Assembly: GCF_024171725.1 (NCBI RefSeq)
Contig: NZ_JAMTCG010000005.1
Coordinates: forward strand, 1 to 64,000
Direction: 5' to 3'
Length of the DNA stretch: 64,000 bases
Source of the DNA: Williamsia serinedens
GTDB taxonomy: Bacteria; Actinomycetota; Actinomycetes; Mycobacteriales; Mycobacteriaceae
Shown in pieces: positions 1 through 64,000 of this stretch. The first letter of the stretch is position 1. Each line of letters begins with the position of its first letter. The position numbers and the translations under genes were made by a program. The notes under the pieces are model-generated. The model had not been told where the DNA came from. It worked only from the letters and a program-made list of their open reading frames with translations, and did no database searches.

Positions 1-1
1 G

Positions 2-72
2 AGCCGATGACGGGAATCGAACCCGCGTATTCAGCTTGGGAAGCTGATGTTCTGCCATTGAACTACATCGGC
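2..72 (-). tRNA. tRNA-Gly (anticodon CCC)
   Basis: Read on the minus strand this folds as a complete 71-nt tRNA. The 7-bp acceptor stem pairs GCCGATG with CATCGGC and is followed by a T discriminator. The anticodon stem TCAGC/GCTGA closes the loop TTCCCAA, giving anticodon CCC for glycine codon GGG. The T-arm carries the expected GGTTCGATTCC. The CCA end is not encoded. No integrase or att-like repeat is visible beside it. Confidence 0.96.
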
Positions 73-154
73 GTGCGCCCTCGAGCGCGTCGCAAGACTA
101 GCAAACACCCCCGGTCAGGGCGGTGGGGGATCGGCTCTCGGCCACACTGGAGGG

Positions 155-1201
155 ATGCGTGCAGCGCCCGCCCCGCAGGCCCCGATGTCCCCGCGCGACG
201 CCCTGCGTCGGATCGCGTTCCTGCTGGAACGCAACCGGGAGAGCAGCTACCGGGTGGAGGCGTTCCGGCGGGCCGCCGGCGCCGTCGAGCAGCTCGGCGA
301 CGACGAGGTGGCCGAGCGGGTGCGTCGGCGCACCATCTCGTCGGTGTCGGGGATCGGCAAGACGACGGCCGCGGTGATCGAGCAGGCCGTCGCGGGTGAG
401 GTGCCGTCGTACCTGGCGTCGCTGTCGGAGTCGGCCGGAGCGCTGACCGACGGCGGTGACGAGCTGTACGAGCAGGTCGTCGGGGACCTGCACGCGCACT
501 CGAACTGGAGCGACGGCGGCGCCCCGATCGACGAGATGGCGGCGGCCGCAATCGCGCTGGGTCAGGACTGGCTCGCGATGACCGACCACTCGCCGCGACT
601 GCGCGTCGCGAACGGACTGTCCGTCGAGCGGTTGACGCAGCAGCTCGACGTCATCGATGCGCTCAACAGCGACCTCGACGGGGAGCTGACCGTGCTCACA
701 GGCATTGAGGTCGACATCCTCACCGACGGCGCTCTCGACCAGACCGACGAGATGCTCGACCGCCTGCAGGTCGTCACCGCGTCGGTGCACTCCGAGCTGA
801 AGATGGACGCGGGTCCGATGACCCGACGCATGGTCGCGGCGGTCCGCGATCCCCGCGTCCGGGTGCTCGGACACTGCACCGGCCGCCGGGTGACGGGCGG
901 CCGGGGGCAACGGCCGCAGTCGAGGTTCGACGCCGAGGCCGTGTTCACCGCGTGCGCCGAGTCGAACACCGCGGTCGAGATCAACTCCCGACCCGAACGC
1001 GTCGACCCGCCCGACGAGCTCATCGAGCTGGCCCGCGACCTCGGGTGTCTGTTCGCGATCGACTCCGACGCGCACGCACCCGGGCAGCTCGACTTCAAGC
1101 ACCTCGGGTGCGAGCGCGCCGAACGCCTGGGCATCGACGCCGACCGCATCGTGACGACCTGGCCCCTCGACCGCGTGACGGAGTGGCTCGCCGACCGCTG
1201 A
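155..1201 (+). CDS. PHP-domain metal-dependent phosphoesterase with N-terminal helix-hairpin-helix region
   Basis: This 348-aa protein has two parts. Residues 10-85 resemble the helical/HhH N-terminus of family X polymerases, with a '[12 protein letters not shown]' hairpin. From about residue 108 there is a PHP domain with the metal ligands [30 protein letters not shown] and DSDAHAPG. No polymerase catalytic domain is present, so it resembles the PolX tail plus part of its HhH region. PHP proteins hydrolyse phosphoesters with a trinuclear metal site; the substrate is unknown. The ATG at 155 sits directly behind GGAGGG, too close for a normal ribosome site, so the in-frame ATG at 185 may be the real start. 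It is followed by dcd in the same direction. Confidence 0.85.
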
Positions 1202-1221
1202 GCGCCGAGGCCGCGCACCCC

Positions 1222-1261
1222 AGCGGGAACCCTGGATGTGGAGCGGGAACCCTGGATGTGG
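1222..1261. repeat. Two tandem 20-bp intergenic repeat units
   Basis: The unit AGCGGGAACCCTGGATGTGG occurs twice in perfect tandem, at 1222-1241 and 1242-1261, directly before the palindrome GGAGCGCTCC (1260-1269) and the dcd start. The same core (GGAGCG, G or C, GAACCCTG) with the same 20-bp period recurs at 52894-52924, more than 50 kb away, also between genes. Confidence 0.8.
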
Positions 1262-1271
1262 AGCGCTCCGA

Positions 1272-1277
1272 TAGCGT
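1272..1277 (+). promoter_or_regulatory. Probable -10 box for leaderless dcd transcript
   Basis: TAGCGT ends 7 nt before the dcd ATG at 1285, and no Shine-Dalgarno sequence lies between them. This spacing would place the transcription start at or beside the start codon. No convincing -35 box is seen because the upstream 20-bp repeats occupy that position. Confidence 0.4.
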
Positions 1278-1284
1278 GCAGCCC

Positions 1285-1854
1285 ATGCTTCTCTCCGACC
1301 GGGACATCCGCGCCGAGCTGGGCAGCGGTCGCCTGGCCGTCGAGCCGTTCGACGCCGCGCTCGTCCAACCGTCGAGCATCGACGTCCGGCTCGACAGCCT
1401 GTTCCGGGTGTTCAACAACACCCGCTACACCCACATCGACCCGGCTCAGCAGCAGGACGAGCTCACGACGCTCGTCGAGCCGCCGGCGGGGGAGCCGTTC
1501 GTGCTGCATCCGGGTGAGTTCGTCCTCGGCTCGACCCTGGAGGTGTGCACCCTGCCCGACGACCTCGCCGGTCGACTCGAGGGCAAGTCGTCCCTGGGAC
1601 GCCTGGGACTGCTCACCCACTCGACGGCGGGCTTCATCGACCCGGGCTTCACCGGCCACATCACGCTCGAGCTGTCGAACGTCGCCAACCTGCCGATCAC
1701 CCTGTGGCCGGGCATGAAGATCGGCCAGCTGTGCCTCATCCGTCTCTCCAGTCCGGCGGAGAACCCCTACGGCAGCGCGGGTGTCGGATCGAAGTATCAG
1801 GGGCAGCGCGGCCCGACCCCGTCCAAGGCATATCTCAACTTCGTGCGCGACTGA
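1285..1854 (+). CDS. dcd: dCTP deaminase
   Basis: This 189-aa protein is full length for dCTP deaminase. It carries the signature region [11 protein letters not shown] followed by [11 protein letters not shown] with the catalytic glutamate in ITLELSN, and the C-terminal lid motif [12 protein letters not shown] that closes over the nucleotide. The enzyme deaminates dCTP for dUMP/dTMP synthesis. Actinobacterial members are often bifunctional, releasing dUMP and pyrophosphate, but this cannot be decided from sequence alone. The ATG at 1285 begins the family's usual MLLSDRDIR start. It precedes ugd, as Rv0321 precedes Rv0322 in M. tuberculosis. Confidence 0.96.
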
Positions 1855-1939
1855 TCCGCGATCCGCAACCGCGTGTCATGCGCTCGTAACGTGGCGCTCG
1901 ACGGCCGTTCATCCGAGTGACCGACGGCCGCTTCTCCGG

Positions 1940-1970
1940 TTGACCCTCAACCGCTTTCATCGCGTACGGT
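1940..1970 (+). promoter_or_regulatory. Promoter of ugd (leaderless)
   Basis: TTGACC at 1940-1945 and TACGGT at 1965-1970 are separated by 19 nt. The TACGGT box ends 7 nt before the ATG at 1978 and there is no ribosome binding site, so a leaderless message is likely. The identical TACGGT box stands 7 nt before the chosen start of the TetR gene at 10552. Confidence 0.5.
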
Positions 1971-1977
1971 ACGGCCC

Positions 1978-3312
1978 ATGAAGGTGACGGTCTTCGGCTG
2001 CGGATATCTCGGGGCCACCCACGCCGCCTGCATGGCGGAACTCGGTCACGAGGTGCTCGGCGTCGACGTCGACGCCGACAAGATCGCCATGTTGTCCGAC
2101 GGTCGCGTCCCGTTCTACGAGCCCGGCCTGCCCGAGGTGCTGCAGCGCAACCTCGAGTCCGGCCGGCTGCACTTCACCTCCGACTACGACGAGGCCGCCG
2201 CGTTCGCGTCGGTGCACTTCCTCGGTGTCGGCACACCACAGAAGCGCGGTGAGTACGCGGCCGACCTCCGCTACGTGTTCGCGGTCGTCGACGAGCTCGT
2301 GCAGCGACTGGAGGGATCGCACCTCCTCATCGGCAAATCGACTGTGCCGGTGGGCACGTCGGTGGAGATCAAGAAGCGGATCGCGGCCAGTGGGACCGCA
2401 GCCGACATCGAGGTCGCGTGGAACCCAGAGTTCCTCCGAGAGGGGTTCGCGGTCAAGGACACGCTCCACCCGGACCGGATCGTCCTCGGCCTCGACCCCG
2501 AGGGTGACACCGCGGCGGTCACCGCCCAGGTGGAGGAGATCTACGCGACGATCCTCGCCGAGGAGACGCCGTTCCTCACCACCGACCTCGCGACGGCCGA
2601 GATGGTGAAGGCATCGGCCAACGCCTTTCTCGCGACGAAGATCTCGTTCATCAACGCCATCAGCGAGGTGTGTGAGGCGGCCGGCGCCGACGTCTCCGTC
2701 CTCGCCGACGCGATCGGGTACGACCAGCGCATCGGACGCAAGTTCCTCAACGCCGGACTGGGTTTCGGCGGCGGCTGCCTCCCGAAGGACATCCGGGCGT
2801 TCATGGCCCGCGCCGGCGAGCTGGGTGCCGCGCCGGCGCTGACGTTCCTCCGTGAGGTCGACTCGATCAACATGCGCCGACGTGCCCGCATGGTCGAGCT
2901 GGCCACCAAGGCCTGCGGCGGAAGCCTTCTCGGGTCGAACATCGCTGTCCTCGGATGTGCGTTCAAGCCCGAGAGCGACGACGTGCGCGACTCGCCCGCG
3001 CTCAACGTCGCCGGTCAGCTGCAGCTGCAGGGCGCCGGGGTCACCGTCTACGATCCGAAGGCGATGGACAACTCGCGCAAGCTCTTCCCGACGTTGGGCT
3101 ACTCCGACTCGGTGTCGCAGGCCTGCGAGCTGGCCGACGCGGTCCTCGTACTCACCGAGTGGAAGGAGTTCGTGGAGCTCAAGCCCGCGGACCTCGAGCC
3201 GGTCGTGCGCAAGAAGGTCATCGTCGACGGTCGGCGCTGCCTCGACCCGGCCGTGTGGATCCACGCCGGCTGGGAGTACCACGGACTCGGCGGCACACCG
3301 CGGGTCGTCTGA
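1978..3312 (+). CDS. udgA: UDP-glucose 6-dehydrogenase
   Basis: This 444-aa protein opens with a Rossmann fold, GCGYLGATHAACMAELGH, followed by GVDVDADK. The substrate and catalytic region contains NPEFLREGFAV, and the catalytic cysteine lies in GFGGGCLPKDIRAF. The C-terminal UDP-binding domain includes GCAFKPESDDVRDSPAL. It oxidises UDP-glucose to UDP-glucuronate using 2 NAD+. Its place beside dcd matches mycobacterial udgA (Rv0322). The product is a plausible donor for the polysaccharide made by the 20-51 kb locus, which also encodes a separate GDP-mannose dehydrogenase. Confidence 0.93.
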   Translation: MKVTVFGCGYLGATHAACMAELGHEVLGVDVDADKIAMLSDGRVPFYEPGLPEVLQRNLESGRLHFTSDYDEAAAFASVHFLGVGTPQKRGEYAADLRYVFAVVDELVQRLEGSHLLIGKSTVPVGTSVEIKKRIAASGTAADIEVAWNPEFLREGFAVKDTLHPDRIVLGLDPEGDTAAVTAQVEEIYATILAEETPFLTTDLATAEMVKASANAFLATKISFINAISEVCEAAGADVSVLADAIGYDQRIGRKFLNAGLGFGGGCLPKDIRAFMARAGELGAAPALTFLREVDSINMRRRARMVELATKACGGSLLGSNIAVLGCAFKPESDDVRDSPALNVAGQLQLQGAGVTVYDPKAMDNSRKLFPTLGYSDSVSQACELADAVLVLTEWKEFVELKPADLEPVVRKKVIVDGRRCLDPAVWIHAGWEYHGLGGTPRVV

Positions 3313-3320
3313 CCGACCCG
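3301..3320. terminator. Hairpin overlapping the ugd stop codon
   Basis: A perfect 7-bp inverted repeat, CGGGTCG and CGACCCG, with a 6-nt loop, spans the ugd stop codon. It has no T-tract. It lies between converging genes and may act as a weak or Rho-assisted terminator. Confidence 0.35.
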
Positions 3321-3324
3321 TGAC

Positions 3325-3364
3325 CGCTCAGCTCGCGGTGATGAACAGCTCGCTCAGCTCGCGG
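3325..3364. repeat. 14-bp direct repeat at the 3' end of the MerR gene
   Basis: CGCTCAGCTCGCGG occurs at 3325-3338 and again at 3351-3364. The second copy contains the stop codon of the MerR-type gene. It looks like a small local duplication between two converging genes. Confidence 0.6.
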
Positions 3365-4100
3365 CGTCGTCCGGAGTCTGGGTGAGGTAGTCCTTCAACT
3401 CCAACCGCAGCGCACGGTCGAGTGCGCGGTTGAGCGCGTTGTGCGCGGCCTTCGTGGCGGTCTCGCGCATCTCCGACATGAGGACGGCGGCCCACTCGGA
3501 CTCCTCTTCGCCCTCGGGGACCCAGCCCTCGCCCCGCCGCGAGACGAACTCCTCACGCGCTGCGGAGATCAGGGTGCTCGCGGCCCCGTCGACCTGGTCC
3601 TCGAGCTTGCCGAAGACCTGGATGATCGACGGGAGCGACAACCCCAGGTCGACGAGGCGCCCGATGCCGTGAACGGTGTCGCGGTCGAGGATGACGTACG
3701 CGGCGCCGTCGTCGACGCGCTTGACCAGGTTGATCCGTTCCAGACCGGCGAGGTCGTCGTCGTCGCTCGACCCGACGATCTGACGGAGCCCGTCGGCGGT
3801 GACCCGCTCCGACTTCGCCGTCGACCAGGGCTCGGCGAGGATCTCGTCGACCCCCAGGACCTTCGCGAGATCGTCGCCGCGCTGCATGCCCCGGATGAAG
3901 TCCGCGATGTGACGGGCGGTGAACCCCCGCTTCAGCAGATTGTTGATGAGCGTCAACCGGGCGAGGTGCAGGTCGGTGTAGATCGCGATCCGACCACGCT
4001 TCAGCGGCCGCGGCAGCAGGCCGCGGTCCTGGTATCCGCGCACGTTGCGGGTGGTGGTCCCGGCCGCGCGGGCGAGGTCGTCGATCCGGTACTCGGTCAT
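3354..4100 (-). CDS. MerR-family transcriptional regulator
   Basis: The 248-aa protein begins with a MerR-type winged helix-turn-helix: YRIDDLARAAGTTTRNVRGYQDRGLLP at residues 4-30, then a wing ending GRIAIYTDLHLARL. The rest is helical and rich in charged residues, with no cysteine cluster of metal-sensing MerR proteins, so the effector is probably an organic or lipid molecule (inference). The ATG at 4100 places the HTH at the N-terminus as is usual; an in-frame ATG at 4124 is a possible alternative. It is transcribed away from the esterase-monooxygenase operon across a shared operator and probably controls it. Confidence 0.88.
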   Translation of the reverse strand: MTEYRIDDLARAAGTTTRNVRGYQDRGLLPRPLKRGRIAIYTDLHLARLTLINNLLKRGFTARHIADFIRGMQRGDDLAKVLGVDEILAEPWSTAKSERVTADGLRQIVGSSDDDDLAGLERINLVKRVDDGAAYVILDRDTVHGIGRLVDLGLSLPSIIQVFGKLEDQVDGAASTLISAAREEFVSRRGEGWVPEGEEESEWAAVLMSEMRETATKAAHNALNRALDRALRLELKDYLTQTPDDAAS

Positions 4101-4147
4101 GGCAGGGGATGACGATACCGACATCGGGCCGCGCTCCATCCCCAATT

Positions 4148-4167
4148 GTGCCATTGACAAATGGCAC
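4148..4167. promoter_or_regulatory. Operator palindrome over the -35 box of the esterase operon
   Basis: GTGCCATT and AATGGCAC form a perfect 8-bp inverted repeat around GACA. The consensus -35 hexamer TTGACA (4154-4159) lies inside it. A TGn-extended but poor -10 (TGGTGT, 4177-4182) follows at 17-nt spacing. The site lies between the divergent MerR gene and the esterase, so it is the likely regulator binding site for both directions. Confidence 0.6.
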
Positions 4168-4189
4168 TGTGGGTGATGGTGTGTGGCTC

Positions 4190-5161
4190 GTGAGTCCCTC
4201 TCAGCGGTCGCGGTGGCTCGCCGCGACGACCGCCCTGTGGCTGCGTCCCCTCGCCGAGGTCATCCCGGCCAACCGCGCCGGGGTCCTCCTGGCCCGCGGT
4301 GTCGTCGCGACCGCGATGCGCATCGGCGGCGGGGTGCCGGCCGGAACGCATGTCGACCGGGTCGACACGGTCGACCCCGACGGTGTCCCGGTGCGCGGGG
4401 AATGGGTGCGCGCGGCCGCCACCACCGACGCGCGACCGGTCATCCTCTACGTCCACGGCAGCGCGTTCTCGATCTGCTCGCCGGCGACCCACCGGTCACT
4501 GGTGGCGCGTCTGTCCCGGGACACGGGCCTGCCGGCGTTCACCGTCGACTACCGCCTCGCCCCGGAACACCGTCACCCCGCGGCCACCGAGGACGTCGCG
4601 GCCGCGTACCGCTGGCTGCTGTCCCTGGGATACGACGCCGGCGACGTCGTGCTCGCCGGCGACTCGGCAGGCGGCCACCTGATCCTGGAGCTGTTGTCCG
4701 ACAACGCCGTCGCCGGGCGGCCGCAGCCGCGCGCGGCGGTGCTCATGTCGCCGCTCGTCGATCTGTCGCTCCGGTTGGCCGAACAGCGGGAGAAGCTCCG
4801 ACGCGACCCGATGATCTCCGCGGCGGCCGCACGCACCCTCGTCGACCACTACATCCGTGACGTCCGCGACGACCCCCGCCTCGTGCTGCGCGTCGACCCG
4901 GCCCACCCGCTCCCGCCGACACTGATCCAGGCCGGGGGCGCCGAGATGCTCTGTGCCGACGCCGAACACGCCGCGGAGATGATCCGGTCGGCGGGCAGCA
5001 CCTGCCGGTTGTCGGTGTGGCCCGGCCAGATGCACGTGTTCCAGGCCTTCCCGCGTCTCGTTCCCGAGGCCGACCGCGCCCTGCGGGAGGCCGCCGAGTT
5101 CATCACCCGGGCTCTCACCGAGCCCAGAGAGGAGGTCGCCGATGTTCGGCTCGCGACCTGA
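4190..5161 (+). CDS. Alpha/beta-hydrolase fold-3 esterase/lipase (LipR-like)
   Basis: The roughly 323-aa protein is a hormone-sensitive-lipase-type esterase. The oxyanion region reads YVHGSAFSICSP (HGGG-like), the nucleophile elbow is LAGDSAGGHL, and the catalytic histidine is in GQMHVF. The open frame extends upstream to 4109, but that would cross the operator and the divergent regulator's start. GTG 4190 is preferred because the -35/-10 pair would start transcription near it; GTG 4181 is possible. It overlaps the next gene by 20 nt. In M. tuberculosis the lipase LipR sits with an SDR and the MymA monooxygenase in the same kind of operon, so a role in modifying an acyl or lipid substrate is inferred. 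Confidence 0.86.
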   Translation: MSPSQRSRWLAATTALWLRPLAEVIPANRAGVLLARGVVATAMRIGGGVPAGTHVDRVDTVDPDGVPVRGEWVRAAATTDARPVILYVHGSAFSICSPATHRSLVARLSRDTGLPAFTVDYRLAPEHRHPAATEDVAAAYRWLLSLGYDAGDVVLAGDSAGGHLILELLSDNAVAGRPQPRAAVLMSPLVDLSLRLAEQREKLRRDPMISAAAARTLVDHYIRDVRDDPRLVLRVDPAHPLPPTLIQAGGAEMLCADAEHAAEMIRSAGSTCRLSVWPGQMHVFQAFPRLVPEADRALREAAEFITRALTEPREEVADVRLAT

Positions 5162-6029
5162 CAGACGGACCCACGGCGCGCGTGCCGTCGTCACCGGGGC
5201 GGGCAGCGGCATCGGCCGCGCGTTCGCCGTCGAGCTCGCCCGCCGCGGTGGTTCGGTGATCTGCGCGGACATCGACGTCGACCGGGCCAAGGAGACCGTC
5301 GCGATCGTCGACGAGCTGGGTATGGGCTCCGCGCACGCGGTGTTCTGCGACGTCTCCCGCACCGAGGACATCGACGCCCTCGCCGACCTCGCCGAGGACC
5401 ACTTCGCCGCACCCACGTCGCTGATGATCAACAACGCCGGCGTCGGGATCGGCGGCCGTCCGGTCGGGGAGATCGGTCTCGCCGACTGGCAGTGGGCCCT
5501 CGGGATCAACCTGTGGGGCATGGTCTACGGCTCCGAGCGCTTCGTGCCGCAGCTGCGACGGTCGGGTCGCGCGGGGCTGATCAACGTGGCATCGACGGCG
5601 GCGTTCTCCGCCGCGCCCGCCATGGCCGCGTACAACGTCGGCAAGGCCGGCGTGTTGGCGCTGTCGGAGACCATCGCGGCGGAGTCCGGCGGCACCGACC
5701 TCGCCGTCACCGTCCTGTGCCCGACGTTCGTCAAGACCAACGTGGCCGTCGACGGCCGGATCGCCGGGGGCGCATCGCAACTCGCCCAGACCGCGATGCG
5801 GTGGACCGGGGTCTCGGCCGAGCGGGTCGCCCGCACCACGCTCGACGCCCACGACCACGGACGCCTCTACGTCGTCCCCCAACCCGACGCGCGACTGATC
5901 TGGGCGGCCAAGCGCCACCTGCCGCGCACGTACACCGCCGGGCTGGGACTGCTCAACCGCGCCCTACCCGCCCTCGACCGCCTATCCGGCGCCACGCCGG
6001 GACCCCAACCGACCCGAACGGGAGTGTGA
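5142..6029 (+). CDS. Short-chain dehydrogenase/reductase
   Basis: This classical SDR is 295 aa long. It has the cofactor motif TGAGSGIGRAF, the NNAG motif in MINNAGVGIG, the catalytic serine in NVASTAAF, and the YxxxK pair in AYNVGKAG. An acidic residue after the second strand (ADIDVDRAK) suggests NAD(H) preference. A strong ribosome site AGAGGAGG precedes ATG 5142, which lies inside the end of the esterase gene. It is the second gene of the monooxygenase operon and would oxidise or reduce an alcohol/ketone in that pathway. Confidence 0.9.
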   Translation: MFGSRPDRRTHGARAVVTGAGSGIGRAFAVELARRGGSVICADIDVDRAKETVAIVDELGMGSAHAVFCDVSRTEDIDALADLAEDHFAAPTSLMINNAGVGIGGRPVGEIGLADWQWALGINLWGMVYGSERFVPQLRRSGRAGLINVASTAAFSAAPAMAAYNVGKAGVLALSETIAAESGGTDLAVTVLCPTFVKTNVAVDGRIAGGASQLAQTAMRWTGVSAERVARTTLDAHDHGRLYVVPQPDARLIWAAKRHLPRTYTAGLGLLNRALPALDRLSGATPGPQPTRTGV

Positions 6030-6031
6030 CC

Positions 6032-6949
6032 ATGCCCATCGTCCTCGAGGACATGCTGCAGACCATCAAGGACCGCCAGTGGGCCCTTGCCGACATCGAC
6101 TGGGACGCACCGGGTGCCGAGCTCATCACCGACGGGATGAAGCCGAAGCTGAAGGCGTTCATGGCCGACCTCGTGTGGATCGAGAACGTCGGTGCCCGCG
6201 GGTTCGCCGCGCTCGCGAAGAAGGCGCCGGACCCGACGCTCGCCGAGATCTACCGGTACTTCCACGCCGAGGAGCAGAAGCACGCCAACGCCGAGCTCGC
6301 GCTGATGCGGCGCTGGGGGATGCTCGAGGACGACGAGGTCCCCGAGCCCAACATCAACATCCGCCTCGCGATCGAGTGGCTCGACCGCTACTCCGACTCG
6401 ATGTCGCTCTCGGTGCTCGGCACGGTCATCCCGATGCTCGAGGTCGCACTCGACGGTGCGCTGCTGAAGTTCCTCCTCGAGGAGGTCGAGGACCCGATCT
6501 GTCACGCGGCGTTCAAGAAGATCAACAACGACGAGTCGCGGCACCTCGCCGTCGACTTCTTCGCCCTCGACATGTTGGGACAGGCGCGGTTGCGCAAGCT
6601 GATCATCGAGTCGGTGGGCGCCGTGGCCAGCCCGGCCGTGCTCATCGGCATCCTCATGTACATCCCGCTGCTGAACAAGATGCGCGACAACATCGTCGAC
6701 ATGGGTCTCAAGGAGGAGCGCCTCTACGAGGCGATGCGGCGGTTCAAGAAGAACGGCGAGCGCGGTGCCGGTACCCGCTTGCTCACCTATCAGGTGGTGA
6801 AGACCCACGCGGGCTGGGTGATCGACCGCGGCCATCCGTATCACCTGTTCGCCGACGCGATGGTCACGGTGACCGACAAGTTCCCGCGGCGCCTGCTGAA
6901 GCCGCAGCCGTCGTGGTCCAAGGAACTCACCTACGAGCCCGTCGCATGA
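6032..6949 (+). CDS. Ferritin-like diiron-domain protein
   Basis: The 305-aa protein contains two helical metal-binding motifs typical of ferritin-like diiron proteins: FHAEEQKHAN near residue 80 and NNDESRHLAVDFF near residue 170. Similar mycobacterial proteins are usually annotated only as reductase or metal-dependent hydrolase. ATG 6032 has GGAG eight nt upstream. It lies 2 nt after the SDR stop and overlaps the monooxygenase start (ATGA). A second, separate diiron-type protein is encoded at 13293-14198. The reaction is unknown; oxidation of a fatty or hydroxylated substrate is an inference from context. Confidence 0.75.
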   Translation: MPIVLEDMLQTIKDRQWALADIDWDAPGAELITDGMKPKLKAFMADLVWIENVGARGFAALAKKAPDPTLAEIYRYFHAEEQKHANAELALMRRWGMLEDDEVPEPNINIRLAIEWLDRYSDSMSLSVLGTVIPMLEVALDGALLKFLLEEVEDPICHAAFKKINNDESRHLAVDFFALDMLGQARLRKLIIESVGAVASPAVLIGILMYIPLLNKMRDNIVDMGLKEERLYEAMRRFKKNGERGAGTRLLTYQVVKTHAGWVIDRGHPYHLFADAMVTVTDKFPRRLLKPQPSWSKELTYEPVA

Positions 6950-8460
6950 GCGGCCATCTCGACAGCACGAGCGATCACATCCATCAGGTCGCCATCGTCG
7001 GCGCCGGCTTCGCCGGCATCGGCACCGCCATCCGCCTCCAGCAGGCCCGCGTCGACGACATCGTCGTCCTCGAACGCTCCGACCGGCCGGGTGGGACCTG
7101 GCGCGACAACACCTATCCCGGTGCGGCGTGCGACATCCCGTCGCGCCTGTACTCCTACTCGTTCGCGCCGAACCCGTCGTGGAGCCGGACGTACTCCGGC
7201 AGCGCCGAGATCCTCGCCTACATCGAGTCGATGGTGGACCAGCACGATCTCGACCGGGTGATCCGGTACGGCACCACCGTCACTGACCTCACTTTCGACG
7301 AGCCCGCCGGCCTGTGGCGGGTCTCGGTCGACGGTGGTGAGACCGTGCTGGCCCGCACCGCGGTCATCGCGTCGGGGCCGCTCTCGACACCCGGCTTCCC
7401 CGACATCCCCGGGATCGAGGAGTTCGCCGGGAAGCGGATGCACAGCGCGGCATGGGATCACGACTACGACTTCGCGGGCAAGAAGGTCGGGGTCATCGGC
7501 ACCGGCGCGAGCGCCGTGCAGATCATCCCGGAGCTCGTGGAGCAGGCGGCCGCCGTCACCGTCTTCCAGCGCACGCCGGGCTGGGTGCTCCCGCGCTTCA
7601 ACCCCGAGGTCGGGGAGACGACGAAGGCGCTGTACCGCACGATCCCGGGACTGCAGTCCCTCGCCCGCGCGGCGTGGTTCGCCGGTCACGAGTCGGTGGC
7701 CGTCGGGGTGGTGTGGAAGTCGCCCGCCACCCGCGTGGTGGAGGCGGTGTCGAAGCTGAACATGCGCCTGCAGGTCCGTGATCCGTGGATGCGGCGCCAA
7801 TTGACGCCCGACTTCCGTGCCGGCTGCAAACGGCTGCTGATGACGAGCAGGTACTACCCGGCACTGCAGGCCGACAACTGCCGGTTGATCACGTGGCCCA
7901 TCGCACGGATCTGCGAGGAGGGGGTGCGCACCGCCGAGGGGATCGAGCACCGCTTCGATTGTCTCGTCTTCGCGACGGGTTTCGAGGTCTCCAAGCAGGG
8001 TGCCCCGATCCCCATCACCGGCCGGGACGGGCGGGTGCTCGGTGACGAGTGGAGCCGGGGCGCGTACGCCTACAAGAGCTTCGCCGTGTCCGGGTACCCC
8101 AACCTGTACATCACGTTCGGACCCAACTCGGGGCCGGGACACAGCTCGGCGCTGGTGTACATGGAGGCGCAGATCGACGCGATCGTGACGGCCGTCCGCA
8201 CGATCATCGATCGCGACCTCGCGGTGCTCGACGTCGAACCGGGCGCACAGCACCGATACAACGAGACGATCCAGCGTCGACTGCAGCGCACGACGTGGAA
8301 CTCGGGGTGCAGCAGCTGGTACCTCACCGAGGACGGCTTCAACGCCACCATGTATCCCGGATTCGCCAGTCAGTATGTGGCACAGATGCGGACGGTCGAT
8401 CTGACCCGCGACTTCACCGCCGTCGCGCGGCGGGAGGTGCCGGTCGCCGCGACCGGGTGA
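6946..8460 (+). CDS. Flavin-containing monooxygenase of Baeyer-Villiger type (MymA-like)
   Basis: The 504-aa protein has the FAD motif GAGFAGIG at residues 17-24, then RPGGTWRDNTYPGAACDIPS typical of FMO/BVMO enzymes. The Baeyer-Villiger fingerprint is present as FAGKRMHSAAWD, followed by the NADPH motif GVIGTGASA. It would insert oxygen into a ketone or aldehyde using NADPH and O2. Its ATG overlaps the stop codon of the diiron protein, so translation is probably coupled. The order lipase, SDR, monooxygenase recalls the mymA operon (Rv3083-Rv3085), which affects cell-envelope lipids at low pH; here a MerR-type regulator replaces VirS. Confidence 0.9.
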   Translation: MSGHLDSTSDHIHQVAIVGAGFAGIGTAIRLQQARVDDIVVLERSDRPGGTWRDNTYPGAACDIPSRLYSYSFAPNPSWSRTYSGSAEILAYIESMVDQHDLDRVIRYGTTVTDLTFDEPAGLWRVSVDGGETVLARTAVIASGPLSTPGFPDIPGIEEFAGKRMHSAAWDHDYDFAGKKVGVIGTGASAVQIIPELVEQAAAVTVFQRTPGWVLPRFNPEVGETTKALYRTIPGLQSLARAAWFAGHESVAVGVVWKSPATRVVEAVSKLNMRLQVRDPWMRRQLTPDFRAGCKRLLMTSRYYPALQADNCRLITWPIARICEEGVRTAEGIEHRFDCLVFATGFEVSKQGAPIPITGRDGRVLGDEWSRGAYAYKSFAVSGYPNLYITFGPNSGPGHSSALVYMEAQIDAIVTAVRTIIDRDLAVLDVEPGAQHRYNETIQRRLQRTTWNSGCSSWYLTEDGFNATMYPGFASQYVAQMRTVDLTRDFTAVARREVPVAATG

Positions 8461-8508
8461 GCACCCGTGACCGTCGTGTTACCTTGACGTCGGCTGCTCG
8501 CCGGGGGG

Positions 8509-9966
8509 ATGGCGAGCACCGCTGCCAGGGGGGACATGTCCAGCGCGTTGAGGCAGCCGCGATCCGGCGCGGTCATGCTCGAGAGTTCGTTGCAACGAGA
8601 GATCCGGCGGGCGTTGACTGCCGCCGGTGTGGAGTCGTGCGCGGCGTTCGTCCTCGTCGAACTCGGTGACACGGGGCTGCGCGCGTCCGTCGTCGACGCG
8701 GCCACGGGTGGCAGCATCGTCGAGCACGGCAACGGACGTCTGTGTCCGCACATGCTCGACCTCACCCTCGCCGACCACCTCGTGCGGATCGGCCGCGTCA
8801 CGCGGCCGGAGTCGACCGAGTGGGCGGCCGAACTGATCGGACTGATGCCGCAGGTCCGTGAGCGCCTCGCCGCGGTGGACGGTGCGTTCGCGATGGGCAC
8901 CGAACACGTCGCGATGTTCCGGATGTCCCGCACCGACTGCGTCACGGCACTCTCGCGGGAGCTGACCGACGCGGCGAGCATCATCACCCGCACCGTCGAC
9001 GAGGCACCGGTCGACGTCGACGCGGTCGTCGTCATGCCCGACCACGAGTCGTGGCCGGGCCTCGTCGGCGAGCTGGCCGAGCGGCTGGAGCTGCCGGTCG
9101 TCGCGCTCGACGGAGAGGGTGACGATCCCGACGGCGGCCGCCACACGGTCGGTGCTGCCGAGATCGAGTCCGCACCCGTACCCGACCCCGAGCCGGAGCC
9201 GGCGGAGGACGAGCAGTCCGAGCCGGAGGAGATCGCGGCCGAACCGGTCGTGGTCGAGCAGTCGGATCCCGAGCCGACCACCCGACCGATCCCGGTCACA
9301 CGAACGGCAGAGCCGCTCGCGTATGCGGTAGAACAGGGCGGTGCAGGCATCCCCACCGCGACACCAGAGGTGTCGCCGGGTCCTGCCGTGGCACAGCCCG
9401 ACGCCCCGGGCGTCTCGGACCACCGTGTCCGCGACATCACCACCACCGGCGATCACGACGTCCTGCGCGACCACGGCGACGAGGTGTCGGTGACCGGCGC
9501 AGGGCCCCGCGCCTACGCCCCGCCCGGGGGTGCGTCAGGGCGCGCAGAGGGGCCCGGCGGTCGACGACGCCTGGCTGTCGGCGCCGTGGCGGTCGGCGGC
9601 GCGGTCGCGCTCGGCGGCGTGATCCTCGCGGTGCCGTGGCTGCACGGCTCCGACGGCACCCGCTCGGCCCCGTCCGCGGTCGGCTTCACCTCCCCGACGA
9701 CGGCACCGACGGCGTCGGCGGCCGTCCCGACGACCGGCGCTCCCACGACCCCGGCACCCACGACGACACCGGGTGCCCAGGCCCCGATCGACACGCGGCC
9801 CGCGCAGGGACCCGCGGTGCAGTACACGGCGCCGCCTCCGCCACAACAGCCGTCGTACGTGTCCCCGGGTCGGCCCCGCGGTGGTGGTCTGCCGCTGCCG
9901 GTGATCCCGCGGCGTCGCACGATCCCGAACCCGATCCCCGGTCTGCCGCCGATCGTCCTGCCCTGA
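8509..9966 (+). CDS. Uncharacterised membrane protein with acidic linker and proline-rich extracellular tail
   Basis: I do not recognise the function. The 485-aa frame has a globular N-terminus (about 1-210), an acidic Pro/Glu-rich stretch (about 225-265), a low-complexity linker, one transmembrane helix around residues 352-375, and a Pro/Thr-rich tail ending in IPGLPPIVLP. The N-terminal half repeatedly uses short VVD/VVV strand-like segments that weakly recall Hsp70-type ATPase domains of mycobacterial membrane proteins, but no phosphate motif is clear. The topology suggests cytoplasmic sensing and an exported tail. Start is uncertain: ATG 8509 and ATG 8536 each follow a G-rich run. It converges with the TetR gene. 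Confidence 0.6.
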   Translation: MASTAARGDMSSALRQPRSGAVMLESSLQREIRRALTAAGVESCAAFVLVELGDTGLRASVVDAATGGSIVEHGNGRLCPHMLDLTLADHLVRIGRVTRPESTEWAAELIGLMPQVRERLAAVDGAFAMGTEHVAMFRMSRTDCVTALSRELTDAASIITRTVDEAPVDVDAVVVMPDHESWPGLVGELAERLELPVVALDGEGDDPDGGRHTVGAAEIESAPVPDPEPEPAEDEQSEPEEIAAEPVVVEQSDPEPTTRPIPVTRTAEPLAYAVEQGGAGIPTATPEVSPGPAVAQPDAPGVSDHRVRDITTTGDHDVLRDHGDEVSVTGAGPRAYAPPGGASGRAEGPGGRRRLAVGAVAVGGAVALGGVILAVPWLHGSDGTRSAPSAVGFTSPTTAPTASAAVPTTGAPTTPAPTTTPGAQAPIDTRPAQGPAVQYTAPPPPQQPSYVSPGRPRGGGLPLPVIPRRRTIPNPIPGLPPIVLP

Positions 9967-9976
9967 CGGTCGTCGG

Positions 9977-10552
9977 TCAGACGGGCGCGCAGCCGCGTTC
10001 GATCATGTCGAGCACCGCCTCGAAGACCCGCTCCCCGTCCACGGTGACGGTGTCGGGAGCCGACGCGTCGAGCTCGAGGCTCACCGCACCGTGCACCGAC
10101 GACCAGACCACCATCGTGAGTTCGACGGGGTCGTCGTCGCGGACGATCCCGGCCGCCTGACCGAACCGGATCAGCTCCGTGAGCGCGCCGAGCGCGGCGA
10201 CACCCGCCTCGTCGACCGGGCACGTGCCCGAGAACATCAGCCGGTAGAGGGTCGGGTTCTCCAGGGCGAAGGTGCGGTAGTTGCGGCCCGCGGTCCGCAG
10301 GCGGACGACGGGATCGGACGAGGTGGAGGCGACCGTCGCCGCACGCAGGCGGTCGAAGCCGTCGGCGACCAACGCCGTCAGCAGACCGTCCTTCCCGTCG
10401 AGGTGGTTGTAGACCCCCATCGGGGCCACGCCCGCCTCGGTCGCGACCGCCCGGACGGTCAGGGCCTTCACACCCTGCTCCGCCAGTACCCGGTGCCCGG
10501 CCGCGATGAGCGCGTCCCGGACCTCCGCCGCGGGAGTTCTCCTCGTCACCAC
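9977..10552 (-). CDS. TetR-family transcriptional repressor
   Basis: The 191-aa protein has an N-terminal TetR DNA-binding domain with the HTH LTVRAVATEAGVAPMGVYNHLDGKDGLL, and a C-terminal ligand domain of the TetR_C type. GTG 10552 is chosen because a TACGGT box (10565-10560, minus strand) ends 7 nt before it, as for ugd; GTG 10561 is an alternative. It is divergent from an MFS efflux gene across a 32-bp operator palindrome and should repress that gene and itself until a drug or metabolite binds. Confidence 0.88.
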   Translation of the reverse strand: MVTRRTPAAEVRDALIAAGHRVLAEQGVKALTVRAVATEAGVAPMGVYNHLDGKDGLLTALVADGFDRLRAATVASTSSDPVVRLRTAGRNYRTFALENPTLYRLMFSGTCPVDEAGVAALGALTELIRFGQAAGIVRDDDPVELTMVVWSSVHGAVSLELDASAPDTVTVDGERVFEAVLDMIERGCAPV

Positions 10553-10568
10553 GGTTGACACCGTACTG

Positions 10569-10600
10569 GAACGATGTTCTTCTAGAAAAGAACAACGTTC
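10569..10600. promoter_or_regulatory. TetR operator, 13-bp inverted repeat
   Basis: GAACGATGTTCTT and AAGAACAACGTTC form 13-bp arms with one mismatch around the 6-nt spacer CTAGAA. The site lies just upstream of the -10 box of the TetR gene and before the likely -10 of the MFS gene (TACAAC, 10601-10606), so binding would block both directions. Confidence 0.8.
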
Positions 10601-10639
10601 TACAACAATGGCACGTCGTCCCTCAGCCCAGGAGACCCC

Positions 10640-12244
10640 ATGAGCACCACCCGCCGCTGGACCGCCCTCGCCGGTCTGTGCCTCGCCACCCTGCTGGTGA
10701 TGATCGACAACACGATCGTCAACGTCGCCCTGCCGAGCATCAGCCGGGACCTGTCGGCGTCGATGTCGGACCTGCAGTGGGTCGTCGACGCCTACACGCT
10801 GGCGTTCGCCGGCCTGCTGATCACCGGAGGCCACCTCGGCGACCGCTTCGGTCGTCGGCGGGTGCTGCTGGTGGGCGTCGCCGGGTTCGCCGTGATGTCG
10901 GTGCCCGCCGCCCTGGCGACGTCCACCACGACCCTCATCGCCGCTCGCGTCGGGCTCGGTGTGTTCGCGGCGCTGGTGTTCCCCGCGACGCTGGCGCTGC
11001 TGTCGTCGGTCTTCACGATCGCCCGCGAGCGCGCGGCGGCGTTCGGGATCTGGGCCGCGACCGCCGGCGTCGCCGTCGCGATCGGCCCGGTGCTCGGCGG
11101 CTGGCTCATCGAGCACAGTTCGTGGGCGTCGGTGTTCTGGGTGAACCTCCCGTTCGCGGCGGTGGTGACGGTCGTGATCCTCGCGGTCGTCCCCGCTCCC
11201 CGTCCGGCCCCGGCCGGCCGGGTCGACGTGCTCGGACTCGTCCTGAGCGTCGCCGCGATGGGGCTGCTGATCTACTCGGTCATCGAGGGACCGCGCCACG
11301 GGTGGACCGACATCCGCACCATCGGCGGGTTCGTCGTCGCCGCAGCCCTTCTCGCCGTGTTCGTCCGGGGGCAGATGCGCTCGGCACACCCGGTGCTCGA
11401 CGTGCGGGTGTTCGCCGACCGTCGGTTCGCGGCGGCATCCGGGCTCATCGCGCTGGCGTTCTTCGGGCTGTTCGGTTTCATCTTCCTCATCACCCAGTAC
11501 TTCCAGGCGGTGAAGGGATACGGCACGTTCTCGGCCGGACTGCACACGCTGCCGTTCGCGGTGGTGATGGCGGTGTTCTCGCCGCTCGCGATGCAGGCCG
11601 TGCGGCTGGTGGGTGTCGCGACCGTCGCCGCGACCGGATCACTGTTGATGGCAGGCGGATTTGCGCTCGTGGAGATCGCGGGCGTCGACGCGTCCTACTG
11701 GGGGCTCATCGTGTGGTCGATGTCGGCCATGGCCGCGGGCCTCGCCCTGATCTCCGGTCCCTGCACGCACGTCGTGATGAACTGCCTGCCCGCGGACAAG
11801 GCGGGTGCCGGCGCAGCGGTCAACGACACCACCCGCGAGTTCGGCGGCGCGCTGGGTGTCGCGGTGCTCGGGTCCGTGCTGAGCTCGGTCTACGCCTCGG
11901 GTGTCGCCGATTCCGCGGTGCTGCAACGACTCCCGGACGGTGTCCGCGACATCGCCGGCACGTCGGTGATGGCCGGTGTGGAGGTCGCCCAGCGCGTGCC
12001 CGCGCAGTTCACCGGGCCCGTCCTCGACGCGGTCCGTGACACCTTCGTCAACGGTCTGCACCAGTCGGTGTGGGTGGCGGTGGTGGTCGCCGCCGTCGCC
12101 GCGCCCGCAGCGTGGATCGGCCTGCGCGGTGCGTCGGCCGACGGTCAGATGTCGACGGTGAGCGAGTCCCCGGCCGCCCTCGAGACGCAGGACAGCATCC
12201 AGCCGGCGTCTCGTTCGGCGGTCGTGAGCAACGTGTCCCGGTGA
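10640..12244 (+). CDS. MFS drug efflux transporter, DHA2 (14-TM, EmrB/QacA) type
   Basis: The 534-aa protein has the DHA2 motif D1 region LVMIDNTIVNVALPSI near residue 20 and the loop 2-3 motif GGHLGDRFGRRRVLL near residue 65. About 14 hydrophobic helices follow, the usual length and topology for proton-driven multidrug exporters. AGGAG lies 5 nt before ATG 10640. It is divergent from a TetR repressor, the standard arrangement for inducible efflux. Its last 100 nt are antisense to the end of the ferredoxin reductase gene, so the cytoplasmic tail is encoded opposite an iron-sulfur domain. Confidence 0.92.
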   Translation: MSTTRRWTALAGLCLATLLVMIDNTIVNVALPSISRDLSASMSDLQWVVDAYTLAFAGLLITGGHLGDRFGRRRVLLVGVAGFAVMSVPAALATSTTTLIAARVGLGVFAALVFPATLALLSSVFTIARERAAAFGIWAATAGVAVAIGPVLGGWLIEHSSWASVFWVNLPFAAVVTVVILAVVPAPRPAPAGRVDVLGLVLSVAAMGLLIYSVIEGPRHGWTDIRTIGGFVVAAALLAVFVRGQMRSAHPVLDVRVFADRRFAAASGLIALAFFGLFGFIFLITQYFQAVKGYGTFSAGLHTLPFAVVMAVFSPLAMQAVRLVGVATVAATGSLLMAGGFALVEIAGVDASYWGLIVWSMSAMAAGLALISGPCTHVVMNCLPADKAGAGAAVNDTTREFGGALGVAVLGSVLSSVYASGVADSAVLQRLPDGVRDIAGTSVMAGVEVAQRVPAQFTGPVLDAVRDTFVNGLHQSVWVAVVVAAVAAPAAWIGLRGASADGQMSTVSESPAALETQDSIQPASRSAVVSNVSR

Positions 12245-13296
12245 TCGACGGCGCCGTCGAGGACACGGGTCCGGCAGGTCCCGCAGAACCCCTGGCGGCA
12301 GGAGTACGGCACCGACGGCCGTTCCCGACGGAGCGCGGCGAGAGTGGTCTCGTCGGCACCGACGGGGACGGCCGCCCCCGTCGAGGCGAGGGTGACGGTG
12401 AACGGGTGGCCGTCGACGACCGGTGGCGGCGCGAACCGCTCGTGGTGCAGCTCGACGTCGCGGACGTCGCGCAGGCGCGCCACCAGCGCGTCCAGCATCG
12501 GGATGGGCCCGCAGCTGTACACCGCTGTGCGCGGGGAGATGTCGGGACCGATGAGCTCGTCGGCCGTCGGGATGCCACCGTCGTCGTCGGTGCGGACCGT
12601 CACCCGGTCACCGTGGGAGCGGACCTCGTCGACGAACGGCAGCGAATCGCGGCTGCGGCCCGTGTAGACCATCGACCAGTCGAGGTCCAGGCGGTCGGCG
12701 AGCTGGATCATCGGCAGGATCGGGGTGATCCCGATGCCCCCGGCGACGAACCGCAGGTGCTCGGCGCGCGAGCCGAGACCCGGCACGGCGAGCGGGAAGG
12801 CGTTGCGCGGGCCCTTGATCGAGAGGACGTCACCGACGCGCAGGTCGTCGTGGACCTCGACCGAGCCGCCGCCGCCGTCGGGGATCCGACGCACCGCGAT
12901 GCGGTAGTAGGTGCGGTCGGTCGGGTCCCCGCACAGCGAGTACTCACGCATCCGGCCCGACGGCAGGAGCAGGTCGAGGTGTGCGCCCGCGTACCAGGGC
13001 GGCAACTGCCCGCCGTCGGGGGCCTCGAAGCGCAGCGCCACGACGTTCTCGTCCTCGGCGACGACCGTGCGGTCGACCAGACGGACCTGTGTCACACCGG
13101 TGTTGACGGCGTGGTCGTCGGCGACGTGGAGTCGGCGCACCACCCGCGGGTACAGGTGCGAGAACGCCGCGCCCACCACCCGCATCACGGGGTCGCGGCG
13201 GAACCGCCCGTAGAGGTGTGGAGGTGCCGTCTCGAGGTCGAGGGTCTCCAGGTCGGCGCGACCCTGTTCCGAACGCGACGGGTTCGTCGTGGTCAT
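12145..13296 (-). CDS. Ferredoxin reductase-type oxidoreductase with C-terminal [2Fe-2S] domain
   Basis: The 383-aa protein combines a FAD-binding domain (REYSLCGDP), an NAD(P)-binding domain (VAGGIGITPILPMI and YSCGPIPMLDAL), and a plant-type ferredoxin domain with the CxxxxCxxC...C cluster in SCRQGFCGTC and MLSCVS. It is the electron donor type used with oxygenases, desaturases and diiron enzymes. ATG 13296 overlaps the stop codon of the diiron protein encoded upstream, so the two are translationally coupled and probable redox partners (inference). Its 3' end overlaps the converging MFS gene by 100 bp. Confidence 0.93.
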   Translation of the reverse strand: MTTTNPSRSEQGRADLETLDLETAPPHLYGRFRRDPVMRVVGAAFSHLYPRVVRRLHVADDHAVNTGVTQVRLVDRTVVAEDENVVALRFEAPDGGQLPPWYAGAHLDLLLPSGRMREYSLCGDPTDRTYYRIAVRRIPDGGGGSVEVHDDLRVGDVLSIKGPRNAFPLAVPGLGSRAEHLRFVAGGIGITPILPMIQLADRLDLDWSMVYTGRSRDSLPFVDEVRSHGDRVTVRTDDDGGIPTADELIGPDISPRTAVYSCGPIPMLDALVARLRDVRDVELHHERFAPPPVVDGHPFTVTLASTGAAVPVGADETTLAALRRERPSVPYSCRQGFCGTCRTRVLDGAVDHRDTLLTTAERDAGWMLSCVSRAAGDSLTVDI

Positions 13297-14198
13297 CGCG
13301 CGGCCGCGCGGGTGGCCGGAGAGGACGCGAGGTAGGCGACGGCCTGTGCGGTGGAGCCGATCTCCTCCGGCCGGAACGACGGCCGGAAGTAGGAGAACGT
13401 CGCGAGGACGATGGAGCGCAGCGTCGGCAGCACGCCGGCCTTGGCGCCGCGGCGGTACTCGGTCCACATGGAGAAGTACGAGTACTTGCGGTACGGGTCG
13501 CTCTTGGCGATGAACCGGCTGCCGCGGTGCAGCAGCATGAGCAGCCCGAACAGGGCGACCCCCATCGCGCGGGCGCGGCGGATGTACCCGTCACCGAAGT
13601 AGGTCGCGACGTCGTGGGCGACGCTGCGGTGCTCGACCTCCTCGGCGCCGTGCCACGTGAAGAGGTCGGTCATCGCCGGGTCGGCGCCGTGCTCCCGCCA
13701 GGTGTTGTTCAACGCGAAGTCGCCGAGGATGGCGGTGTAGTGCTCGATCGCCGCGATGAGCCACAGGCGCTCGACGAGGTCCTTCCGGCGGGCCTCGGGC
13801 TCCCAGTTCTCCTTCGGGGCCAGCGCCTTGCGGAAGAGCCACCGCATCTGACGCTCGAAGGGCCGGGGATCGACGCCCTCGCGGTCGAGGAACTCCCACA
13901 GCGCCTTGTCGTGCGCCTCGGCGTGCATCGCCTCCTGGCCGACGAACCCGCGCATGGTCGCGGCGAGTTCCTCGTCGGCGACGAGGGGGAGCGCCTCGTT
14001 GTAGGTGGTGACGAACCATCGCTCGCCCTCGGGCAGGAGCAGGTTCAGCACGCTGATCACGTTCGACGCGATCGGGTGGCCGGGGATCCAGTGCAGCGGT
14101 GTGTGTTCGAGGTCGAACGCGACGTTGCGGGGCTGCAGGTGGACGGGCCCCGGATCGGCGATCTCGGGGGTGGCGATGGTCGGCTGCGGTCGGGACAT
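13293..14198 (-). CDS. Predicted metal-dependent hydrolase (PF10118-type, ferritin-like diiron)
   Basis: The 301-aa protein fits the PF10118 family. It has ExxH-type helices: GQEAMHAEAHDKAL near residue 95, an AAIEHYTAI helix, and WHGAEEVEHRSVAHDV near residue 195, which together look like a diiron site. One hydrophobic segment (ARAMGVALFGLLMLL) lies near residue 230. GAGGAG precedes ATG 14198. It sits between the EphD-like fusion (11-nt gap) and the ferredoxin reductase (4-nt overlap). Supply of electrons from the neighbouring reductase to an oxidation by this protein is the simplest reading; the family's hydrolase name is not experimentally grounded here. Confidence 0.8.
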   Translation of the reverse strand: MSRPQPTIATPEIADPGPVHLQPRNVAFDLEHTPLHWIPGHPIASNVISVLNLLLPEGERWFVTTYNEALPLVADEELAATMRGFVGQEAMHAEAHDKALWEFLDREGVDPRPFERQMRWLFRKALAPKENWEPEARRKDLVERLWLIAAIEHYTAILGDFALNNTWREHGADPAMTDLFTWHGAEEVEHRSVAHDVATYFGDGYIRRARAMGVALFGLLMLLHRGSRFIAKSDPYRKYSYFSMWTEYRRGAKAGVLPTLRSIVLATFSYFRPSFRPEEIGSTAQAVAYLASSPATRAAAR

Positions 14199-14209
14199 GT
14201 GTGTGCTCC

Positions 14210-15976
14210 TCACACCAGGGACGTACGGGCCATGCGGCGCGAGAGCGCCGGGACGAAGCGGTAGACGCGGTAGCCGACCGCGGCCTCGGGGGTCACGGGG
14301 ACCACGGCGCGGTTCTCGAGGACCGCGGCCAGGATCCGTCGGGCGACCTTGTCGGGGGTGTAGCCGCGACGGCGGTAGGCGGCGTCCATGCGGTCCTGTC
14401 GCCGCTTCTGCTCCGCGCCCGTCGATCCCGCGAACTCGGTCGTCGAGACGATCTTGGTGTCGACGATGCCGGGGCAGATCGCCGAGACCCCGATGCGGGC
14501 GCCGGCCAGTTCGGCGCGCAACGACTCGCTGAGCAGCAGCACGCCGGCCTTGGTGGCGGCGTAGGCGCCGAGCCCGCGCTGCGGTGTGAACGCAGCGGCT
14601 GAGGCGAGGTTGACGATGTGTCCGCCCTCGCCGCGCTCGACCATCTGTCGGCCGAAATACCGACTGCCCGTGGCGACCCCGATGAGGTTGATGTCGACCA
14701 GGCGTCGTATCTGGGCGTCGGTCGCGTCGAGGAGGGATCCCGCCAGTCCGATGCCGGCGTTGTTCACGACGATGTCGGGGACACCGTGCGCCTTCGCGAC
14801 CTCCTCGGTGAACGCCGCGAACGCCGCGTCGTCGGAGACGTCGAGGGGGTAGGCGTGTGCGGTCCCGCCGAGGGTGGCGATCGCCTCGACGGTGGTGCGT
14901 GCCCCGTCGAGGTCGATGTCGCTGCAGACCACCTCGGCGCCGTTGCGGGCGAACAGGATCGCGGTCTCGCGTCCGATGCCGCTCCCCGCGCCGGTGATGA
15001 CGGCGAGACGACCGGCGAGGGGACCGCGGGGACCGGTCACCGCGAGCCGGTCGAGTGACGGTGAGCCCGAGCCGGACTCGACCGCCTCGATGAACTCGGT
15101 CGCGCGGTCGGCGATGAGCTGTGGCCGGGAGTACGGCAGCCAGTGTCCCGCGGGAAGGTCACGGCGCCACAGGCGCGACGCGTAGCGGGGTGTGTTGTCG
15201 AAGATGGCCGCGCGCAGGGCGATGTCGCGGGTGTTGACCAGTTCGAGGACCGGCACGTCCGTGGACCCGGGGGACGGGTGGAACAGTCGCGGCCGGATGT
15301 TGGCGCGGTAGTACCGCAGGCCGGAGATCATGTCGCGGTGCAGGCTGGGCGCCACCGTGATGGCCGATGGCGACGTCCCCTCGACGGCCTGCAGGAACCG
15401 GCGCCACACCGGTGCCCATCCCAGGGCGCCGAAGAACACCTTCGGCACGACCGGCAGCTGGAACATCACCGTGTACGCCGACGAGGCGACCTGCGACAGC
15501 GCCTGCGCCACGTTCGACGGGGTGGGCCGCGACAGCTTCTCGCGAGCCCAGGTGCCGAGGTGGTCGAGGTTCGGGCCGGATATCGAGACGAACGACGCGA
15601 TCCGGTCGGCGGCACCCGGGGTGCACACCGCCTCCCATGTCTGCACCGACCCCCAGTCGTGTGCGACGACGTGCGCGGGGCCGTCGGTCACCGCGTCGAT
15701 CACCGCGAACAGGTCTCGGGCCAACTCGGGCAGCGCATACGGCGCGTCACCGGCGGGCGCATCGCTCTCGCCGTATCCGCGGGTGTCGTAGGCGACGACG
15801 TGGAACCGGCGTGCGAGCACCGGGGCGACCTGATCCCACAGGTGGTGGGTGTCCGGCCACCCGTGGACCAGCACGACTGTCGGGGCGTCCGGGACGCCGG
15901 CCTCGACGACGGCGAGACGGACGCCGCCGTTCTGCACGGTGCGCGGACGCCAGTCCATGGGTGTTCGGTCGGTCAC
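14210..15976 (-). CDS. ephD: EphD-like fusion: alpha/beta-hydrolase (epoxide hydrolase type) plus SDR
   Basis: The 588-aa protein matches the two-domain plan and length of M. tuberculosis EphD (Rv2214c). Residues 1-300 are an alpha/beta hydrolase with VHGWPDTHHLW, the nucleophile region VAHDWGSVQTW and the lid expected of epoxide hydrolases. Residues 310-588 are a classical SDR with TGAGSGIGRET, VNNAGIGL, the serine in NLASAAAF and the active-site pair in YAATKAG. EphD acts on mycolate-type epoxy lipids, which fits a mycolic-acid-producing host (inference). GTG 15976 is chosen because TAACGT ends 8 nt upstream and there is no ribosome site; TTG 15994 is an alternative. It heads an operon with the diiron protein and ferredoxin reductase. 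Confidence 0.9.
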   Translation of the reverse strand: MTDRTPMDWRPRTVQNGGVRLAVVEAGVPDAPTVVLVHGWPDTHHLWDQVAPVLARRFHVVAYDTRGYGESDAPAGDAPYALPELARDLFAVIDAVTDGPAHVVAHDWGSVQTWEAVCTPGAADRIASFVSISGPNLDHLGTWAREKLSRPTPSNVAQALSQVASSAYTVMFQLPVVPKVFFGALGWAPVWRRFLQAVEGTSPSAITVAPSLHRDMISGLRYYRANIRPRLFHPSPGSTDVPVLELVNTRDIALRAAIFDNTPRYASRLWRRDLPAGHWLPYSRPQLIADRATEFIEAVESGSGSPSLDRLAVTGPRGPLAGRLAVITGAGSGIGRETAILFARNGAEVVCSDIDLDGARTTVEAIATLGGTAHAYPLDVSDDAAFAAFTEEVAKAHGVPDIVVNNAGIGLAGSLLDATDAQIRRLVDINLIGVATGSRYFGRQMVERGEGGHIVNLASAAAFTPQRGLGAYAATKAGVLLLSESLRAELAGARIGVSAICPGIVDTKIVSTTEFAGSTGAEQKRRQDRMDAAYRRRGYTPDKVARRILAAVLENRAVVPVTPEAAVGYRVYRFVPALSRRMARTSLV

Positions 15977-15984
15977 AGAAGTAG

Positions 15985-15990
15985 ACGTTA
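15985..15990 (-). promoter_or_regulatory. Probable -10 box of the ephD operon
   Basis: TAACGT on the minus strand lies 8 nt before GTG 15976, in the 71-nt gap after the ABC ATPase gene. It suggests a separate leaderless transcript for ephD and its followers rather than read-through from the ABC operon. Confidence 0.4.
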
Positions 15991-16047
15991 CCAACTGTCA
16001 CACGTACGGCGGAAGTGCCGACCGCGGACTCGCGCGCCGCGGTCGCG

Positions 16048-17349
16048 TCAGACGGGGACGCTGATGACGTCGTCGTCGGTGTCGTACTCGAACAGCTCGC
16101 CGTAGCGACCCCAGTCGACGGCGGTCTCCAGTTGGCGACGCGCGCTGTCGGGACCGTGGCGACGTCGCAGCAGGTCCAGGAAGAACCCGCCCCGGAGCGT
16201 CCCGTGTGGGCTGGACCGCACCGCGGTGACGATCGCCCGCACCAGCGGGGCGTGTTCGCCCGCCTGCGTGGCGAAGATCTGCTTGCTGCGCTGGATGTCC
16301 GCGCCGACGAGGGCGGTGCCGAGGTCGGTGACCCCGATCCGCCCGTCGGTCACCTCGATGAAGCCGAGGAGCTCGGCCGCGTCCACCAGGGGCAGGAGGT
16401 CGCTGATGTCGAACGTCAGTGCGGAGGCGATCGACGCCATCGTCGGCTCGTCCTCACCGGCGACCATCGCGACCAGGCCCGCGATGCCGCCGACGGTCGC
16501 CTCGGGGAGCGGCTCGTCGCCGGGTGTCGCCGGGGACACGGGGGCGACCGGCGGGGTGCCCTCACCCTCGGTGAGCAGCCGGTACAGCGTGTCGACGGTG
16601 GACACCGAACCCACCGACCGCGGATCGCGGTGTCGTCGCCCCGGGACGGGGATGTCGGCGATGATCCGTCCGGGGTGCGACCCGAGCACGACGACACGGT
16701 CGGCGAGGGCGACCGCCTCGTCGATGTTGTGGGTGACGATGCAGATCGCGCGGGTGGGGAAGCGTGCCCCCTCCCAGAGGTCTATCAACTCCGACCGCAG
16801 GTTCTCGGCGGTCAACACGTCGAGGGCGGAGAACGGCTCGTCCATGAGCAGGACGTCGGGTCGCAGGACCAGGGCACGGGCGAAACCCACCCGCTGGCGC
16901 ATCCCGCCCGACAGTTCGCGGGGGTACGCCGACTCGAACCCGTCGAGGCCGATGAGGTCGATGGCGGCCAGTGCGCGCTCACGCCGCTCCTCGGCGGGGA
17001 CCCGTCGCGCGACGAGGCCGAGCTCCACGTTGTCCTGCACCGTGAGCCACGGCATGAGGGCGAACGACTGGAACACCAGGGCGGTGCCGGGATTGGCGCC
17101 GGTGAGCGGCGTCCCGCGGTAGCGGACCGTGCCCGACGTCGCCGGGATCAGGCCCGCGACGGTCCGCAGCAGCGTCGACTTGCCGGAGCCGGATCGTCCC
17201 AAGAGAGCGACGATCTCGCCCTCGTGGAGGGTCAGGTCGATGCCGTCGAGCACCTGCACCGACTGGCCCTTCGCGCCGGTGAAGGTGGTGTGGACGTCCT
17301 CGACCGTGACGAGGTCGGTGGCGACGGATGTGGGGGACGTGAGTGTCAT
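16048..17349 (-). CDS. ABC transporter ATP-binding protein, NitT/TauT type with C-terminal AAA-associated domain
   Basis: The 433-aa protein has a complete ATPase: Walker A GRSGSGKST near residue 52, Q-loop FQSFALMPW, signature LSGGMRQR, Walker B LLMDEPFSALD and the switch histidine in VTHNIDEA. Residues beyond 290 form an extra helical domain of the AAA-associated C-terminal type found on some nitrate/sulfonate-like ATPases. It is the last gene of an operon with the double permease (25-nt gap) and MgtC. No substrate-binding protein is encoded nearby. Because the operon begins with an M-box, a divalent cation or Mg2+-stress function is more likely than nitrate or taurine (inference). Confidence 0.9.
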   Translation of the reverse strand: MTLTSPTSVATDLVTVEDVHTTFTGAKGQSVQVLDGIDLTLHEGEIVALLGRSGSGKSTLLRTVAGLIPATSGTVRYRGTPLTGANPGTALVFQSFALMPWLTVQDNVELGLVARRVPAEERRERALAAIDLIGLDGFESAYPRELSGGMRQRVGFARALVLRPDVLLMDEPFSALDVLTAENLRSELIDLWEGARFPTRAICIVTHNIDEAVALADRVVVLGSHPGRIIADIPVPGRRHRDPRSVGSVSTVDTLYRLLTEGEGTPPVAPVSPATPGDEPLPEATVGGIAGLVAMVAGEDEPTMASIASALTFDISDLLPLVDAAELLGFIEVTDGRIGVTDLGTALVGADIQRSKQIFATQAGEHAPLVRAIVTAVRSSPHGTLRGGFFLDLLRRRHGPDSARRQLETAVDWGRYGELFEYDTDDDVISVPV

Positions 17350-17374
17350 GGGACGGCCCTGTCGGTCGGAGGGA

Positions 17375-19111
17375 TCAGGAGAGGGAGAAGCGTCGGTGGG
17401 CGAGGCCGTACAGGGGACGCCACAGCAGGCGGTTCAGGCCGACGACGAACGCGCTCATGACGACCACGCCGACGAGGATCCGGCCCCGGTCGCCGTGCGC
17501 GGTGGCGGCGGCGATGTAGGAGCCGAGTCCGGTCGCGGTGAGGGTCGTCGACCCGTAGGTGACGACCTCGGCGACGATCGACGCGTTCCAGGCGCCACCC
17601 GCAGCGGTGAGCGCTCCGGTGACGAAGTACGGGAACACCGCCGGCAGTGCGAGTCTCGTCCACCACAGTCGGCGGGGGAGCCGCAGTGACCGCCCGGCCT
17701 CGCGCAGGTCGGTGGGGATCGCGCCGGCGCCGGCGATGACGTTGAACAGGATGTACCACTGCGCCCCGAGACTCATGAGGACGATGCCGCCCCAGTCGAG
17801 ACCGACACCGGTCGCGACGAGGATCGCGGTGACCGGGGGGAACAGGAAGTTCGCGGGAAAGCTCGCGAACACCTGCACCACCGGCTGCGCGAACCGACCG
17901 ACGCGCGGGTTCAGCCCGATCCAGACCCCGACCGGCACCCACACCACCGTCGACACCACGACGATGACCATGACGCGCCCGAAGGTGAACAGTCCCAACC
18001 ACAGACAGTGCAGGACCTGGCCGAAGCCCGCGGTGTGGCCGACGAACGACACCACCTCGACGGCCCCGGCCGCCAGTGCGGCCGCGACGACGAGCGTGGT
18101 CGTCGCCGTCGCGGCACGGCGTGCGCGCGTCGGTCCGGCCAACGGGTACTCGGCGATGCCGAAGATGCCGGTCACCCGGTCGGCCGCGGCGACCACCGGC
18201 CGCATCCCGGCGGAGAACAGGTCGGGGACGCGGGAGCGCCGCAGGACGTCGAGCACGACACTGCGCGGGGCGTCGGCGCTCGCACTGTCCTCGGTACGGA
18301 AACGCTCGGCCCAGGCCGTCAGCGGCCGCCAGAAGACCGCGTTGACCCCGACGACCATGACGACCATCGCGACGATCGCCAGACCCACACGGCCGAGGTC
18401 CTCCTGGGCCGTCGCGGCGGCCACGTACGACCCGATCCCGGGGACCACGTAGGTCTTGTCGTCGACGGTCAACGCCTCGGAGGCGACCAGGAAGAACCAC
18501 GCCCCGCCGAAGCTCATCATCCCGTTCCAGACCAGCGGGATCATCGAGCTCGGGACGTCGACCCGCCAGAAGCGTTGCCACCGCGTGAGCCGCAGGTCCC
18601 GCGCGGCCTCGTCCAGGTCGCGCGGCTGGGAGACGAGGCTGTTGTAGAACGAGAACGCCATGTTCCAGGCCTGGGACGTGACGATCGCGAAGATCGACGC
18701 ACACTCCGGGCCCCACTGCGACCCGGGAAACAGCGCGATGAACCCGGTCACCGTGATCGACAGGAAACCCAGGATGGGGACGGACTGGAGGATGTCGAGG
18801 ATGGGCAGCAACAGCTTTCGCGCCCGCGGCAGCCGTGCGGCCGCTGTCGCGAAGGTGAAGGTGAACAGGACGGACACGCCCAGGCCGAGGAACATCCGCA
18901 GCACCGAACACGCGGCGTAGAAGGGCAGTCGCGCGGGATCGGTCGACACCGACGTCGCCGCGTGGGCGGCGTCGAACGGAGCTCCGAAGTCCGATCCGAT
19001 GCGCACGACGAGGTACAGCAACACCACGCCGCCCACCGCGACCGCCGCGTCGGCCCACCGTGGCCGGTGTGCGGCGATGCCCGCCATCCGAGCGACACCG
19101 ACGCCGCTCAT
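17375..19111 (-). CDS. ABC transporter permease with two fused BPD_transp domains
   Basis: The 578-aa protein contains two homologous permease modules in one chain. The first has the EAA loop DEAARDLRLTRWQRFWRVDVPSS near residue 168, the second has EAGRSLRLPRRLWWTRLALP near residue 490. Each is surrounded by five to six hydrophobic helices, and both end with similar YIAAATA-type segments. The two halves would form the complete membrane pore with a dimer of the ATPase encoded next. ATG 19111 overlaps the stop codon of mgtC by 4 nt. The fused form replaces the usual homodimer of the NitT/TauT family. Confidence 0.9.
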   Translation of the reverse strand: MSGVGVARMAGIAAHRPRWADAAVAVGGVVLLYLVVRIGSDFGAPFDAAHAATSVSTDPARLPFYAACSVLRMFLGLGVSVLFTFTFATAAARLPRARKLLLPILDILQSVPILGFLSITVTGFIALFPGSQWGPECASIFAIVTSQAWNMAFSFYNSLVSQPRDLDEAARDLRLTRWQRFWRVDVPSSMIPLVWNGMMSFGGAWFFLVASEALTVDDKTYVVPGIGSYVAAATAQEDLGRVGLAIVAMVVMVVGVNAVFWRPLTAWAERFRTEDSASADAPRSVVLDVLRRSRVPDLFSAGMRPVVAAADRVTGIFGIAEYPLAGPTRARRAATATTTLVVAAALAAGAVEVVSFVGHTAGFGQVLHCLWLGLFTFGRVMVIVVVSTVVWVPVGVWIGLNPRVGRFAQPVVQVFASFPANFLFPPVTAILVATGVGLDWGGIVLMSLGAQWYILFNVIAGAGAIPTDLREAGRSLRLPRRLWWTRLALPAVFPYFVTGALTAAGGAWNASIVAEVVTYGSTTLTATGLGSYIAAATAHGDRGRILVGVVVMSAFVVGLNRLLWRPLYGLAHRRFSLS

Positions 19112-19818
19112 CGGTCGCTCTCCTGCACGACCTGCAGGTCGCGGTCCCACCGCACCGCCCGCACGGACGGCTCCAGGCACAGCCGGGTGACCGCGGCCTG
19201 GATGCGGTCGTCGTCGCGGTGATCGGAGTGGACCTCCACGACGAGGTGCGCGGTGCCGTCGGACTCCGTCGCGTCGACGGCGCGGATCCGGGTGTCGCCG
19301 CCCGAGACGCCGTCGACGAGCATCGACCGCACGGAGCGGGCGCCGTCGGGCTCGGTCTCGACGCTGATCGTGTACGTCGTCGGGGACTCGTCGCCGGACT
19401 CCGGGTGGCGGTCGACAGCGCGTCCGAGCCACCGCAGCACGACGTTCACCGCGACGACCGCCACTGTGCCCATCGCGGCGACCGCATAGAGGCCCGCGCC
19501 GGCGAGCGCGCCGACAGCGGCCGAGCACCACAGTGTTGCCGCGGTGTTCAACCCGCGGACACCCAGACCGTCGCGCAGGATGACGCCGGCGCCGAGAAAG
19601 CCGATGCCGGAGACGATCTGGGCGGCGACGCGGGTCGGGTCCGCGGTGCCGCCGGAGAAGCCGTGCGCGGACAACACGACGAACAGGGTCGCGCCCGTCG
19701 CGACCAGTGCGTTCGTGCGCAGACCGGCCATCCGCGCGCGGTACTGGCGCTCGAAGCCGATCAGTGTCCCGAGGCCGAGCCCGCAGAGCAGGCGCAGCAC
19801 GGTGTCGAGTGTGGACAT
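19108..19818 (-). CDS. mgtC: MgtC/SapB family membrane protein
   Basis: The 236-aa protein has the MgtC pattern: RLLCGLGLGTLIGFERQYR at the N-terminus, then AGLRTNALVATGATLF, and the hallmark GIGFLGAGVILRDG with GLNTAATLW. About four to five helices are followed by an ACT-like cytoplasmic domain (residues 145-236). MgtC proteins act in survival at low Mg2+ and modulate the F-ATP synthase or K+ flux rather than importing Mg2+ themselves. ATG 19818 has GGAGG at 8-nt spacing; that GGAGG could pair with an upstream CTCC. The message starts with an M-box aptamer, and the ABC permease start overlaps its stop codon. Confidence 0.92.
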   Translation of the reverse strand: MSTLDTVLRLLCGLGLGTLIGFERQYRARMAGLRTNALVATGATLFVVLSAHGFSGGTADPTRVAAQIVSGIGFLGAGVILRDGLGVRGLNTAATLWCSAAVGALAGAGLYAVAAMGTVAVVAVNVVLRWLGRAVDRHPESGDESPTTYTISVETEPDGARSVRSMLVDGVSGGDTRIRAVDATESDGTAHLVVEVHSDHRDDDRIQAAVTRLCLEPSVRAVRWDRDLQVVQESDR

Positions 19819-19875
19819 GACGAGACCTCCGCAGGAGACGAGGACGGCCACGTGCCGGAGCGGAAGGAAACGCCC

Positions 19876-20035
19876 CCTCGTAAGACCTTTGGCACTTCAC
19901 GGCGTGGACCTCGACGGGTGTCGAGGAGCCAATCGGGGTCAACCCTTAAGCCGGGAAGACCTGTCCTGACCCGGGGCGTCTCTGGACGTTTGGGGTCGCT
20001 GGCGTGTTTCCGTGAAGGAGCCTCAGCGAACGACG
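19876..20035 (-). ncRNA. M-box (ykoK leader) Mg2+ riboswitch
   Basis: Read on the minus strand, the leader before mgtC carries the conserved M-box blocks in order. These are CTGAGGCTCCT (20026-20016), AAACGTCCAGAGACGCC (19991-19975), GGGTCAGGACAGG (19972-19960) and GAAGTGCCAAAGG (19898-19886). The ends TCGT and ACGA can pair as part of P1. This matches the known Mg2+-binding aptamer of B. subtilis mgtE and of the mycobacterial M-box leaders. About 58 nt separate it from the mgtC start; the mgtC GGAGG (19830-19826) can pair with CTCC (19837-19834), so translational control is possible. High Mg2+ should turn the mgtC-ABC operon off. Confidence 0.88.
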
Positions 20036-20281
20036 GCACCTTGCGAGGAGACAGTGAACACCCCCCGGCGACGGTGCGCAAGAACGCGTCAAGAGCGCGT
20101 AAACGCCACGTGCAGAACCACTCTCGATGTCGGAAAGTCCCGTAGCGGACAGGTCGGACAGACCGGTCGGTGTCGCGACGGCCCGCGATCGACGTGTCGG
20201 GGGCCACAGGCAGGGGCGTTCTCTCAGGTCCGATCGGTACGATCCGCGGCCGGGGAGGACGTCGAGCAAGGGGGAGACGAC

Positions 20282-21895
20282 GTGCGTCAGGCGCTGACGA
20301 CGGTGATCTGTGCCGTCCTGGTGATCGCCGGTGCCGCTGCCTGCTCGTCGCAGCAGGAGCCGCGGGTCACCGGTGACCGCCCGACCGCCTCGACGACCGT
20401 GGCGGTGCCGGCGTCGGTCGCGCCCGGAGATCTGGTCGTCGCCGCGGTCAGCTGGAACGGCCGTGGGCGTGTCTTCGCCCGCGGCGCGGTGCAGGCGTGG
20501 GCGGCCGGCGACCGGGCGGTGTCGGTGACCGGGTCGGGGGGATGGCGCAGCCAGGTGATCTACGGGATCGCGACGGGCGACCGCTCACCGATCGAGATCG
20601 AGGTCACCGACGGCACCACCGTCCGTGCCGACGTCCGGCGATGGTCCGGTGTCGACGCCACCACCCCGCTCATCGCACGATCGACGGGGGCGCTCGCACC
20701 CGTCCCGGGCGGCGGACGCGGGTTGGCGGTGTCGGTCGCCGCCTCGACGTCGGCCCCGTCGGCCATCGACGGCCGTGTCGTCGACATGTCGCGACGCACC
20801 GCCCCGGTGGTGGCCGCCGCCGGCGGGGTGACCGTTCAGACCCTGCTGTTCGCGCTCGGCCCGTCCGACAGGACGCCGCGTGACCCGCTCCGAGAACCGT
20901 TCGCGCCCACGAGCATCTGGAACACGGCCATCGGTGCCGACGCGGACTACGTCGACGCGCGGATGCCGGCTCGGCCCGGAGGGGACCGCTTCGCGCCGAT
21001 GCCGCAGAACGACCAGACGTCCATCATCGAGACACCCGACGCGCCGCTCACCGACGTGCGCTACAGCAGCGCGGGGTGGACCGGGCGCGACCGCTGCGAG
21101 GCCACGTCGCGCACCTTCTTCCGCGTCCCCATGCCCCGCGACTACGTCGTCCCGCAGTCGACGGACAACGAGGGCGCGAGTTGGTTGCTGCCCGGGAACC
21201 GCACCGTGCTGCAGAGCGCGCCGCTCGCCCGGTGCAGCCCGGGATCACCGGCGACGAGCCTCGACGTCTCCGATCCCGTCGACCTCCACGGTGACGGCGT
21301 CACCCGCGGACTCGGCGGGTCCGGTCTCACCGGGATGGTCGGGGCCCTGCGCCTCGGCGAGCTGCGCCCGTCGACCGCCGCGACCGGACCCCGTCACGCG
21401 CTGCGGGTCAACATCGACACCGACCGCCAGCTCCACCGCTGCCCGGACGGCGACTGCTTCCGGTGGCCCGCGTCGACGTCCGACAGCGACGCGGAGCGGA
21501 CCTACGGCAGCAAGGGGTCCGCGCCGTCGGCCATGAAGATGGGGGCGCTGCTCGCGATCCCGCTCGACGTCGACATCGAGAGCCTCGGACTGCAGACGGT
21601 CCCGGGACGACAGATCGCGTGGACGCTGCAGAACTACGGCGCCTACGTCGGTGACTCAGCGGCGTGCGCGTGCTTCGCGTTCGTGACCGAGAAGGGACCG
21701 TCGGGACGGTTCGCCGACCAGTTCCGCGACGACTACGGCTACCCGTTCGAACAGCGCATCTCCACCGGGTCGCCGTGGACGCGCGACATGCAGCGCATCC
21801 AGCAGGTTCTCGCGGTGGTCGACGACAACGCACCCGACGACATCGGTGGCGGCGGACTCCCCGCTCAACCGGCTCCGGCGCCCCTGGCACCATGA
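20282..21895 (+). CDS. Secreted lipoprotein of unknown function at the head of the polysaccharide locus
   Basis: I do not recognise the family. The 537-aa protein starts with a lipoprotein signal peptide (RQALTTVICAVLVIAGAAACSSQQ, lipobox cysteine near residue 21). A beta-rich domain (about 40-210) follows, then a second domain (about 225-520) with SIWNTAIGADADYVDARMP, RVPMPRDYVVPQS, DLHGDGVTRGLGGSG and a C-terminal part with paired cysteines (AACACF). No catalytic triad stands out. GTG 20282 is preferred over the frame's earlier ATG 20012, because AAGGGGGAG lies 8 nt upstream and the signal peptide begins there. It is co-directional with the chain-length and polymerase genes, so processing, export or anchoring of the polymer is possible. 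Confidence 0.65.
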   Translation: MRQALTTVICAVLVIAGAAACSSQQEPRVTGDRPTASTTVAVPASVAPGDLVVAAVSWNGRGRVFARGAVQAWAAGDRAVSVTGSGGWRSQVIYGIATGDRSPIEIEVTDGTTVRADVRRWSGVDATTPLIARSTGALAPVPGGGRGLAVSVAASTSAPSAIDGRVVDMSRRTAPVVAAAGGVTVQTLLFALGPSDRTPRDPLREPFAPTSIWNTAIGADADYVDARMPARPGGDRFAPMPQNDQTSIIETPDAPLTDVRYSSAGWTGRDRCEATSRTFFRVPMPRDYVVPQSTDNEGASWLLPGNRTVLQSAPLARCSPGSPATSLDVSDPVDLHGDGVTRGLGGSGLTGMVGALRLGELRPSTAATGPRHALRVNIDTDRQLHRCPDGDCFRWPASTSDSDAERTYGSKGSAPSAMKMGALLAIPLDVDIESLGLQTVPGRQIAWTLQNYGAYVGDSAACACFAFVTEKGPSGRFADQFRDDYGYPFEQRISTGSPWTRDMQRIQQVLAVVDDNAPDDIGGGGLPAQPAPAPLAP

Positions 21896-21903
21896 GGTCC
21901 GAG

Positions 21904-21931
21904 TTGTGCGCTCGAACGAGTGAAGTATAGT
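21904..21931 (+). promoter_or_regulatory. Probable promoter of the chain-length/polymerase operon
   Basis: TTGTGC (21904-21909) and TATAGT (21926-21931) are 16 nt apart in a locally AT-rich patch, unusual for this window. A short hairpin, GACAG-AAACC-CTGTC (21947-21961), follows in the roughly 100-nt leader before the gene at 22039. Confidence 0.5.
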
Positions 21932-22038
21932 CAATTTCGTTGCAGTGACAGAAACCCTGTCGCCATGGCGCCGTCGGCCTGGGAACCGGTGGCGTGGCAG
22001 GGGATCGGACACCGCGCACAGTTCGTCAAGGGGGGGCC

Positions 22039-25000
22039 TTGAACTATCTCGTCAACCAGTTGCTGCGCGTCCGCCGCCGCTGGTACATCGTCGTGGCCAT
22101 CACACTGGTCACCGTCCTGGGAGCGTTCGTCGCCGGCGTCGGTGACCGCACCACGTACTCCGCCAAGGCCGCGCTGTCGGCGAGTTCCCCGACATCGGAG
22201 AACACGCCGTACGCGTTGGCGCTGGCCTACATCTACCTGTTCAACGATCCTTCGTTCCAGGATGCGTTGAACCGCAAGGCAAAGGTGCCGGCGGGTGTCA
22301 CCAGCGTCGCCGAACCCGCGACCGTCGGCAGCATCTTCTACATCGACGCGACCGCCGCGACGCCCGAGGCCGCCCGGTCCGCCGCGTCGGCGCTCGCGAC
22401 GACGTTCCGCACGGAGATCAACGGCGCGCTCGAGGACGCGAAGAAGCAGACCATCTCCTCGGTCGAGGCGCCGTTCGAGGAGCGCTACGCCCAGCGTCTG
22501 GAGGTCCCGGGCGACGAGCGTGCCGGGCTGCAGGACCAGATCAACACGATCAACGCGAACACCAACGGGATGATCAACTCCGTCGGTCTCGACTCCGCGG
22601 TCACGGCCACGACGCCGCAGCGCACCACGACGCTGCTCACCGCCCTCGTCGGCGGCCTGGTGGTCGGAGTCCTGATGGCCCTCGGGGTCGACATCGCATC
22701 GCGGCGCGTGCGCACCGGTTTCGACGTCACCGACAAGACCGCGTTCACCACCGCGTTGGTCGTCGCCGACCCCGACGACGAGGGCGGCTCGGCCCGATCG
22801 GCCGACCTGCGCCACCTGTCGAACCGGGTCATGTCGGGGTCGGACACCCGGCCGCACGTCATCGCGGTCGTCGCTGCGCAGTCCGGAGCGACCGCTGCCG
22901 CACGGCAGCTCGCCGAGACGATGGCCTCGGCGCTGGGCACCGCCGAGGTGCCGTCGCTGCTCGTCCGGACCGATGCGCGCCGGCCCGTGGGTGCCTCGAG
23001 CCGGCGCGGCTTCGTCGACGCTCTCGTCGACGCCGACCTCGACCTCGGTGAGGTGATGTCCGCCGAGTCCGGTGGTGTCTGCACGATCGGGGTGGGCAAC
23101 CGTGTGCTCGACCCGATCGGCGTGATCACCCGGACGAGCGTCGCCCGCTTCCTCGACGCGGCACGCAAGCAGGCCGAGGTCGTGCTGCTGGAATCGCCCG
23201 TCGTCGTGGAATCGCCCGAGGCGCAGATCATCTGCGCCCAGGCCGACGTGGTCATCACCGTCGTCGACCCGGCCACGGCGACGGTGTCGGACGTGTCCGA
23301 CACCTACCGGCTGCTCGCCGAGGTGAACGCGCCGATCGGTCCGGCCGTCGTCATGTCCGCGCCGCCGGTGCCGGCGCCCGCGACCGCCACGGGTCTCGCC
23401 CACGTGCTCCCGGCGGTGGTCGAGGACACCGAGGAGTCCCTCTCCGACCGCGAGGTCGTGCCGAGCGCCCCGGTCGTCGACCACGACACCGCTGCCGAGT
23501 TCGCGGACGGCGAGATCGTCACGGAGACAGGCGGTCACGGTGACGACCTCGACGCCGAGCCGGCCGAGTCCCCGGTCGTCGACGCCGAGGTGCCCGAGGA
23601 CGTCGACGAGCATGATCCGACCCCTGCGGACGACACCGTCGACGACGTGGACGTCGATCCTGTGGCGGCCGAGGACGACGCGACGGACACGGACGAGACG
23701 ACCGACGTCGTCGCCCCGGATGCCGAGGAGGTGATCGGCGGAGGGGAGAACGCCGCGTCGCCGGAACCGACGATGACAGAGGTGCGGGAGATGAGCGAGG
23801 CGGGCGAGACGGTGGCGCATCAGGACGCGACGCCGGTGCCGCCTGCCCCGTCTCGTCCGCCGCGTGCGACCACGCCGGTCACACCCGCCGAGACGGTGCT
23901 CAGCAAAGCGATCCGTCGTGCGGCCAGGTGGCGTCAGGAGTCGGCGGCGCGCCGTACTCCGCCGCCGGCCCCGCGGCCGCGGGTCGTGCCGCCGCCCGTC
24001 GTGGCGCCGCAGATCCCGACGGCAGACGACGCCCCCGAGGAGTTCCTGCCGTACCGCTCGATGCGGGCACCGATCCCGGAGCCGGCCGTCGAGCCCGAGT
24101 CGGTCGTGGAGCCGGAGACGGTCGTAGAGGTCGAGCCGGTCGCCGAGGTCGAGCCCGAGCCTGTCGTGGAGCCGGAGCCGGTTGCGGAGGTCGAACCCGA
24201 GCCGGCCATCGAGCCGGAGCCGGTTGCGGAGGTCGAGCCCGAGCCTGTCGTCGAGCCGGAGCCGGTTGCCGAGGTCGAGCCGGAGCCGGCCGTCGAGCCG
24301 GAGCCGGTTGCCGAGGTCGCACCCGAGCCGGAACCGGCTGTCGAGCCGGAGCCGGTCGCCGAGACCGAGTCCAAGACTGTCGCCGAGGTGCAGCCGGAGC
24401 CGCTTCCCGACCTCCCGGCCGAGGTCGCCGGCGCGCCGCTCGTGCACGCCGCGGCGGGGGAGAACGCCGTGCCGACCGACCGGTTCCCGGCGGTGACACC
24501 CGGTGCCGGTCCGGGCGACCCGTTCGCCCTCGAGCGGCACGCCGCCGCCGAGCGCGCCGCGCACGAGGAGTTCCTGCGGGAGCAGGCCGTCCGGCAGCGG
24601 TGGGAACGCGAGCTGATCGCGCGCCGCCAGTGGGTACAGGACCAGCAGGTCCGCGAGCGGGAGGCCCGGGATCGTCGCTCACAGGAGGAACTCGAGCGGC
24701 GTGCGGCGATCCAGGAGCGGCTGGCACGCCAGCAGCGCGCTCGTGAGGAGGCTGTCCGCGAGGAGGCGGAGCGTCGCGAACGGGAACTCGCCGAGCGCGA
24801 ACGCGTCGAACGCCTCGAGCGTGAACGGGTCGCCCGCGAGCGTGCGGAGCGTCTGCAGCTCGAGCGTATCGAACGCGCCCGCGCCGCCCACCTGGAGCGC
24901 GAGCGGATCGCCCGGGCCGAGGCCGCTCGGCGTCGGCTCGCGGAGGAGCAGCGTCAGCGGGAGGAGCGCGCCGCCGTCGAGCGTGCCGTCGCGGCGCGCG

Positions 25001-25383
25001 TCAAGGAGGAGCGGCTCGCTGCCGAGCGTCTCGAGGAGGAACGTCGCGAGATCGAGCGACGCCTCGAGGCCGAGCGCGTCGCCCGGGAGCAGGCCGAGCG
25101 CGAACTCGCGCTGCAGCAGCAGGTGGCCCGGGAGCGTCTGGCGCAGGAGCAGTGGGCGCAGTACCGCCTCGCCCAGGAACGCTGGCTCGAGGAGCAGTGG
25201 TCGCGGTACCGGGCCGAGCAGCAGCGGTGGCTGCAGCAGCGCGCGGCCGGGATCGACGTCCCGCCGCCCGTGCCCCCGGCACCGAACGCCGTCCCGCCGA
25301 GGTCCGTCCGTTCGTCCGTGACCGGCAGTTCCGCGCCGGTGGTCGAGGGAACGGTCGAGCGACGTAGCGACGCGCGCGGATGA
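22039..25383 (+). CDS. Wzz/BY-kinase-like chain-length protein with acidic repeats and long coiled coil
   Basis: The 1114-aa protein has a Wzz-type unit: transmembrane helix at about 15-37, an extracytoplasmic domain, and a second helix near 197-217. A cytoplasmic nucleotide-fold region (about 255-450) follows. Where BY-kinases have Walker A it reads [15 protein letters not shown], with no GK[ST]; the Walker B-like VVLLESP lacks the usual aspartate, and there is no terminal tyrosine cluster. It is therefore probably a non-catalytic polymer-length regulator. Residues 480-790 are acidic and include 14-residue [12 protein letters not shown] repeats; about 815-1060 is an Arg/Glu/Gln-rich coiled coil. 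TTG 22039 is chosen because AAGGGGGGG stands just upstream. Its stop overlaps the polymerase start. Confidence 0.75.
24139..24359 (+). repeat. 42-nt in-frame tandem repeats (VAEVEPEP-x-x-EPEP)
   Basis: About five copies of a 42-nt unit encode the 14-residue acidic repeat [14 protein letters not shown] with small changes (VV, AI, VV, AV, EPAV). They lie within the chain-length protein gene. Such repeats can expand or shrink by slippage and give length variation of the linker. Confidence 0.85.
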
Positions 25384-26906
25384 CCGCCCGCCTCCGGGCG
25401 GCGGTGACGTCCCTGCCGTCGCGGCGGCGGGTGTCCCTCGCCGCCGCCGGCCTGGTCGTCGCGACCGCCGCTGTCGCCGCCGCGGTCTCGCGGGGATCTC
25501 TCCTGATGGTGATCGCCGCACCGATCGCGGCCGTCGTCGCCGTCGTCGCCGTCTGGATCGGGCTCCGACACCCGCTGGTGGCGCTGGGGTACTTCCTCGT
25601 CGCGCTGTTCCTCCGGCTGGCGTTGCCGCGCGTCCTCCCCGTCGACCCGTTCCTGCCGGCGTTCGTGGGAGTTGTCCTGTCCACGGCGATCTGGGGGTGG
25701 ACACACCGAGACCGCCTGCCGCGCCTGGGTGTCGTCGAACTCGTGATGGCCGTCTACCTGGGCTACAACGTGCTGTCGGCGGTGCTGCCGCACGAGTACG
25801 ACGCGGGCGCGTACATCCCGACGGTCGAGCCGATCAACCTCTTCCGCATGATCCTGTCGTCGACGCTCATGCCGTTCGCGCTGTTCCTCGTCGGCCGCAC
25901 CATCGGTGACGACGCCCGCCGCGCACGGGTCGTCCTGTGGATGATGGTCGCCCTCGGTGGCTACTCGGCGCTGGTGAGCATCCTGCAGTTCCACGCCCCG
26001 GGGCTGGTGTGGCCGCGCTACATCGTCGAGGACCCGAACTGGGTCGGTCGTGCGAACGGCGTGCCGAACCAGCCGGTGGTCAACGGGATCACGATCCTCA
26101 TCGGCTTCGCCTGCGCCGTCCACCTCGCCTCGCGCACCGAGGGCCGTCGCGCCGCCCGGCTGACCGCGGCACTCGTCGCGGCCGCGTCGTCCTACGCCGT
26201 GTTCCTGACGCACACGCGGATCATCTACCTGGCGTTCGCCGTCGTGCTCGTCGTCGGGGCCGTCATCGCCCGCGGCTACCGCACGGGCTTCGTGGTCGTC
26301 GGTGTACTGGGATCGGCTGCGGTGCTGGCGAACTGGTCGACGTTCACCAGTTCCGACCGTGACGCCGGCGGCGTCGGTTCGACGAGCGAGGTCCTCGACC
26401 GACTGAACACCGCGGCCACGACCTTCTGGGCGTTCGACGAGAAGCCGCTGTTCGGATGGGGTCTCGGCCGGTTCATCTCGGTCAACACCCTGCATCACCA
26501 GCAGTGGACCACGTCGACACCCTTCGACCGGGGGCTCGGCATCGCGCCCCACTTCAACGAACTCGGCATCCTGTCCGATCTCGGGCTCGTCGGTCTCGTG
26601 CTGTGGCTGACGATCCTCGCCGGTCTGGCCGCCCGGTTGATCACGGCGTTCCGCGCCCTCGCACGGGACCCACGGACCGACGACGAGCGCACCCGGGTGA
26701 CCGTCGTGGTCACCGGGATCATCGCGCTCGTCGTGATGGTGACGTCGGGGACCACGGTCGACCTCCGGCTGTTCGACCTACCGGTGGTCGCGACGCTGCT
26801 GCTCACCGGACTCGCCGTCGGCCAGGCCCGACGGCCGCAGCGTGTCGTCGCGCCGTCCCTGCCGCCCACCACGACCGTCCCCGCCAGGGAGGAGATCCCC
26901 GCATGA
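25380..26906 (+). CDS. O-antigen ligase/polymerase-like membrane protein (Wzy type)
   Basis: The 508-aa protein has about 11-12 hydrophobic helices and a large central loop (about 315-400) with the motif [11 protein letters not shown] and a following [19 protein letters not shown] segment typical of the Wzy_C/O-antigen ligase family. It would join polysaccharide repeat units at the outer face of the membrane. ATG 25380 overlaps the stop of the chain-length gene, and its own stop overlaps the next Wzz-like gene (ATGA). This tight Wzz-Wzy-Wzz order is direct evidence for a Wzy-dependent polymer pathway. Confidence 0.85.
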
Positions 26907-28270
26907 CCGACGTCCGCGATCGCATCCTCCGCCGGTGGTGGGTCGTCGCCCTCTGCGTTCTCGTCGCGGTGGGCGCCGCACTCGTCACGGGTGTGAGTGC
27001 CACGACGACCTACACCAGCAAGGCGTCGTTGACGACCTACTCGGCGAATCGAGCGCCGGAGCAGGACGCGGTGCTGATCCAGAGCTACGTCGACCTGTTC
27101 AACAACGACGCGAGCCAACAGTCCCTGCGGCGTGATGCGCGGGTGCCCGACGACGTCCGGGTCACCGCGACGCCGGTCGCGACGGGTCCGATCATGTTCG
27201 TCGTCGCCACCGGACCTGACGGGGCGGCGGTGCCGCGCGCGGCCCAGGCGATGGCGGATGCGTTCCGGCAGAGCATCAATGCGGGTGTGCAACGGACCCG
27301 ACAGTCCGCGATCGACGCGCTGCGGCGGCCGTTCGCCGACCGGGAGGCCGGCAACGACTTCATCCTGCAGCAGGAGCGAGTGCAGCTGCAGCAGTCCATC
27401 GACCGCCTGAACAGCGACACCAGCGGTCTGCTGCAGGACCTGACCGCGGCGAGCGGCGCGACGGCGGAGCGACCGGCCATGACCGCGCGGGTCGCCGTGT
27501 CCGTCGTCGTCGGCCTCCTCGTGGGGCTGGTCCTCGCGTGGCTGGCCGGTGGACTCGCACCCCGACTCCGCACCGCGGGCGAGGTCCGGGAGACGCTGGG
27601 GCTGCGGACCTTCGACGCCTCCGGTGACGGTGCGGACCCACACATGCAGATGCGCCATGTCGTCAACGCACTGGCCTTCGACGACCTGCCCGTGCCGTCC
27701 GTCGTCGCCCTGACCGGGGTCGGCGGGAGAGCCGGGTCTGCGGGTGTCGCCGACGAGCTCGCGCGGATCCGTGCCGCACAGGGCGCAGAGGTCGTCGTCG
27801 TGCGCACCTCCCGCGACGGCGAGTTCGCCGGCGCAGGGATGGTGGACGTGCTCCGCACCCCGGACGGTGACGGGATCCACGCGGCGCGACTGGACGAGAC
27901 GCTGCGCGACAGCACCCGTCTCGGGCGGGGCGTGTCGATCCTCGGTGCCGGCGAGCCCGGCCCCGACAGCCGCGGGACCGATCCGTACGACGTGATGACG
28001 CGGGAGAACGTCGGCGAGTTGATCGGGTTGTTGCGCAAGCGGTTCGACGTGGTCGTGGTGGAGTGCGCCCCCGTGGACCAGGCGGCCGAGGCGCAGCTCG
28101 TCTGCGCGGCGTCCGACCGGACACTCGTCGTCGTCGAGCGTGACACGGTGAGCCCGACGCGCGGACGGCGTTCCGCGGACCTGTTGCGTCAGGCGGGTAT
28201 CGAGGCCTTCGCCGCGGTCCTGGTCGCTCGCCCGGAGTGCATCACACCGTCGCGTCTCCTGTCGCGCTGA
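26903..28270 (+). CDS. Second Wzz/BY-kinase-like chain-length protein, P-loop degenerate
   Basis: The 455-aa protein is a shorter paralogue of the product at 22039-25383. It has a transmembrane helix at about 12-33, an extracytoplasmic segment with YTSKASLTTYS, a second helix near 197-218, and a nucleotide-fold domain (about 255-455). The Walker A position reads ALTGVGGRAGSAGVADEL, which lacks the lysine, and the Walker B-like strand is VVVVECAPVD. There is no tyrosine-rich tail. It probably pairs with the larger paralogue around the polymerase. The last 29 nt overlap the converging GNAT gene. Confidence 0.75.
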   Translation: MTDVRDRILRRWWVVALCVLVAVGAALVTGVSATTTYTSKASLTTYSANRAPEQDAVLIQSYVDLFNNDASQQSLRRDARVPDDVRVTATPVATGPIMFVVATGPDGAAVPRAAQAMADAFRQSINAGVQRTRQSAIDALRRPFADREAGNDFILQQERVQLQQSIDRLNSDTSGLLQDLTAASGATAERPAMTARVAVSVVVGLLVGLVLAWLAGGLAPRLRTAGEVRETLGLRTFDASGDGADPHMQMRHVVNALAFDDLPVPSVVALTGVGGRAGSAGVADELARIRAAQGAEVVVVRTSRDGEFAGAGMVDVLRTPDGDGIHAARLDETLRDSTRLGRGVSILGAGEPGPDSRGTDPYDVMTRENVGELIGLLRKRFDVVVVECAPVDQAAEAQLVCAASDRTLVVVERDTVSPTRGRRSADLLRQAGIEAFAAVLVARPECITPSRLLSR

Positions 28271-29543
28271 GTCCCCACACCTCCACCGTCCCGGCCGCAC
28301 GCCCGCAGTCGGCGCCGTCGAGCGAGGTCTCGTGGTGCAGGCCCGCCGCATCGGCCAGACGACCGGCACGGACGTCGGACCGCAGGACGGCGGTGGAGAT
28401 GCGGCGCAACGACATCGCGCTCATGGCGTGGCCGAGGACGTCCCGGATCGCCTGCCCGATCGCACGGTCGGAGGCGGATGCCGCGCTCCGGTCGACGCTG
28501 ACGGCGAGCTCGGCGAAGCCCTGGCTGCGGTTGACCCCGACGAGCGCGATGCGACCGACGGTGGTGTGGGTGTCGCGGACCTCGTAGACGACGTCGGCGT
28601 CGTCGGTGTCGAACCAGGCGCCCGATCGGATGGGGCCGCACAGGTCGTCGAGGGTCGCGGAGCGGGCGGACACCATCGGGGCCGTCAGGACACGGCGGCG
28701 GCGCAGCCGCAGACCGGTCCCTGCGACGTCGAGGTCGGCCGGCATCGGGGGCGGTCCCATCCTGCGCACCCGCGTCCTGGCGCGCCCCAGGCCGTGACGG
28801 GCCACGGCGACGGCGTCGTCGAACCGGTGGGGCACGGTCGCATGTCCCCGCGCCGGCCGGGTCAGGGCCTCGACGTCGACGGCGTCGGCGGTGGGGTCGG
28901 TCATCCGGAGTCCGACCGTCGTCAGTCCGCCGGGGCCGAGGTCGTCGCGGTCGAGGACCCACAGGTCGTGCGCGACGACGTCGTGGCCGCCGGTCGGGGC
29001 CCAACCGGGGAGCGTGGCGGCCCGGTGGAACCCGGCTCGGGCCGACGCCCGCGCGGCGGGGGCGTTGTCGGTCGCGGCGGGCGCCACGACCCGTCGGATG
29101 CCCAGCGTCGAGAAGGCGTGGTCGACGAGCATCCCAGTCGCCACGGTCGCCACCCCGGACCGGCCGAGCCGGGAGTCGATCCAGATCCCGAGTTCGGCGG
29201 TGGCCGTGACGGTGTCGATCGCGGTCAGCGCGACCTGGCCGGCCAGTGCGCCGTCGACGTCGATCACGCACGGCAGGGCACGACCCGAGGCGATGTGACG
29301 CCGCGAGTCGAGGACCTCCCGCACCCACTCGTTGCGGCGGTGCCGCTCGTCCCACGTCAGTGCGCTGCGCGACCAGAACGGCTCGATGAGCGCGCGGTCA
29401 CGCAGTCGCAGCTCCCGCCATCGCGGGTGGTCGTCGAAGCGGCCGGGACGCACGACCACGCGGTGCGCCCCGGTGACGACGGGACCGAGGACGACCGGTA
29501 CCGGCGACGCACCCCGCAGGCCCGCCCCGTCGACGTCGGTCAT
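28242..29543 (-). CDS. Protein with two GNAT-like acetyltransferase domains
   Basis: The 433-aa protein contains two GNAT-type units. The first (about 25-195) follows the RimJ/RimL pattern: a RPGRFDDHPRWRELR start, the strand GQVALTAI, and the acetyl-CoA loop region GRSGVATVATGMLVDHAF. The second (about 280-425) is weaker, with TVGRIALVGV and a SDRAIGQAIRDVLGHAM helix in the acyl-CoA position. It could acetylate an amino or hydroxyl group of a polysaccharide precursor, judged only from location. ATG 29543 lies 4 nt after the flippase stop. The 3' end overlaps the second chain-length gene. Confidence 0.75.
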   Translation of the reverse strand: MTDVDGAGLRGASPVPVVLGPVVTGAHRVVVRPGRFDDHPRWRELRLRDRALIEPFWSRSALTWDERHRRNEWVREVLDSRRHIASGRALPCVIDVDGALAGQVALTAIDTVTATAELGIWIDSRLGRSGVATVATGMLVDHAFSTLGIRRVVAPAATDNAPAARASARAGFHRAATLPGWAPTGGHDVVAHDLWVLDRDDLGPGGLTTVGLRMTDPTADAVDVEALTRPARGHATVPHRFDDAVAVARHGLGRARTRVRRMGPPPMPADLDVAGTGLRLRRRRVLTAPMVSARSATLDDLCGPIRSGAWFDTDDADVVYEVRDTHTTVGRIALVGVNRSQGFAELAVSVDRSAASASDRAIGQAIRDVLGHAMSAMSLRRISTAVLRSDVRAGRLADAAGLHHETSLDGADCGRAAGTVEVWGLSATGDATV

Positions 29544-29547
29544 CCGA

Positions 29548-31140
29548 TCACCCGCGTGGCGCACCGCCGTCTCCGTCCTCGGCGACCGCGGGGTCGTCGG
29601 GTCGAGAGGTGGTGCGCACCGACCGTCGCACGATGGCGACGGGGACACCGAGCAGGCTGCGCGCCGACGACGGCGCACAGACGGCGAGCGCGACGAGGTA
29701 CACGAGCCCGAACACCGCGCCCGCGCCCGTCAGACACACCACGGCGGGCAGGAGGGCGCGGTCGGCGCTGTCGAGGAGGTGGCGGTCGAGGACCCAGGCC
29801 ACGGCGGTGGCGGCACCCGCCGCGGGCAGCGGCGGCACCACCGCGCGCGCCACGTCCGCCCAGCGGACGCCGACCAGGGGGATGGCCAACCCGGTGACGA
29901 CGAGACCGACGACGATCGCGGTCACCGACAGCGAGAGCGCGGCACCCGCCAACTGGAACTGGGAGACCAGGAGGACGAGAGCGCCCACGCCCAGCAGCAC
30001 CTCGACCGCGGTGTACCAGTTCAGCAGCGGTGTACGGTCGCAGGCCTTGATGACCTCCTCGCCGACGCTGATGAGGGCCTTGCCCACCCCGAGTCCGGCC
30101 ATCAAACTGACGGCGACCCCGGCGGCGTGCCACGGCTCGCCGAACACGACGGTGACGGCCGGGGTGCCGAGCGCGATCATCAGTCCCGACAGCGCGGCCG
30201 CGCCGACCGTCACCCACCGCAGGGCGCGGAGGTAGGCCGCGCGCATGCGGTCACGGTCGCCGGCCATCTGCGAGAACGCGGGGAACAGCGAGACGGCGCC
30301 GATCTCGATGATCGCGCGCACGGGCATCTGCGAGATCCGTTGTCCGTAGCGGAAGTTGCCGAGCGCGAACTGTGTGAGACCGCGGCCGACGACGACGGTC
30401 TCCATGGCGTTCTGCACCCGGGCGCCGATCCCGCCGAGGACGAGCGGGAAGCCGTAGCGGGCGAGTTCGCGCCACAGGGCGACCGAGGCGGTGCCCCGGC
30501 CGGGCCGCCAGTCGGTGATGGCCCAGATGCTCACGGCCCAGGCGACGAACGACGCGTACATCCCGACGACGAGGCTCCACACCCCGAACCCGAGAGCGGC
30601 CAGCGACACCGCCACGACCGCGTACGCGATCGCCACCGACGGCCCGACGATCAACCGTCGCTTCACGCTGAAGGCCCGCTGCAGCATCGACTCCGGCACG
30701 TTGGTGACCGAGAAGATCAACAGGGTCCCGGAGGTCACGGCCGCGATGACGCCGGCGGTGGTGCTGTCGAAGACGAGACCGACGACGGGTGCGGCGGCGA
30801 GTGCGGCGAGCGACATGAGCACGCCGCCGCCCAGCGTCGCCCAGAAGACGGTCTCCGCGGCGTCGCGGATGTCGCCGCCCCGCTGGACGAGACCCGCGCG
30901 CAGACCACCCTCGACGAACTCGCCGAGGAAGCTGGTGATGACGGTGCCGGACACGAAGATCCCGACCTCGGCCGGGGACAGCAGACGCGCCAGGGCGATG
31001 GTCTGCACCAGGGTCAGCACCTCGCCGAACACCAGGGCGAACGCCGACGCGACCGCGACACGTCCGATCCGGCCCCGCAGCGACCGACCACCGCCCACCT
31101 CGTCCGGGGATGCGGCGTCGGTGCGGGTGGTCGTGGTCAT
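29548..31140 (-). CDS. Polysaccharide flippase (Wzx/MOP superfamily)
   Basis: The 530-aa protein has about 13-14 hydrophobic helices. It opens with the motif LVQTIALARLLSPAEVGIFVSG near residue 50, characteristic of lipopolysaccharide/teichuronate flippases, and contains RYGQRISQMPVRAIIEIGAVSLFPAFSQM near residue 270. It would move lipid-linked repeat units across the membrane for the Wzy polymerase. ATG 31140 overlaps the pyruvyl transferase stop (ATGA), and the GNAT gene follows after 4 nt, making a three-gene minus-strand operon. Confidence 0.88.
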   Translation of the reverse strand: MTTTTRTDAASPDEVGGGRSLRGRIGRVAVASAFALVFGEVLTLVQTIALARLLSPAEVGIFVSGTVITSFLGEFVEGGLRAGLVQRGGDIRDAAETVFWATLGGGVLMSLAALAAAPVVGLVFDSTTAGVIAAVTSGTLLIFSVTNVPESMLQRAFSVKRRLIVGPSVAIAYAVVAVSLAALGFGVWSLVVGMYASFVAWAVSIWAITDWRPGRGTASVALWRELARYGFPLVLGGIGARVQNAMETVVVGRGLTQFALGNFRYGQRISQMPVRAIIEIGAVSLFPAFSQMAGDRDRMRAAYLRALRWVTVGAAALSGLMIALGTPAVTVVFGEPWHAAGVAVSLMAGLGVGKALISVGEEVIKACDRTPLLNWYTAVEVLLGVGALVLLVSQFQLAGAALSLSVTAIVVGLVVTGLAIPLVGVRWADVARAVVPPLPAAGAATAVAWVLDRHLLDSADRALLPAVVCLTGAGAVFGLVYLVALAVCAPSSARSLLGVPVAIVRRSVRTTSRPDDPAVAEDGDGGAPRG

Positions 31141-32591
31141 CGGCCGGTCACCCCGCCCGGGTCGTCGCGGTGTCCGGACCTCTCGGTGATCGCGAACACC
31201 TCGTCGAACGCGGCACGGCTCAGTGCGATCTGGCTTTCGGCGGCGGCCCGCAGCGGGGCGCGGACGACCGGTGCCTCGTCCCATGCCGTGGCGATGGCGG
31301 ACGACAGCCGCGCCGCGAGGTCGGGCTCACCGAGGTCGATCATGGTGAGACCGGTGCCGAACATGTCGGCCAGGCCGAGGAACTTGTCGTCGTAGTACTC
31401 CGAGGACGTCACGGCGACCACCGGGATCCCCTGCGACAGCGCGAACACCGCGAGGTGGTAGGCACCGGTCACGAGCACGCGGCAGTCGGACACGCGCTCG
31501 GCCACGGCGGCCGGGTGCACGTATCGCGGCAGCGGCGGGACCACCCTGGTCGCTCCCGCGACGAGCGGCAGTGTCGACTTGCGGTCCTGGTCGCGGTATT
31601 CGGCGATGATCAACGGCAGCAAGGGCGCCCGGAGCCGCTCGGCCGCGACGCGCACCGTGGTCCCGACGGCCGTCCGCGCGGCCTCGTCGACCGGCGAGTA
31701 GCCCGCGACCCGCAGGCAGAAGCCGATCCCCGCGCCCAACCCGTCGCCGCCCCCCCGGGCGGTGTCCGATGTCGGGTCGATCAGGTCGTGCGCCAACTCG
31801 ATCGCGTCGTCACCCGTCACACGGACGCGGTCGGGGTCGACGCCGAGCCGGTCGGCGATCGCCGGCCCGCGACGGCGCTCGCGCAACGCCAGCAACTCCA
31901 CCCGCTGCAGTGCCTCACGCCCCATGGCGACCAGTGCGGGGTCGTCGAGCGGGCCGAGGCCCTGACCGATTATGGCGACGGGTACGGCGTGGTCGGCCGC
32001 GGTGCGGATGAGTGAGAACACCCGACGGCACTGTGCGGCATCGGCATCCGTCAGATAGCCGCCGCCGAGCACCACGAGCACCGACGACGACGCCACCGCA
32101 CGACGGGACCCGATGTGCGGTCGCGGGCGCGGGGTGATCGGGGGGACGTGCCTCCCGGTCAGCGCGCTCTTCAGGCGTCGTCGGGCGCCACGGGCCTTCT
32201 GCGGCAACCAGGTCCGAGCCCGCAGCCACGCCAGGACCACCGGGCCGACGAACGCCGGGCCGAGTCGGGCGGCGAGATCCTCCAGCCATGTCGGCGGCGC
32301 CCACGGGTCGTCGTCGAACACCGTGATGCCCTCGGCCGTCGGGAAATACGCGCGGAGCAGGACGGGCGAATCGGTCAACACGCCGATCCGCGCGTCGGGC
32401 CACCGCTGCCGCAGGCGGCGGAGTGTGACGGCCAGCATGGCCAGGTCACCGTTGTTGCGCAGCCAATACTCGCTGTTCTCCACGAGCACCCGGATCTCCC
32501 CGGACTCGTGAGTCACCGGACCCTCTGCGACACCCCCCGGTGTCGGGTCACGGTCGAGAACGCGTCGAGCGCCGCTGTTCTGAACAGACAC
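31137..32591 (-). CDS. Polysaccharide pyruvyl transferase family protein
   Basis: The roughly 484-aa protein has the CsaB-like pattern: the start ENSEYWLRNNGDLAMLAV, then VLGGGYLTDAD near residue 190, GQGLGPLDDP, LRERRR and VTGDDAIEL, and the C-terminal TGAYHLAVFALSQGIPVVAV with the conserved histidine. These enzymes transfer pyruvate from phosphoenolpyruvate to sugar hydroxyls as a ketal, adding negative charge. GTG 32591 has a GGGGAGGAAAG ribosome site; the shorter GTG 32516 is possible. It heads the operon with the flippase and GNAT and is divergent from the triple glycosyltransferase. Confidence 0.82.
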   Translation of the reverse strand: MSVQNSGARRVLDRDPTPGGVAEGPVTHESGEIRVLVENSEYWLRNNGDLAMLAVTLRRLRQRWPDARIGVLTDSPVLLRAYFPTAEGITVFDDDPWAPPTWLEDLAARLGPAFVGPVVLAWLRARTWLPQKARGARRRLKSALTGRHVPPITPRPRPHIGSRRAVASSSVLVVLGGGYLTDADAAQCRRVFSLIRTAADHAVPVAIIGQGLGPLDDPALVAMGREALQRVELLALRERRRGPAIADRLGVDPDRVRVTGDDAIELAHDLIDPTSDTARGGGDGLGAGIGFCLRVAGYSPVDEAARTAVGTTVRVAAERLRAPLLPLIIAEYRDQDRKSTLPLVAGATRVVPPLPRYVHPAAVAERVSDCRVLVTGAYHLAVFALSQGIPVVAVTSSEYYDDKFLGLADMFGTGLTMIDLGEPDLAARLSSAIATAWDEAPVVRAPLRAAAESQIALSRAAFDEVFAITERSGHRDDPGGVTGR

Positions 32592-32705
32592 GTCGAGCTT
32601 TCCTCCCCGCGGTATAGGATTGCACATGCTTTCTGTGGTCCGCCACATAGGACCGGCCGTCGGGGAGGACGGCCAGCAGACAGCGGTGATCGAGGGGGAG
32701 TTCTC
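32592..32705. promoter_or_regulatory. Divergent promoter region of the pyruvyl transferase and triple glycosyltransferase genes
   Basis: The centre reads GCGGTATAGGATTGC. On the minus strand TATACC (32616-32611) serves as a -10 for the gene at 32591. On the plus strand TAGGAT (32615-32620) could serve the gene at 32706. A short inverted repeat, TGTGG-TCCG-CCACA, follows near 32635-32648. Overlapping -10 boxes would let one regulator control both operons. Confidence 0.4.
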
Positions 32706-35700
32706 ATGGGCCGATCGGTCGTGCCCGGACCACGGGTGCTGTGGGCGTCGACGAGCACGTCCACCCGGGGCGGGGTGGCCTCGACGGTGTCGGCGGTGCT
32801 GTCGACCGAGTTGACGCGCCACTGGCGCATCCGACACGTCGCGACACACCGCGACGGGCCGGCCGTCGTCAAGGTGGTCACGTTCCTGCTGGGGGCTCTG
32901 CGCTTCGTCGCGGAGTTGCTGCTGCGCCGACCGGCGCTGGTGCATCTGCACACCGCGTCCTACGGCAGCTTCGCCCGGAAGGCGGTGCTGGCCACCGTCG
33001 CCCACGCCCTCCGGGTCCCGGTGGTGCTGCACGTCCACGGTGCCGAGTTCCACCTCTTCGCCGAGCGACTGCCCGGGCCGCTGCGCGCCGTCCTCGTCCG
33101 GATCCTGACCGGGTCCGCGGCCGTCGTCGCCCTCGGGCCCGGGTGGGCGCGACGGCTCTCCGCGATCGCTCCGATCGCCCGGGTCGTCGTGGTGCCGAAC
33201 GCCGTTCCCGCGCGCACACCGTCGCTTCGTCCCGACGGTCCGCCACGGGTGCTCTTCCTCGGTCGGGTCGGGGACCGCAAGGGCACGTTCGACCTCGTCC
33301 GCGCCTGGGCTGCCTCACCGGTCGCCCGCGGCGCCCACCTGACCATCGCCGGTGACGGCGAGGTCGACCGAGCGCGGGCGCTGGTCGCCGACCTGGGCGT
33401 CGTCGACTCCGTCGACGTGCTCGGCTGGGTGGGCACGGAGACCGTCGACGATCTGCTCGGTCGGTCCGACGTCCTGGTGCTGCCCTCCCACGACGAGGGG
33501 CAACCCATGGCGGTGCTCGAGGCGATGGCCGCCGGCCTCTGCGTGGTGGCGAGCCCCGTCGGCGGTGTCCCCGACATCCTCGACGACACCTGCGCGGTGC
33601 TGGTGCCACCCGGTGACGTCGACGGGCTGCGGGTCGCGCTGGACGACGTCCTCGGTGACGACGGTCGTCGACGCGCACTCGCCGCCGCGGCGCATCTGCG
33701 CTTCCGCGCCGACTTCGACGTGGACACGGTGTGGCGCCGAATCGATGCGTTGTACCGGGAGATCACCGATCGCCCCGTGACGCCCGCCCCGGTGCGGGTG
33801 ATGCACGTCGTCCCCGACCTCCGGATCGGCGGAGCCGAACGACACGTCGCGACGCTCATGCCCGCCCTGGACCGGAGCCGGTTCACCCCGTCCGTGGTGT
33901 GCATCGGGGAGCCGGGCGACCTCTTCGACGACCTCGTCGCCGGCGGGGTGCAGGCGGTGGCGCTGCGACGCAGTCGACGCGACGCACCGCGCGCGCTGCG
34001 GGACCTGGTGCGCCACATGCGGGCTCAACGTCCCGACATCGTTCTGACGCGCGGTTACAACGCCGACGTGCTCGGTCGGGTCGCGGCGGTGCTGGCCGGG
34101 GTCCCGCACCGCGCCGTCTGGATCCATCACGTGGCCGCCGGCGACGACCGTCCGTGGCCGCGCCGCGTCGTCGACCGCCTGCTCGACAGCCGCACCGATC
34201 GCTACCTCGGCGTCGCGCACGCGCAGTCACCGTTCCTCACCGACACGCTGGGGCACCCGGCCGAGAAGGTCGTCATCGTCCGCAACGGTGTCGACGTCGC
34301 GGGCTTCACCGACCTCTCGTCGACCCCGCGCACGCCGGTCGCGCTGCCGGGCGTGGACGGCGACGGGCCCGTGATGGGAACGGTGTCGGCGATGCGTCCG
34401 GAGAAGGACCACGAGACGTTCCTGCGCGCGGCGGCGGCGGTCGCCGTCGACGTCCCCGACCTGCGCGTGCTCGTCGTCGGTGACGGGCCGGAACGGCGAC
34501 GCTCGGAGGCACTCGCCCGACAGCTGGGGATCGCCCACTGCACGGCCTTCGTCGGCGCGACCTCCGACGTCCCCGCGATGCTCGCCGCGATGGACGTCTT
34601 CGTGCTCTCCTCGGACGCGGTCGAATGCCTGCCGATGGCGCTGCTCGAGGCGATGGCGTCGGGTCTGCCCGCGGTCTGCACCGACATCGGCGGGCTCCGC
34701 GAGATGGTCGAGGAGGGCGTGACGGGTCATCTGGTCCCGATCCGTCGTCCAGACGCCCTGGCGTCGGCGGTCGTCGACGTCCTCGCCGATCCCGCGCGGG
34801 CCCGGTCGCTGGGCGCAGCGGGTCGGGCGCGGGCGCGGGCCCAGTTCGACCGGTCGGTGATGGTGCAGGCGACGCAGGACGTCCTGTGCGACATCGTGTC
34901 CCGACCGCCCGCGCCGACCGCTCGGCCGGTGACGCTGACCGTCGTCATGGACCTCACGTTCGTCGGCGGCGCCGAACGGTTGCTGCTGTCGCTGTGTCAG
35001 GCCCTCGACCGCTCGGCGGTCACCCCGCGCATCGTCTGCCTTCGCGAGGAGGGGCCGCTCGCCGACGACTTCCGTGCCCACGGTGTCCGCGTCGACGTCC
35101 TCGCCGGGCGTTCGGGTCGCGACCCGCGCCGTGTCACCGCGCTGGCGACGTACCTGCGCCGCACCGGGACCGACGTGGTCCTCGTGGCGCACCACCACCG
35201 CGCGGCGCTCGTCGTCGGTCGCCTGGCGGCCGCGCTCGCGGGCATCCCGAGTGTCGTCGCGGCGCACGACATGGATCTCGCAGCGGTCGGCGGTCGGGTG
35301 CTGCCGCGCTCGGCGGTCACGACCCTGGCGGCCTCCCGTGCTCTGGTGCTGTTGTCCCGTGCACAGGGCGACTACCTGCGCACCGCGGAGGGAGTCGGGT
35401 CGTCGCCGTGGTCACGGACACGGGAGGTGGTGATCGGCAACGGGATCCCGCTGCCCCCGCCGCCCACCCGCGACCGTCGCGACCGTGCGCGGCGCCTGCT
35501 GGGTCTCGCCGACGACGACGTGGCGGTCGGCATCGTCGCGCGGCTCTCGGCGCAGAAGGCCCACGAGGTGGCGCTGGCCGCGTTCGCGAAGATGCTGGCG
35601 GACTGCCCGACCGCGCTGCTGCTCCTCGTCGGGACCGGCCCCCGCGAGCAGGAGCTCCGCACGCTCGCCGGCGATCTCGGCGTGGCGCACCGCGTCCGGT

Positions 35701-36059
35701 TCCTCGGCGTCCGCGACGACGTGCCCGATCTGCTGCCCGGGCTGGACATCTCGTGCCTGTCATCCGTCCACGAGGGCGTGCCGTTGGTGCTCGCCGAGTC
35801 GATGGCGGCGGCGGTGCCCGTCGTCGCGACCGGGTGCGGCTCGGTGCCGGACATGGTCACCGACGGTGTCGAGGGCTTCGTCGTCGGGGTCGGCGACCAC
35901 GACGCCCTGGCCGATCGCCTCATCGCACTCGCGTCGGATCCGGACCTGCGTCGTCGGCTCGGCGCCGCGGGACGCGACCGGGCCCGCCGACAGTTCGACA
36001 TCGCCGCGACCGCACGGGGTTACGAACGTCTCGTCACGCAGGTGGCACGCGGGCGCTGA
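32706..36059 (+). CDS. Triple-domain GT4 glycosyltransferase
   Basis: The 1117-aa protein is three GT-B glycosyltransferases in a row. Module 1 (about 1-365) has GGVASTVSAVL, LFLGRVGDRKGTFDLV and the EX7E motif EGQPMAVLE. Module 2 (about 365-735) has LRIGGAERHVATL, NGVDVAGF and ECLPMALLE. Module 3 (about 735-1117) has TFVGGAERLLLSL, GIVARLSAQKAHEVALAAF and EGVPLVLAE. All three keep the catalytic glutamate pair, so each is probably active. One GT4 is usually 350-400 aa. It could add three sugars in succession to a lipid-linked unit. ATG 32706 has GAGGGGGAG upstream; the frame's earlier stretch from 32115 is antisense to the pyruvyl transferase and is not part of the gene. Confidence 0.9.
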   Translation: MGRSVVPGPRVLWASTSTSTRGGVASTVSAVLSTELTRHWRIRHVATHRDGPAVVKVVTFLLGALRFVAELLLRRPALVHLHTASYGSFARKAVLATVAHALRVPVVLHVHGAEFHLFAERLPGPLRAVLVRILTGSAAVVALGPGWARRLSAIAPIARVVVVPNAVPARTPSLRPDGPPRVLFLGRVGDRKGTFDLVRAWAASPVARGAHLTIAGDGEVDRARALVADLGVVDSVDVLGWVGTETVDDLLGRSDVLVLPSHDEGQPMAVLEAMAAGLCVVASPVGGVPDILDDTCAVLVPPGDVDGLRVALDDVLGDDGRRRALAAAAHLRFRADFDVDTVWRRIDALYREITDRPVTPAPVRVMHVVPDLRIGGAERHVATLMPALDRSRFTPSVVCIGEPGDLFDDLVAGGVQAVALRRSRRDAPRALRDLVRHMRAQRPDIVLTRGYNADVLGRVAAVLAGVPHRAVWIHHVAAGDDRPWPRRVVDRLLDSRTDRYLGVAHAQSPFLTDTLGHPAEKVVIVRNGVDVAGFTDLSSTPRTPVALPGVDGDGPVMGTVSAMRPEKDHETFLRAAAAVAVDVPDLRVLVVGDGPERRRSEALARQLGIAHCTAFVGATSDVPAMLAAMDVFVLSSDAVECLPMALLEAMASGLPAVCTDIGGLREMVEEGVTGHLVPIRRPDALASAVVDVLADPARARSLGAAGRARARAQFDRSVMVQATQDVLCDIVSRPPAPTARPVTLTVVMDLTFVGGAERLLLSLCQALDRSAVTPRIVCLREEGPLADDFRAHGVRVDVLAGRSGRDPRRVTALATYLRRTGTDVVLVAHHHRAALVVGRLAAALAGIPSVVAAHDMDLAAVGGRVLPRSAVTTLAASRALVLLSRAQGDYLRTAEGVGSSPWSRTREVVIGNGIPLPPPPTRDRRDRARRLLGLADDDVAVGIVARLSAQKAHEVALAAFAKMLADCPTALLLLVGTGPREQELRTLAGDLGVAHRVRFLGVRDDVPDLLPGLDISCLSSVHEGVPLVLAESMAAAVPVVATGCGSVPDMVTDGVEGFVVGVGDHDALADRLIALASDPDLRRRLGAAGRDRARRQFDIAATARGYERLVTQVARGR

Positions 36060-36065
36060 CCGGTC

Positions 36066-37379
36066 TCACACCCCGACGACGTACGCGGACTTCACCTTCC
36101 CGCCGTCCGGCGTGGACAGGGTGTCGAGTGTCGTGATGGTCACCCGCTGCCCGGGGCCGAACATGCGGTCGACGTTCCGACGCACCTGACGGTCGGTGAC
36201 CTCGGCGTCCCATCCGCCGCCGGGCACCACGCGGACCTCGAAATCGCCGGCGCGGTGCTGCACGATCTGCACGCCGCGCACCCCCACGAGGTCGTCGACG
36301 ACGGTCGACGGCACGGGCAGCGCGCGCCCGTCGGCGGCGGTGAACACGTCCTCGGCGCGGCCCGCGATCGTCCCGATCCGACCGAACGGCCGGCCGCAGG
36401 GACAGGGCTCGTCGGGAGCGGGACCGACCTGGTCCCCGGTGCGGTAGCGCAGCAGCGGGAACCCGCGGTTGTGCAGCGAGGACCCCACGATTTCCCAGCG
36501 GTCGGGGACACCCGGGACCGGGACCTGCTCCAGGACGCCGTAGTCGTCGAAGACGTGGTGCGTCCCGTGCTCGCAGTTGCCGGTCATCACGACCCGTTCC
36601 GTCTGCCCGTAGTGGTCCACGATCGGTGCGTCGAACACCGACGCCATGAGCGCCCGTGCGGGCCCGCCGATCACCTCCGATGACGTGATGACGCCGCGCA
36701 GCGGGAGGGTGTGTCCGGCATCGGCGAGGAGTCCCGCGAGGACCGCGATGCTCGACGGCCAGCCCTCGATCGCCTGCGGTCCGAAGTCGTCGACGGCGCC
36801 GAGGATCGCGGGCAGGTGGTCGGGCGTCAGGTAGAAGCTCGACACCATCAGCTGCCGGTTCCCCGGCAGCGGGCGGACCGGTGACCCGTCGGTGTCGGCC
36901 ACGAAGTCGTTGCCCCGCAACACGATGCGCGGGGTGTCCGCGTCGAGGCCGAACCACCGCCACTGCCGTTCCTGGGCGCACAGCTCGTAGACCGACGATG
37001 CAGGTGTGCGCATCACGGTGACCGGGCGGCCGGAGGTGCCCGACGAGCTCGCGGGCCACATGAGGCGTTCCGGGAGGGCGCAGAAGTCGGCGCGGCGGTC
37101 GGTGACGCTCACCCGGTCGGTCGTCGGCAGATGCACGAGATCGGCGGCGGTGCGGATGTCCCGGGGATCGATGCCGTGCTCGGCGAACATCTCCCGGTAG
37201 AACGGCGACCGGCGGGCCGCCCAGCGCACCTGGGCGCGCAGCCGTCGGTCGCGGCGGTCGGCCAGCTCGGCCGGCGTCGCCTGTTCGGCCCAGGCGAGCT
37301 GCCTGCGTGCGATCGATCGATACGGATGTGCGCGACGCAACCTGTGTTTGACGTCGACGCCCGCCCCCCGCGGTGCCAT
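36066..37379 (-). CDS. CapK/PaaK-like adenylate-forming ligase
   Basis: The 437-aa protein belongs to the phenylacetate-CoA ligase/CapK group. It has the phosphate-binding motif SSSGTSGRPVTV near residue 110, the adenine region DHYGQTERV, LLRYRTGDQVG near residue 310 and the CPCGRPFGRIGTIAGRAEDV hinge. The C-terminal lysine region is GGKVKSAYVVGV. Such enzymes activate a carboxylate as an adenylate, and CapK members recur in capsule loci with unknown substrates. ATG 37379 is chosen because AGGGGGA lies 6 nt upstream; an in-frame ATG at 37415 has no such site. It converges with the triple glycosyltransferase gene and is divergent from the heparinase-like gene. Confidence 0.82.
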   Translation of the reverse strand: MAPRGAGVDVKHRLRRAHPYRSIARRQLAWAEQATPAELADRRDRRLRAQVRWAARRSPFYREMFAEHGIDPRDIRTAADLVHLPTTDRVSVTDRRADFCALPERLMWPASSSGTSGRPVTVMRTPASSVYELCAQERQWRWFGLDADTPRIVLRGNDFVADTDGSPVRPLPGNRQLMVSSFYLTPDHLPAILGAVDDFGPQAIEGWPSSIAVLAGLLADAGHTLPLRGVITSSEVIGGPARALMASVFDAPIVDHYGQTERVVMTGNCEHGTHHVFDDYGVLEQVPVPGVPDRWEIVGSSLHNRGFPLLRYRTGDQVGPAPDEPCPCGRPFGRIGTIAGRAEDVFTAADGRALPVPSTVVDDLVGVRGVQIVQHRAGDFEVRVVPGGGWDAEVTDRQVRRNVDRMFGPGQRVTITTLDTLSTPDGGKVKSAYVVGV

Positions 37380-37444
37380 CGGTGTCCCCCTGTCGAACTC
37401 TCCCCACCCGATCATGACACCGACCCCCTGACGATCGCGAACGC

Positions 37445-37450
37445 TAGGGT
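37445..37450 (+). promoter_or_regulatory. Probable -10 box of the heparinase-like gene
   Basis: TAGGGT ends 7 nt before GTG 37458 with no ribosome site between, the same layout as at dcd and ugd. It points to a leaderless message. Confidence 0.45.
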
Positions 37451-37457
37451 CACCGAC

Positions 37458-39602
37458 GTGCACAAGGTCACCTGGTACCGACGCCGGCTGGCGACGATGT
37501 CGGCCCCCGAGATCGCCTGGCGGGTCCGCACCCTCGCGGCGGGTCGGGTCCGCCGGGTGTCGGGTGCGACGCCACCGCGCGACCTGCCGCCCGGGTGGAC
37601 CACGGCGACGGCGTCGTCGTCGCTCGCGCAGCTCCGAGACCCCGATCGGCGACCGACGCTGTTGTCCCGCGGCCGCGCCGCGGAGATCGTCGGACGGCAC
37701 CCCGAACTCGTCGAGCAGATCGTCGCGGCCGCCGAGGACGCGCTCGGCCTACGCTGCACCTTCTTCGGGTATCCCACGGTCACCCTCGACCGGCCTGTCG
37801 ACTGGTCGTACGACCCGGTCCGGGACTTGCAGTGGCCCGACCTCCCCGCCGACCGCATCGACCACCGCACCGTCGACGGCGACGTGAAGTGGATCTGGGA
37901 GCTGAACCGGCTGCAGCACCTGCCCCTCCTCGCACAGGCCTGGCTGGTCTCCGGGGACGACCGCCACGCCGCCGCCGCGCTCGACGACCTCGACTCGTGG
38001 ATGGCGGCGAACCCGCCCGGTCACGGGATCGCCTGGCGCGGTGCGTTCGAGGCCGGGATCCGTGCGATCAGCGTGGCGGTCACCGTCGTCGCGCTCGCCG
38101 ACGCCCCGCAGATGACGGCGGAGCGGTTCGGACGGATCGCCGCGATGCTCGACGCCTCGGCGCGGTACTGCGTCCGCGGGCGGTCGCGGTACAGCTCGGC
38201 GAACAACCACCTCGTCGGCGAACTCGCCGGCCTGGCGGCCGTGGCCCTGCTGGTGCCCGGGCTGCAGGACGCGCCGCACTGGGAGCGCATCGCGCTGGGG
38301 GGACTCACCGCGGAGGCCGACCGTCAGATCCTGGCCGACGGTGTCGGCGCGGAACAGGCTGTCGGGTATCAGATCTTCACCGCCGAGTTGTTCGCCGTCG
38401 TCGCCGCGCTGGTGGCCGATCGGGACGGCACGGTGCCGGCCGGTCTCGTGGAGGCGGTGCTGCGAGGCGCCGACTTCCTCGGCGGGCTCGGGATGCCGAC
38501 CCCCCGGATCGGCGACGACGACGAGGGGTTCGCCCTGCGGCTGTCGGACGAGCCGGTCCGCACCGTGGCGTCCCACCTCGATCTCGTCGCCGCGGTCACC
38601 GACGGTGCGGCACCTGCCGGCGTCACCACGACCGCCGCCCGGGAGTGGTTCGCGGCGGCACTGGGCGCGTCCGAGCGTCCCCGGACGGCGGTGACCAGCA
38701 CGGTCCGTGGACCCGGCGGGTCGACCTGGCACCGTGACGGCGGTCTGGTGGTGCTGCGCGCACCGGGTCGGCGGGTCACGGTGGACGTCGCGCCGCTGGG
38801 CTACCTCGCGATCGCCGCGCACGGGCACGCCGACGCACTCGCCGTGACCGTCGCCGACGACCGTGGCGAGATCGTCGAGGATCCCGGCACCGGCAGTTAC
38901 TACGGGCACCCGGAGTGGCGGAAGGTGCTCCGTGGCACGGGCGCTCACGCGACGGTCACCGTCGACGGGCGGGACCAGTCCGACATGGGTGGTCCGTTCC
39001 TGTGGACACGACACGCACGGACACGCGTCCGTGCCGTCGATCTGGCGGCCGGCGTCGTCGACGCCGAGCACGACGGATACGCCGACGGCGCGCACGGTGT
39101 CGTCCACCGCCGCTGGGTCGTCGCGCCGGCGGACCTGCCGGGCGTGCTGATCGTGGACCGCCTCACCGGAGGCGGCGAGCACGACGTGACGACCACCGTC
39201 CCGCTCGCGACCGACATCGACATCGACATGTCGGGATCCGCGATCGCACTGTCCCGAGACGGTGATCACGTCGCCGACATCGTCAGCGCGAGTACGGGAC
39301 CGGTGTCCCGGTGGTCGGTGCGAGGCGACGAGACGATGCATCGTGGCTGGTCCAGCCACCGTCTGGAGGATCGGACACCCGCATGGTGGGTCGGGACGCA
39401 ATCCTCCGGCCGGACCACACCGATCGTCGAAGCAACCTTCATCAACGTCACAACGAAGTTTGCGCTAGGCTGCGACCTGTCCCTGTCGGATGACGGATCC
39501 ACGATCCGCATCCACCTGCTGTGCGAGGGGGTACGGCGGGAGTGCGTGGTGGACACGCGCGGGGACGGGCAGGTGTCGTTGCAGATCGAGACGACGCCCT
39601 AG
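37458..39602 (+). CDS. Heparinase II/III family protein (alginate-lyase-like)
   Basis: The 714-aa protein has the usual two parts: an alpha/alpha toroid (about 130-400) with WIWELNRLQHLPLLAQAW, the ANNHLVGELAGL catalytic-asparagine region and VGYQIFTAELF, then a beta-sandwich (about 410-714) with the histidine-containing AAHGHADALAVTV. These enzymes cleave uronate-containing polysaccharides by elimination. In synthesis loci they are thought to trim or edit the nascent polymer. GTG 37458 begins the family-typical short N-terminus (KVTWYRRRL). The GDP-mannose dehydrogenase gene follows directly, which fits a mannuronate-type component. No signal peptide is evident, so the protein may be cytoplasmic. 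Confidence 0.86.
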   Translation: MHKVTWYRRRLATMSAPEIAWRVRTLAAGRVRRVSGATPPRDLPPGWTTATASSSLAQLRDPDRRPTLLSRGRAAEIVGRHPELVEQIVAAAEDALGLRCTFFGYPTVTLDRPVDWSYDPVRDLQWPDLPADRIDHRTVDGDVKWIWELNRLQHLPLLAQAWLVSGDDRHAAAALDDLDSWMAANPPGHGIAWRGAFEAGIRAISVAVTVVALADAPQMTAERFGRIAAMLDASARYCVRGRSRYSSANNHLVGELAGLAAVALLVPGLQDAPHWERIALGGLTAEADRQILADGVGAEQAVGYQIFTAELFAVVAALVADRDGTVPAGLVEAVLRGADFLGGLGMPTPRIGDDDEGFALRLSDEPVRTVASHLDLVAAVTDGAAPAGVTTTAAREWFAAALGASERPRTAVTSTVRGPGGSTWHRDGGLVVLRAPGRRVTVDVAPLGYLAIAAHGHADALAVTVADDRGEIVEDPGTGSYYGHPEWRKVLRGTGAHATVTVDGRDQSDMGGPFLWTRHARTRVRAVDLAAGVVDAEHDGYADGAHGVVHRRWVVAPADLPGVLIVDRLTGGGEHDVTTTVPLATDIDIDMSGSAIALSRDGDHVADIVSASTGPVSRWSVRGDETMHRGWSSHRLEDRTPAWWVGTQSSGRTTPIVEATFINVTTKFALGCDLSLSDDGSTIRIHLLCEGVRRECVVDTRGDGQVSLQIETTP

Positions 39603-39642
39603 CCCGGGGGAACGATCGATCGCGCAGTGGGGGGAATACTGC

Positions 39643-41088
39643 ATGAGCACGCTCACGTCGTACGAGGCTGTCCACGACACGGACGGCACCGACGATCACG
39701 GCGTCGGCCGCATCTCGGCCGACCCGACGTCACGTCACCACCCGCCCTCGGGGAAGGACTCCCGGGCCGCGGTCCTGAGTGTCTTCGGCCTCGGGTACGT
39801 GGGGTGCGTCTCCGCGGCATGTTTCGCCGCACGCGGACACAAGGTGATCGGCGTCGACGTCAACCCGTCCAAGACCCGCTTCCTGCGCGAGGGCAAGGCC
39901 CCCGTGATCGAGGAGCGCATCGGCGAACTGACCGCCGGTGTCGTCGCGTCCGGCATGCTCGACGTCGACGACGACGCCCGTCGCGCGGTCCTGCACAGCG
40001 ACATCACCATCGTGTGCGTCGGGACACCGTCGGGGTCCGGCGGCGGACTGTCGACGGTCCACCTGCAGAGCGCCAGTGAGGAGATCGGCGCCGCGCTGCG
40101 TGACAAGGACGACTGGCACGTCGTCGTCTACCGCAGCACGATGGTGCCCGGTACGTGTGAGGACCTGTTGATCCCGATCCTCGAGCGGGCGTCGGGCAAG
40201 CGCGTCGGAGTCGACTTCGGGGTGTGCGTGAACCCCGAGTTCCTGCGTGAGGGCAGTTCGGTGCGCGACTTCATGACCCCGCCGAAGACCGTCGTCGGGG
40301 AGACCGACGAGCGCAGCGGTGCGATGGTCATGGACCTGTACGAGGGGTTGTCGGGCAAGCGTTTCCGGGTGCCGTTGCGCGTCGCGGAGATGACGAAGTA
40401 CGTCGACAACAGCTTCCACGCACTGAAGGTCGCGTTCGGCAACGAGATCGGGACCATCTGTGCCCGACTGGGTCTCGACTCCCACGCCGTGATGGAGATC
40501 TTCTTCGCCGACACCAAGCTCAACATCAGCGACGCCTATCTCCGGCCGGGTTTCGCGTTCGGCGGGTCGTGCCTGCCCAAGGACGTGCGCGCACTCATGC
40601 ACACCGCGCGGCAGAACGACCTCGAGATCCCGGTCATCGCGAACATCATGGTGTCCAACGAGGCCCAGATCCGTCGCGTCATCGACATGATCGTCGCGAC
40701 GGGCAAGCGGCGCGTCGGCCTGTACGGCCTGTCGTTCAAGTCCGGCACCGACGACCTGCGGGAGAGCCCGCTGGTCGAACTCGTCGAGCGTCTGGTGGGC
40801 AAGGGGTTCGACATCCGCGTCCACGACGCGAACGTCAGTCTGTCGTCGATCGTGGGCGCGAACCGCGACTACATCACCCAGCACCTGCCCCACATCGGTG
40901 AGCTGTTGACGTCGTCGGTCTCCGACGTGATGGACCACGGCGACGTGATCGTCGTCGCGTCCGCCGATCCCGAGGTCGTCGAGATGGTCGACGCGGCACC
41001 GGCGGACACGCTCGTCATCGACCTGGTGCGCCTTCCCGGCGCCGAGCTGCGACGGCTGGGTGACAACTACCACGGCATCGGGTGGTGA
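39643..41088 (+). CDS. Nucleotide-sugar dehydrogenase, GDP-mannose 6-dehydrogenase (AlgD) type
   Basis: The 481-aa protein has the Rossmann motif FGLGYVGCVSAACFAARGH after a 45-residue extension. It has NPEFLREGSSVRDF and the AlgD-like active site GFAFGGSCLPKDVRAL with the catalytic cysteine, plus LSFKSGTDDLRESP near the C-terminus. AlgD makes GDP-mannuronate, the alginate precursor. The sequence resembles AlgD more than the UDP-glucose enzyme at 1978, so the locus has two uronate routes. ATG 39643 follows a GTGGGGGGAAT ribosome site. It stands 40 nt after the heparinase-like gene and just before a glycosyltransferase. Confidence 0.88.
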   Translation: MSTLTSYEAVHDTDGTDDHGVGRISADPTSRHHPPSGKDSRAAVLSVFGLGYVGCVSAACFAARGHKVIGVDVNPSKTRFLREGKAPVIEERIGELTAGVVASGMLDVDDDARRAVLHSDITIVCVGTPSGSGGGLSTVHLQSASEEIGAALRDKDDWHVVVYRSTMVPGTCEDLLIPILERASGKRVGVDFGVCVNPEFLREGSSVRDFMTPPKTVVGETDERSGAMVMDLYEGLSGKRFRVPLRVAEMTKYVDNSFHALKVAFGNEIGTICARLGLDSHAVMEIFFADTKLNISDAYLRPGFAFGGSCLPKDVRALMHTARQNDLEIPVIANIMVSNEAQIRRVIDMIVATGKRRVGLYGLSFKSGTDDLRESPLVELVERLVGKGFDIRVHDANVSLSSIVGANRDYITQHLPHIGELLTSSVSDVMDHGDVIVVASADPEVVEMVDAAPADTLVIDLVRLPGAELRRLGDNYHGIGW

Positions 41089-41095
41089 CGCGTCG

Positions 41096-43336
41096 ATGTC
41101 CCACGACCCGCGACGCGGCGGGCGGTCGGGTGTGCGCCCGACGTTCAGCTTCCTGACGACCGCCTACGGCACAGAACATCTCATCGGCGAGACCATCGAG
41201 TCGGTGCTCGCGCAGACCCGCGACGACTGGGAACTCGTCGTCGTGGACAACGGCAACTCCGACGCGATGGCCGCTGTCGTCGCGCAGTACCTCGACGACG
41301 ACCGGATCCACCTGGTGCGTCAGGAGAACGCCGGATACGCCGGCGGCGTGATGGCCGCGGCCGCCGTTGCCCGGGGTCGGTTCCTCTGTGTCCTCGACAG
41401 CGACGACCACCTGCTGCCCGACTTCTGTCGTCGGGTGGGCGAGACGATCGCCGCCGAGCCGGACGTCGCCGCCGTGTGCGTCGACGCCCACAGGTTCGCC
41501 GAGGGACCCGACGACCTGCCGGTCGACTACCTGCGATCGGTGGGGGTGCCGCGACCGGATCCCTCGCGACCGTTGATGTTCCGCGACGTGCTCGGCGGGA
41601 CCGTGCCGTACTACACCGCGGCGATCCGCGCCGACGCGTGGGTCGAGGTCGGCGGCTACGCGCCGGGCATCGACGGCGTCGACGAGTCCGTCGTGATCTG
41701 GCTGCGCCTGACCCGTGACCACGTCGTGCGGGTTCTCCCGGATGTACTGGCGCGCTACCGGATCCGTGAGGACTCGCTGTCGCGGGACGCGGCGAAGGTC
41801 GAGGGTTTCGAGGACGCACTCGAACGGTCGTTCCGCACCGCCCGACCGCTGTCGGACCCGGAGGACGAGCGCGCCCTGCGCGCGAACCTGAGCCGCATGG
41901 GTGCGATCCGCGAGATCCGACGCGCGCGGTGGGCCCTCGTCGAGGGCGACACCGCCGCGGCGCGGGCGGCCGCGGTGCGGTCGTTCTCCCACCGCCGTTC
42001 GCTGCGCGCGGCGTTGCTCGTGCTCGGGCTGACCGTCGCCCCGGGTGTGCTGCGTCGGATCCGGCCCGCGAAGAACGCTGCCCAGGACCGGCTCACCGCG
42101 GCCGTGGAAGGCATCCGGGATCGCCGTCGGACACGGCGGCGCCACATCCTGATCCTGGTCGAGAACCTGTCGGTGCCGATGGATCGCCGTGTGTGGCAGG
42201 AGAGTCGGGCCCTCGTGGCGGCCGGACACCGCGTGACCGTGATCTGCCCGACCGGCACCCACGCCGACACGGCACGGGAGGAGACCCTGGAGGGTGTGCG
42301 GATCCTGCGCTACCCGCTGACGGCTGCGACCGGCGGGCCCGCCGGGTATCTCCGCGAGTATCCGATCGCGCTGTTCCACACCGTGCGTCTCGCGCTGCGG
42401 GTGGCGCTGCGGTCGCGCGTCGACGTCGTCCACGGCTGCAACCCGCCCGACTTCTTCTTCGTCGTCGGTGCCCTGCTGCGGCTGCGCGGTGCGCGGTTCG
42501 TCTTCGACCAGCACGACCTGGTCCCCGAGTTGTTCGCGTCCCGGTTCGCCGGTGGCGGTGTCACCGGCCGCGTGCTCGACGGCATCTGCCGGGTGCTCGA
42601 GCGGATGACCTACGCGACCGCCACGGGCGTCATCGCGACCAACGAGAGCTACCGACGGACGGCGATCGAGCGCGGTGGCTGCTCGCCGGACGACGTCACC
42701 GTCGTGCGGAGTGCGCCGGACCTGTCGCGCTTCGTCGCCCGCGAGCCCGACCCGTCTCTGCGGCGGGGGAAGCGGCACCTCGTCGCGTACCTCGGCGTGA
42801 TGGGTCCCCAGGACGGCGTCGACCACGCGCTGCGCGCGCTCGCCCACGTCCGGCACGACCTGGGGCGCGACGACCTGCACACCGTCGTCATGGGGTCGGG
42901 CGACGAGTTCGACACCCTCGTCGCGCTGGCGCGTGAACTGCGCATCGACGACGTCGTCGAGTTCACCGGACGGGTGCCCGACGAGTTCGTCCAGCGCTGC
43001 CTGTCGACGGCCGACGTCTGCCTGTCGCCGGACCCGCTGAACCCGCTGAACGACGTCTCGACGATGAACAAGGTCGTCGAGTACATGGCCATGGCTTGCC
43101 CGCTGGTGTCCTACGACCTGCGTGAGGCGCGGGTGTCGGCGGGGGACGCCGCGCTCTACGTACCGGGCAACGACGTCGAGGCGTTCGGGCGGGGCATCGT
43201 CACCCTCCTCGACGACCCCGAGCGGCGCGAGAAGATGGGCATCCTCGGACGCGAGCGCGTCGAACGCGAGTTGTCGTGGGAGAATTCGTCCCGGGCACTG
43301 GTCGCGTTCTACGAGAGGATCCTGTCGCTCGGGTGA
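41096..43336 (+). CDS. GT2-GT4 fusion glycosyltransferase
   Basis: The 746-aa protein joins two glycosyltransferases. Residues 10-240 are GT-A/GT2 with SFLTTAYGTEHLIGETI, VVVDNGNSD and the DxD-type VLDSDDHL, then a linker helix region. Residues 345-746 are GT-B/GT4 with ILVENLSVPMDRRVWQE, FDQHDLVPELF, YLGVMGPQDGVDHAL and VVEYMAMACPLVSYDL near the donor site. ATG 41096 is preferred; GTG 41060, overlapping the dehydrogenase gene, is possible. It is co-transcribed with the dehydrogenase upstream and the DUF218 gene downstream (GTGA overlap). The fused partners would act in sequence on one acceptor. Confidence 0.87.
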   Translation: MSHDPRRGGRSGVRPTFSFLTTAYGTEHLIGETIESVLAQTRDDWELVVVDNGNSDAMAAVVAQYLDDDRIHLVRQENAGYAGGVMAAAAVARGRFLCVLDSDDHLLPDFCRRVGETIAAEPDVAAVCVDAHRFAEGPDDLPVDYLRSVGVPRPDPSRPLMFRDVLGGTVPYYTAAIRADAWVEVGGYAPGIDGVDESVVIWLRLTRDHVVRVLPDVLARYRIREDSLSRDAAKVEGFEDALERSFRTARPLSDPEDERALRANLSRMGAIREIRRARWALVEGDTAAARAAAVRSFSHRRSLRAALLVLGLTVAPGVLRRIRPAKNAAQDRLTAAVEGIRDRRRTRRRHILILVENLSVPMDRRVWQESRALVAAGHRVTVICPTGTHADTAREETLEGVRILRYPLTAATGGPAGYLREYPIALFHTVRLALRVALRSRVDVVHGCNPPDFFFVVGALLRLRGARFVFDQHDLVPELFASRFAGGGVTGRVLDGICRVLERMTYATATGVIATNESYRRTAIERGGCSPDDVTVVRSAPDLSRFVAREPDPSLRRGKRHLVAYLGVMGPQDGVDHALRALAHVRHDLGRDDLHTVVMGSGDEFDTLVALARELRIDDVVEFTGRVPDEFVQRCLSTADVCLSPDPLNPLNDVSTMNKVVEYMAMACPLVSYDLREARVSAGDAALYVPGNDVEAFGRGIVTLLDDPERREKMGILGRERVERELSWENSSRALVAFYERILSLG

Positions 43337-43869
43337 GGAAGAAGTGGACGGTCGCCGGGATCGTCGTGGCGGTGATCTCCGCCCTGGCCGTCGCCGGGTT
43401 GCCCGTCTACGTGTTCCCGCAGATCGACGGACCGCGTCGTGCCGACGCGATCATCGTGCTCGGCGGGGCCGGCGGCGAGACGCGCTACCGCTACGGACTG
43501 GAACTCGCGCAGCAGGGCTACGCCTCGACCGTCGTGATGAGCAACCCCGAGCACTACCTCGACGACACCGGACTGTGTGCCGAGCGGCTGCCGTCGATCC
43601 GGGTCGAGTGCTTCGCGCCGGATCCGTCGACCACCCGCGGCGAGGCGCAGCATCTACGCGACATCGCCGAGCAGCGCGGGTGGCGATCGGTGGTGGTCGT
43701 GACGTTCCGGCCGCACATCTCCCGGGCCCGCTACATCGTCGAGCGGTGCTTCCCGGGGCAGATCGCGATGGCGGTCAGCCCGCAGAAGATCTCCTGGTAC
43801 TACTGGCCGTTCGCGTACGTATACCAGACCGCCGGGTTCGTCCGGGCGTGGTTGCAGGGCGGCTGCTGA
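43333..43869 (+). CDS. DUF218/YdcF-SanA-like membrane protein
   Basis: The 178-aa protein has one N-terminal transmembrane helix (about 6-26) and a DUF218 domain: ADAIIVLGGAGGETRYRYGLELAQQG, STTRGEAQHLRDIAEQRGW and VVTFRPHISRARYIVE. Relatives such as ElyC and SanA affect envelope polysaccharide handling and lipid carrier availability, but no enzyme activity is established. GTG 43333 overlaps the upstream stop (GTGA), so it is coupled to the GT2-GT4 gene. It converges with the small gene at 43879. Confidence 0.8.
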   Translation: MRKKWTVAGIVVAVISALAVAGLPVYVFPQIDGPRRADAIIVLGGAGGETRYRYGLELAQQGYASTVVMSNPEHYLDDTGLCAERLPSIRVECFAPDPSTTRGEAQHLRDIAEQRGWRSVVVVTFRPHISRARYIVERCFPGQIAMAVSPQKISWYYWPFAYVYQTAGFVRAWLQGGC

Positions 43870-43878
43870 CCGCTCGGC

Positions 43879-44325
43879 TCAGCGGAAGATGTCGTTGACG
43901 ATGTCGTCGCCGATGCCGAAGCCCGCGCCCATCGCGATCGACCGGCCGACGGTGCTGCCGAGGAAGCGTCCGAGCATGCCCGACTGCTGGGGCTGCGCGT
44001 ACTGGACCGGTTGGGCGTATTGGGGCTGCGCGTACTGCTGCGGCGCGGCGTACTGCGGTGCTTGCTGCACCTGCTGCTGCGGGAGGTCCTGGACGTGGTT
44101 GTCGACCATGGCGTGGATCGACTGCAGGAGCGTCGACATCTGGCCCTCCTCGTCGCGGACCGCGAGCGCGATCTCGCGGAGGTCGAGCGCCCACTCCCGG
44201 GCGTCGGTGTTCCCGGCCGACGCCGCGGTCTGGAGCTTCTGCGCCAGAGCCTGGATCGCGTCGGCGGTCTGTCGACCCTGCTGAGTCAGCTGGCCGTAGG
44301 CCCGGTCGATCTCGACGTCGTTCAT
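43879..44325 (-). CDS. Small Gln/Ala/Tyr-rich protein of unknown function
   Basis: I do not recognise the 148-aa product. Residues 1-75 form a helical, coiled-coil-like region (DRAYGQLTQQGRQTADAIQALAQ). Residues 78-115 are low complexity with repeated YAQPQ/QYAAPQ, and the tail (about 118-148) is glycine-patterned, GRFLGSTVGRSIAMGAGFGIGDD, like a glycine zipper that could insert in or lie on a membrane. GAGGAG precedes ATG 44325 at 6 nt. It is a single gene between the GT2-GT4 operon and the sugar module, with no evident partner. Confidence 0.7.
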   Translation of the reverse strand: MNDVEIDRAYGQLTQQGRQTADAIQALAQKLQTAASAGNTDAREWALDLREIALAVRDEEGQMSTLLQSIHAMVDNHVQDLPQQQVQQAPQYAAPQQYAQPQYAQPVQYAQPQQSGMLGRFLGSTVGRSIAMGAGFGIGDDIVNDIFR

Positions 44326-44466
44326 GGCGACTCCTCTCGCGCGCGCCTCCCGCTGCGCGCGGGACGGCATCTCCGGACTCCAGGATCGACCCGACGCCGG
44401 GGCCGCGCAAGCAAGTCTCAGCATGCTCTCATGTCCGGAAAGCGCAGTGCGCGAGCATTGTTCGGC

Positions 44467-45825
44467 CTACAGACGTCGGGGTGCCGAGGTGCGGCGCAGG
44501 GCGGGGGCGACGGGCCGACCGCGCAGCAGACCGTCGACGGAGCCGCGCTCGAGCGCCTCGCGATAGACCTCGACCGCACCCTCGACGGCGTCGAGTGTGA
44601 CGCGGAGGTCCTCGGCGGTGTGCGCCGCCGACGGCACGAAGGACTGACCGAGGACACCCCGGTCGATGAGCTCCTGCAGGAACAGTGTGCGGAACGCCTG
44701 CGACGGGTTCCCGTCGGCGTCGGCGGTGCCGAAGAGCAGTGCGGTGGGACGTCCGAACGCGCGGACGTGCGGTGCCACACCGGCATCGGCGGCGAGCGCG
44801 TTCACGCCGGCGGCCAGTGCCGTGCCGTAAACCGTCATCGCCCCGATCGGGTCGCCGTCGGCGTAGGCGGCGACGACGGCTCGGAACGCCGCGAGTGAGG
44901 CCGACTCGGGTCCGTGCGTCGTCGACAGGAGGAACACGCGATCGGCGTCGGTGTTGAGCCCGCCGAGCTCCATCAGGTCCCGCTTGCCGGCGAGCGCCGC
45001 GATGGGGAAGCCGTTGCCCATCGCCTTGCCCCACGTCGAGAGGTCGGGCGTCACGCCGTACACCGACTGCGCGCCGTGCTCCGACCACCGGAAACCGGTG
45101 ATCATCTCGTCGAAGACCAGCACGACACCGTGCCGGTCGCAGAGGTCGCGGACGGCCTCGAGGTAGCCCGGTTGCGGCTCGGTCGACGCCGTCGCGGCCT
45201 CCAACACGACGCAGGCCAGGTCGTCGCCGTGTGTCGCGAACAGGGCGCGGGTGTCGTCGAGGTCGTTGTACCGGAACCGCACCGACTTCGCCGTCACGTC
45301 GGCGGGGATGCCGGCGTCCATGCCGGTGGTCCCGATGAACCAGTCGTCGACGGAGAAGAACGGGTGGTCGCAGACACCGACCAGCGCGCGACCGGTCGCG
45401 GCCCGCGCCAACCGCACCGCGGCGGTGGTGGCGTCCGAGCCGTTCTTGGCGAACTTCACCATCTCCGCGGTCGGGACGAGGCGCAGGAAGTCCTCCGCCG
45501 CAGCCGCTTCCAGGGCGGTCGGGCGGGAGAAGTTCACGCCGTCGACGATCGTCCGGGTGACCGCGTCCAGCACTCCGGGGTGGCCGTGGCCGAGGGTGAC
45601 CGACCGCAACCCGATGCCGTACTCGACGAACTCGTTGCCGTCGGCGTCCCACACTCGCGCGCCCGCTCCCCGGACGAGGACGGGTGCCATGGCCTCCGGG
45701 TACTGGTCGGCCCCGCGCGCATAGGTGTGTGCGCCTCCCGGGACCATCCGGTGCAGCGACGCCTGCAGGCGGTTCGACTCCGTGAAATCACGTCGTGTGG
45801 TGCGGCGTTCGTGGACCGAGGTCAT
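44467..45825 (-). CDS. Class III aminotransferase (glutamate-1-semialdehyde aminomutase-like)
   Basis: The 452-aa PLP enzyme has the class III pattern: VPGGAHTYARGADQYPEA, VEYGIGLRSVTLGHGHPGVLDAV, FAKNGSDATTAAVRLARAATGR, VLVFDEMITGFRWSEHG and the PLP lysine in STWGKAMGNGFPIAALAGKR. It resembles HemL, but its place in a nucleotide-sugar module argues for a sugar or side-chain aminotransferase (inference). ATG 45825 has GGGAGGG at 6 nt and overlaps the methyltransferase stop. It is the last gene of that minus-strand pair. Confidence 0.85.
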   Translation of the reverse strand: MTSVHERRTTRRDFTESNRLQASLHRMVPGGAHTYARGADQYPEAMAPVLVRGAGARVWDADGNEFVEYGIGLRSVTLGHGHPGVLDAVTRTIVDGVNFSRPTALEAAAAEDFLRLVPTAEMVKFAKNGSDATTAAVRLARAATGRALVGVCDHPFFSVDDWFIGTTGMDAGIPADVTAKSVRFRYNDLDDTRALFATHGDDLACVVLEAATASTEPQPGYLEAVRDLCDRHGVVLVFDEMITGFRWSEHGAQSVYGVTPDLSTWGKAMGNGFPIAALAGKRDLMELGGLNTDADRVFLLSTTHGPESASLAAFRAVVAAYADGDPIGAMTVYGTALAAGVNALAADAGVAPHVRAFGRPTALLFGTADADGNPSQAFRTLFLQELIDRGVLGQSFVPSAAHTAEDLRVTLDAVEGAVEVYREALERGSVDGLLRGRPVAPALRRTSAPRRL

Positions 45826-46943
45826 GATGTCCCTCCCTGCGGATCGGTCTGCACCCGCGCGGTCGGCTCGGTCACGAGCACGTCGGCGAGCGTGGGGAAG
45901 TCCCGTCGGACCTCGTCGACGAGGTCGGGGACGGTGACCAGCACCGCCGTCGGTGAGGCCGCGACAAGGCTGTCCGGGTCGATGATCGGGATGTCGGTGC
46001 CCGGCATCCGCAGGCCCCACTTCGCGGGGGACGCGTCGGCCACACCGGCCAGCAGCGATCGCGTGACCCCGGCGCATCCCAACAGGGCGACGGCCCGCGA
46101 TGCCGCCGCGTAGGCGTAGGCGGTACCGCCCGATGCGACGATGTCGGAGAGCCAGGTCGTCAGGTCGCCCCACTGGCGCCGCGCCGCCCGCTGCAACGCC
46201 GACACCGCGGCGGGGTCGGTGACGCCGCCGGCCTCCTCGGTGGCGAGGACGGCGGCGACGGACGCGTCCGGGTCGTGGACTCCGTGACGGACGGCCACGA
46301 GCACCGTCCCGCCGTAGAGGTCGTAGGTCCATGCCGACGTGACGGACATCCCGACGGCGTCGAACAGCGACCGCAGCGCGGTGAGCGAGTAGTAGGCGAA
46401 GTGTCCGTGGCGCAGGGCGTTCCACTGCCCCTGCGCGACGATCGTCGCCAGCGAGTGGAACTGGAACAGCAGGACCCCGTCGGGGGCGGTGGCCCGGGCG
46501 CGGCGCGCGACGGCCGCCGCCTGGTCGGGCTCGTGCATCATCCCGAAGCAGTCGAGGACGACGTCGCACGGCTGCTTCCCGTCCGCCGGGTGCGCGGTGA
46601 AGCCGCGCTCGGCCAGCAGAGGCAGCCAGGTGCCCCCGTGTGGGCTGCCGAACTCGGTGACCGTCGACCCGACGAGGAACCCCGCGTCCGCGACGTCGGT
46701 GACCGCGGCGGCGGCCTGGTCGCGGAGTGCCTGCGGCTCCACCCCGCGCGGCTCGTCGGCGATCGTGTCGTCGTCGACGAGCTGCGCCAGCCCGCAGGTG
46801 CGGCACACGGCCATCGACAGCGGATGCCCGGTCTCGTCGTCGGACACCGGGGTGTCCGCAGGCGGAAAGCGGTCGGCAGCGGCGACCGCGCCGACGTCGA
46901 GGACGGTCTCCAGTCGCAGCGATCCGCAGGCGCGACAGGTCAT
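45822..46943 (-). CDS. C-methyltransferase-family protein with N-terminal zinc finger
   Basis: The 373-aa protein has the order of sugar C-methyltransferases: an N-terminal CRACGS...CRTCGLAQ zinc-binding site, a Rossmann methyltransferase region and a C-terminal domain with ASGGTAYAYAAASRAVALLG. The SAM-binding loop is altered (TEFGSPHGGTW in place of the usual ExxSNDG), while the paralogue at 50093 keeps it. It may have lost or changed methylation activity. It overlaps the aminotransferase start by 4 nt and is divergent from the RmlC-like gene across 32 nt. Confidence 0.75.
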   Translation of the reverse strand: MTCRACGSLRLETVLDVGAVAAADRFPPADTPVSDDETGHPLSMAVCRTCGLAQLVDDDTIADEPRGVEPQALRDQAAAAVTDVADAGFLVGSTVTEFGSPHGGTWLPLLAERGFTAHPADGKQPCDVVLDCFGMMHEPDQAAAVARRARATAPDGVLLFQFHSLATIVAQGQWNALRHGHFAYYSLTALRSLFDAVGMSVTSAWTYDLYGGTVLVAVRHGVHDPDASVAAVLATEEAGGVTDPAAVSALQRAARRQWGDLTTWLSDIVASGGTAYAYAAASRAVALLGCAGVTRSLLAGVADASPAKWGLRMPGTDIPIIDPDSLVAASPTAVLVTVPDLVDEVRRDFPTLADVLVTEPTARVQTDPQGGTS

Positions 46944-46963
46944 GCGATCACCGCCCGATGCGG

Positions 46964-46969
46964 CACAAT
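46964..46969 (+). promoter_or_regulatory. Probable -10 box of the RmlC-like gene
   Basis: CACAAT ends 6 nt before GTG 46976 in a 32-nt divergent gap. With no ribosome site this suggests a leaderless start. Confidence 0.35.
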
Positions 46970-46975
46970 CGCGGC

Positions 46976-47533
46976 GTGCGCATCGACACCACCGACCTCG
47001 CAGACGTCCTCGTGCTCACGCCCGAGCCGCACCGCGACGAGCGTGGCCTGTTCACCCGGACCTTCGACGCCGACGAGTTCGACGCCCATCTCGGATCGCC
47101 GGGCGCGGCAGCACGTTTCGTGCAGGACTCCCAGTCGCGATCGGTCGGCGGGGTGATCCGCGGTATGCACGGGCGCCTCGGTCGCGGCGAGGCCAAGCTG
47201 GTGCGCTGCGCGCACGGTGCCGTCCACGACGTCCTCGTCGACATCCGCCCCGGGTCGCCGACGTTCGGCCGGCAGCAGGCGTTCCGCCTCGACGACGAGA
47301 CCTTCCGCCACCTCTACGTCCCGCCCGGCTTCCTGCACGGGTTCCAGGCGCTGACCGACGTGGCGGACGTCTGCTACCGCATCGACCGTCCACACGACCC
47401 GTCCGAGGACATCGGCGTGCGCTGGGACGACGCGCATCTCGCGATCAACTGGCCGACGCCACCGACCATCGTCTCGCCGCGGGACGCCTCGGCGGGCGAC
47501 TGGGCGGCGTTGCTCGCGGCGATCGGTGCCTGA
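46976..47533 (+). CDS. dTDP-4-dehydrorhamnose 3,5-epimerase-like protein (RmlC family)
   Basis: The 185-aa cupin has the RmlC signature: DERGLFTRTFD, the catalytic-histidine region GVIRGMH, KLVRCAHGAVHDVLVDIRPGSPTFG and YVPPGFLHGFQAL. The conserved LHxQ is GMHGRL here, so sugar specificity may differ from rhamnose synthesis. No rmlA, rmlB or rmlD gene is present in the window, so it probably epimerises a CDP- or other NDP-4-ketosugar made by the neighbouring genes. It is the only plus-strand gene in the sugar module and converges with the epimerase gene. Confidence 0.86.
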   Translation: MRIDTTDLADVLVLTPEPHRDERGLFTRTFDADEFDAHLGSPGAAARFVQDSQSRSVGGVIRGMHGRLGRGEAKLVRCAHGAVHDVLVDIRPGSPTFGRQQAFRLDDETFRHLYVPPGFLHGFQALTDVADVCYRIDRPHDPSEDIGVRWDDAHLAINWPTPPTIVSPRDASAGDWAALLAAIGA

Positions 47534-47560
47534 CCCGCAGGCGCGCATGGGTGTGTCCCC

Positions 47561-48589
47561 TCAGGCGGGGGTGACCACCCGACGCATCGACGCGTCGAGC
47601 AGGCCCGCCTCGATGGACCGCTGCAGGTGGGCGAGCCGCACGAAGCGGTGCGCGAACGCGTCGGCGTCCAGCCCGGCGGTGACGTAGCGGCTCGCGAGCT
47701 CGCGCGCCCCGTCGGCGACAGACCACGCGGCCTCGTACCCGAGCACCCGGCGGGCCTTGCTGAAATCGACCCGGTACGACCGCGGGTCGCCGCCGTACTC
47801 ACCGGTGATCAGCAGCTCCGACCCCGGCACGGCGAGGACGACGGCCTCGGCGATCTGGGTGACGGTCAGGTTGTTCGACTCGGTGCCGACGTTGAACGCC
47901 TGCGACCGCACCAGGTCCGCGTCGGCGACGAGGCAGGTCGCGAACGCCTCGGCGATGTCGCGGGCGTGGACCAGCGGACGCCACGGGGTCCCGTCGGACA
48001 TGACGCGGACGGTCCCGGTGAGGACCGCGTGCCCGACGAGGTTGTTCAGCACGATGTCCGCGCGCAGCCGCGGTGAGAAGCCGAACGCCGTGGCGTTGCG
48101 CAGGTACACGGGGACGAAGTGGTCGTCGGCCATGGCCGACAGGTCGTCCTCGACCCGGACCTTGCTCTCCGCGTACGGGGTCAGCGGGCGCAGCGCCGCG
48201 TCCTCGCCGACCAACCCGTCCCCGCCGGCGCCGTACACCGAGCACGTCGAGGCGTACAGGAAGCGCTGCACGCCGGCCTCTTTCGCCAGACGCGCGAGAC
48301 GCACGGACGCATGGTGGTTGATGTCGTAGGTGATCTGCGGTTCGAGCGCGCCGAGCGGGTCGTTCGAGAGCGCGGCGAGGTGGACCACGGCGTCGAACCC
48401 GCGCAGGTCCTCCAGCGTGACGTCGCGCAGGTCGCGGCGGATGCTCGGCGGGTCGGCGGGGGCGTCCCCCAGCACGCAGTCGGCGAAGTAGCCGGAGTCG
48501 AGGCCGACGACCTCGTGGCCTGCGGCGGCGAGGACCGGCACCATGACGGTGCCGAGGTACCCCTGGTGGCCGGTGACGAGAACCTTCAC
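47561..48589 (-). CDS. NAD-dependent sugar epimerase/dehydratase (extended SDR)
   Basis: The 342-aa protein has VTGHQGYLGTVMVPVL at the N-terminus, VVHLAALSNDP, the serine in YASTCSVYG and the active-site YxxxK in PYAESKVRVE. This is the extended-SDR plan of 4-epimerases, 4,6-dehydratases and ketoreductases; the exact reaction cannot be read off. GTG 48589 has AGGAG at 7 nt and overlaps the deacetylase stop (GTGA). It is the last gene of a four-gene operon. Because no separate CDP-glucose 4,6-dehydratase is present, this protein might supply that step, although it looks more like an epimerase or reductase. Confidence 0.85.
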   Translation of the reverse strand: MKVLVTGHQGYLGTVMVPVLAAAGHEVVGLDSGYFADCVLGDAPADPPSIRRDLRDVTLEDLRGFDAVVHLAALSNDPLGALEPQITYDINHHASVRLARLAKEAGVQRFLYASTCSVYGAGGDGLVGEDAALRPLTPYAESKVRVEDDLSAMADDHFVPVYLRNATAFGFSPRLRADIVLNNLVGHAVLTGTVRVMSDGTPWRPLVHARDIAEAFATCLVADADLVRSQAFNVGTESNNLTVTQIAEAVVLAVPGSELLITGEYGGDPRSYRVDFSKARRVLGYEAAWSVADGARELASRYVTAGLDADAFAHRFVRLAHLQRSIEAGLLDASMRRVVTPA

Positions 48590-49272
48590 GACGGGACTCC
48601 TTCGATGGTCCGGGAGGCGGTGGGTGCGGCGCCGAAGGCGATGTGCGCCTTCTCGACGACGAAGGCCTCGGCGTGCGGGGCGCGACACATCACGCCACGC
48701 AGCCGGGACAGACCGAGGAAGGTCTCGCCGTCGAACCAGTCCCGCCCCACCTGAGACGGGTAGTGCTCGTGCAGCAGCCGCGACTTCTCCTGCGCCACTG
48801 CCGTGTCGAGCGGGTGGAACATGGTCGGGGAGGGCAGATCGCCCTCCCACTTCGGGATCTCGTAGCCGAGCACCAGGTGATCCCGGAACTCGGTCGGGAC
48901 GATCTCGGCGAGCAGCCGGTGGTCCTGGTGCGCGTCGTGACGCTGCGGGGCGAACACGACGGCGGGAGAACAGGTCCGGGCGAATGCGCGGACCGTCTCC
49001 TTCACCGCGCCCCAGTGCGCCGGGGCCATCCCGTCCGGGATGTCGCCGACGGTCACCTCCAGCGGCATGGGCCCGCAGAGGGCCTCGAGCGCGGAGCGCT
49101 CCTCGTCCTCCCGTGGCGTGCCCCGACCGCCCAGGACGAGTGCGTGCACGCGGGTGTCCGGGTGCGTCTTGGCCAGGGTCAGCAGGGTCCCGCCCACCGC
49201 GATGGCGATGTCGTCGCAGTGCGCGCCGAGGACGGCGATCTCGCCGAGATCGCCGGTCTGCAGGTCGATCAC
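48586..49272 (-). CDS. PIG-L/LmbE family deacetylase
   Basis: The 228-aa protein has the zinc-binding signature of LmbE-type deacetylases: VLGAHCDDIAIAVGG near residue 17 (usual form AHPDD, here with Cys) and the downstream histidine pair in RHDAHQDHR near residue 110. These enzymes remove acetyl groups from N-acetyl sugars. The start GTG 49272 overlaps the nucleotidyltransferase stop, and the epimerase start overlaps its own stop. Deacetylation of an NDP-sugar or of a lipid-linked sugar is the likely role. Confidence 0.83.
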   Translation of the reverse strand: MIDLQTGDLGEIAVLGAHCDDIAIAVGGTLLTLAKTHPDTRVHALVLGGRGTPREDEERSALEALCGPMPLEVTVGDIPDGMAPAHWGAVKETVRAFARTCSPAVVFAPQRHDAHQDHRLLAEIVPTEFRDHLVLGYEIPKWEGDLPSPTMFHPLDTAVAQEKSRLLHEHYPSQVGRDWFDGETFLGLSRLRGVMCRAPHAEAFVVEKAHIAFGAAPTASRTIEGVPS

Positions 49273-50096
49273 GACAGGGAACCGACGGGCAGCTTCACCT
49301 CGGGCGCGGCCGCGGGCGTGCGCGGACGATCCCACACCATCCACGGCCGATCGCCCCGGTGGAAGGCGGCCTCGAGGTCGGCCCGTTCCTTGAACGTGTC
49401 GGCCGGCTTCCAGAAGCCGCTGTGGCGATACCCGTACAGCCGGCCCTGCGCGGCCAGCCCCCCGCAGGCGTCGGCGACGAGGTCGCCGCCGGGCGGCAGG
49501 TGGTCGAACACCTCCTGCGTGAGGACGAAGAACCCGCCGTTCTCCCAGATAGGGAACTCCGACACCGGCGTGATGCCGGTGACCGTGCCCGAGTCCGAGA
49601 CGTCGACGCAGTGGAACGACGACTGGGGTGGCACCAGCATCATCGACGCCGCCGCACCCGAGGTGACGACCGTGTCGATCATGGTGTCGAGCGGTGCGTC
49701 GGTCAGCACGTCGGCGTAGTTGGCGAGGAAGTACTCGTCGTCGCCGAGGTGGTGACGCACGCGCCGGAGCCGTTCCCCGATGGGCGATTCCAGCCCCGTG
49801 TCGGCGAACGTGATGGTCCAGTCGCTGATGTCCGAGCCGAGCAGGTCGACGCGACCACCGCGCAGGACGAAGTCGTTCGACTCCGCCTCGTCGTAGTTGA
49901 GGAAGTAGTTCTTGATGTGCGACGCGCCGTAGCCCAGGCACAGGATGAACTCGGTGTGCCCGAAGTGTGCGTAGTAGCGCATGACGTGCCAGATGAGCGG
50001 TCGGGGACCGACCATCTGCATGGGCTTGGGGATCATGTCGTCGGAGCTGTTGCGCATCCGCATCCCGTAGCCGCCGCAGAACAACACGACCTTCAC
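49269..50096 (-). CDS. Glucose-1-phosphate cytidylyltransferase-like nucleotidyltransferase
   Basis: The 275-aa protein follows the RfbF pattern: VVLFCGGYGMRMRNSSDDMIPKPM, then PLIWHVMRYYAHFGHTEFILCLGYGASHIKNYF, and the metal-binding NYADVLTD. The conserved GFWKPADTFKER is near the end. The family makes CDP-glucose from CTP and glucose 1-phosphate, the entry to CDP-deoxysugars. The activating motif is CGGYGMRM rather than AGGLGTR, a modest change. Start and stop both overlap neighbours by 4 nt (methyltransferase and deacetylase), so the operon is tightly coupled. Confidence 0.85.
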   Translation of the reverse strand: MKVVLFCGGYGMRMRNSSDDMIPKPMQMVGPRPLIWHVMRYYAHFGHTEFILCLGYGASHIKNYFLNYDEAESNDFVLRGGRVDLLGSDISDWTITFADTGLESPIGERLRRVRHHLGDDEYFLANYADVLTDAPLDTMIDTVVTSGAAASMMLVPPQSSFHCVDVSDSGTVTGITPVSEFPIWENGGFFVLTQEVFDHLPPGGDLVADACGGLAAQGRLYGYRHSGFWKPADTFKERADLEAAFHRGDRPWMVWDRPRTPAAAPEVKLPVGSLS

Positions 50097-51349
50097 GCCC
50101 GGCTCCCCTCGTAGACGGCCGATTCAACGTCGGCGGTGTGCAGAGTCGGGAGCGGGTACACGATCTCCCCGCCCCACTCACGGACGTGCGCGAGCTGTCG
50201 GGTGAGCTCGGTCTCGAGGTTCCACGGCAGGACGAGGACCACGTCGGGCCGGTCGGCGTCGATACGGGACGGCGCCACGATCGGGATGCGCGTCCCCGGC
50301 GTGAAACGTCCGTGCTTGTACGGGTTCCGGTCGACGGTGTACTCGAGCAGGTCGGGCCGGATGCCGCAGAAGTTCAGCAGCGTGTTGCCCTTGCCCGGTG
50401 CGCCGTACCCGACGACGCGCTTGCCGTCGGCCTTGCACGCCAACAGGTACCGGAGCAGGTCCTGGCGCACGGCCTCGGCCCGCGCCTGCAGACCGGCGTA
50501 CCCGGCGACGTGGTGCAGGCCGGCGGCCTCCTCGTCGGCCAGCACCTCGGCGACGCGTGCGCTGGGCTCTCCCGCGACCCCGGAAGGCCGGGCCCACAGG
50601 CGGATCGAGCCACCGTGCGTGCCCAGGACCTCGATGTCGACGACGCTCAGGTCGGCGGTCGCGAGCGCCCGCATCGCCGAGAGTGCCGTGTAGTACTGGA
50701 AGTGTTCGTGGTAGATCGTGTCGAACTGCCCGAGGGTCACCAGGTTCAGCGCGTGGTGCACCTCGATGCTCACCCACCCGTCGTCGGCGACGAGTCGCCG
50801 CAGTGACCGTGTGAAGCCGAGCAGGTCGGGGATGTGGGCGTACACGTTGTTGGCCACGACGAGGTCGGCCGGGCAGAAGGCCGTGGTGACCTTGCGGGCA
50901 AGGTTCTCGTCGAGGAATGCGGTCTCCGTCGGGACGCCCCGCTCGCGCGCGGCCTCGCCGACGTTCACCGACGGTTCGATGCCGAGGCACGGGATGTCCC
51001 GCGCCACAGCGTGTTGCAGCAGGTAGCCGTCGTTGCTGGCCACCTCGACGACGAACGAGTCGTCGCCGAGACCCACACGGTCGACGGCCTGTGCGACGAA
51101 CTCCTCGGCGTGGGCGACCCAGCTGTCGGAGTACGACGAGAAGTACGCGTACTCGGTGAACGTCTCCTCCGGCGTGATGAGCGCCGGGATCTGCAGCAGC
51201 AGGCACTGCCGGCAGAGCCGCAGGTGCAGCGGGAACGTCGGCTCGGGAGCGTCGAGCTCCGCGGCCGTCAGGAACTTCTCACACGGTGGTGTCGCGCCGA
51301 GATCGACGACGCTGATCAGATCTTCGGATGCGCACAGACGACAGCGCAT
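50093..51349 (-). CDS. NDP-sugar C-methyltransferase (zinc-finger, SAM-dependent)
   Basis: The 418-aa protein has the TylC3/NovU-type plan. An N-terminal CRLCAS...CRQCLLLQ zinc site is followed by an intact SAM loop FVVEVASNDGYLLQ near residue 98, NNVYAHIPDL, HHALNLVTLGQFDTIYHEHFQYY and a C-terminal VVGYGAPGKGNTLLNF domain. These enzymes put a methyl branch on a 4-ketosugar. ATG 51349 has GAGGGGGG upstream. It is the first gene of the four-gene operon and is divergent from the acyltransferase across 251 nt. Confidence 0.86.
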   Translation of the reverse strand: MRCRLCASEDLISVVDLGATPPCEKFLTAAELDAPEPTFPLHLRLCRQCLLLQIPALITPEETFTEYAYFSSYSDSWVAHAEEFVAQAVDRVGLGDDSFVVEVASNDGYLLQHAVARDIPCLGIEPSVNVGEAARERGVPTETAFLDENLARKVTTAFCPADLVVANNVYAHIPDLLGFTRSLRRLVADDGWVSIEVHHALNLVTLGQFDTIYHEHFQYYTALSAMRALATADLSVVDIEVLGTHGGSIRLWARPSGVAGEPSARVAEVLADEEAAGLHHVAGYAGLQARAEAVRQDLLRYLLACKADGKRVVGYGAPGKGNTLLNFCGIRPDLLEYTVDRNPYKHGRFTPGTRIPIVAPSRIDADRPDVVLVLPWNLETELTRQLAHVREWGGEIVYPLPTLHTADVESAVYEGSRA

Positions 51350-51600
51350 ACCGCCCCCCTCGAACGGTTCGTGCTCACCAGGGGGCCATACGTCCCCCTG
51401 GCCGGACACGGTCCGCAGTCCTCCCCAGGTGCGAAACCGTGCCGTCATTCAAGCACGTATTCACGCTGGTGTCAGATCGAGTGGCGGAACGGGATCGTCG
51501 CTCTGTCCCTCGAACGATGCAACGTCGGACTGCCGCTTGCACATCGGGGTGGTGTCACTCGTATCCTCGTCCGCGAACAGCACGATCTGGGGGAGAGGCT
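51350..51600. promoter_or_regulatory. Divergent intergenic region with a perfect 8-bp hairpin
   Basis: CCAGGGGG (51378-51385) and CCCCCTGG (51394-51401) form a perfect inverted repeat around an 8-nt loop, about 30 nt upstream of the methyltransferase start, where it would lie in that gene's leader. A weak plus-strand pair, TTGCAC (51537-51542) and TATCCT (51562-51567), may drive the acyltransferase. No gene was seen here. Confidence 0.4.
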
Positions 51601-52785
51601 GTGAGTTCGACCGTGTCCACCGACACCGTGTCCGACGGGGGAGCAGGGGTCGGTCCGCGCCGACTGCGGCATCTCGACGGGGTCCGCGCCACCGCTGCGC
51701 TGTACGTCCTGGTCCACCACGCGTTCATGTCCGCGCACCTCGTCGACGGCCGGGGTGAGGTCCACGGCTGGGAGTCGTTCGCGTTCGGCTGGGCGCAGTG
51801 GGGCCACTTCGGTGTCACCGTCTTCATCGCGCTCGCCGGCTTCTCGTTGGGGATGCCGGTCGGCCGCGCAGGCGGTCTGCCCGACGGGTTCTGGGGATTC
51901 ATCACGCGGCGGGCCCGTCGGATCATCCCGCCCTACTGGATCGCGCTCACCATCACGATCCTGCTCGCGGTGACCGTCCTCGGGCGTCGTACGGGCACGC
52001 ACTGGGACCTGTCGTTGCCGATCACGCCGAAGGGCTGGGCCGCGGACTACATCCTGATGCAGGACGTCATCCCGGTCCGCGATGCCGCCTACACGTTCTG
52101 GTCGGTGGCGGTGGAGTGGCACATCTACCTGGTGATGCCGTTGCTGGTGCTGCTGTGGCGGTTCGTGGGACTCGCGCCGGCGGTGTTCGCGTGCGCCGCC
52201 TGCGGGGCGCTCGGGATGCTCGGCGACGCGTTCGTCGACGACCGGTTCGGTCGGTTCTTCCCCGAGTACTACCTGGTGTTCGCGCTGGCCGCGGGGTCGG
52301 CGATCGCGATGCGCCGCGCGCCCGAGATGGTCGCGCGGGTGCCCTGGCGCCTCGGAGCGGGAGCCGCGGCCGCCGTCGTGGTGGCGGTCTGCAGCCTCGC
52401 GTCGACGCGGTGGATCATCGCGAACACCCCGTGGCTCGACGTGGTGCTCGGGCTCGGGGTGGTCGCGGCGCTGACGGCGATGACCACCGGCACGGCGCCA
52501 CGTCTGCGCCGGGTGTTCTCCTGGGGTCCGTTGGCCCTGGTCGCGGGCTTCTCCTACAGCCTGTACCTCATCCATGCCCAGCTGCTGCAGCTGTTCTATC
52601 TCGTGGTCGTCGAGCCGCTGCACGTCTCACCCGACGTCGAACTGGCCCTGTTCTGGCTGGTCGCCTGCCCGCTCATCGTCGGCATCGCCTGGGCGTTCGC
52701 GCAGGTCGCGGAGAAGCCGTTCCTCCCGCCGCCGAGAAAGCCGGCGGCGGTACCGGCGCGTGCGACGTCCACCACCGTCGTCTGA
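51601..52785 (+). CDS. Acyltransferase-3 family membrane protein
   Basis: The 394-aa protein has the acyltransferase-3 pattern: RRLRHLDGVRATAALYVLVHHAF near the N-terminus, the second conserved region FITRRARRIIPPYWIAL, and VAVEWHIYLVMPLLVLLW. About 10 transmembrane helices follow. Such proteins O-acylate extracytoplasmic sugars or glycolipids. GTG 51601 has GGGGGAGAGG upstream. It is the last plus-strand gene of the polysaccharide region and could decorate the polymer with acetyl or succinyl groups. Confidence 0.88.
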   Translation: MSSTVSTDTVSDGGAGVGPRRLRHLDGVRATAALYVLVHHAFMSAHLVDGRGEVHGWESFAFGWAQWGHFGVTVFIALAGFSLGMPVGRAGGLPDGFWGFITRRARRIIPPYWIALTITILLAVTVLGRRTGTHWDLSLPITPKGWAADYILMQDVIPVRDAAYTFWSVAVEWHIYLVMPLLVLLWRFVGLAPAVFACAACGALGMLGDAFVDDRFGRFFPEYYLVFALAAGSAIAMRRAPEMVARVPWRLGAGAAAAVVVAVCSLASTRWIIANTPWLDVVLGLGVVAALTAMTTGTAPRLRRVFSWGPLALVAGFSYSLYLIHAQLLQLFYLVVVEPLHVSPDVELALFWLVACPLIVGIAWAFAQVAEKPFLPPPRKPAAVPARATSTTVV

Positions 52786-52839
52786 CGGGCGTCGCGATCG
52801 ACAGGCTTCGACCAGCGTCACCGCGCCAGGATAGTGTGA

Positions 52840-52899
52840 CGCTCCACATATTCGAGGACGCTCCGGATACATCCGGAGCGTCTTCGAGTATGTGGAGCG
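52840..52899 (+). repeat. 60-bp near-perfect palindrome (29-bp arms)
   Basis: Two 29-nt arms (52840-52868 and 52871-52899) are complementary apart from two positions, and both of those would be G-U pairs in the plus-strand RNA. It would therefore fold as an unbroken 29-bp hairpin in that direction only. It starts 54 nt after the acyltransferase stop and lies between converging genes. No T-tract follows. It may be a terminator, a small structured RNA or a mobile palindromic element. Confidence 0.85.
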
Positions 52900-52924
52900 C
52901 GAACCCTGTAACCGGAGCGCGAAC
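52894..52924. repeat. Second site of the 20-bp-period GGAGCG-GAACCCTG repeat
   Basis: GGAGCGCGAACCCTGTAACC (52894-52913) is followed at exactly 20 bp by GGAGCGCGAAC (52914-52924). Core and period match the tandem repeats at 1222-1261. It begins inside the second arm of the 60-bp palindrome, so the two appear to be parts of one element. Confidence 0.75.
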
Positions 52925-52963
52925 GCCGGCAGAGTTCGATCCCGCGGCGTGGCCGCGGGATCG

Positions 52964-54223
52964 CTACTGCCGGTAACCGGCGAGGAAGTTCCCGAGGCGT
53001 TCGACGGCGTCGACGATGTCGCGGGTCCAGGGGAGCGTGACCAGGCGCAGGTGATCCGGCCGCGGCCAGTTGAACCCGGTGCCCTGCACGACGAGGATCT
53101 TCTCGCGCAGCAGCAGGTCCTGCACGAGCAGCTCGTCGTCGTGGATGTCGTGGTACTCGAGGTCGATCTTGGGGAACGCGTACAGCGCGCCCATCGGCTT
53201 CACGCAGCTCACGCCCGGGATCTCGTTGAGCTTCTCCCATGCGGCGTTGCGCTGCTCGAGAAGTCGTCCGCCGGGCAGCACCAGGTCGTCGATGCTCTGG
53301 TACCCGCCGAGCGCGACCTGGATGGCGTGCTGGCCCGGGACGTTCGAGCACAGACGGGTCGAGGCGAGCAGCGACATCCCCTCGATGAACCCGCGCGCGT
53401 GGTCCTTCGGACCGGTGATGGCGACCCAGCCCGCGCGGTAACCGCACACCCGGTACGCCTTCGACAGCCCGTTGAAGGTGAGGCACAGCAGATCCGGCGC
53501 CAACGACGCGATCGAGATGTGCTTCGCGCCGTCGTAGAGGATCTTGTCGTAGATCTCGTCGGCCATGATGAGCAGCGAGTGCTTGCGCGCCAGATCGGTG
53601 ATCTGCGTGAGCACCTCGCGGGAGTAGACCGCGCCGGTCGGGTTGTTCGGGTTGATGACGACGATGGCCTTGGTGCGCGGCGTGATCTTCGACTCGATGT
53701 CCGCGATCGACGGGTTCCAGTCGTTGTCCTCGTCGCAGAGGTAGTGGACCGGCTTGCCGCCGGAAAGGGCGGTCATCGCCGTCCAGAGCGGGTAGTCGGG
53801 TGCGGGGATGAGCACCTCGTCACCGTCGTCGAGGAGGGCCTGCATCGTCATGGTGATGAGCTCGGAGACCCCGTTGCCGAGGATGACGTCGTCGACGTCG
53901 AAGTAGGGGAAGTCGATGGTCTCGTAGCGCGTCACGACGGCCCGGCGCGCGGACAGCACACCCGCCGATTCCGAGTACCCCTGTGAGTACGGCAGGGCGT
54001 GGATCATGTCGCGCATGATCACGTCGGGCGCCTCGAACCCGAACAGGGCGGGGTTGCCGATGTTCAGCTTGAGGATGCGGTGGCCCTCGGCCTCCAGACG
54101 GGCTGCGTGTGCGTGGACCGGCCCGCGGATCTCGTAGCACACGTCGCGCAGCTTGGCCGACTGCTCGAGGGGCTTGAGGGGTGTCGAGGTATGGGACACG
54201 TGCGGTCTGCTCACGTGTCCCAT
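52964..54223 (-). CDS. aspC: Class I/II aminotransferase (AspC/alanine aminotransferase type)
   Basis: The 419-aa protein closely follows mycobacterial Rv0337c as I recall it: QSAKLRDVCYEIRGPVHAHAARLE, LKLNIGNPALFGFEAPD, INPNNPTGAVYSRE, ADEIYDKILYDGAKH and the PLP lysine in TFNGLSKAYRVCGYRAGW. Relatives are annotated as aspartate or alanine aminotransferases (AlaA-like), transferring amino groups to 2-oxoglutarate. The annotated ATG 54223 lies in the outer end of a 12-bp inverted repeat; the in-frame GTG downstream (VSHTSTPLKPL) could be the true start if that repeat is an operator. The gene order aspC-Fe-S reductase is conserved backbone. Confidence 0.93.
   Translation of the reverse strand: MGHVSRPHVSHTSTPLKPLEQSAKLRDVCYEIRGPVHAHAARLEAEGHRILKLNIGNPALFGFEAPDVIMRDMIHALPYSQGYSESAGVLSARRAVVTRYETIDFPYFDVDDVILGNGVSELITMTMQALLDDGDEVLIPAPDYPLWTAMTALSGGKPVHYLCDEDNDWNPSIADIESKITPRTKAIVVINPNNPTGAVYSREVLTQITDLARKHSLLIMADEIYDKILYDGAKHISIASLAPDLLCLTFNGLSKAYRVCGYRAGWVAITGPKDHARGFIEGMSLLASTRLCSNVPGQHAIQVALGGYQSIDDLVLPGGRLLEQRNAAWEKLNEIPGVSCVKPMGALYAFPKIDLEYHDIHDDELLVQDLLLREKILVVQGTGFNWPRPDHLRLVTLPWTRDIVDAVERLGNFLAGYRQ
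54191..54223. promoter_or_regulatory. Perfect 12-bp inverted repeat at the aspC start
   Basis: ATGGGACACGTG and CACGTGTCCCAT flank a 9-nt spacer. The outer end coincides with the annotated aspC start codon. The length and perfection are typical of operators of dimeric regulators (GntR, TetR or similar). Confidence 0.55.
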
Positions 54224-54249
54224 GATCGCACCGGCGCGCAATCGAGTTC

Positions 54250-55509
54250 TCAGCCGCCGGGGGGCACGATGTCGTCGGCGGGCTGGGGGCGCCCGAACAG
54301 ATAGCCCTGGGCGTGGGTGAACCCGATCTCGCGGAGCACGTCGACGACCGCGGCGTCCTCGACGCCCTCGGCGACCGAGCGGATGCCCAGGTCGTCGGCG
54401 AGCCGACACACCGTCTCGACGATGCTGCGGCTGACCCCGCCGTCGACGCCCTGGATGAGCGATCGGTCGATCTTGGCGACGCTGACGGGTTGGTCGACCA
54501 TGTACCGCAGGGCGGCGTAGCCGGTGCCGAGGTCGTCGACGGCGATGACGCACCCGAGGTCCGCGAGCTCCCGGATGGTCTGTGCCGCAGGAGAATCCGA
54601 GGTGATGAGGTCGCGCTCGGTGACCTCGATCCACAGGGCCCGGGCGGGGACCTCGGCGCGGGCGAGGGCGTCGGCGATGTGGCCGGTGAGGGCGTGGTCG
54701 ACCAGCTGCTGCGACGAGAAGTTCACCGACACGAACAGCGCGTCGTCGCCGACGCGTCGGTGCCACGTCCCGAGCTGTCGGATGGCCTCGACCACACCCC
54801 ACCGACCGATGGGGACGATGAGCGAGGTCTCCTCGGCAGCGTCGAGGAACTCGCCGGGGAGCCGTACCCGGTCGTCGACGGTCCAGCGGAGCAGGGACTC
54901 GTACCCGACCGCCTCGAGCGTGTCCATCCGCACGATCGGCTGGTAGTGCAGGGTGAACGCCTCACCGACGGCGTTGGCGAGCTCGGCGGCGAGTTCGATC
55001 TCCTCCCGGAGGTCGCTGATCGAGATGTCGGCCGCCCACGCCAGGTGCGACCCGGAGGTCGCGGCGTGGTGGACCGCGGCGATGGCCGCCTGGAGCACGT
55101 CGCGGACGTCGGTCCCGGACGCGTCCCCGGGCAGCGAGACACCGATGTGGGTCTGCACGAAGAAGTCGACGCCGTCGACGGACACCGTCGAGGCCAGGCG
55201 ACGGGAGACGTCGGCGACGATGCGCTGCGGGTCGACGAGGTCGACGTCGACGAGGACCACCCCGAGATCGGCGGCGCCGGCGAACACGATCCCCTGCTCA
55301 CCGATGAGTTCGGCGAGGGCCTGAAGCGTCGCCTGGCGCGCGGCCAGGCCGGTGGCGCGACCGAAGGCGGCGGCGATGCGATCCGACGCCTCCATCTTCA
55401 CGGCCACGGCCGCCACCGAGCCCGGCGCCATGTCACCGACGACCCGTGAGACGTCGGCATCGGACAGGGCGGAGAGCAACGAACCCGGTGTCTCGGGCCT
55501 GGTGACCAC
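54250..55509 (-). CDS. EAL-domain c-di-GMP phosphodiesterase with degenerate GGDEF-like N-terminus
   Basis: The 419-aa protein has an N-terminal half (about 1-160) that looks like a diguanylate cyclase fold without a GGDEF motif. It is followed by an EAL domain (about 170-415) with all catalytic positions: YESLLRW (for EAL), VSVNFS, IEVTERD, VDDLGTGYAALR, AKIDRS, SVAEGVED and QGYLFG. It should hydrolyse c-di-GMP to pGpG. No membrane segment or sensor is seen. GTG 55509 has GGGAGG at 6 nt. Its place beside a polysaccharide locus suggests, but does not prove, control of polymer production. Confidence 0.9.
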   Translation of the reverse strand: MVTRPETPGSLLSALSDADVSRVVGDMAPGSVAAVAVKMEASDRIAAAFGRATGLAARQATLQALAELIGEQGIVFAGAADLGVVLVDVDLVDPQRIVADVSRRLASTVSVDGVDFFVQTHIGVSLPGDASGTDVRDVLQAAIAAVHHAATSGSHLAWAADISISDLREEIELAAELANAVGEAFTLHYQPIVRMDTLEAVGYESLLRWTVDDRVRLPGEFLDAAEETSLIVPIGRWGVVEAIRQLGTWHRRVGDDALFVSVNFSSQQLVDHALTGHIADALARAEVPARALWIEVTERDLITSDSPAAQTIRELADLGCVIAVDDLGTGYAALRYMVDQPVSVAKIDRSLIQGVDGGVSRSIVETVCRLADDLGIRSVAEGVEDAAVVDVLREIGFTHAQGYLFGRPQPADDIVPPGG

Positions 55510-55633
55510 CCCGCGCCTCCCGTCGCCGCGCCCGATGTCGGACCCGACAGCGGTACGTCAGCGTGGATCATAACCACGTCCACCTGCATCCGCCCGCGGA
55601 CGTCACGTCGCATCGTGCTCCGTGACAGTCAGG

Positions 55634-58600
55634 TCAGCTCCGGCCTGGACGCTTCTTCCCGGCGGCGATGCCGAAGCCCGCTGACTTGGCCGGTCCGGTC
55701 TCCGAGACCACCCGGTCGGCGTCGTCCGAGCCGTTCGACGACGAGGAACCGGAGGCCTCCGCGGCACCGTTGGTCTCCGACCCCGACGCGTCGGCTCCGT
55801 TGTCCCCGTTCGTGTGTGCGGGGGTGGATGCCTCCTCGGCCGGCGTCTCGGCGGCTGCGGTGTCGGCCGACGAGCCGTTCGACGACGAGCCGTTCGACGA
55901 CGAACCGTTGGACGACGCCGCAGACCGCTGACCCGGACGCTTGGCGGCTCCCATACCGAAACCGGCCGACTTCGCTGGGGGAGCAGGCTTCTCGGCCGGC
56001 GCCTCTGAGGAGGTGTCCGCCGTGGGCTCGGACGGCTGTGCGGGCTCCGACTTCTCGGCGGGCTCGGCCGTCGGTGCGGCGGCCTCCGCGGGCTCGGCCT
56101 TCTCGGCGGGAGCGGCTGTCGGCGCGGCCGCCTTCTGACCGGGTCGCTTCGCAGCGCCCATGCCGAAGCCCTTGGCCTTCGGCTCGGGAGCCGGTGCGGC
56201 CGCGGTGCTCTCGGCGGACTCGGTGGACGCGGGCTCGGCCTTGTCGGCGGGAGCGGCTGTCGGCGCGGCCGCCTTCTGACCGGGTCGCTTCGCAGCGCCC
56301 ATGCCGAAGCCCTTGGCCTTCGGCTCGGGAGCCGGTGCGGCCGCGGTGCTCTCGGCGGACTCGGTGGACGCGGGCTCGGCCTTGTCGGCGGGGGTGGCTG
56401 CCGGTGCGGCGGCCTTCTGACCGGGTCGCTTGGCGCCACCCATGCCGAAGCCCTTCGCCTTCGGCTCCGCCGGAGCCGCCGCCGACGCGGTGGTCTGCGC
56501 GGTGTCGCCGTGCTCCGTCTTCGCCGGTGTGCCACCGGTTCCCGCGGGCTGCTCGCTCTCGGGCTTGAGTCCTTCGCCCGACGAGGGCTTCCCGGGCCGC
56601 TTCATGCCCTTGCCCATGCCGAGACCGACGGTCGGCTTCGGGGCCGCGGGAGCGGTCTTCGTCGCCTCGGCGGCGGCCTGCGCCGGCTCCGCCTCGGTGG
56701 TGGTCGCCGTGACCGCGTGGGCGGCCTCGTCCTTCTGGCTCTCCTCGGCGATGTCGCCGTCGGCGGTGACCACGGGTCCGAGATAGCGTCCGCCGCGGCG
56801 GATCTCGGGGGCACCACGGGTGACGGCCTCGAGCAGGAGCTGCGAGACGTCGACGACCTCGACCTTGTCCTCGCGGTCGGTGCCACTGGTCTTCGCGGTG
56901 GTGCCGTCGCTGAGCATCACGCGGCAGAACGGGCAGCCGGTCGCGATCTTCTGCTTCTTGTCGTCCTCGCCGCCGTTCGCGGGCAGCGTCGACAGCGCCT
57001 CGTCGACCCGGTCGAGGTTGATGCGCTTGCCGATGGACTCCTCCATCCACATGCGCGCGCCACCGGCGCCACAGCACATGGAACGTTCACCGTGCCGGGG
57101 CATCTCGCGCAGCGCCGACCCCGACGCCGCCATGAGCGCGCGGGGCTCGCTGTAGACCTTGTTGTGGCGGCCCAGGAAGCAGGGGTCGTGGTAGGTGACG
57201 TCCTCGGCGACGGGGGCGACCGGGATCAGTCGCTTGTCACGCACCAGCCGGTTGAGCAGCTGGGTGTGGTGGACGACCTCGTACCTCGCGCCGAGCTGCG
57301 GGTACTCGTTGCCCAGTGCGTTGAAGCAGTGCGCACAGGTGACGACGATCTTGCGCTTCTGCTCCGGGGCGGTGGCGAACACCTCGCCGAGGGTCTCGAT
57401 GTTCTGCTGCGCCAGCATCTGGAACAGGAACTCGTTGCCCGCGCGACGGGCCGAGTCGCCGGTGCAGGTCTCGCCCTGACCGAGGACGAGGAAGTTCACC
57501 GCGGCGATGTCGAGGAGTTCGGCGACGGCCTTGGTGGTCTTCTTCGCCCGGTCCTCGAAGGCGCCGGCGCAGCCGACCCAGAAGAGGTACTCGAAGCCCT
57601 CGAAGGTGTCGACGGTCTCACCGAAGACCGGGATCTCGATGTCCATCTCGTCGATCCAGTTGTTGCGGGTCGACGCGTTCTGGCCCCACGGGTTGCCCTT
57701 GTTCTCGAGGTTCTTGAACAGGCCGGCGAGCTCGCTGGGGAAGTCCGACTCGATGAGCACCTGGTAGCGGCGCATGTCGATGATGTGGTCGACGTGCTCG
57801 ATGTCGACCGGGCACTGCTCCACGCACGCACCGCAGTTGGTGCAGCTCCACAGGGTGTCCGGGTCGATGACGCCGCCGGCCGCGATGCCCTCGCTGGGGC
57901 CGACCAGCGGACGAGCCGCCTCGGCAAGGGCCTTCTCGGGGATCTTCGCGATCCGCGCCTCGTCGGGGTTGCCGTCGGCGTCGACCAGACCGACCTCGTC
58001 GCCGCCCATGTCGGTCTTGCCCCCGGCGAGCAGGTACGGCGCCTTGGCGTTGGCGTGGTCGCGCAGAGAGGTGATGAGCAGCTTCGGCGACAGCGGCTTG
58101 CCGGTGTTCCATGCGGGGCACTGGCTCTGGCATCGACCGCACTCGGTGCAGGTCGAGAAGTCCAGCCAGCCCTTCCAGCTGAAGTCCTCGATCTTCCCGG
58201 CGCCGAAGAGGTCGACATCGGGGTCGGCCTCTTCCATGTCCAGGACCTTGCCGCGCGACGTCATCGGCTTGGCAGCGCCGAGGGCGACCGAACCGTCGGC
58301 CTCGCGCTTGAAGTAGATGTTGAAGAACGCCGAGAAGCGGTGCCAGGCAACGCCCCAGGTGATGTTGCGGCCGACCACGGCCAGCCACACCATGCCGGAC
58401 ATGAGCTTGATGACCGCGGCGATGCACACCCAGAACGGGTCGATGCCCTGGAACGCCATCGCGAGGTAGTGGGTGAAGAACGAGGTCCAGATCGGAGGGT
58501 CCTCGACGCCGGAGGCGATCTTGAACGTCTTGACGAAGATCATGCCCAGGCCCTCGAGGAGGACGACGGCCTCGACGAAGTAGGCGGCGCCGAACCCGGA

Positions 58601-59047
58601 GCCGGAGAAGCGCGACAGTCGCTCGGCGCGACGCGGGTGGTTGCGCTGGCGGATCGCGATCAGCACGAGGATGCCGATGACGGTGCCCAGGCCGAGCACC
58701 TCGTCGGCGAAGATGTAGATGTCCCAAGCGCCGACGACCGGCCAGTGGAACTCGGGGTCGAACGTCTGCCCGTAGGCCTCGAACCACAGCACCGAGCCGA
58801 GCAGGAAGCCGACCATCACCAGCCAGTGCGCCCAGCCGACGGTGCGGAACTTGACCATCCGGGTGTGTCCGGCGAACTCCTTGACCATCGTCAGGAAGCG
58901 CGGGACGACAGGCGTGAACCGGTTCGGCGCCTTCTGTCCGATCAGGATCTGACGCACGGTGTGCGTCACGCCCTGCACGAAGAACGCCCAGCACAGGATG
59001 CTGAGCGCGGCGGCGACGGTCCCGATGGTGATTGTCGTGGCATTCAC
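55634..59047 (-). CDS. Membrane Fe-S reductase, heterodisulfide-reductase-like (Rv0338c type), with repetitive tail
   Basis: The 1137-aa protein has N-terminal membrane helices (about 5-230) resembling the gamma subunit of nitrate reductase. Two [4Fe-4S] motifs follow, CTECGRCQSQCP near residue 300 and CTNCGACVEQCP near 400. Two CCG-type HdrD domains come next (about 480-730), with WVGCAGAFEDR, TCAHCFNALGNEYP, DPCFLGRHNK and CCGAGGARMWMEE. The last 370 residues are low complexity with six GFGMGxxKRPGQ-like motifs. It matches M. tuberculosis Rv0338c in plan and position next to aspC. It probably passes electrons between a membrane carrier and a thiol or Fe-S partner. GTG 59047 has AGAGAGG upstream. 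Confidence 0.9.
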   Translation of the reverse strand: MNATTITIGTVAAALSILCWAFFVQGVTHTVRQILIGQKAPNRFTPVVPRFLTMVKEFAGHTRMVKFRTVGWAHWLVMVGFLLGSVLWFEAYGQTFDPEFHWPVVGAWDIYIFADEVLGLGTVIGILVLIAIRQRNHPRRAERLSRFSGSGFGAAYFVEAVVLLEGLGMIFVKTFKIASGVEDPPIWTSFFTHYLAMAFQGIDPFWVCIAAVIKLMSGMVWLAVVGRNITWGVAWHRFSAFFNIYFKREADGSVALGAAKPMTSRGKVLDMEEADPDVDLFGAGKIEDFSWKGWLDFSTCTECGRCQSQCPAWNTGKPLSPKLLITSLRDHANAKAPYLLAGGKTDMGGDEVGLVDADGNPDEARIAKIPEKALAEAARPLVGPSEGIAAGGVIDPDTLWSCTNCGACVEQCPVDIEHVDHIIDMRRYQVLIESDFPSELAGLFKNLENKGNPWGQNASTRNNWIDEMDIEIPVFGETVDTFEGFEYLFWVGCAGAFEDRAKKTTKAVAELLDIAAVNFLVLGQGETCTGDSARRAGNEFLFQMLAQQNIETLGEVFATAPEQKRKIVVTCAHCFNALGNEYPQLGARYEVVHHTQLLNRLVRDKRLIPVAPVAEDVTYHDPCFLGRHNKVYSEPRALMAASGSALREMPRHGERSMCCGAGGARMWMEESIGKRINLDRVDEALSTLPANGGEDDKKQKIATGCPFCRVMLSDGTTAKTSGTDREDKVEVVDVSQLLLEAVTRGAPEIRRGGRYLGPVVTADGDIAEESQKDEAAHAVTATTTEAEPAQAAAEATKTAPAAPKPTVGLGMGKGMKRPGKPSSGEGLKPESEQPAGTGGTPAKTEHGDTAQTTASAAAPAEPKAKGFGMGGAKRPGQKAAAPAATPADKAEPASTESAESTAAAPAPEPKAKGFGMGAAKRPGQKAAAPTAAPADKAEPASTESAESTAAAPAPEPKAKGFGMGAAKRPGQKAAAPTAAPAEKAEPAEAAAPTAEPAEKSEPAQPSEPTADTSSEAPAEKPAPPAKSAGFGMGAAKRPGQRSAASSNGSSSNGSSSNGSSADTAAAETPAEEASTPAHTNGDNGADASGSETNGAAEASGSSSSNGSDDADRVVSETGPAKSAGFGIAAGKKRPGRS
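56131..56412 (-). repeat. 141-nt tandem repeats in the Fe-S reductase tail
   Basis: Two units, 56131-56271 and 56272-56412, are identical over about the first 120 nt and begin with CCTTCTGACCGGGTCGCTTC; a third, diverged unit begins at 56413. Each encodes 47 residues containing GFGMGAAKRPGQ and an Ala/Pro/Glu-rich spacer. The near-identity at nucleotide level indicates recent duplication or gene conversion. Confidence 0.9.
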
Positions 59048-59162
59048 GGCAGTGGGCCTCTCTTGTCAGGGCTCGCTGTCCTGGGCCCTCACGAGAGAAT
59101 GCCCGGGTTACCTGTCAGTAAACGGTACGACCCGGACGCGTCGCCACGCAGTGAAGGTCAGC

Positions 59163-60377
59163 CTAAGTTGCCTGCGCAGAGCGCCGAAAGGCCACGCGAG
59201 GACGCCCTGTGAGATACAGCGCACCGGGTGCCCGACGGAGGCACTCGGCGACCACCAGGGTGATGGAGACCGTGAGGACGTAGACCACCGCCGTCGCCCA
59301 GGGTGATCCGAGGTGCTGCTCGAACCAGCCGTGCTCCACGCCGGGCAGCCCGCGCGGGAGGATGAGCAACTGCAGCACGAACACGTGCGACAGGAAGATC
59401 GCGAACGAGCGGTTGGACGCGTACGACACGACGCGGTTGAACCGCGGCGTCCCGTCGCGGCGGTCGGCCCAGAACACCGCGGCCGCGTACAGGGCGGTGA
59501 TCGCGCAGAGGATGAACGGCTGCAGCGTGGGCTGCAGGGCGAACGCGGCGTCGACGGCACGCTGGCCCTCGTCGAGCCGCATCATGTAGGTGACCAGTGC
59601 GAACGCCCCCGACGCGACGAGAGCGCCGACGATCCACCAGCCCTTGCCGCGCAGGAACGCGTCGACGCGATCGCGGTGCACCGCGACGACGGCGCCCAGG
59701 ACGACGAAGAACTGGTACGGCAGGAACGTCGAGTAGGCGTGCCACCAGTTGTCGGCGATCCAGCTGCCGGGTGTCAGCACCGGCGGCAGGTGCTCGATCG
59801 CCAGCAGCACACCCATCTGCACGGCCAGGCTCGCGGTGAGCAGCAGGACGTGGTGGTTCCGCGTCGCCCGGACGACCCACAGGATCAGCGGGAACAGCAG
59901 GTAGAACTGCATGATCACGAAGATGAAGTAGAGGTGGAACCCGGACGTGCCCCAGAGGAGGCCGTCCCGCAGGGTGCGCAGGGAGAACGGCAAGGCGCTC
60001 CACCCCGAGGCCTGCACCGTCGAGAACGCCCAGTAGACGACCGACCAGATGAGGTACGGGATCGCGACGAGCTTGAGGCGTCGCGTCCAGAACTGCCAGG
60101 TCGAGAAGTCCTTCTTCGCGAAGTTGCCGTACATGAGCACGAAGCCGGTCAGGAAGAAGAACGAGTTGCGGGTGAAGTGACCCGCCATCCCCAGCGCGTT
60201 GGTGACGACCCCGTTCACCTCGTCGTTGGTGTTCGTCAGCACGTGGCAGAAGATCACCAGCAGGAACGTCGAGCCCCGGACGAGGTCGAGCTGGTGGAGA
60301 TGGGCCCGACGGGTGCGCGAGGAGCCGGCCGGCGCGGTGGTCGCGGTCGGCGCGGTGGTGCGCAGTGCCGTGGTCAT
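59163..60377 (-). CDS. Acyltransferase-3 family membrane protein
   Basis: The 404-aa protein has about ten helices. Its start, HLHQLDLVRGSTFLLVIFCHVL, fits the family, as do SFFFLTGFVLMYG and FWTRRLKLVAIPYLIWSVVYW. The later SNRSFAIFLSHVFVLQLL is a typical last-helix region. Members O-acylate cell-surface glycans or lipids. It is not closely similar to the acyltransferase at 51601 by eye. ATG 60377 follows a weak ribosome site. It lies 115 nt upstream of the Fe-S reductase gene on the same strand. Confidence 0.86.
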   Translation of the reverse strand: MTTALRTTAPTATTAPAGSSRTRRAHLHQLDLVRGSTFLLVIFCHVLTNTNDEVNGVVTNALGMAGHFTRNSFFFLTGFVLMYGNFAKKDFSTWQFWTRRLKLVAIPYLIWSVVYWAFSTVQASGWSALPFSLRTLRDGLLWGTSGFHLYFIFVIMQFYLLFPLILWVVRATRNHHVLLLTASLAVQMGVLLAIEHLPPVLTPGSWIADNWWHAYSTFLPYQFFVVLGAVVAVHRDRVDAFLRGKGWWIVGALVASGAFALVTYMMRLDEGQRAVDAAFALQPTLQPFILCAITALYAAAVFWADRRDGTPRFNRVVSYASNRSFAIFLSHVFVLQLLILPRGLPGVEHGWFEQHLGSPWATAVVYVLTVSITLVVAECLRRAPGALYLTGRPRVAFRRSAQAT

Positions 60378-60563
60378 CGTGCTGCTCGAGACGTCGTCGG
60401 GGGCGAGGTGCGATCGAAGCTACCAACGCCGACCGCCATCACCCATTCCCGTGACCTGTGCCACAGCGATCGGGGACGAGGGGAGGATTCGGACGACGCG
60501 GACATGGGACCACCCTGGCGGGTGATCCTGTGAGGACCCTGGACGGGACCTGGACGGCACCGG

Positions 60564-61607
60564 TCAGGACGTGGAGCGTGCGGTCCGGGCGATCAGGTCG
60601 ACGACGGTCGGGAACGCCGGCGAACCCGTCGTGACCAGGGCGGAGTGCGACTGGCCGGGCAGCAGCCTGAGCGTGACGCGGCCACCTGCGCGACGCACGG
60701 CGTCGACGTAGGTGAGCGACTGCCGCGGCGACACGACGGTGTCCGCGGTGCCGTGCACCACGAGCACCGGCACCGTCGGGTCGATGTTCTCGATCGGGTC
60801 GACCGTGCGGTATCGGTCGGGGACCTGTGCCGGAGTGCCGCCGAGGATGCGGGTCACCCGGGTGTCGCCGGTCTGTGCCGCGAGCCGCATGTTCAGCGGG
60901 CCCGCGAGCGAGATGATGCGGTTCGGCTGCCACAGCGGTTCGGACCCGACCTGCTGGGTGCGGAGGCGGCCGCGGGTGCCCACCCACACCGCCAGTTGCG
61001 CACCGGCGGAGTGGCCGACGACCGTCGACGACGATGCGTCGATGACGGGGTTCTCGCGGTCGAGGGTGGGGACGAAGTCGGTGGCCGCGGCGACGTCGGT
61101 GAACGTCGTGGGCCAGCCGCCGCCCGACCCGAGGCGCCGGTACTCGATGTTGAAGACGGCCAACCCCTTCACGGCGAGGGCGCGGGCCAGCGAATCGAAC
61201 GTCGCCGCTCCGTACCGCGCCGTCCACCCGCCCCCGTGGATGAGCACCACGAGCGGCAACGAATCACGGGCGTGGGCGCCGGCGGGCAGGTAGAGGTCGC
61301 CGTAGTTCTGGCGAGGGTCCGGCGGTGGCGGCTGGTCGGCGGGTGCCCGGGGGATGTCCGCGCCGCTCTCGGCCGCCGGCGCGGACAGGTAGTCGTAGCG
61401 CCTCACCGTCACCGTCGACGTCGGTCCCGTGGTGGCACCGACCGCGGTGTGTGCGGCGGGCCGGGACGTGGACTCGCCCCGGTGGACCGCGACGACCACG
61501 ACGGATGTCACGCACACGACGGCCAGCAGGACCGCCGCGACGCCGACCGCGGGTACGCGGGAGCCCCACCGGACGGCCGGACGGAGGATGCGGAACGCGC
61601 GACGCAT
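60564..61607 (-). CDS. Membrane-anchored alpha/beta-hydrolase (BD-FAE/esterase type)
   Basis: The 347-aa protein has an N-terminal membrane helix (about 19-41) acting as anchor or uncleaved signal, then a linker and an alpha/beta hydrolase. The oxyanion motif is VLIHGGGWTARYG, the nucleophile is in VVGHSAGAQLAVW, the acid in VVHGTADTVVSP and the histidine in PGQSHSALV. The active site would lie outside the membrane. Likely substrates are acyl esters of envelope lipids or glycans. It is divergent from dnaK. Confidence 0.86.
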   Translation of the reverse strand: MRRAFRILRPAVRWGSRVPAVGVAAVLLAVVCVTSVVVVAVHRGESTSRPAAHTAVGATTGPTSTVTVRRYDYLSAPAAESGADIPRAPADQPPPPDPRQNYGDLYLPAGAHARDSLPLVVLIHGGGWTARYGAATFDSLARALAVKGLAVFNIEYRRLGSGGGWPTTFTDVAAATDFVPTLDRENPVIDASSSTVVGHSAGAQLAVWVGTRGRLRTQQVGSEPLWQPNRIISLAGPLNMRLAAQTGDTRVTRILGGTPAQVPDRYRTVDPIENIDPTVPVLVVHGTADTVVSPRQSLTYVDAVRRAGGRVTLRLLPGQSHSALVTTGSPAFPTVVDLIARTARSTS

Positions 61608-61700
61608 GGCGGCAGCGACGATACGCGCGCCTGACGCCCGTCGCCGGGCGCCGGAGGCGTGGGAACAATCCCGTCGGACGCCCCGTTGTGATCCTCGAAA

Positions 61701-61721
61701 CCTGAGTGAGAACGACTCAAT
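61701..61721. promoter_or_regulatory. HAIR operator (HspR binding site) upstream of dnaK
   Basis: CCTGAGT-N7-ACTCAAT matches the HspR-associated inverted repeat CTTGAGT-N7-ACTCAAG with one change per arm. A further half site CTTGAGT lies at 61755-61761, over the likely transcription start. HspR represses the dnaK operon in actinobacteria. Confidence 0.8.
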
Positions 61722-61726
61722 CCTGG

Positions 61727-61755
61727 TTGACGCCGCGCGGCGCGACGGGTATCAC
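61727..61755 (+). promoter_or_regulatory. dnaK promoter
   Basis: TTGACG (61727-61732) and TATCAC (61750-61755) are 17 nt apart, immediately downstream of the HAIR element. A leader of about 84 nt ends with AGGAGG before the dnaK ATG. The rest of the 238-nt gap back to 61608 shows no gene. Confidence 0.6.
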
Positions 61756-61845
61756 TTGAGTCGTCCACGCTGAGGTTCCACGACCATCGCACACCGATGT
61801 CGTCGGACATGACCCGGCGACACGCAACACAGGAGGCAACAGGAC

Positions 61846-63693
61846 ATGGCACGTGCTGTCGGTATCGACCTCGGCACCACGAACTCGGTGGTGGCCGTGC
61901 TCGAGGGCGGCGACCCCACGGTGATCGCCAACGCCGAGGGCTCGCGCACCACCCCGTCGGTGGTGGCGTTCGCCCGCAACGGCGAGGTGCTCGTCGGGCA
62001 GCCGGCGAAGAACCAGGCCGTCACCAACGTCGACCGGACCATCCGCTCGGTCAAGCGCCACATGGGCGAGAGCGACTGGACGACGTCGATCGACGACAAG
62101 AAGTACACCCCGCAGGAGATCAGCGCCCGCACGCTGATGAAGCTGAAGCGCGACGCCGAGGCGTACCTGGGCGACGAGGTGACCGAGGCGGTCATCACGG
62201 TCCCCGCGTACTTCAACGACTCACAGCGGCAGGCCACCAAGGAGGCCGGCCAGATCGCGGGCCTCGACGTCCTGCGCATCGTCAACGAGCCGACTGCGGC
62301 CGCGCTGGCCTACGGGCTCGACAAGGGCGAGAAGGAACAGACCATCCTCGTCTTCGACCTCGGTGGCGGCACGTTCGACGTCTCGCTGCTGGAGATCGGC
62401 GACGGTGTCGTCGAGGTCCGCGCGACCTCGGGTGACAACAACCTCGGTGGTGACGACTGGGACCAGCGCATCGTCGACTGGCTCGTCGACAAGTTCAAGG
62501 CGCAGAACGGCATCGACCTGACCAAGGACAAGATGGCCCTGCAGCGCCTGCGCGAGGCCGCGGAGAAGGCGAAGATCGAGCTGTCCAGCGGACAGAGCAC
62601 CTCGATCAACCTGCCGTACATCACGGTCGACGCCGAGAAGAACCCGCTCTTCCTCGACGAGCAGCTGTCGCGCAGCGAGTTCCAGAAGATCACCTCGGAT
62701 CTGCTCGAGCGCACCCGCGCCCCGTTCCAGGCGGTCATCAAGGACGCGGGCATCTCCGTCGGCGACATCGACCACGTCGTGCTCGTCGGTGGCTCGACCC
62801 GTATGCCGGCCGTCTCCGACCTGGTGAAGGAGCTGACCGGTGGTCGCGAGCCCAACAAGGGCGTGAACCCGGACGAGGTCGTCGCCGTCGGCGCGGCCCT
62901 GCAGGCCGGTGTCCTGCGCGGTGAGGTCAAGGACGTGCTCCTGCTCGACGTGACCCCGCTGAGCCTGGGCATCGAGACCAAGGGCGGCGTGATGCACAAG
63001 CTGATCGAGCGCAACACCACGATCCCGACCAAGCGCAGCGAGACCTACACGACGGCCGAGGACAACCAGCCGTCGGTGCAGATCCAGGTGTATCAGGGTG
63101 AGCGCGAGATCGCCTCGCACAACAAGCTGCTCGGCTCGTTCGAGCTGGCCGGCATCGCCCCTGCGCCGCAGGGTGTCCCGCAGATCGAGGTGACCTTCGA
63201 CATCGACGCAAACGGCATCGTGCACGTCACCGCGAAGGACAAGGGCACCGGCAAGGAGAACACGATCCGCATCCAGGACGGCTCGGGCCTGAGCAAGGAC
63301 GAGATCGACCGGATGATCAAGGACGCCGAGGCCCACGCAGACGAGGACCGCAAGCGCCGCGAGGAGGCCGAGACCCGCAACCAGGCGGAGTCGCTGGTCA
63401 ACCAGACGGAGAAGTTCCTCAAGGAGAACGAGGACAAGGTCCCGGCCGAGGCGAAGCAGAAGGTGGAGTCCGCCATCTCCGAGGCGAACGAGGCGCTCAA
63501 GGGCACCGACCTCGCCGCGATCAAGACCGCGGTGGAGAAGCTGTCGACCGAGTCGCAGGCCCTCGGGCAGGCGATCTACGCCAACGCCTCGGCGGATGCC
63601 GGTGCGGCCCAGGGCGGTCCGTCCGCGGGTGGCGCCGACGACGTCGTCGACGCGGAGGTCGTGGACGAGTCCGACGACGGTGAGAAGAAGTGA
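61846..63693 (+). CDS. dnaK: Hsp70 chaperone DnaK
   Basis: The 615-aa protein is full length. It starts [21 protein letters not shown] and carries [53 protein letters not shown] and the linker [16 protein letters not shown]. The substrate-binding domain and an acidic, glycine-rich tail follow. It lacks the extra insertion of Gram-negative DnaK, as in other high-GC Gram-positives. AGGAGG precedes ATG 61846. The stop overlaps the grpE start (GTGA), giving the standard dnaK-grpE-dnaJ-hspR order as far as the window shows. Confidence 0.98.
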
Positions 63694-64000
63694 CCGGACA
63701 GGGACCGGGCACGCCCGAGGAGCCGGTGACCGTGACCGATCGGCGCCGCATCGACCCCGAGACGGGGGAGGTGCGGGCCGACGCGGCCGCCGACGTCCCC
63801 ACGGACGTGGACCCGGGTCGGACCCCGGACACCGCGGACGGTGACGTGACCGTCGACCCAGACGGAGCCGACGAGGCCGTCGGGGCGGACGCCGCGGCGA
63901 CCGAGGCGGATCCCGCTGCCGTGCAGTCGGAGAAGGAGGCCGAGTTGTTGGCCGACCTGCAGCGTCTGCAAGCCGAGTACGCCAACTACCGGCGCCGCGC
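63690..64000 (+). CDS. grpE: Nucleotide exchange factor GrpE (5' part only)
   Basis: The frame starts with GTG 63690, overlapping the dnaK stop by 4 nt, and runs off the window end. The first 80 residues are an acidic, Asp/Ala/Thr-rich extension common in actinobacterial GrpE. The conserved coiled coil begins at about residue 90 with [19 protein letters not shown]. It releases ADP from DnaK. Only about 103 codons are visible. Confidence 0.92.

Follow-up and report, generated by a model that had tools for sequence, protein, structure and literature searches.

Bacteria import Mg2+ through the CorA, MgtE, CorB/C, MgtA/B and NrmT classes of transporters. The last of these is a case in which an M-box ahead of an unsuspected family revealed a new class of Mg2+ transporter; as described in the accessible part of that report, NrmT is an Nramp-family carrier tested by complementation (PMC4072509), whereas the pair of proteins from Williamsia serinedens considered here is a candidate transporter of the ABC type. 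In the promoter map of Bifidobacterium breve UCC2003, a YKOK/M-box leader precedes Bbr_0406-0407, which resembles our locus in having an M-box, there in an expressed 5' UTR, and an ABC pair with a permease of COG4986. The authors suggested a role in metal ion homeostasis, but in the accessible part of the paper this is a remark on a single genome, with no mgtC at the locus and neither a survey nor a claim of Mg2+ transport (PMC5746004). The pe20-mgtC operon of Mycobacterium tuberculosis is likewise led by an M-box and includes mgtC, with PE/PPE genes where the Williamsia operon has an ABC transporter; the available text reports that its M-box exerts translational plus Rho control (PMC12810186). 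Our searches of open-access papers turned up no ABC-type Mg2+ importer that has been characterised, and a review of Mg2+ transporters from 2022 does not, in its accessible text, contain the term ABC.

The analysed window, a stretch of 64,000 nucleotides from W. serinedens, carries on its minus strand, in this order, an M-box, mgtC, a double permease and an ABC ATPase. The aptamer of the Mg2+-sensing riboswitch (19868..20041, minus) matches Rfam RF00380 over its full length (1-169) with 119.9 bits and an E-value of 3e-27, far over the gathering cut-off of 44, and the probability that such a match arose by chance is negligible. An M-box on this strand ahead of mgtC had been proposed in a preliminary description of the DNA; its presence was confirmed, but its 5' end, placed there at 20035, was not, as the aptamer extends 6 nt further, to 20041. 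A scan of the W. serinedens genome with RF00380 found no second M-box. The mgtC gene (19108..19818, minus; ATG at 19818, TGA at 19108) encodes 236 amino acids with both domains of the MgtC family, PF02308 (129.3 bits) and the C-terminal PF21770 (49.4 bits). That the M-box regulon includes genes such as mgtC, whose products are not known to import Mg2+, is a point against reading the ABC pair as an Mg2+ importer. The stop codon of mgtC and the start codon of the permease share the letters ATGA, and a 25-nt gap separates the permease from the ATPase gene; this 4-nt overlap and short gap suggest that the three genes are co-transcribed. Directly past the ATPase stop codon lies a 9-bp perfect inverted repeat without a T run (16019..16045, minus), a candidate end of the operon. 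The divergent ORF upstream (20012-21895) matched no Pfam family, and no binding-protein domain was found by Pfam in this ORF or in the two genes downstream of the operon.

A scan for promoters and terminators found no promoter before mgtC and no terminator-like site between the aptamer and mgtC, and the leader did not fold clearly better than its shuffled versions (z of -1.15 and -0.02). The expression platform would include the Shine-Dalgarno sequence GGAGG of mgtC (19826..19830, minus) as a candidate target of translational control. At high cytoplasmic Mg2+, the aptamer would adopt its compact fold and the message would be shut down, most likely by hiding of the mgtC ribosome-binding site together with entry of Rho, since no intrinsic terminator was found; at low Mg2+, the products of all three genes would be made together.

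The permease gene (17375..19111, minus) encodes 578 amino acids with two PF00528 (BPD_transp_1) stretches in a single chain, and both EAA-type loops are present in the translation. By sequence, it is nearest to the nitrate (ntrB) models of NCBIfam and to CmpB and NrtB, its sole matches in the PDB; however, none of the five NCBIfam models listed for it reached its cut-off (ntrB, 81 versus 209 bits; TauC, 38 versus 342 bits). The AlphaFold2 model of the permease (pLDDT 89.1, pTM 0.89) was best matched by Foldseek to FbpB, followed by CmpB and NrtB. FbpBC, a ferric ion importer (PDB 9j4r), shares with our protein the single-chain double permease and is itself a cation importer, but the superposition of the two permeases is weak (TM 0.47/0.53, rmsd 9.5, 14% identity).

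The ATPase gene (16048..17349, minus; 433 amino acids) combines PF00005 (112.5 bits) with a C-terminal PF09821 domain (AAA_assoc_C, 16081..16431, minus; 122.9 bits), and a search of the genome for PF09821 gave no second gene. Walker A, the signature, Walker B and the H-loop (GRSGSGKST, LSGGMRQ, LLMDEP and THN) are intact, with core residues that vary little or not at all among 45 aligned ATPases. PF09821 has no significant relative among solved structures by sequence; in the model of the ATPase (pLDDT 89.1, pTM 0.59), it appears as two helix-helix-hairpin units that may resemble tandem winged helices. SaoA scored best among the NCBIfam models, with the taurine and nitrate models close behind, and none of the best 25 of 187 models reached its cut-off (ntrCD, 191 versus 292 bits; taurine ATPase, 193 versus 357 bits). 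An OppD-type protein (Rv1281c) came first in the PDB by sequence, followed by NrtD and CmpD, whereas Foldseek placed the nucleotide domain nearest to NrtD and CmpD; this proximity to nitrate and bicarbonate transporters speaks against Mg2+ as the substrate. Because of these rankings in NCBIfam and the PDB, the NitT/TauT label, which the preliminary description gave to the ATPase, is fair for the permease and only one of several possible labels for the ATPase. The other structural claims made there, namely the 4-nt overlap, two EAA loops in one permease chain, an extra C-terminal domain on the ATPase and the missing substrate-binding protein, all agree with our results. Pfam matched only PF00528 in the permease and, in the ATPase, ABC/AAA-type domains and PF09821; domains of CorA, MgtE, MgtA or NrmT were found in neither.

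Comparison with NrtBCD and CmpBCD revealed a shared permease fold and 36-37% identity of the ATPase nucleotide domain in the Foldseek alignments, along with several differences. In the Williamsia pair, the permease halves are fused, no binding protein was found, and the ATPase ends in PF09821, where NrtC and CmpC have a domain that resembles a binding protein. Moreover, relative to CmpB and NrtB, the two reference sequences used, the helix motif QxLRxVP loses its Arg, replaced by Gln109, and gains Asp106 in place of Gln, reading LDILQSVP. Of 67 aligned permeases, 65 have Asp at position 106 (codon 18794..18796, minus), in a predicted helix, and two have Asn106 together with Glu109 instead of Gln109; all 67 have Glu at position 136 (codon 18704..18706, minus), which also lies in a predicted helix. 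Asp106 and Glu136 are candidate cation ligands.

To see how often such pairs follow an M-box, we surveyed three samples, drawn from the order (298 genomes), Bifidobacteriaceae (121) and Negativicutes (200), counting a PF09821 site as linked when the same strand carried an M-box no more than 5 kb upstream. Linked sites made up 45 of 68 (5/10, 26/38 and 14/20, respectively), compared with about 0.05 expected by chance, an expectation derived from rough mean genome sizes with relatedness ignored; a spacing of 2809-2810 nt recurs at 13 of the Bifidobacteriaceae sites, which are apparently closely related. Every one of the 27 M-boxes found in the Bifidobacteriaceae sample leads a permease match on the same strand, 74-752 nt upstream and with no mgtC between, including one close to the end of its contig, for which no ATPase was seen. 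In Negativicutes, 12 linked loci have the order M-box, permease, ATPase, with 142-205 nt from the aptamer to the permease match, and two further loci (L136 and L140) are linked as well. The M-box also precedes the permease, without an intervening mgtC, in locus L042 and in Enterococcus gilvus (132.5 bits), the Enterococcus ATPase being a short one; M-box-led pairs are known from bifidobacteria, Nocardia, Tsukamurella, Negativicutes and Enterococcus. A riboswitch serving mgtC alone was ruled out, because mgtC is absent between the M-box and the permease in 41 of the 45 linked loci; as the Bifidobacteriaceae and Negativicutes samples, E. gilvus and L042 show, the ABC genes need no mgtC escort. 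In a FastTree tree of 137 permeases, M-box linkage requires at least 14 changes, gains and losses together, and 16 groups were purely M-box-linked; six plasmid loci, in which our own M-box model found nothing, were counted as unlinked. It is nearly certain that the ABC pair belongs to the Mg2+ regulon, and the survey upholds the earlier proposals that the transporter takes part in the Mg2+ response and is an unusual, ABC-type member of that regulon.

Some copies that lack an M-box occur beside mgtA and mgtC. Nine loci have the order mgtA-(mgtC)-permease-ATPase, with MgtA over the TIGR01524 cut-off in all nine, and an MgtA-like ORF at another locus (L142) scored 576 bits over a shortened range, under the cut-off of 610.75. 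When the neighbours of 80 related loci were clustered, the two commonest families after the ABC genes and their shadow ORFs were MgtC, present at 19 loci, and a P-ATPase cluster, present at 13; nine of these 13 were counted as MgtA, eight of them on the basis of TIGR01524 and the ninth by tblastn only. Of the 38 Bifidobacteriaceae loci, 12 had no M-box match, and a permissive Rfam re-scan of five and our own model on eight found nothing; six of the 20 Negativicutes sites were also unlinked. M-box, MgtC, MgtA and Nramp, the four features that the search covered, were all absent from 45 of the 80 related loci, a group to which every cyanobacterial and acidobacterial locus belongs, and an Mg link was seen in only 3 of 14 plasmid contexts. 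Such loci count against the reading as an Mg2+ importer.

The nearest solved relatives, for the permease by sequence and for the ATPase by Foldseek, are anion transporters, and MgtC of the same operon is not itself known to import Mg2+. Both points would suit a pair that acts in the Mg2+ response by moving a counter-anion, phosphate, an Mg2+ chelate or an envelope component. We consider this rather unlikely, as the Bifidobacteriaceae with an M-box and Pelosinus genome G488 spend the sole M-box found on the ABC pair, and the exchange of Arg and gain of Asp set the permease apart from CmpB and NrtB.

Import of another divalent cation, such as Mn2+, with its homeostasis tied to the M-box, appears less likely still. 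VIT-family genes occur near some copies of the pair, a CDF gene lies beside MgtC in one context, FetAB is found near a Pantoea copy, and 8 of 145 neighbour ORFs are ArsR-type regulators, while ten others checked as possible ArsR were not; such neighbours suggest other metals and to that extent oppose Mg2+ import. Nramp, a fold known for Mn2+ and Fe2+, occurs near the pair in 6 of the 80 loci, after generic families found in 7-9, Foldseek ranks a ferric ion importer first for the permease, and, according to the accessible text, some mycobacterial M-boxes precede annotated manganese transporter genes (PMC12810186). Nevertheless, the commonest partners are MgtC and MgtA, the six Nramp proteins scored only 76-100 bits against the MntH cut-off of 430, and Nramp-related genes behind M-boxes proved to be Mg2+ transporters, as far as the available part of that study describes them (PMC4072509). 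An ordinary nitrate, sulfonate or bicarbonate importer merely downstream of an M-box-mgtC unit would fit the NitT/TauT-type resemblance and the annotation of the ATPase in 12 of 14 plasmid records, but is highly improbable because no binding-protein, nitrate or sulfonate genes adjoin the pair in the 14 plasmid contexts (whose gene tables are incomplete), contrary to the linkage envisaged as a possibility in the preliminary description, nor are such families among the 25 commonest of 147 (145 neighbour ORFs); in addition, neither protein reached the cut-off of any of the NCBIfam models listed for it, and the M-box usually leads the permease without mgtC.

We therefore favour, with a probability of roughly 65%, the reading that the operon serves the response to low Mg2+ and encodes a binding-protein-free ABC importer of Mg2+ that is induced under this condition. 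One permease chain would supply both membrane halves and two copies of the ATPase would complete a type-I ABC importer, which would pump Mg2+ inward at the expense of ATP, with Asp106 in the predicted pore helix and Glu136 as cation ligands. On a somewhat more cautious footing, the COG4986-type double permease and its ATPase probably represent a further, ABC class of bacterial Mg2+ importer, in which no binding protein is used, a membrane carboxylate replaces the anion motif of the relatives, and, in the M-box-bearing Bifidobacteriaceae, the sole detected Mg2+ riboswitch is devoted to it. Since most plasmid records name the ATPase as a nitrate/sulfonate/bicarbonate protein, the annotation of a conserved family may be misleading. 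The recurrence of this transporter behind the M-box in distantly related bacteria makes it a strong candidate for a class of Mg2+ importer that has gone unrecognised, and the pair may be a main high-affinity route for Mg2+ in the groups with M-box-led copies, from bifidobacteria, Nocardia and Tsukamurella to Negativicutes and Enterococcus.

The order proposed in the preliminary description, namely an M-box, mgtC, a permease gene overlapping it by 4 nt and an ATPase gene, was borne out, with all four elements on the minus strand. The M-box (19868-20041) matched RF00380 over its full length with 119.9 bits, against a gathering threshold of 44. It is followed by mgtC (19818-19108) and by the genes for the double permease (19111-17375) and the ABC ATPase (17349-16048); the permease ATG and the mgtC stop form a 4-nt overlap. 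A 9-bp perfect inverted repeat was found behind the ATPase stop. The next minus-strand gene encodes a hydrolase-SDR fusion (PRK05855 model, 797 bits), and this gene together with that of a PF10118 metal-dependent hydrolase (13293-15967, the strand of the ATPase) apparently forms a unit separate from the ABC operon. On the other side of the M-box, an upstream ORF in divergent orientation (plus strand, 20012-21895) matched no Pfam family. Searches of the genome revealed neither a second M-box (RF00380) nor a second gene with PF09821, the C-terminal domain of the ATPase; two CorA genes were present, and there was no match to MgtE.

To distinguish a tie of the ABC pair to Mg2+ from a mere neighbourhood of mgtC, RF00380 and PF09821 were searched in identical genome samples. 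The association anticipated earlier was supported by this survey: in the three samples combined, 45 of 68 PF09821 sites were linked to an M-box (on the same strand, at most 5 kb upstream), 41 of them without an intervening mgtC, compared with about 0.05 sites expected from random placement, a figure based on rough genome sizes and uncorrected for relatedness. The order sample of 298 genomes contained 61 M-boxes across 27 genomes and PF09821 above the cut-off in 10 genomes, with five of the ten sites being linked. Four of these loci have the order M-box, mgtC, permease, ATPase, and the fifth (L042) that of M-box, permease, ATPase. Among the unlinked sites, L047 and L048 are arranged as mgtA, mgtC, permease, ATPase (MgtA scores of 947.7 and 965.3 bits against the TIGR01524 cut-off of 610.75), and L046 has an MgtA (756 bits) about 5 kb past the ATPase. 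Neither an M-box nor, by tblastn, mgtC was found at L049 and L050, where the single scanned neighbours were an MMPL protein and a sulfatase protein, respectively.

In 121 genomes of Bifidobacteriaceae, PF09821 was above the cut-off in 38, and 27 genomes carried one M-box each (27 in total). At 26 of the 38 PF09821 sites a same-strand M-box lies 2.8-3.5 kb upstream; the ATPase of the 27th M-box locus (G373) was not seen because of a contig edge. Each of the 27 M-boxes is followed, 74-752 nt downstream on its own strand, by the start of a permease match; mgtC never intervenes (largest ORF in the gap, 0-91 aa). The other 12 PF09821 sites lacked an M-box match, and five permissive Rfam re-scans and eight scans with our own model yielded none among them. 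In a Bifidobacteriaceae relative (G441), the genes of the ABC pair are followed on their strand by an MgtA-like and an MgtC-like match (L142:396-3415), the former scoring 576 bits, slightly below the TIGR01524 cut-off. The 200 genomes of Negativicutes, the class of Pelosinus fermentans (NCBI taxonomy), contained PF09821 in 20 and 66 M-boxes across 52 genomes. Fourteen of the 20 sites were linked, at 2.78-2.86 kb: 12 loci (L177-L188) all show M-box, permease and ATPase in this order, the aptamer lying 142-205 nt ahead of the permease match, and the remaining two are L136 and L140. The latter, a Lucifera locus, has fluoride and guanidine-I riboswitches nearby (2657-2719 and 15466-15559). Away from the ABC pair, tandem M-boxes on one strand, 254-312 nt from start to start, occur in eight Negativicutes genomes (G548, G558, G516, G528, G497, G504, G553 and G536).

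We also inspected the best 80 of at least 565 confirmed relatives, all in named genomes. An M-box lies on the same strand within 1.5 kb upstream at 15 of them; four of these were weak by our own model, yet scored 94.8-106.7 bits by RF00380. Scanning of the fetched loci detected MgtC in 19, MgtA in nine and Nramp in six. At least one of the four features was present in 35 of the 80, a loose count that includes four further M-boxes, distant or on the opposite strand. All four were absent from the other 45, every cyanobacterial and acidobacterial locus among them, CorA and MgtE being outside the count. The six Nramp proteins score 76-100 bits with the MntH model, whose cut-off is 430, and their genes at L078 and L106 are led by M-boxes. 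The ABC pair of L078 is flanked by two M-boxes, one leading the Nramp gene, and the genome of Streptomyces orinoci G314 (L078, L127) contains eight M-boxes. At L055, back-to-back M-boxes (6632-6805, minus; 7050-7223, plus) are about 245 nt apart, and Streptacidiphilus G305 shows a similar arrangement. A ZTP riboswitch (49-129) is near the ABC locus L044.

Fourteen contexts were examined among 53 plasmid records with a match. No nitrate or sulfonate genes adjoined the pair in any of the 14, which was the outcome of the check proposed for such a linkage. Three had an Mg link. Tsukamurella has the order M-box, mgtC, permease, ATPase; in Azospirillum B510 the permease and ATPase are followed by CDF and then MgtC, and an amino-acid binding-protein gene lies about 4 kb past the ATPase; in Enterococcus gilvus a 132.5-bit M-box precedes the permease, and the ATPase is short and devoid of PF09821. 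Directly behind the pair on two Burkholderiaceae plasmids are VIT-family genes of the Fe/Mn type (L168:7922-8608, L175:6880-7569), and FetAB is in the vicinity of a Pantoea plasmid copy; these neighbours hint at other metals, the VIT genes at other divalent ones. A double-permease homologue (31.5% identity) was also found in the 18.7-kb record "Enterococcus phage Efs 1-1-1" (OR846633.1:1989-3581), possibly host DNA.

The AlphaFold2 model of the permease was good (pLDDT 89.1, pTM 0.89). Its top Foldseek match, a weak one, was the double permease of FbpBC, which imports ferric iron, followed by CmpB and NrtB. The ATPase domain was closest to NrtD/CmpD by Foldseek, whereas by sequence the OppD-type chain Rv1281c came first and NrtD/CmpD second; no solved relative with a significant sequence match was found for PF09821. 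All of the 67 permeases aligned share E136, E212 and E515, and 65 of them have D106 and Q109, the other two (E. gilvus and E. albertii, both with short ATPases) having N106 and E109. This carboxylate-amide swap, one helix turn apart, is seen at L169:4783-6540 and L176:3831-5549, where the ATPase is short and lacks PF09821. In CmpB and NrtB, which aligned with the permease's second half, the equivalent motif has Q and R; if the internal repeat is read correctly, these would correspond to D106/Q109 of the first half. The kept carboxylate and missing arginine are suggestive of a cation rather than an anion.

M-boxes are described as nearly always preceding corA, mgtA or mgtE, with exceptions that led to the discovery of the NrmT class (PMC4072509); the term ABC is absent from the main text of that paper and from that of a review of Mg2+ transporters (PMC9276622). 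In B. breve, the 5' UTR of an ABC pair assigned to COG4986 was reported to contain an M-box, and metal ion homeostasis was suggested (PMC5746004, the only paper naming COG4986 or COG4754 among the open-access papers searched). No open-access title referring to an ABC Mg2+ transporter or importer was found, only a single such phrase in the text of each of four papers; since the search covered open-access literature, earlier work in subscription journals is possible.

An M. tuberculosis M-box is reported to exert translational control with Rho (PMC12810186). In the present leader no intrinsic terminator was found ahead of mgtC, and the leader fold had no clear advantage over shuffled sequences; the same mode is therefore only assumed here. 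The most likely mechanism is one in which at low Mg2+ the M-box leader would be open and the operon expressed, the ABC complex would import Mg2+ driven by ATP, and at high Mg2+ the leader would close.
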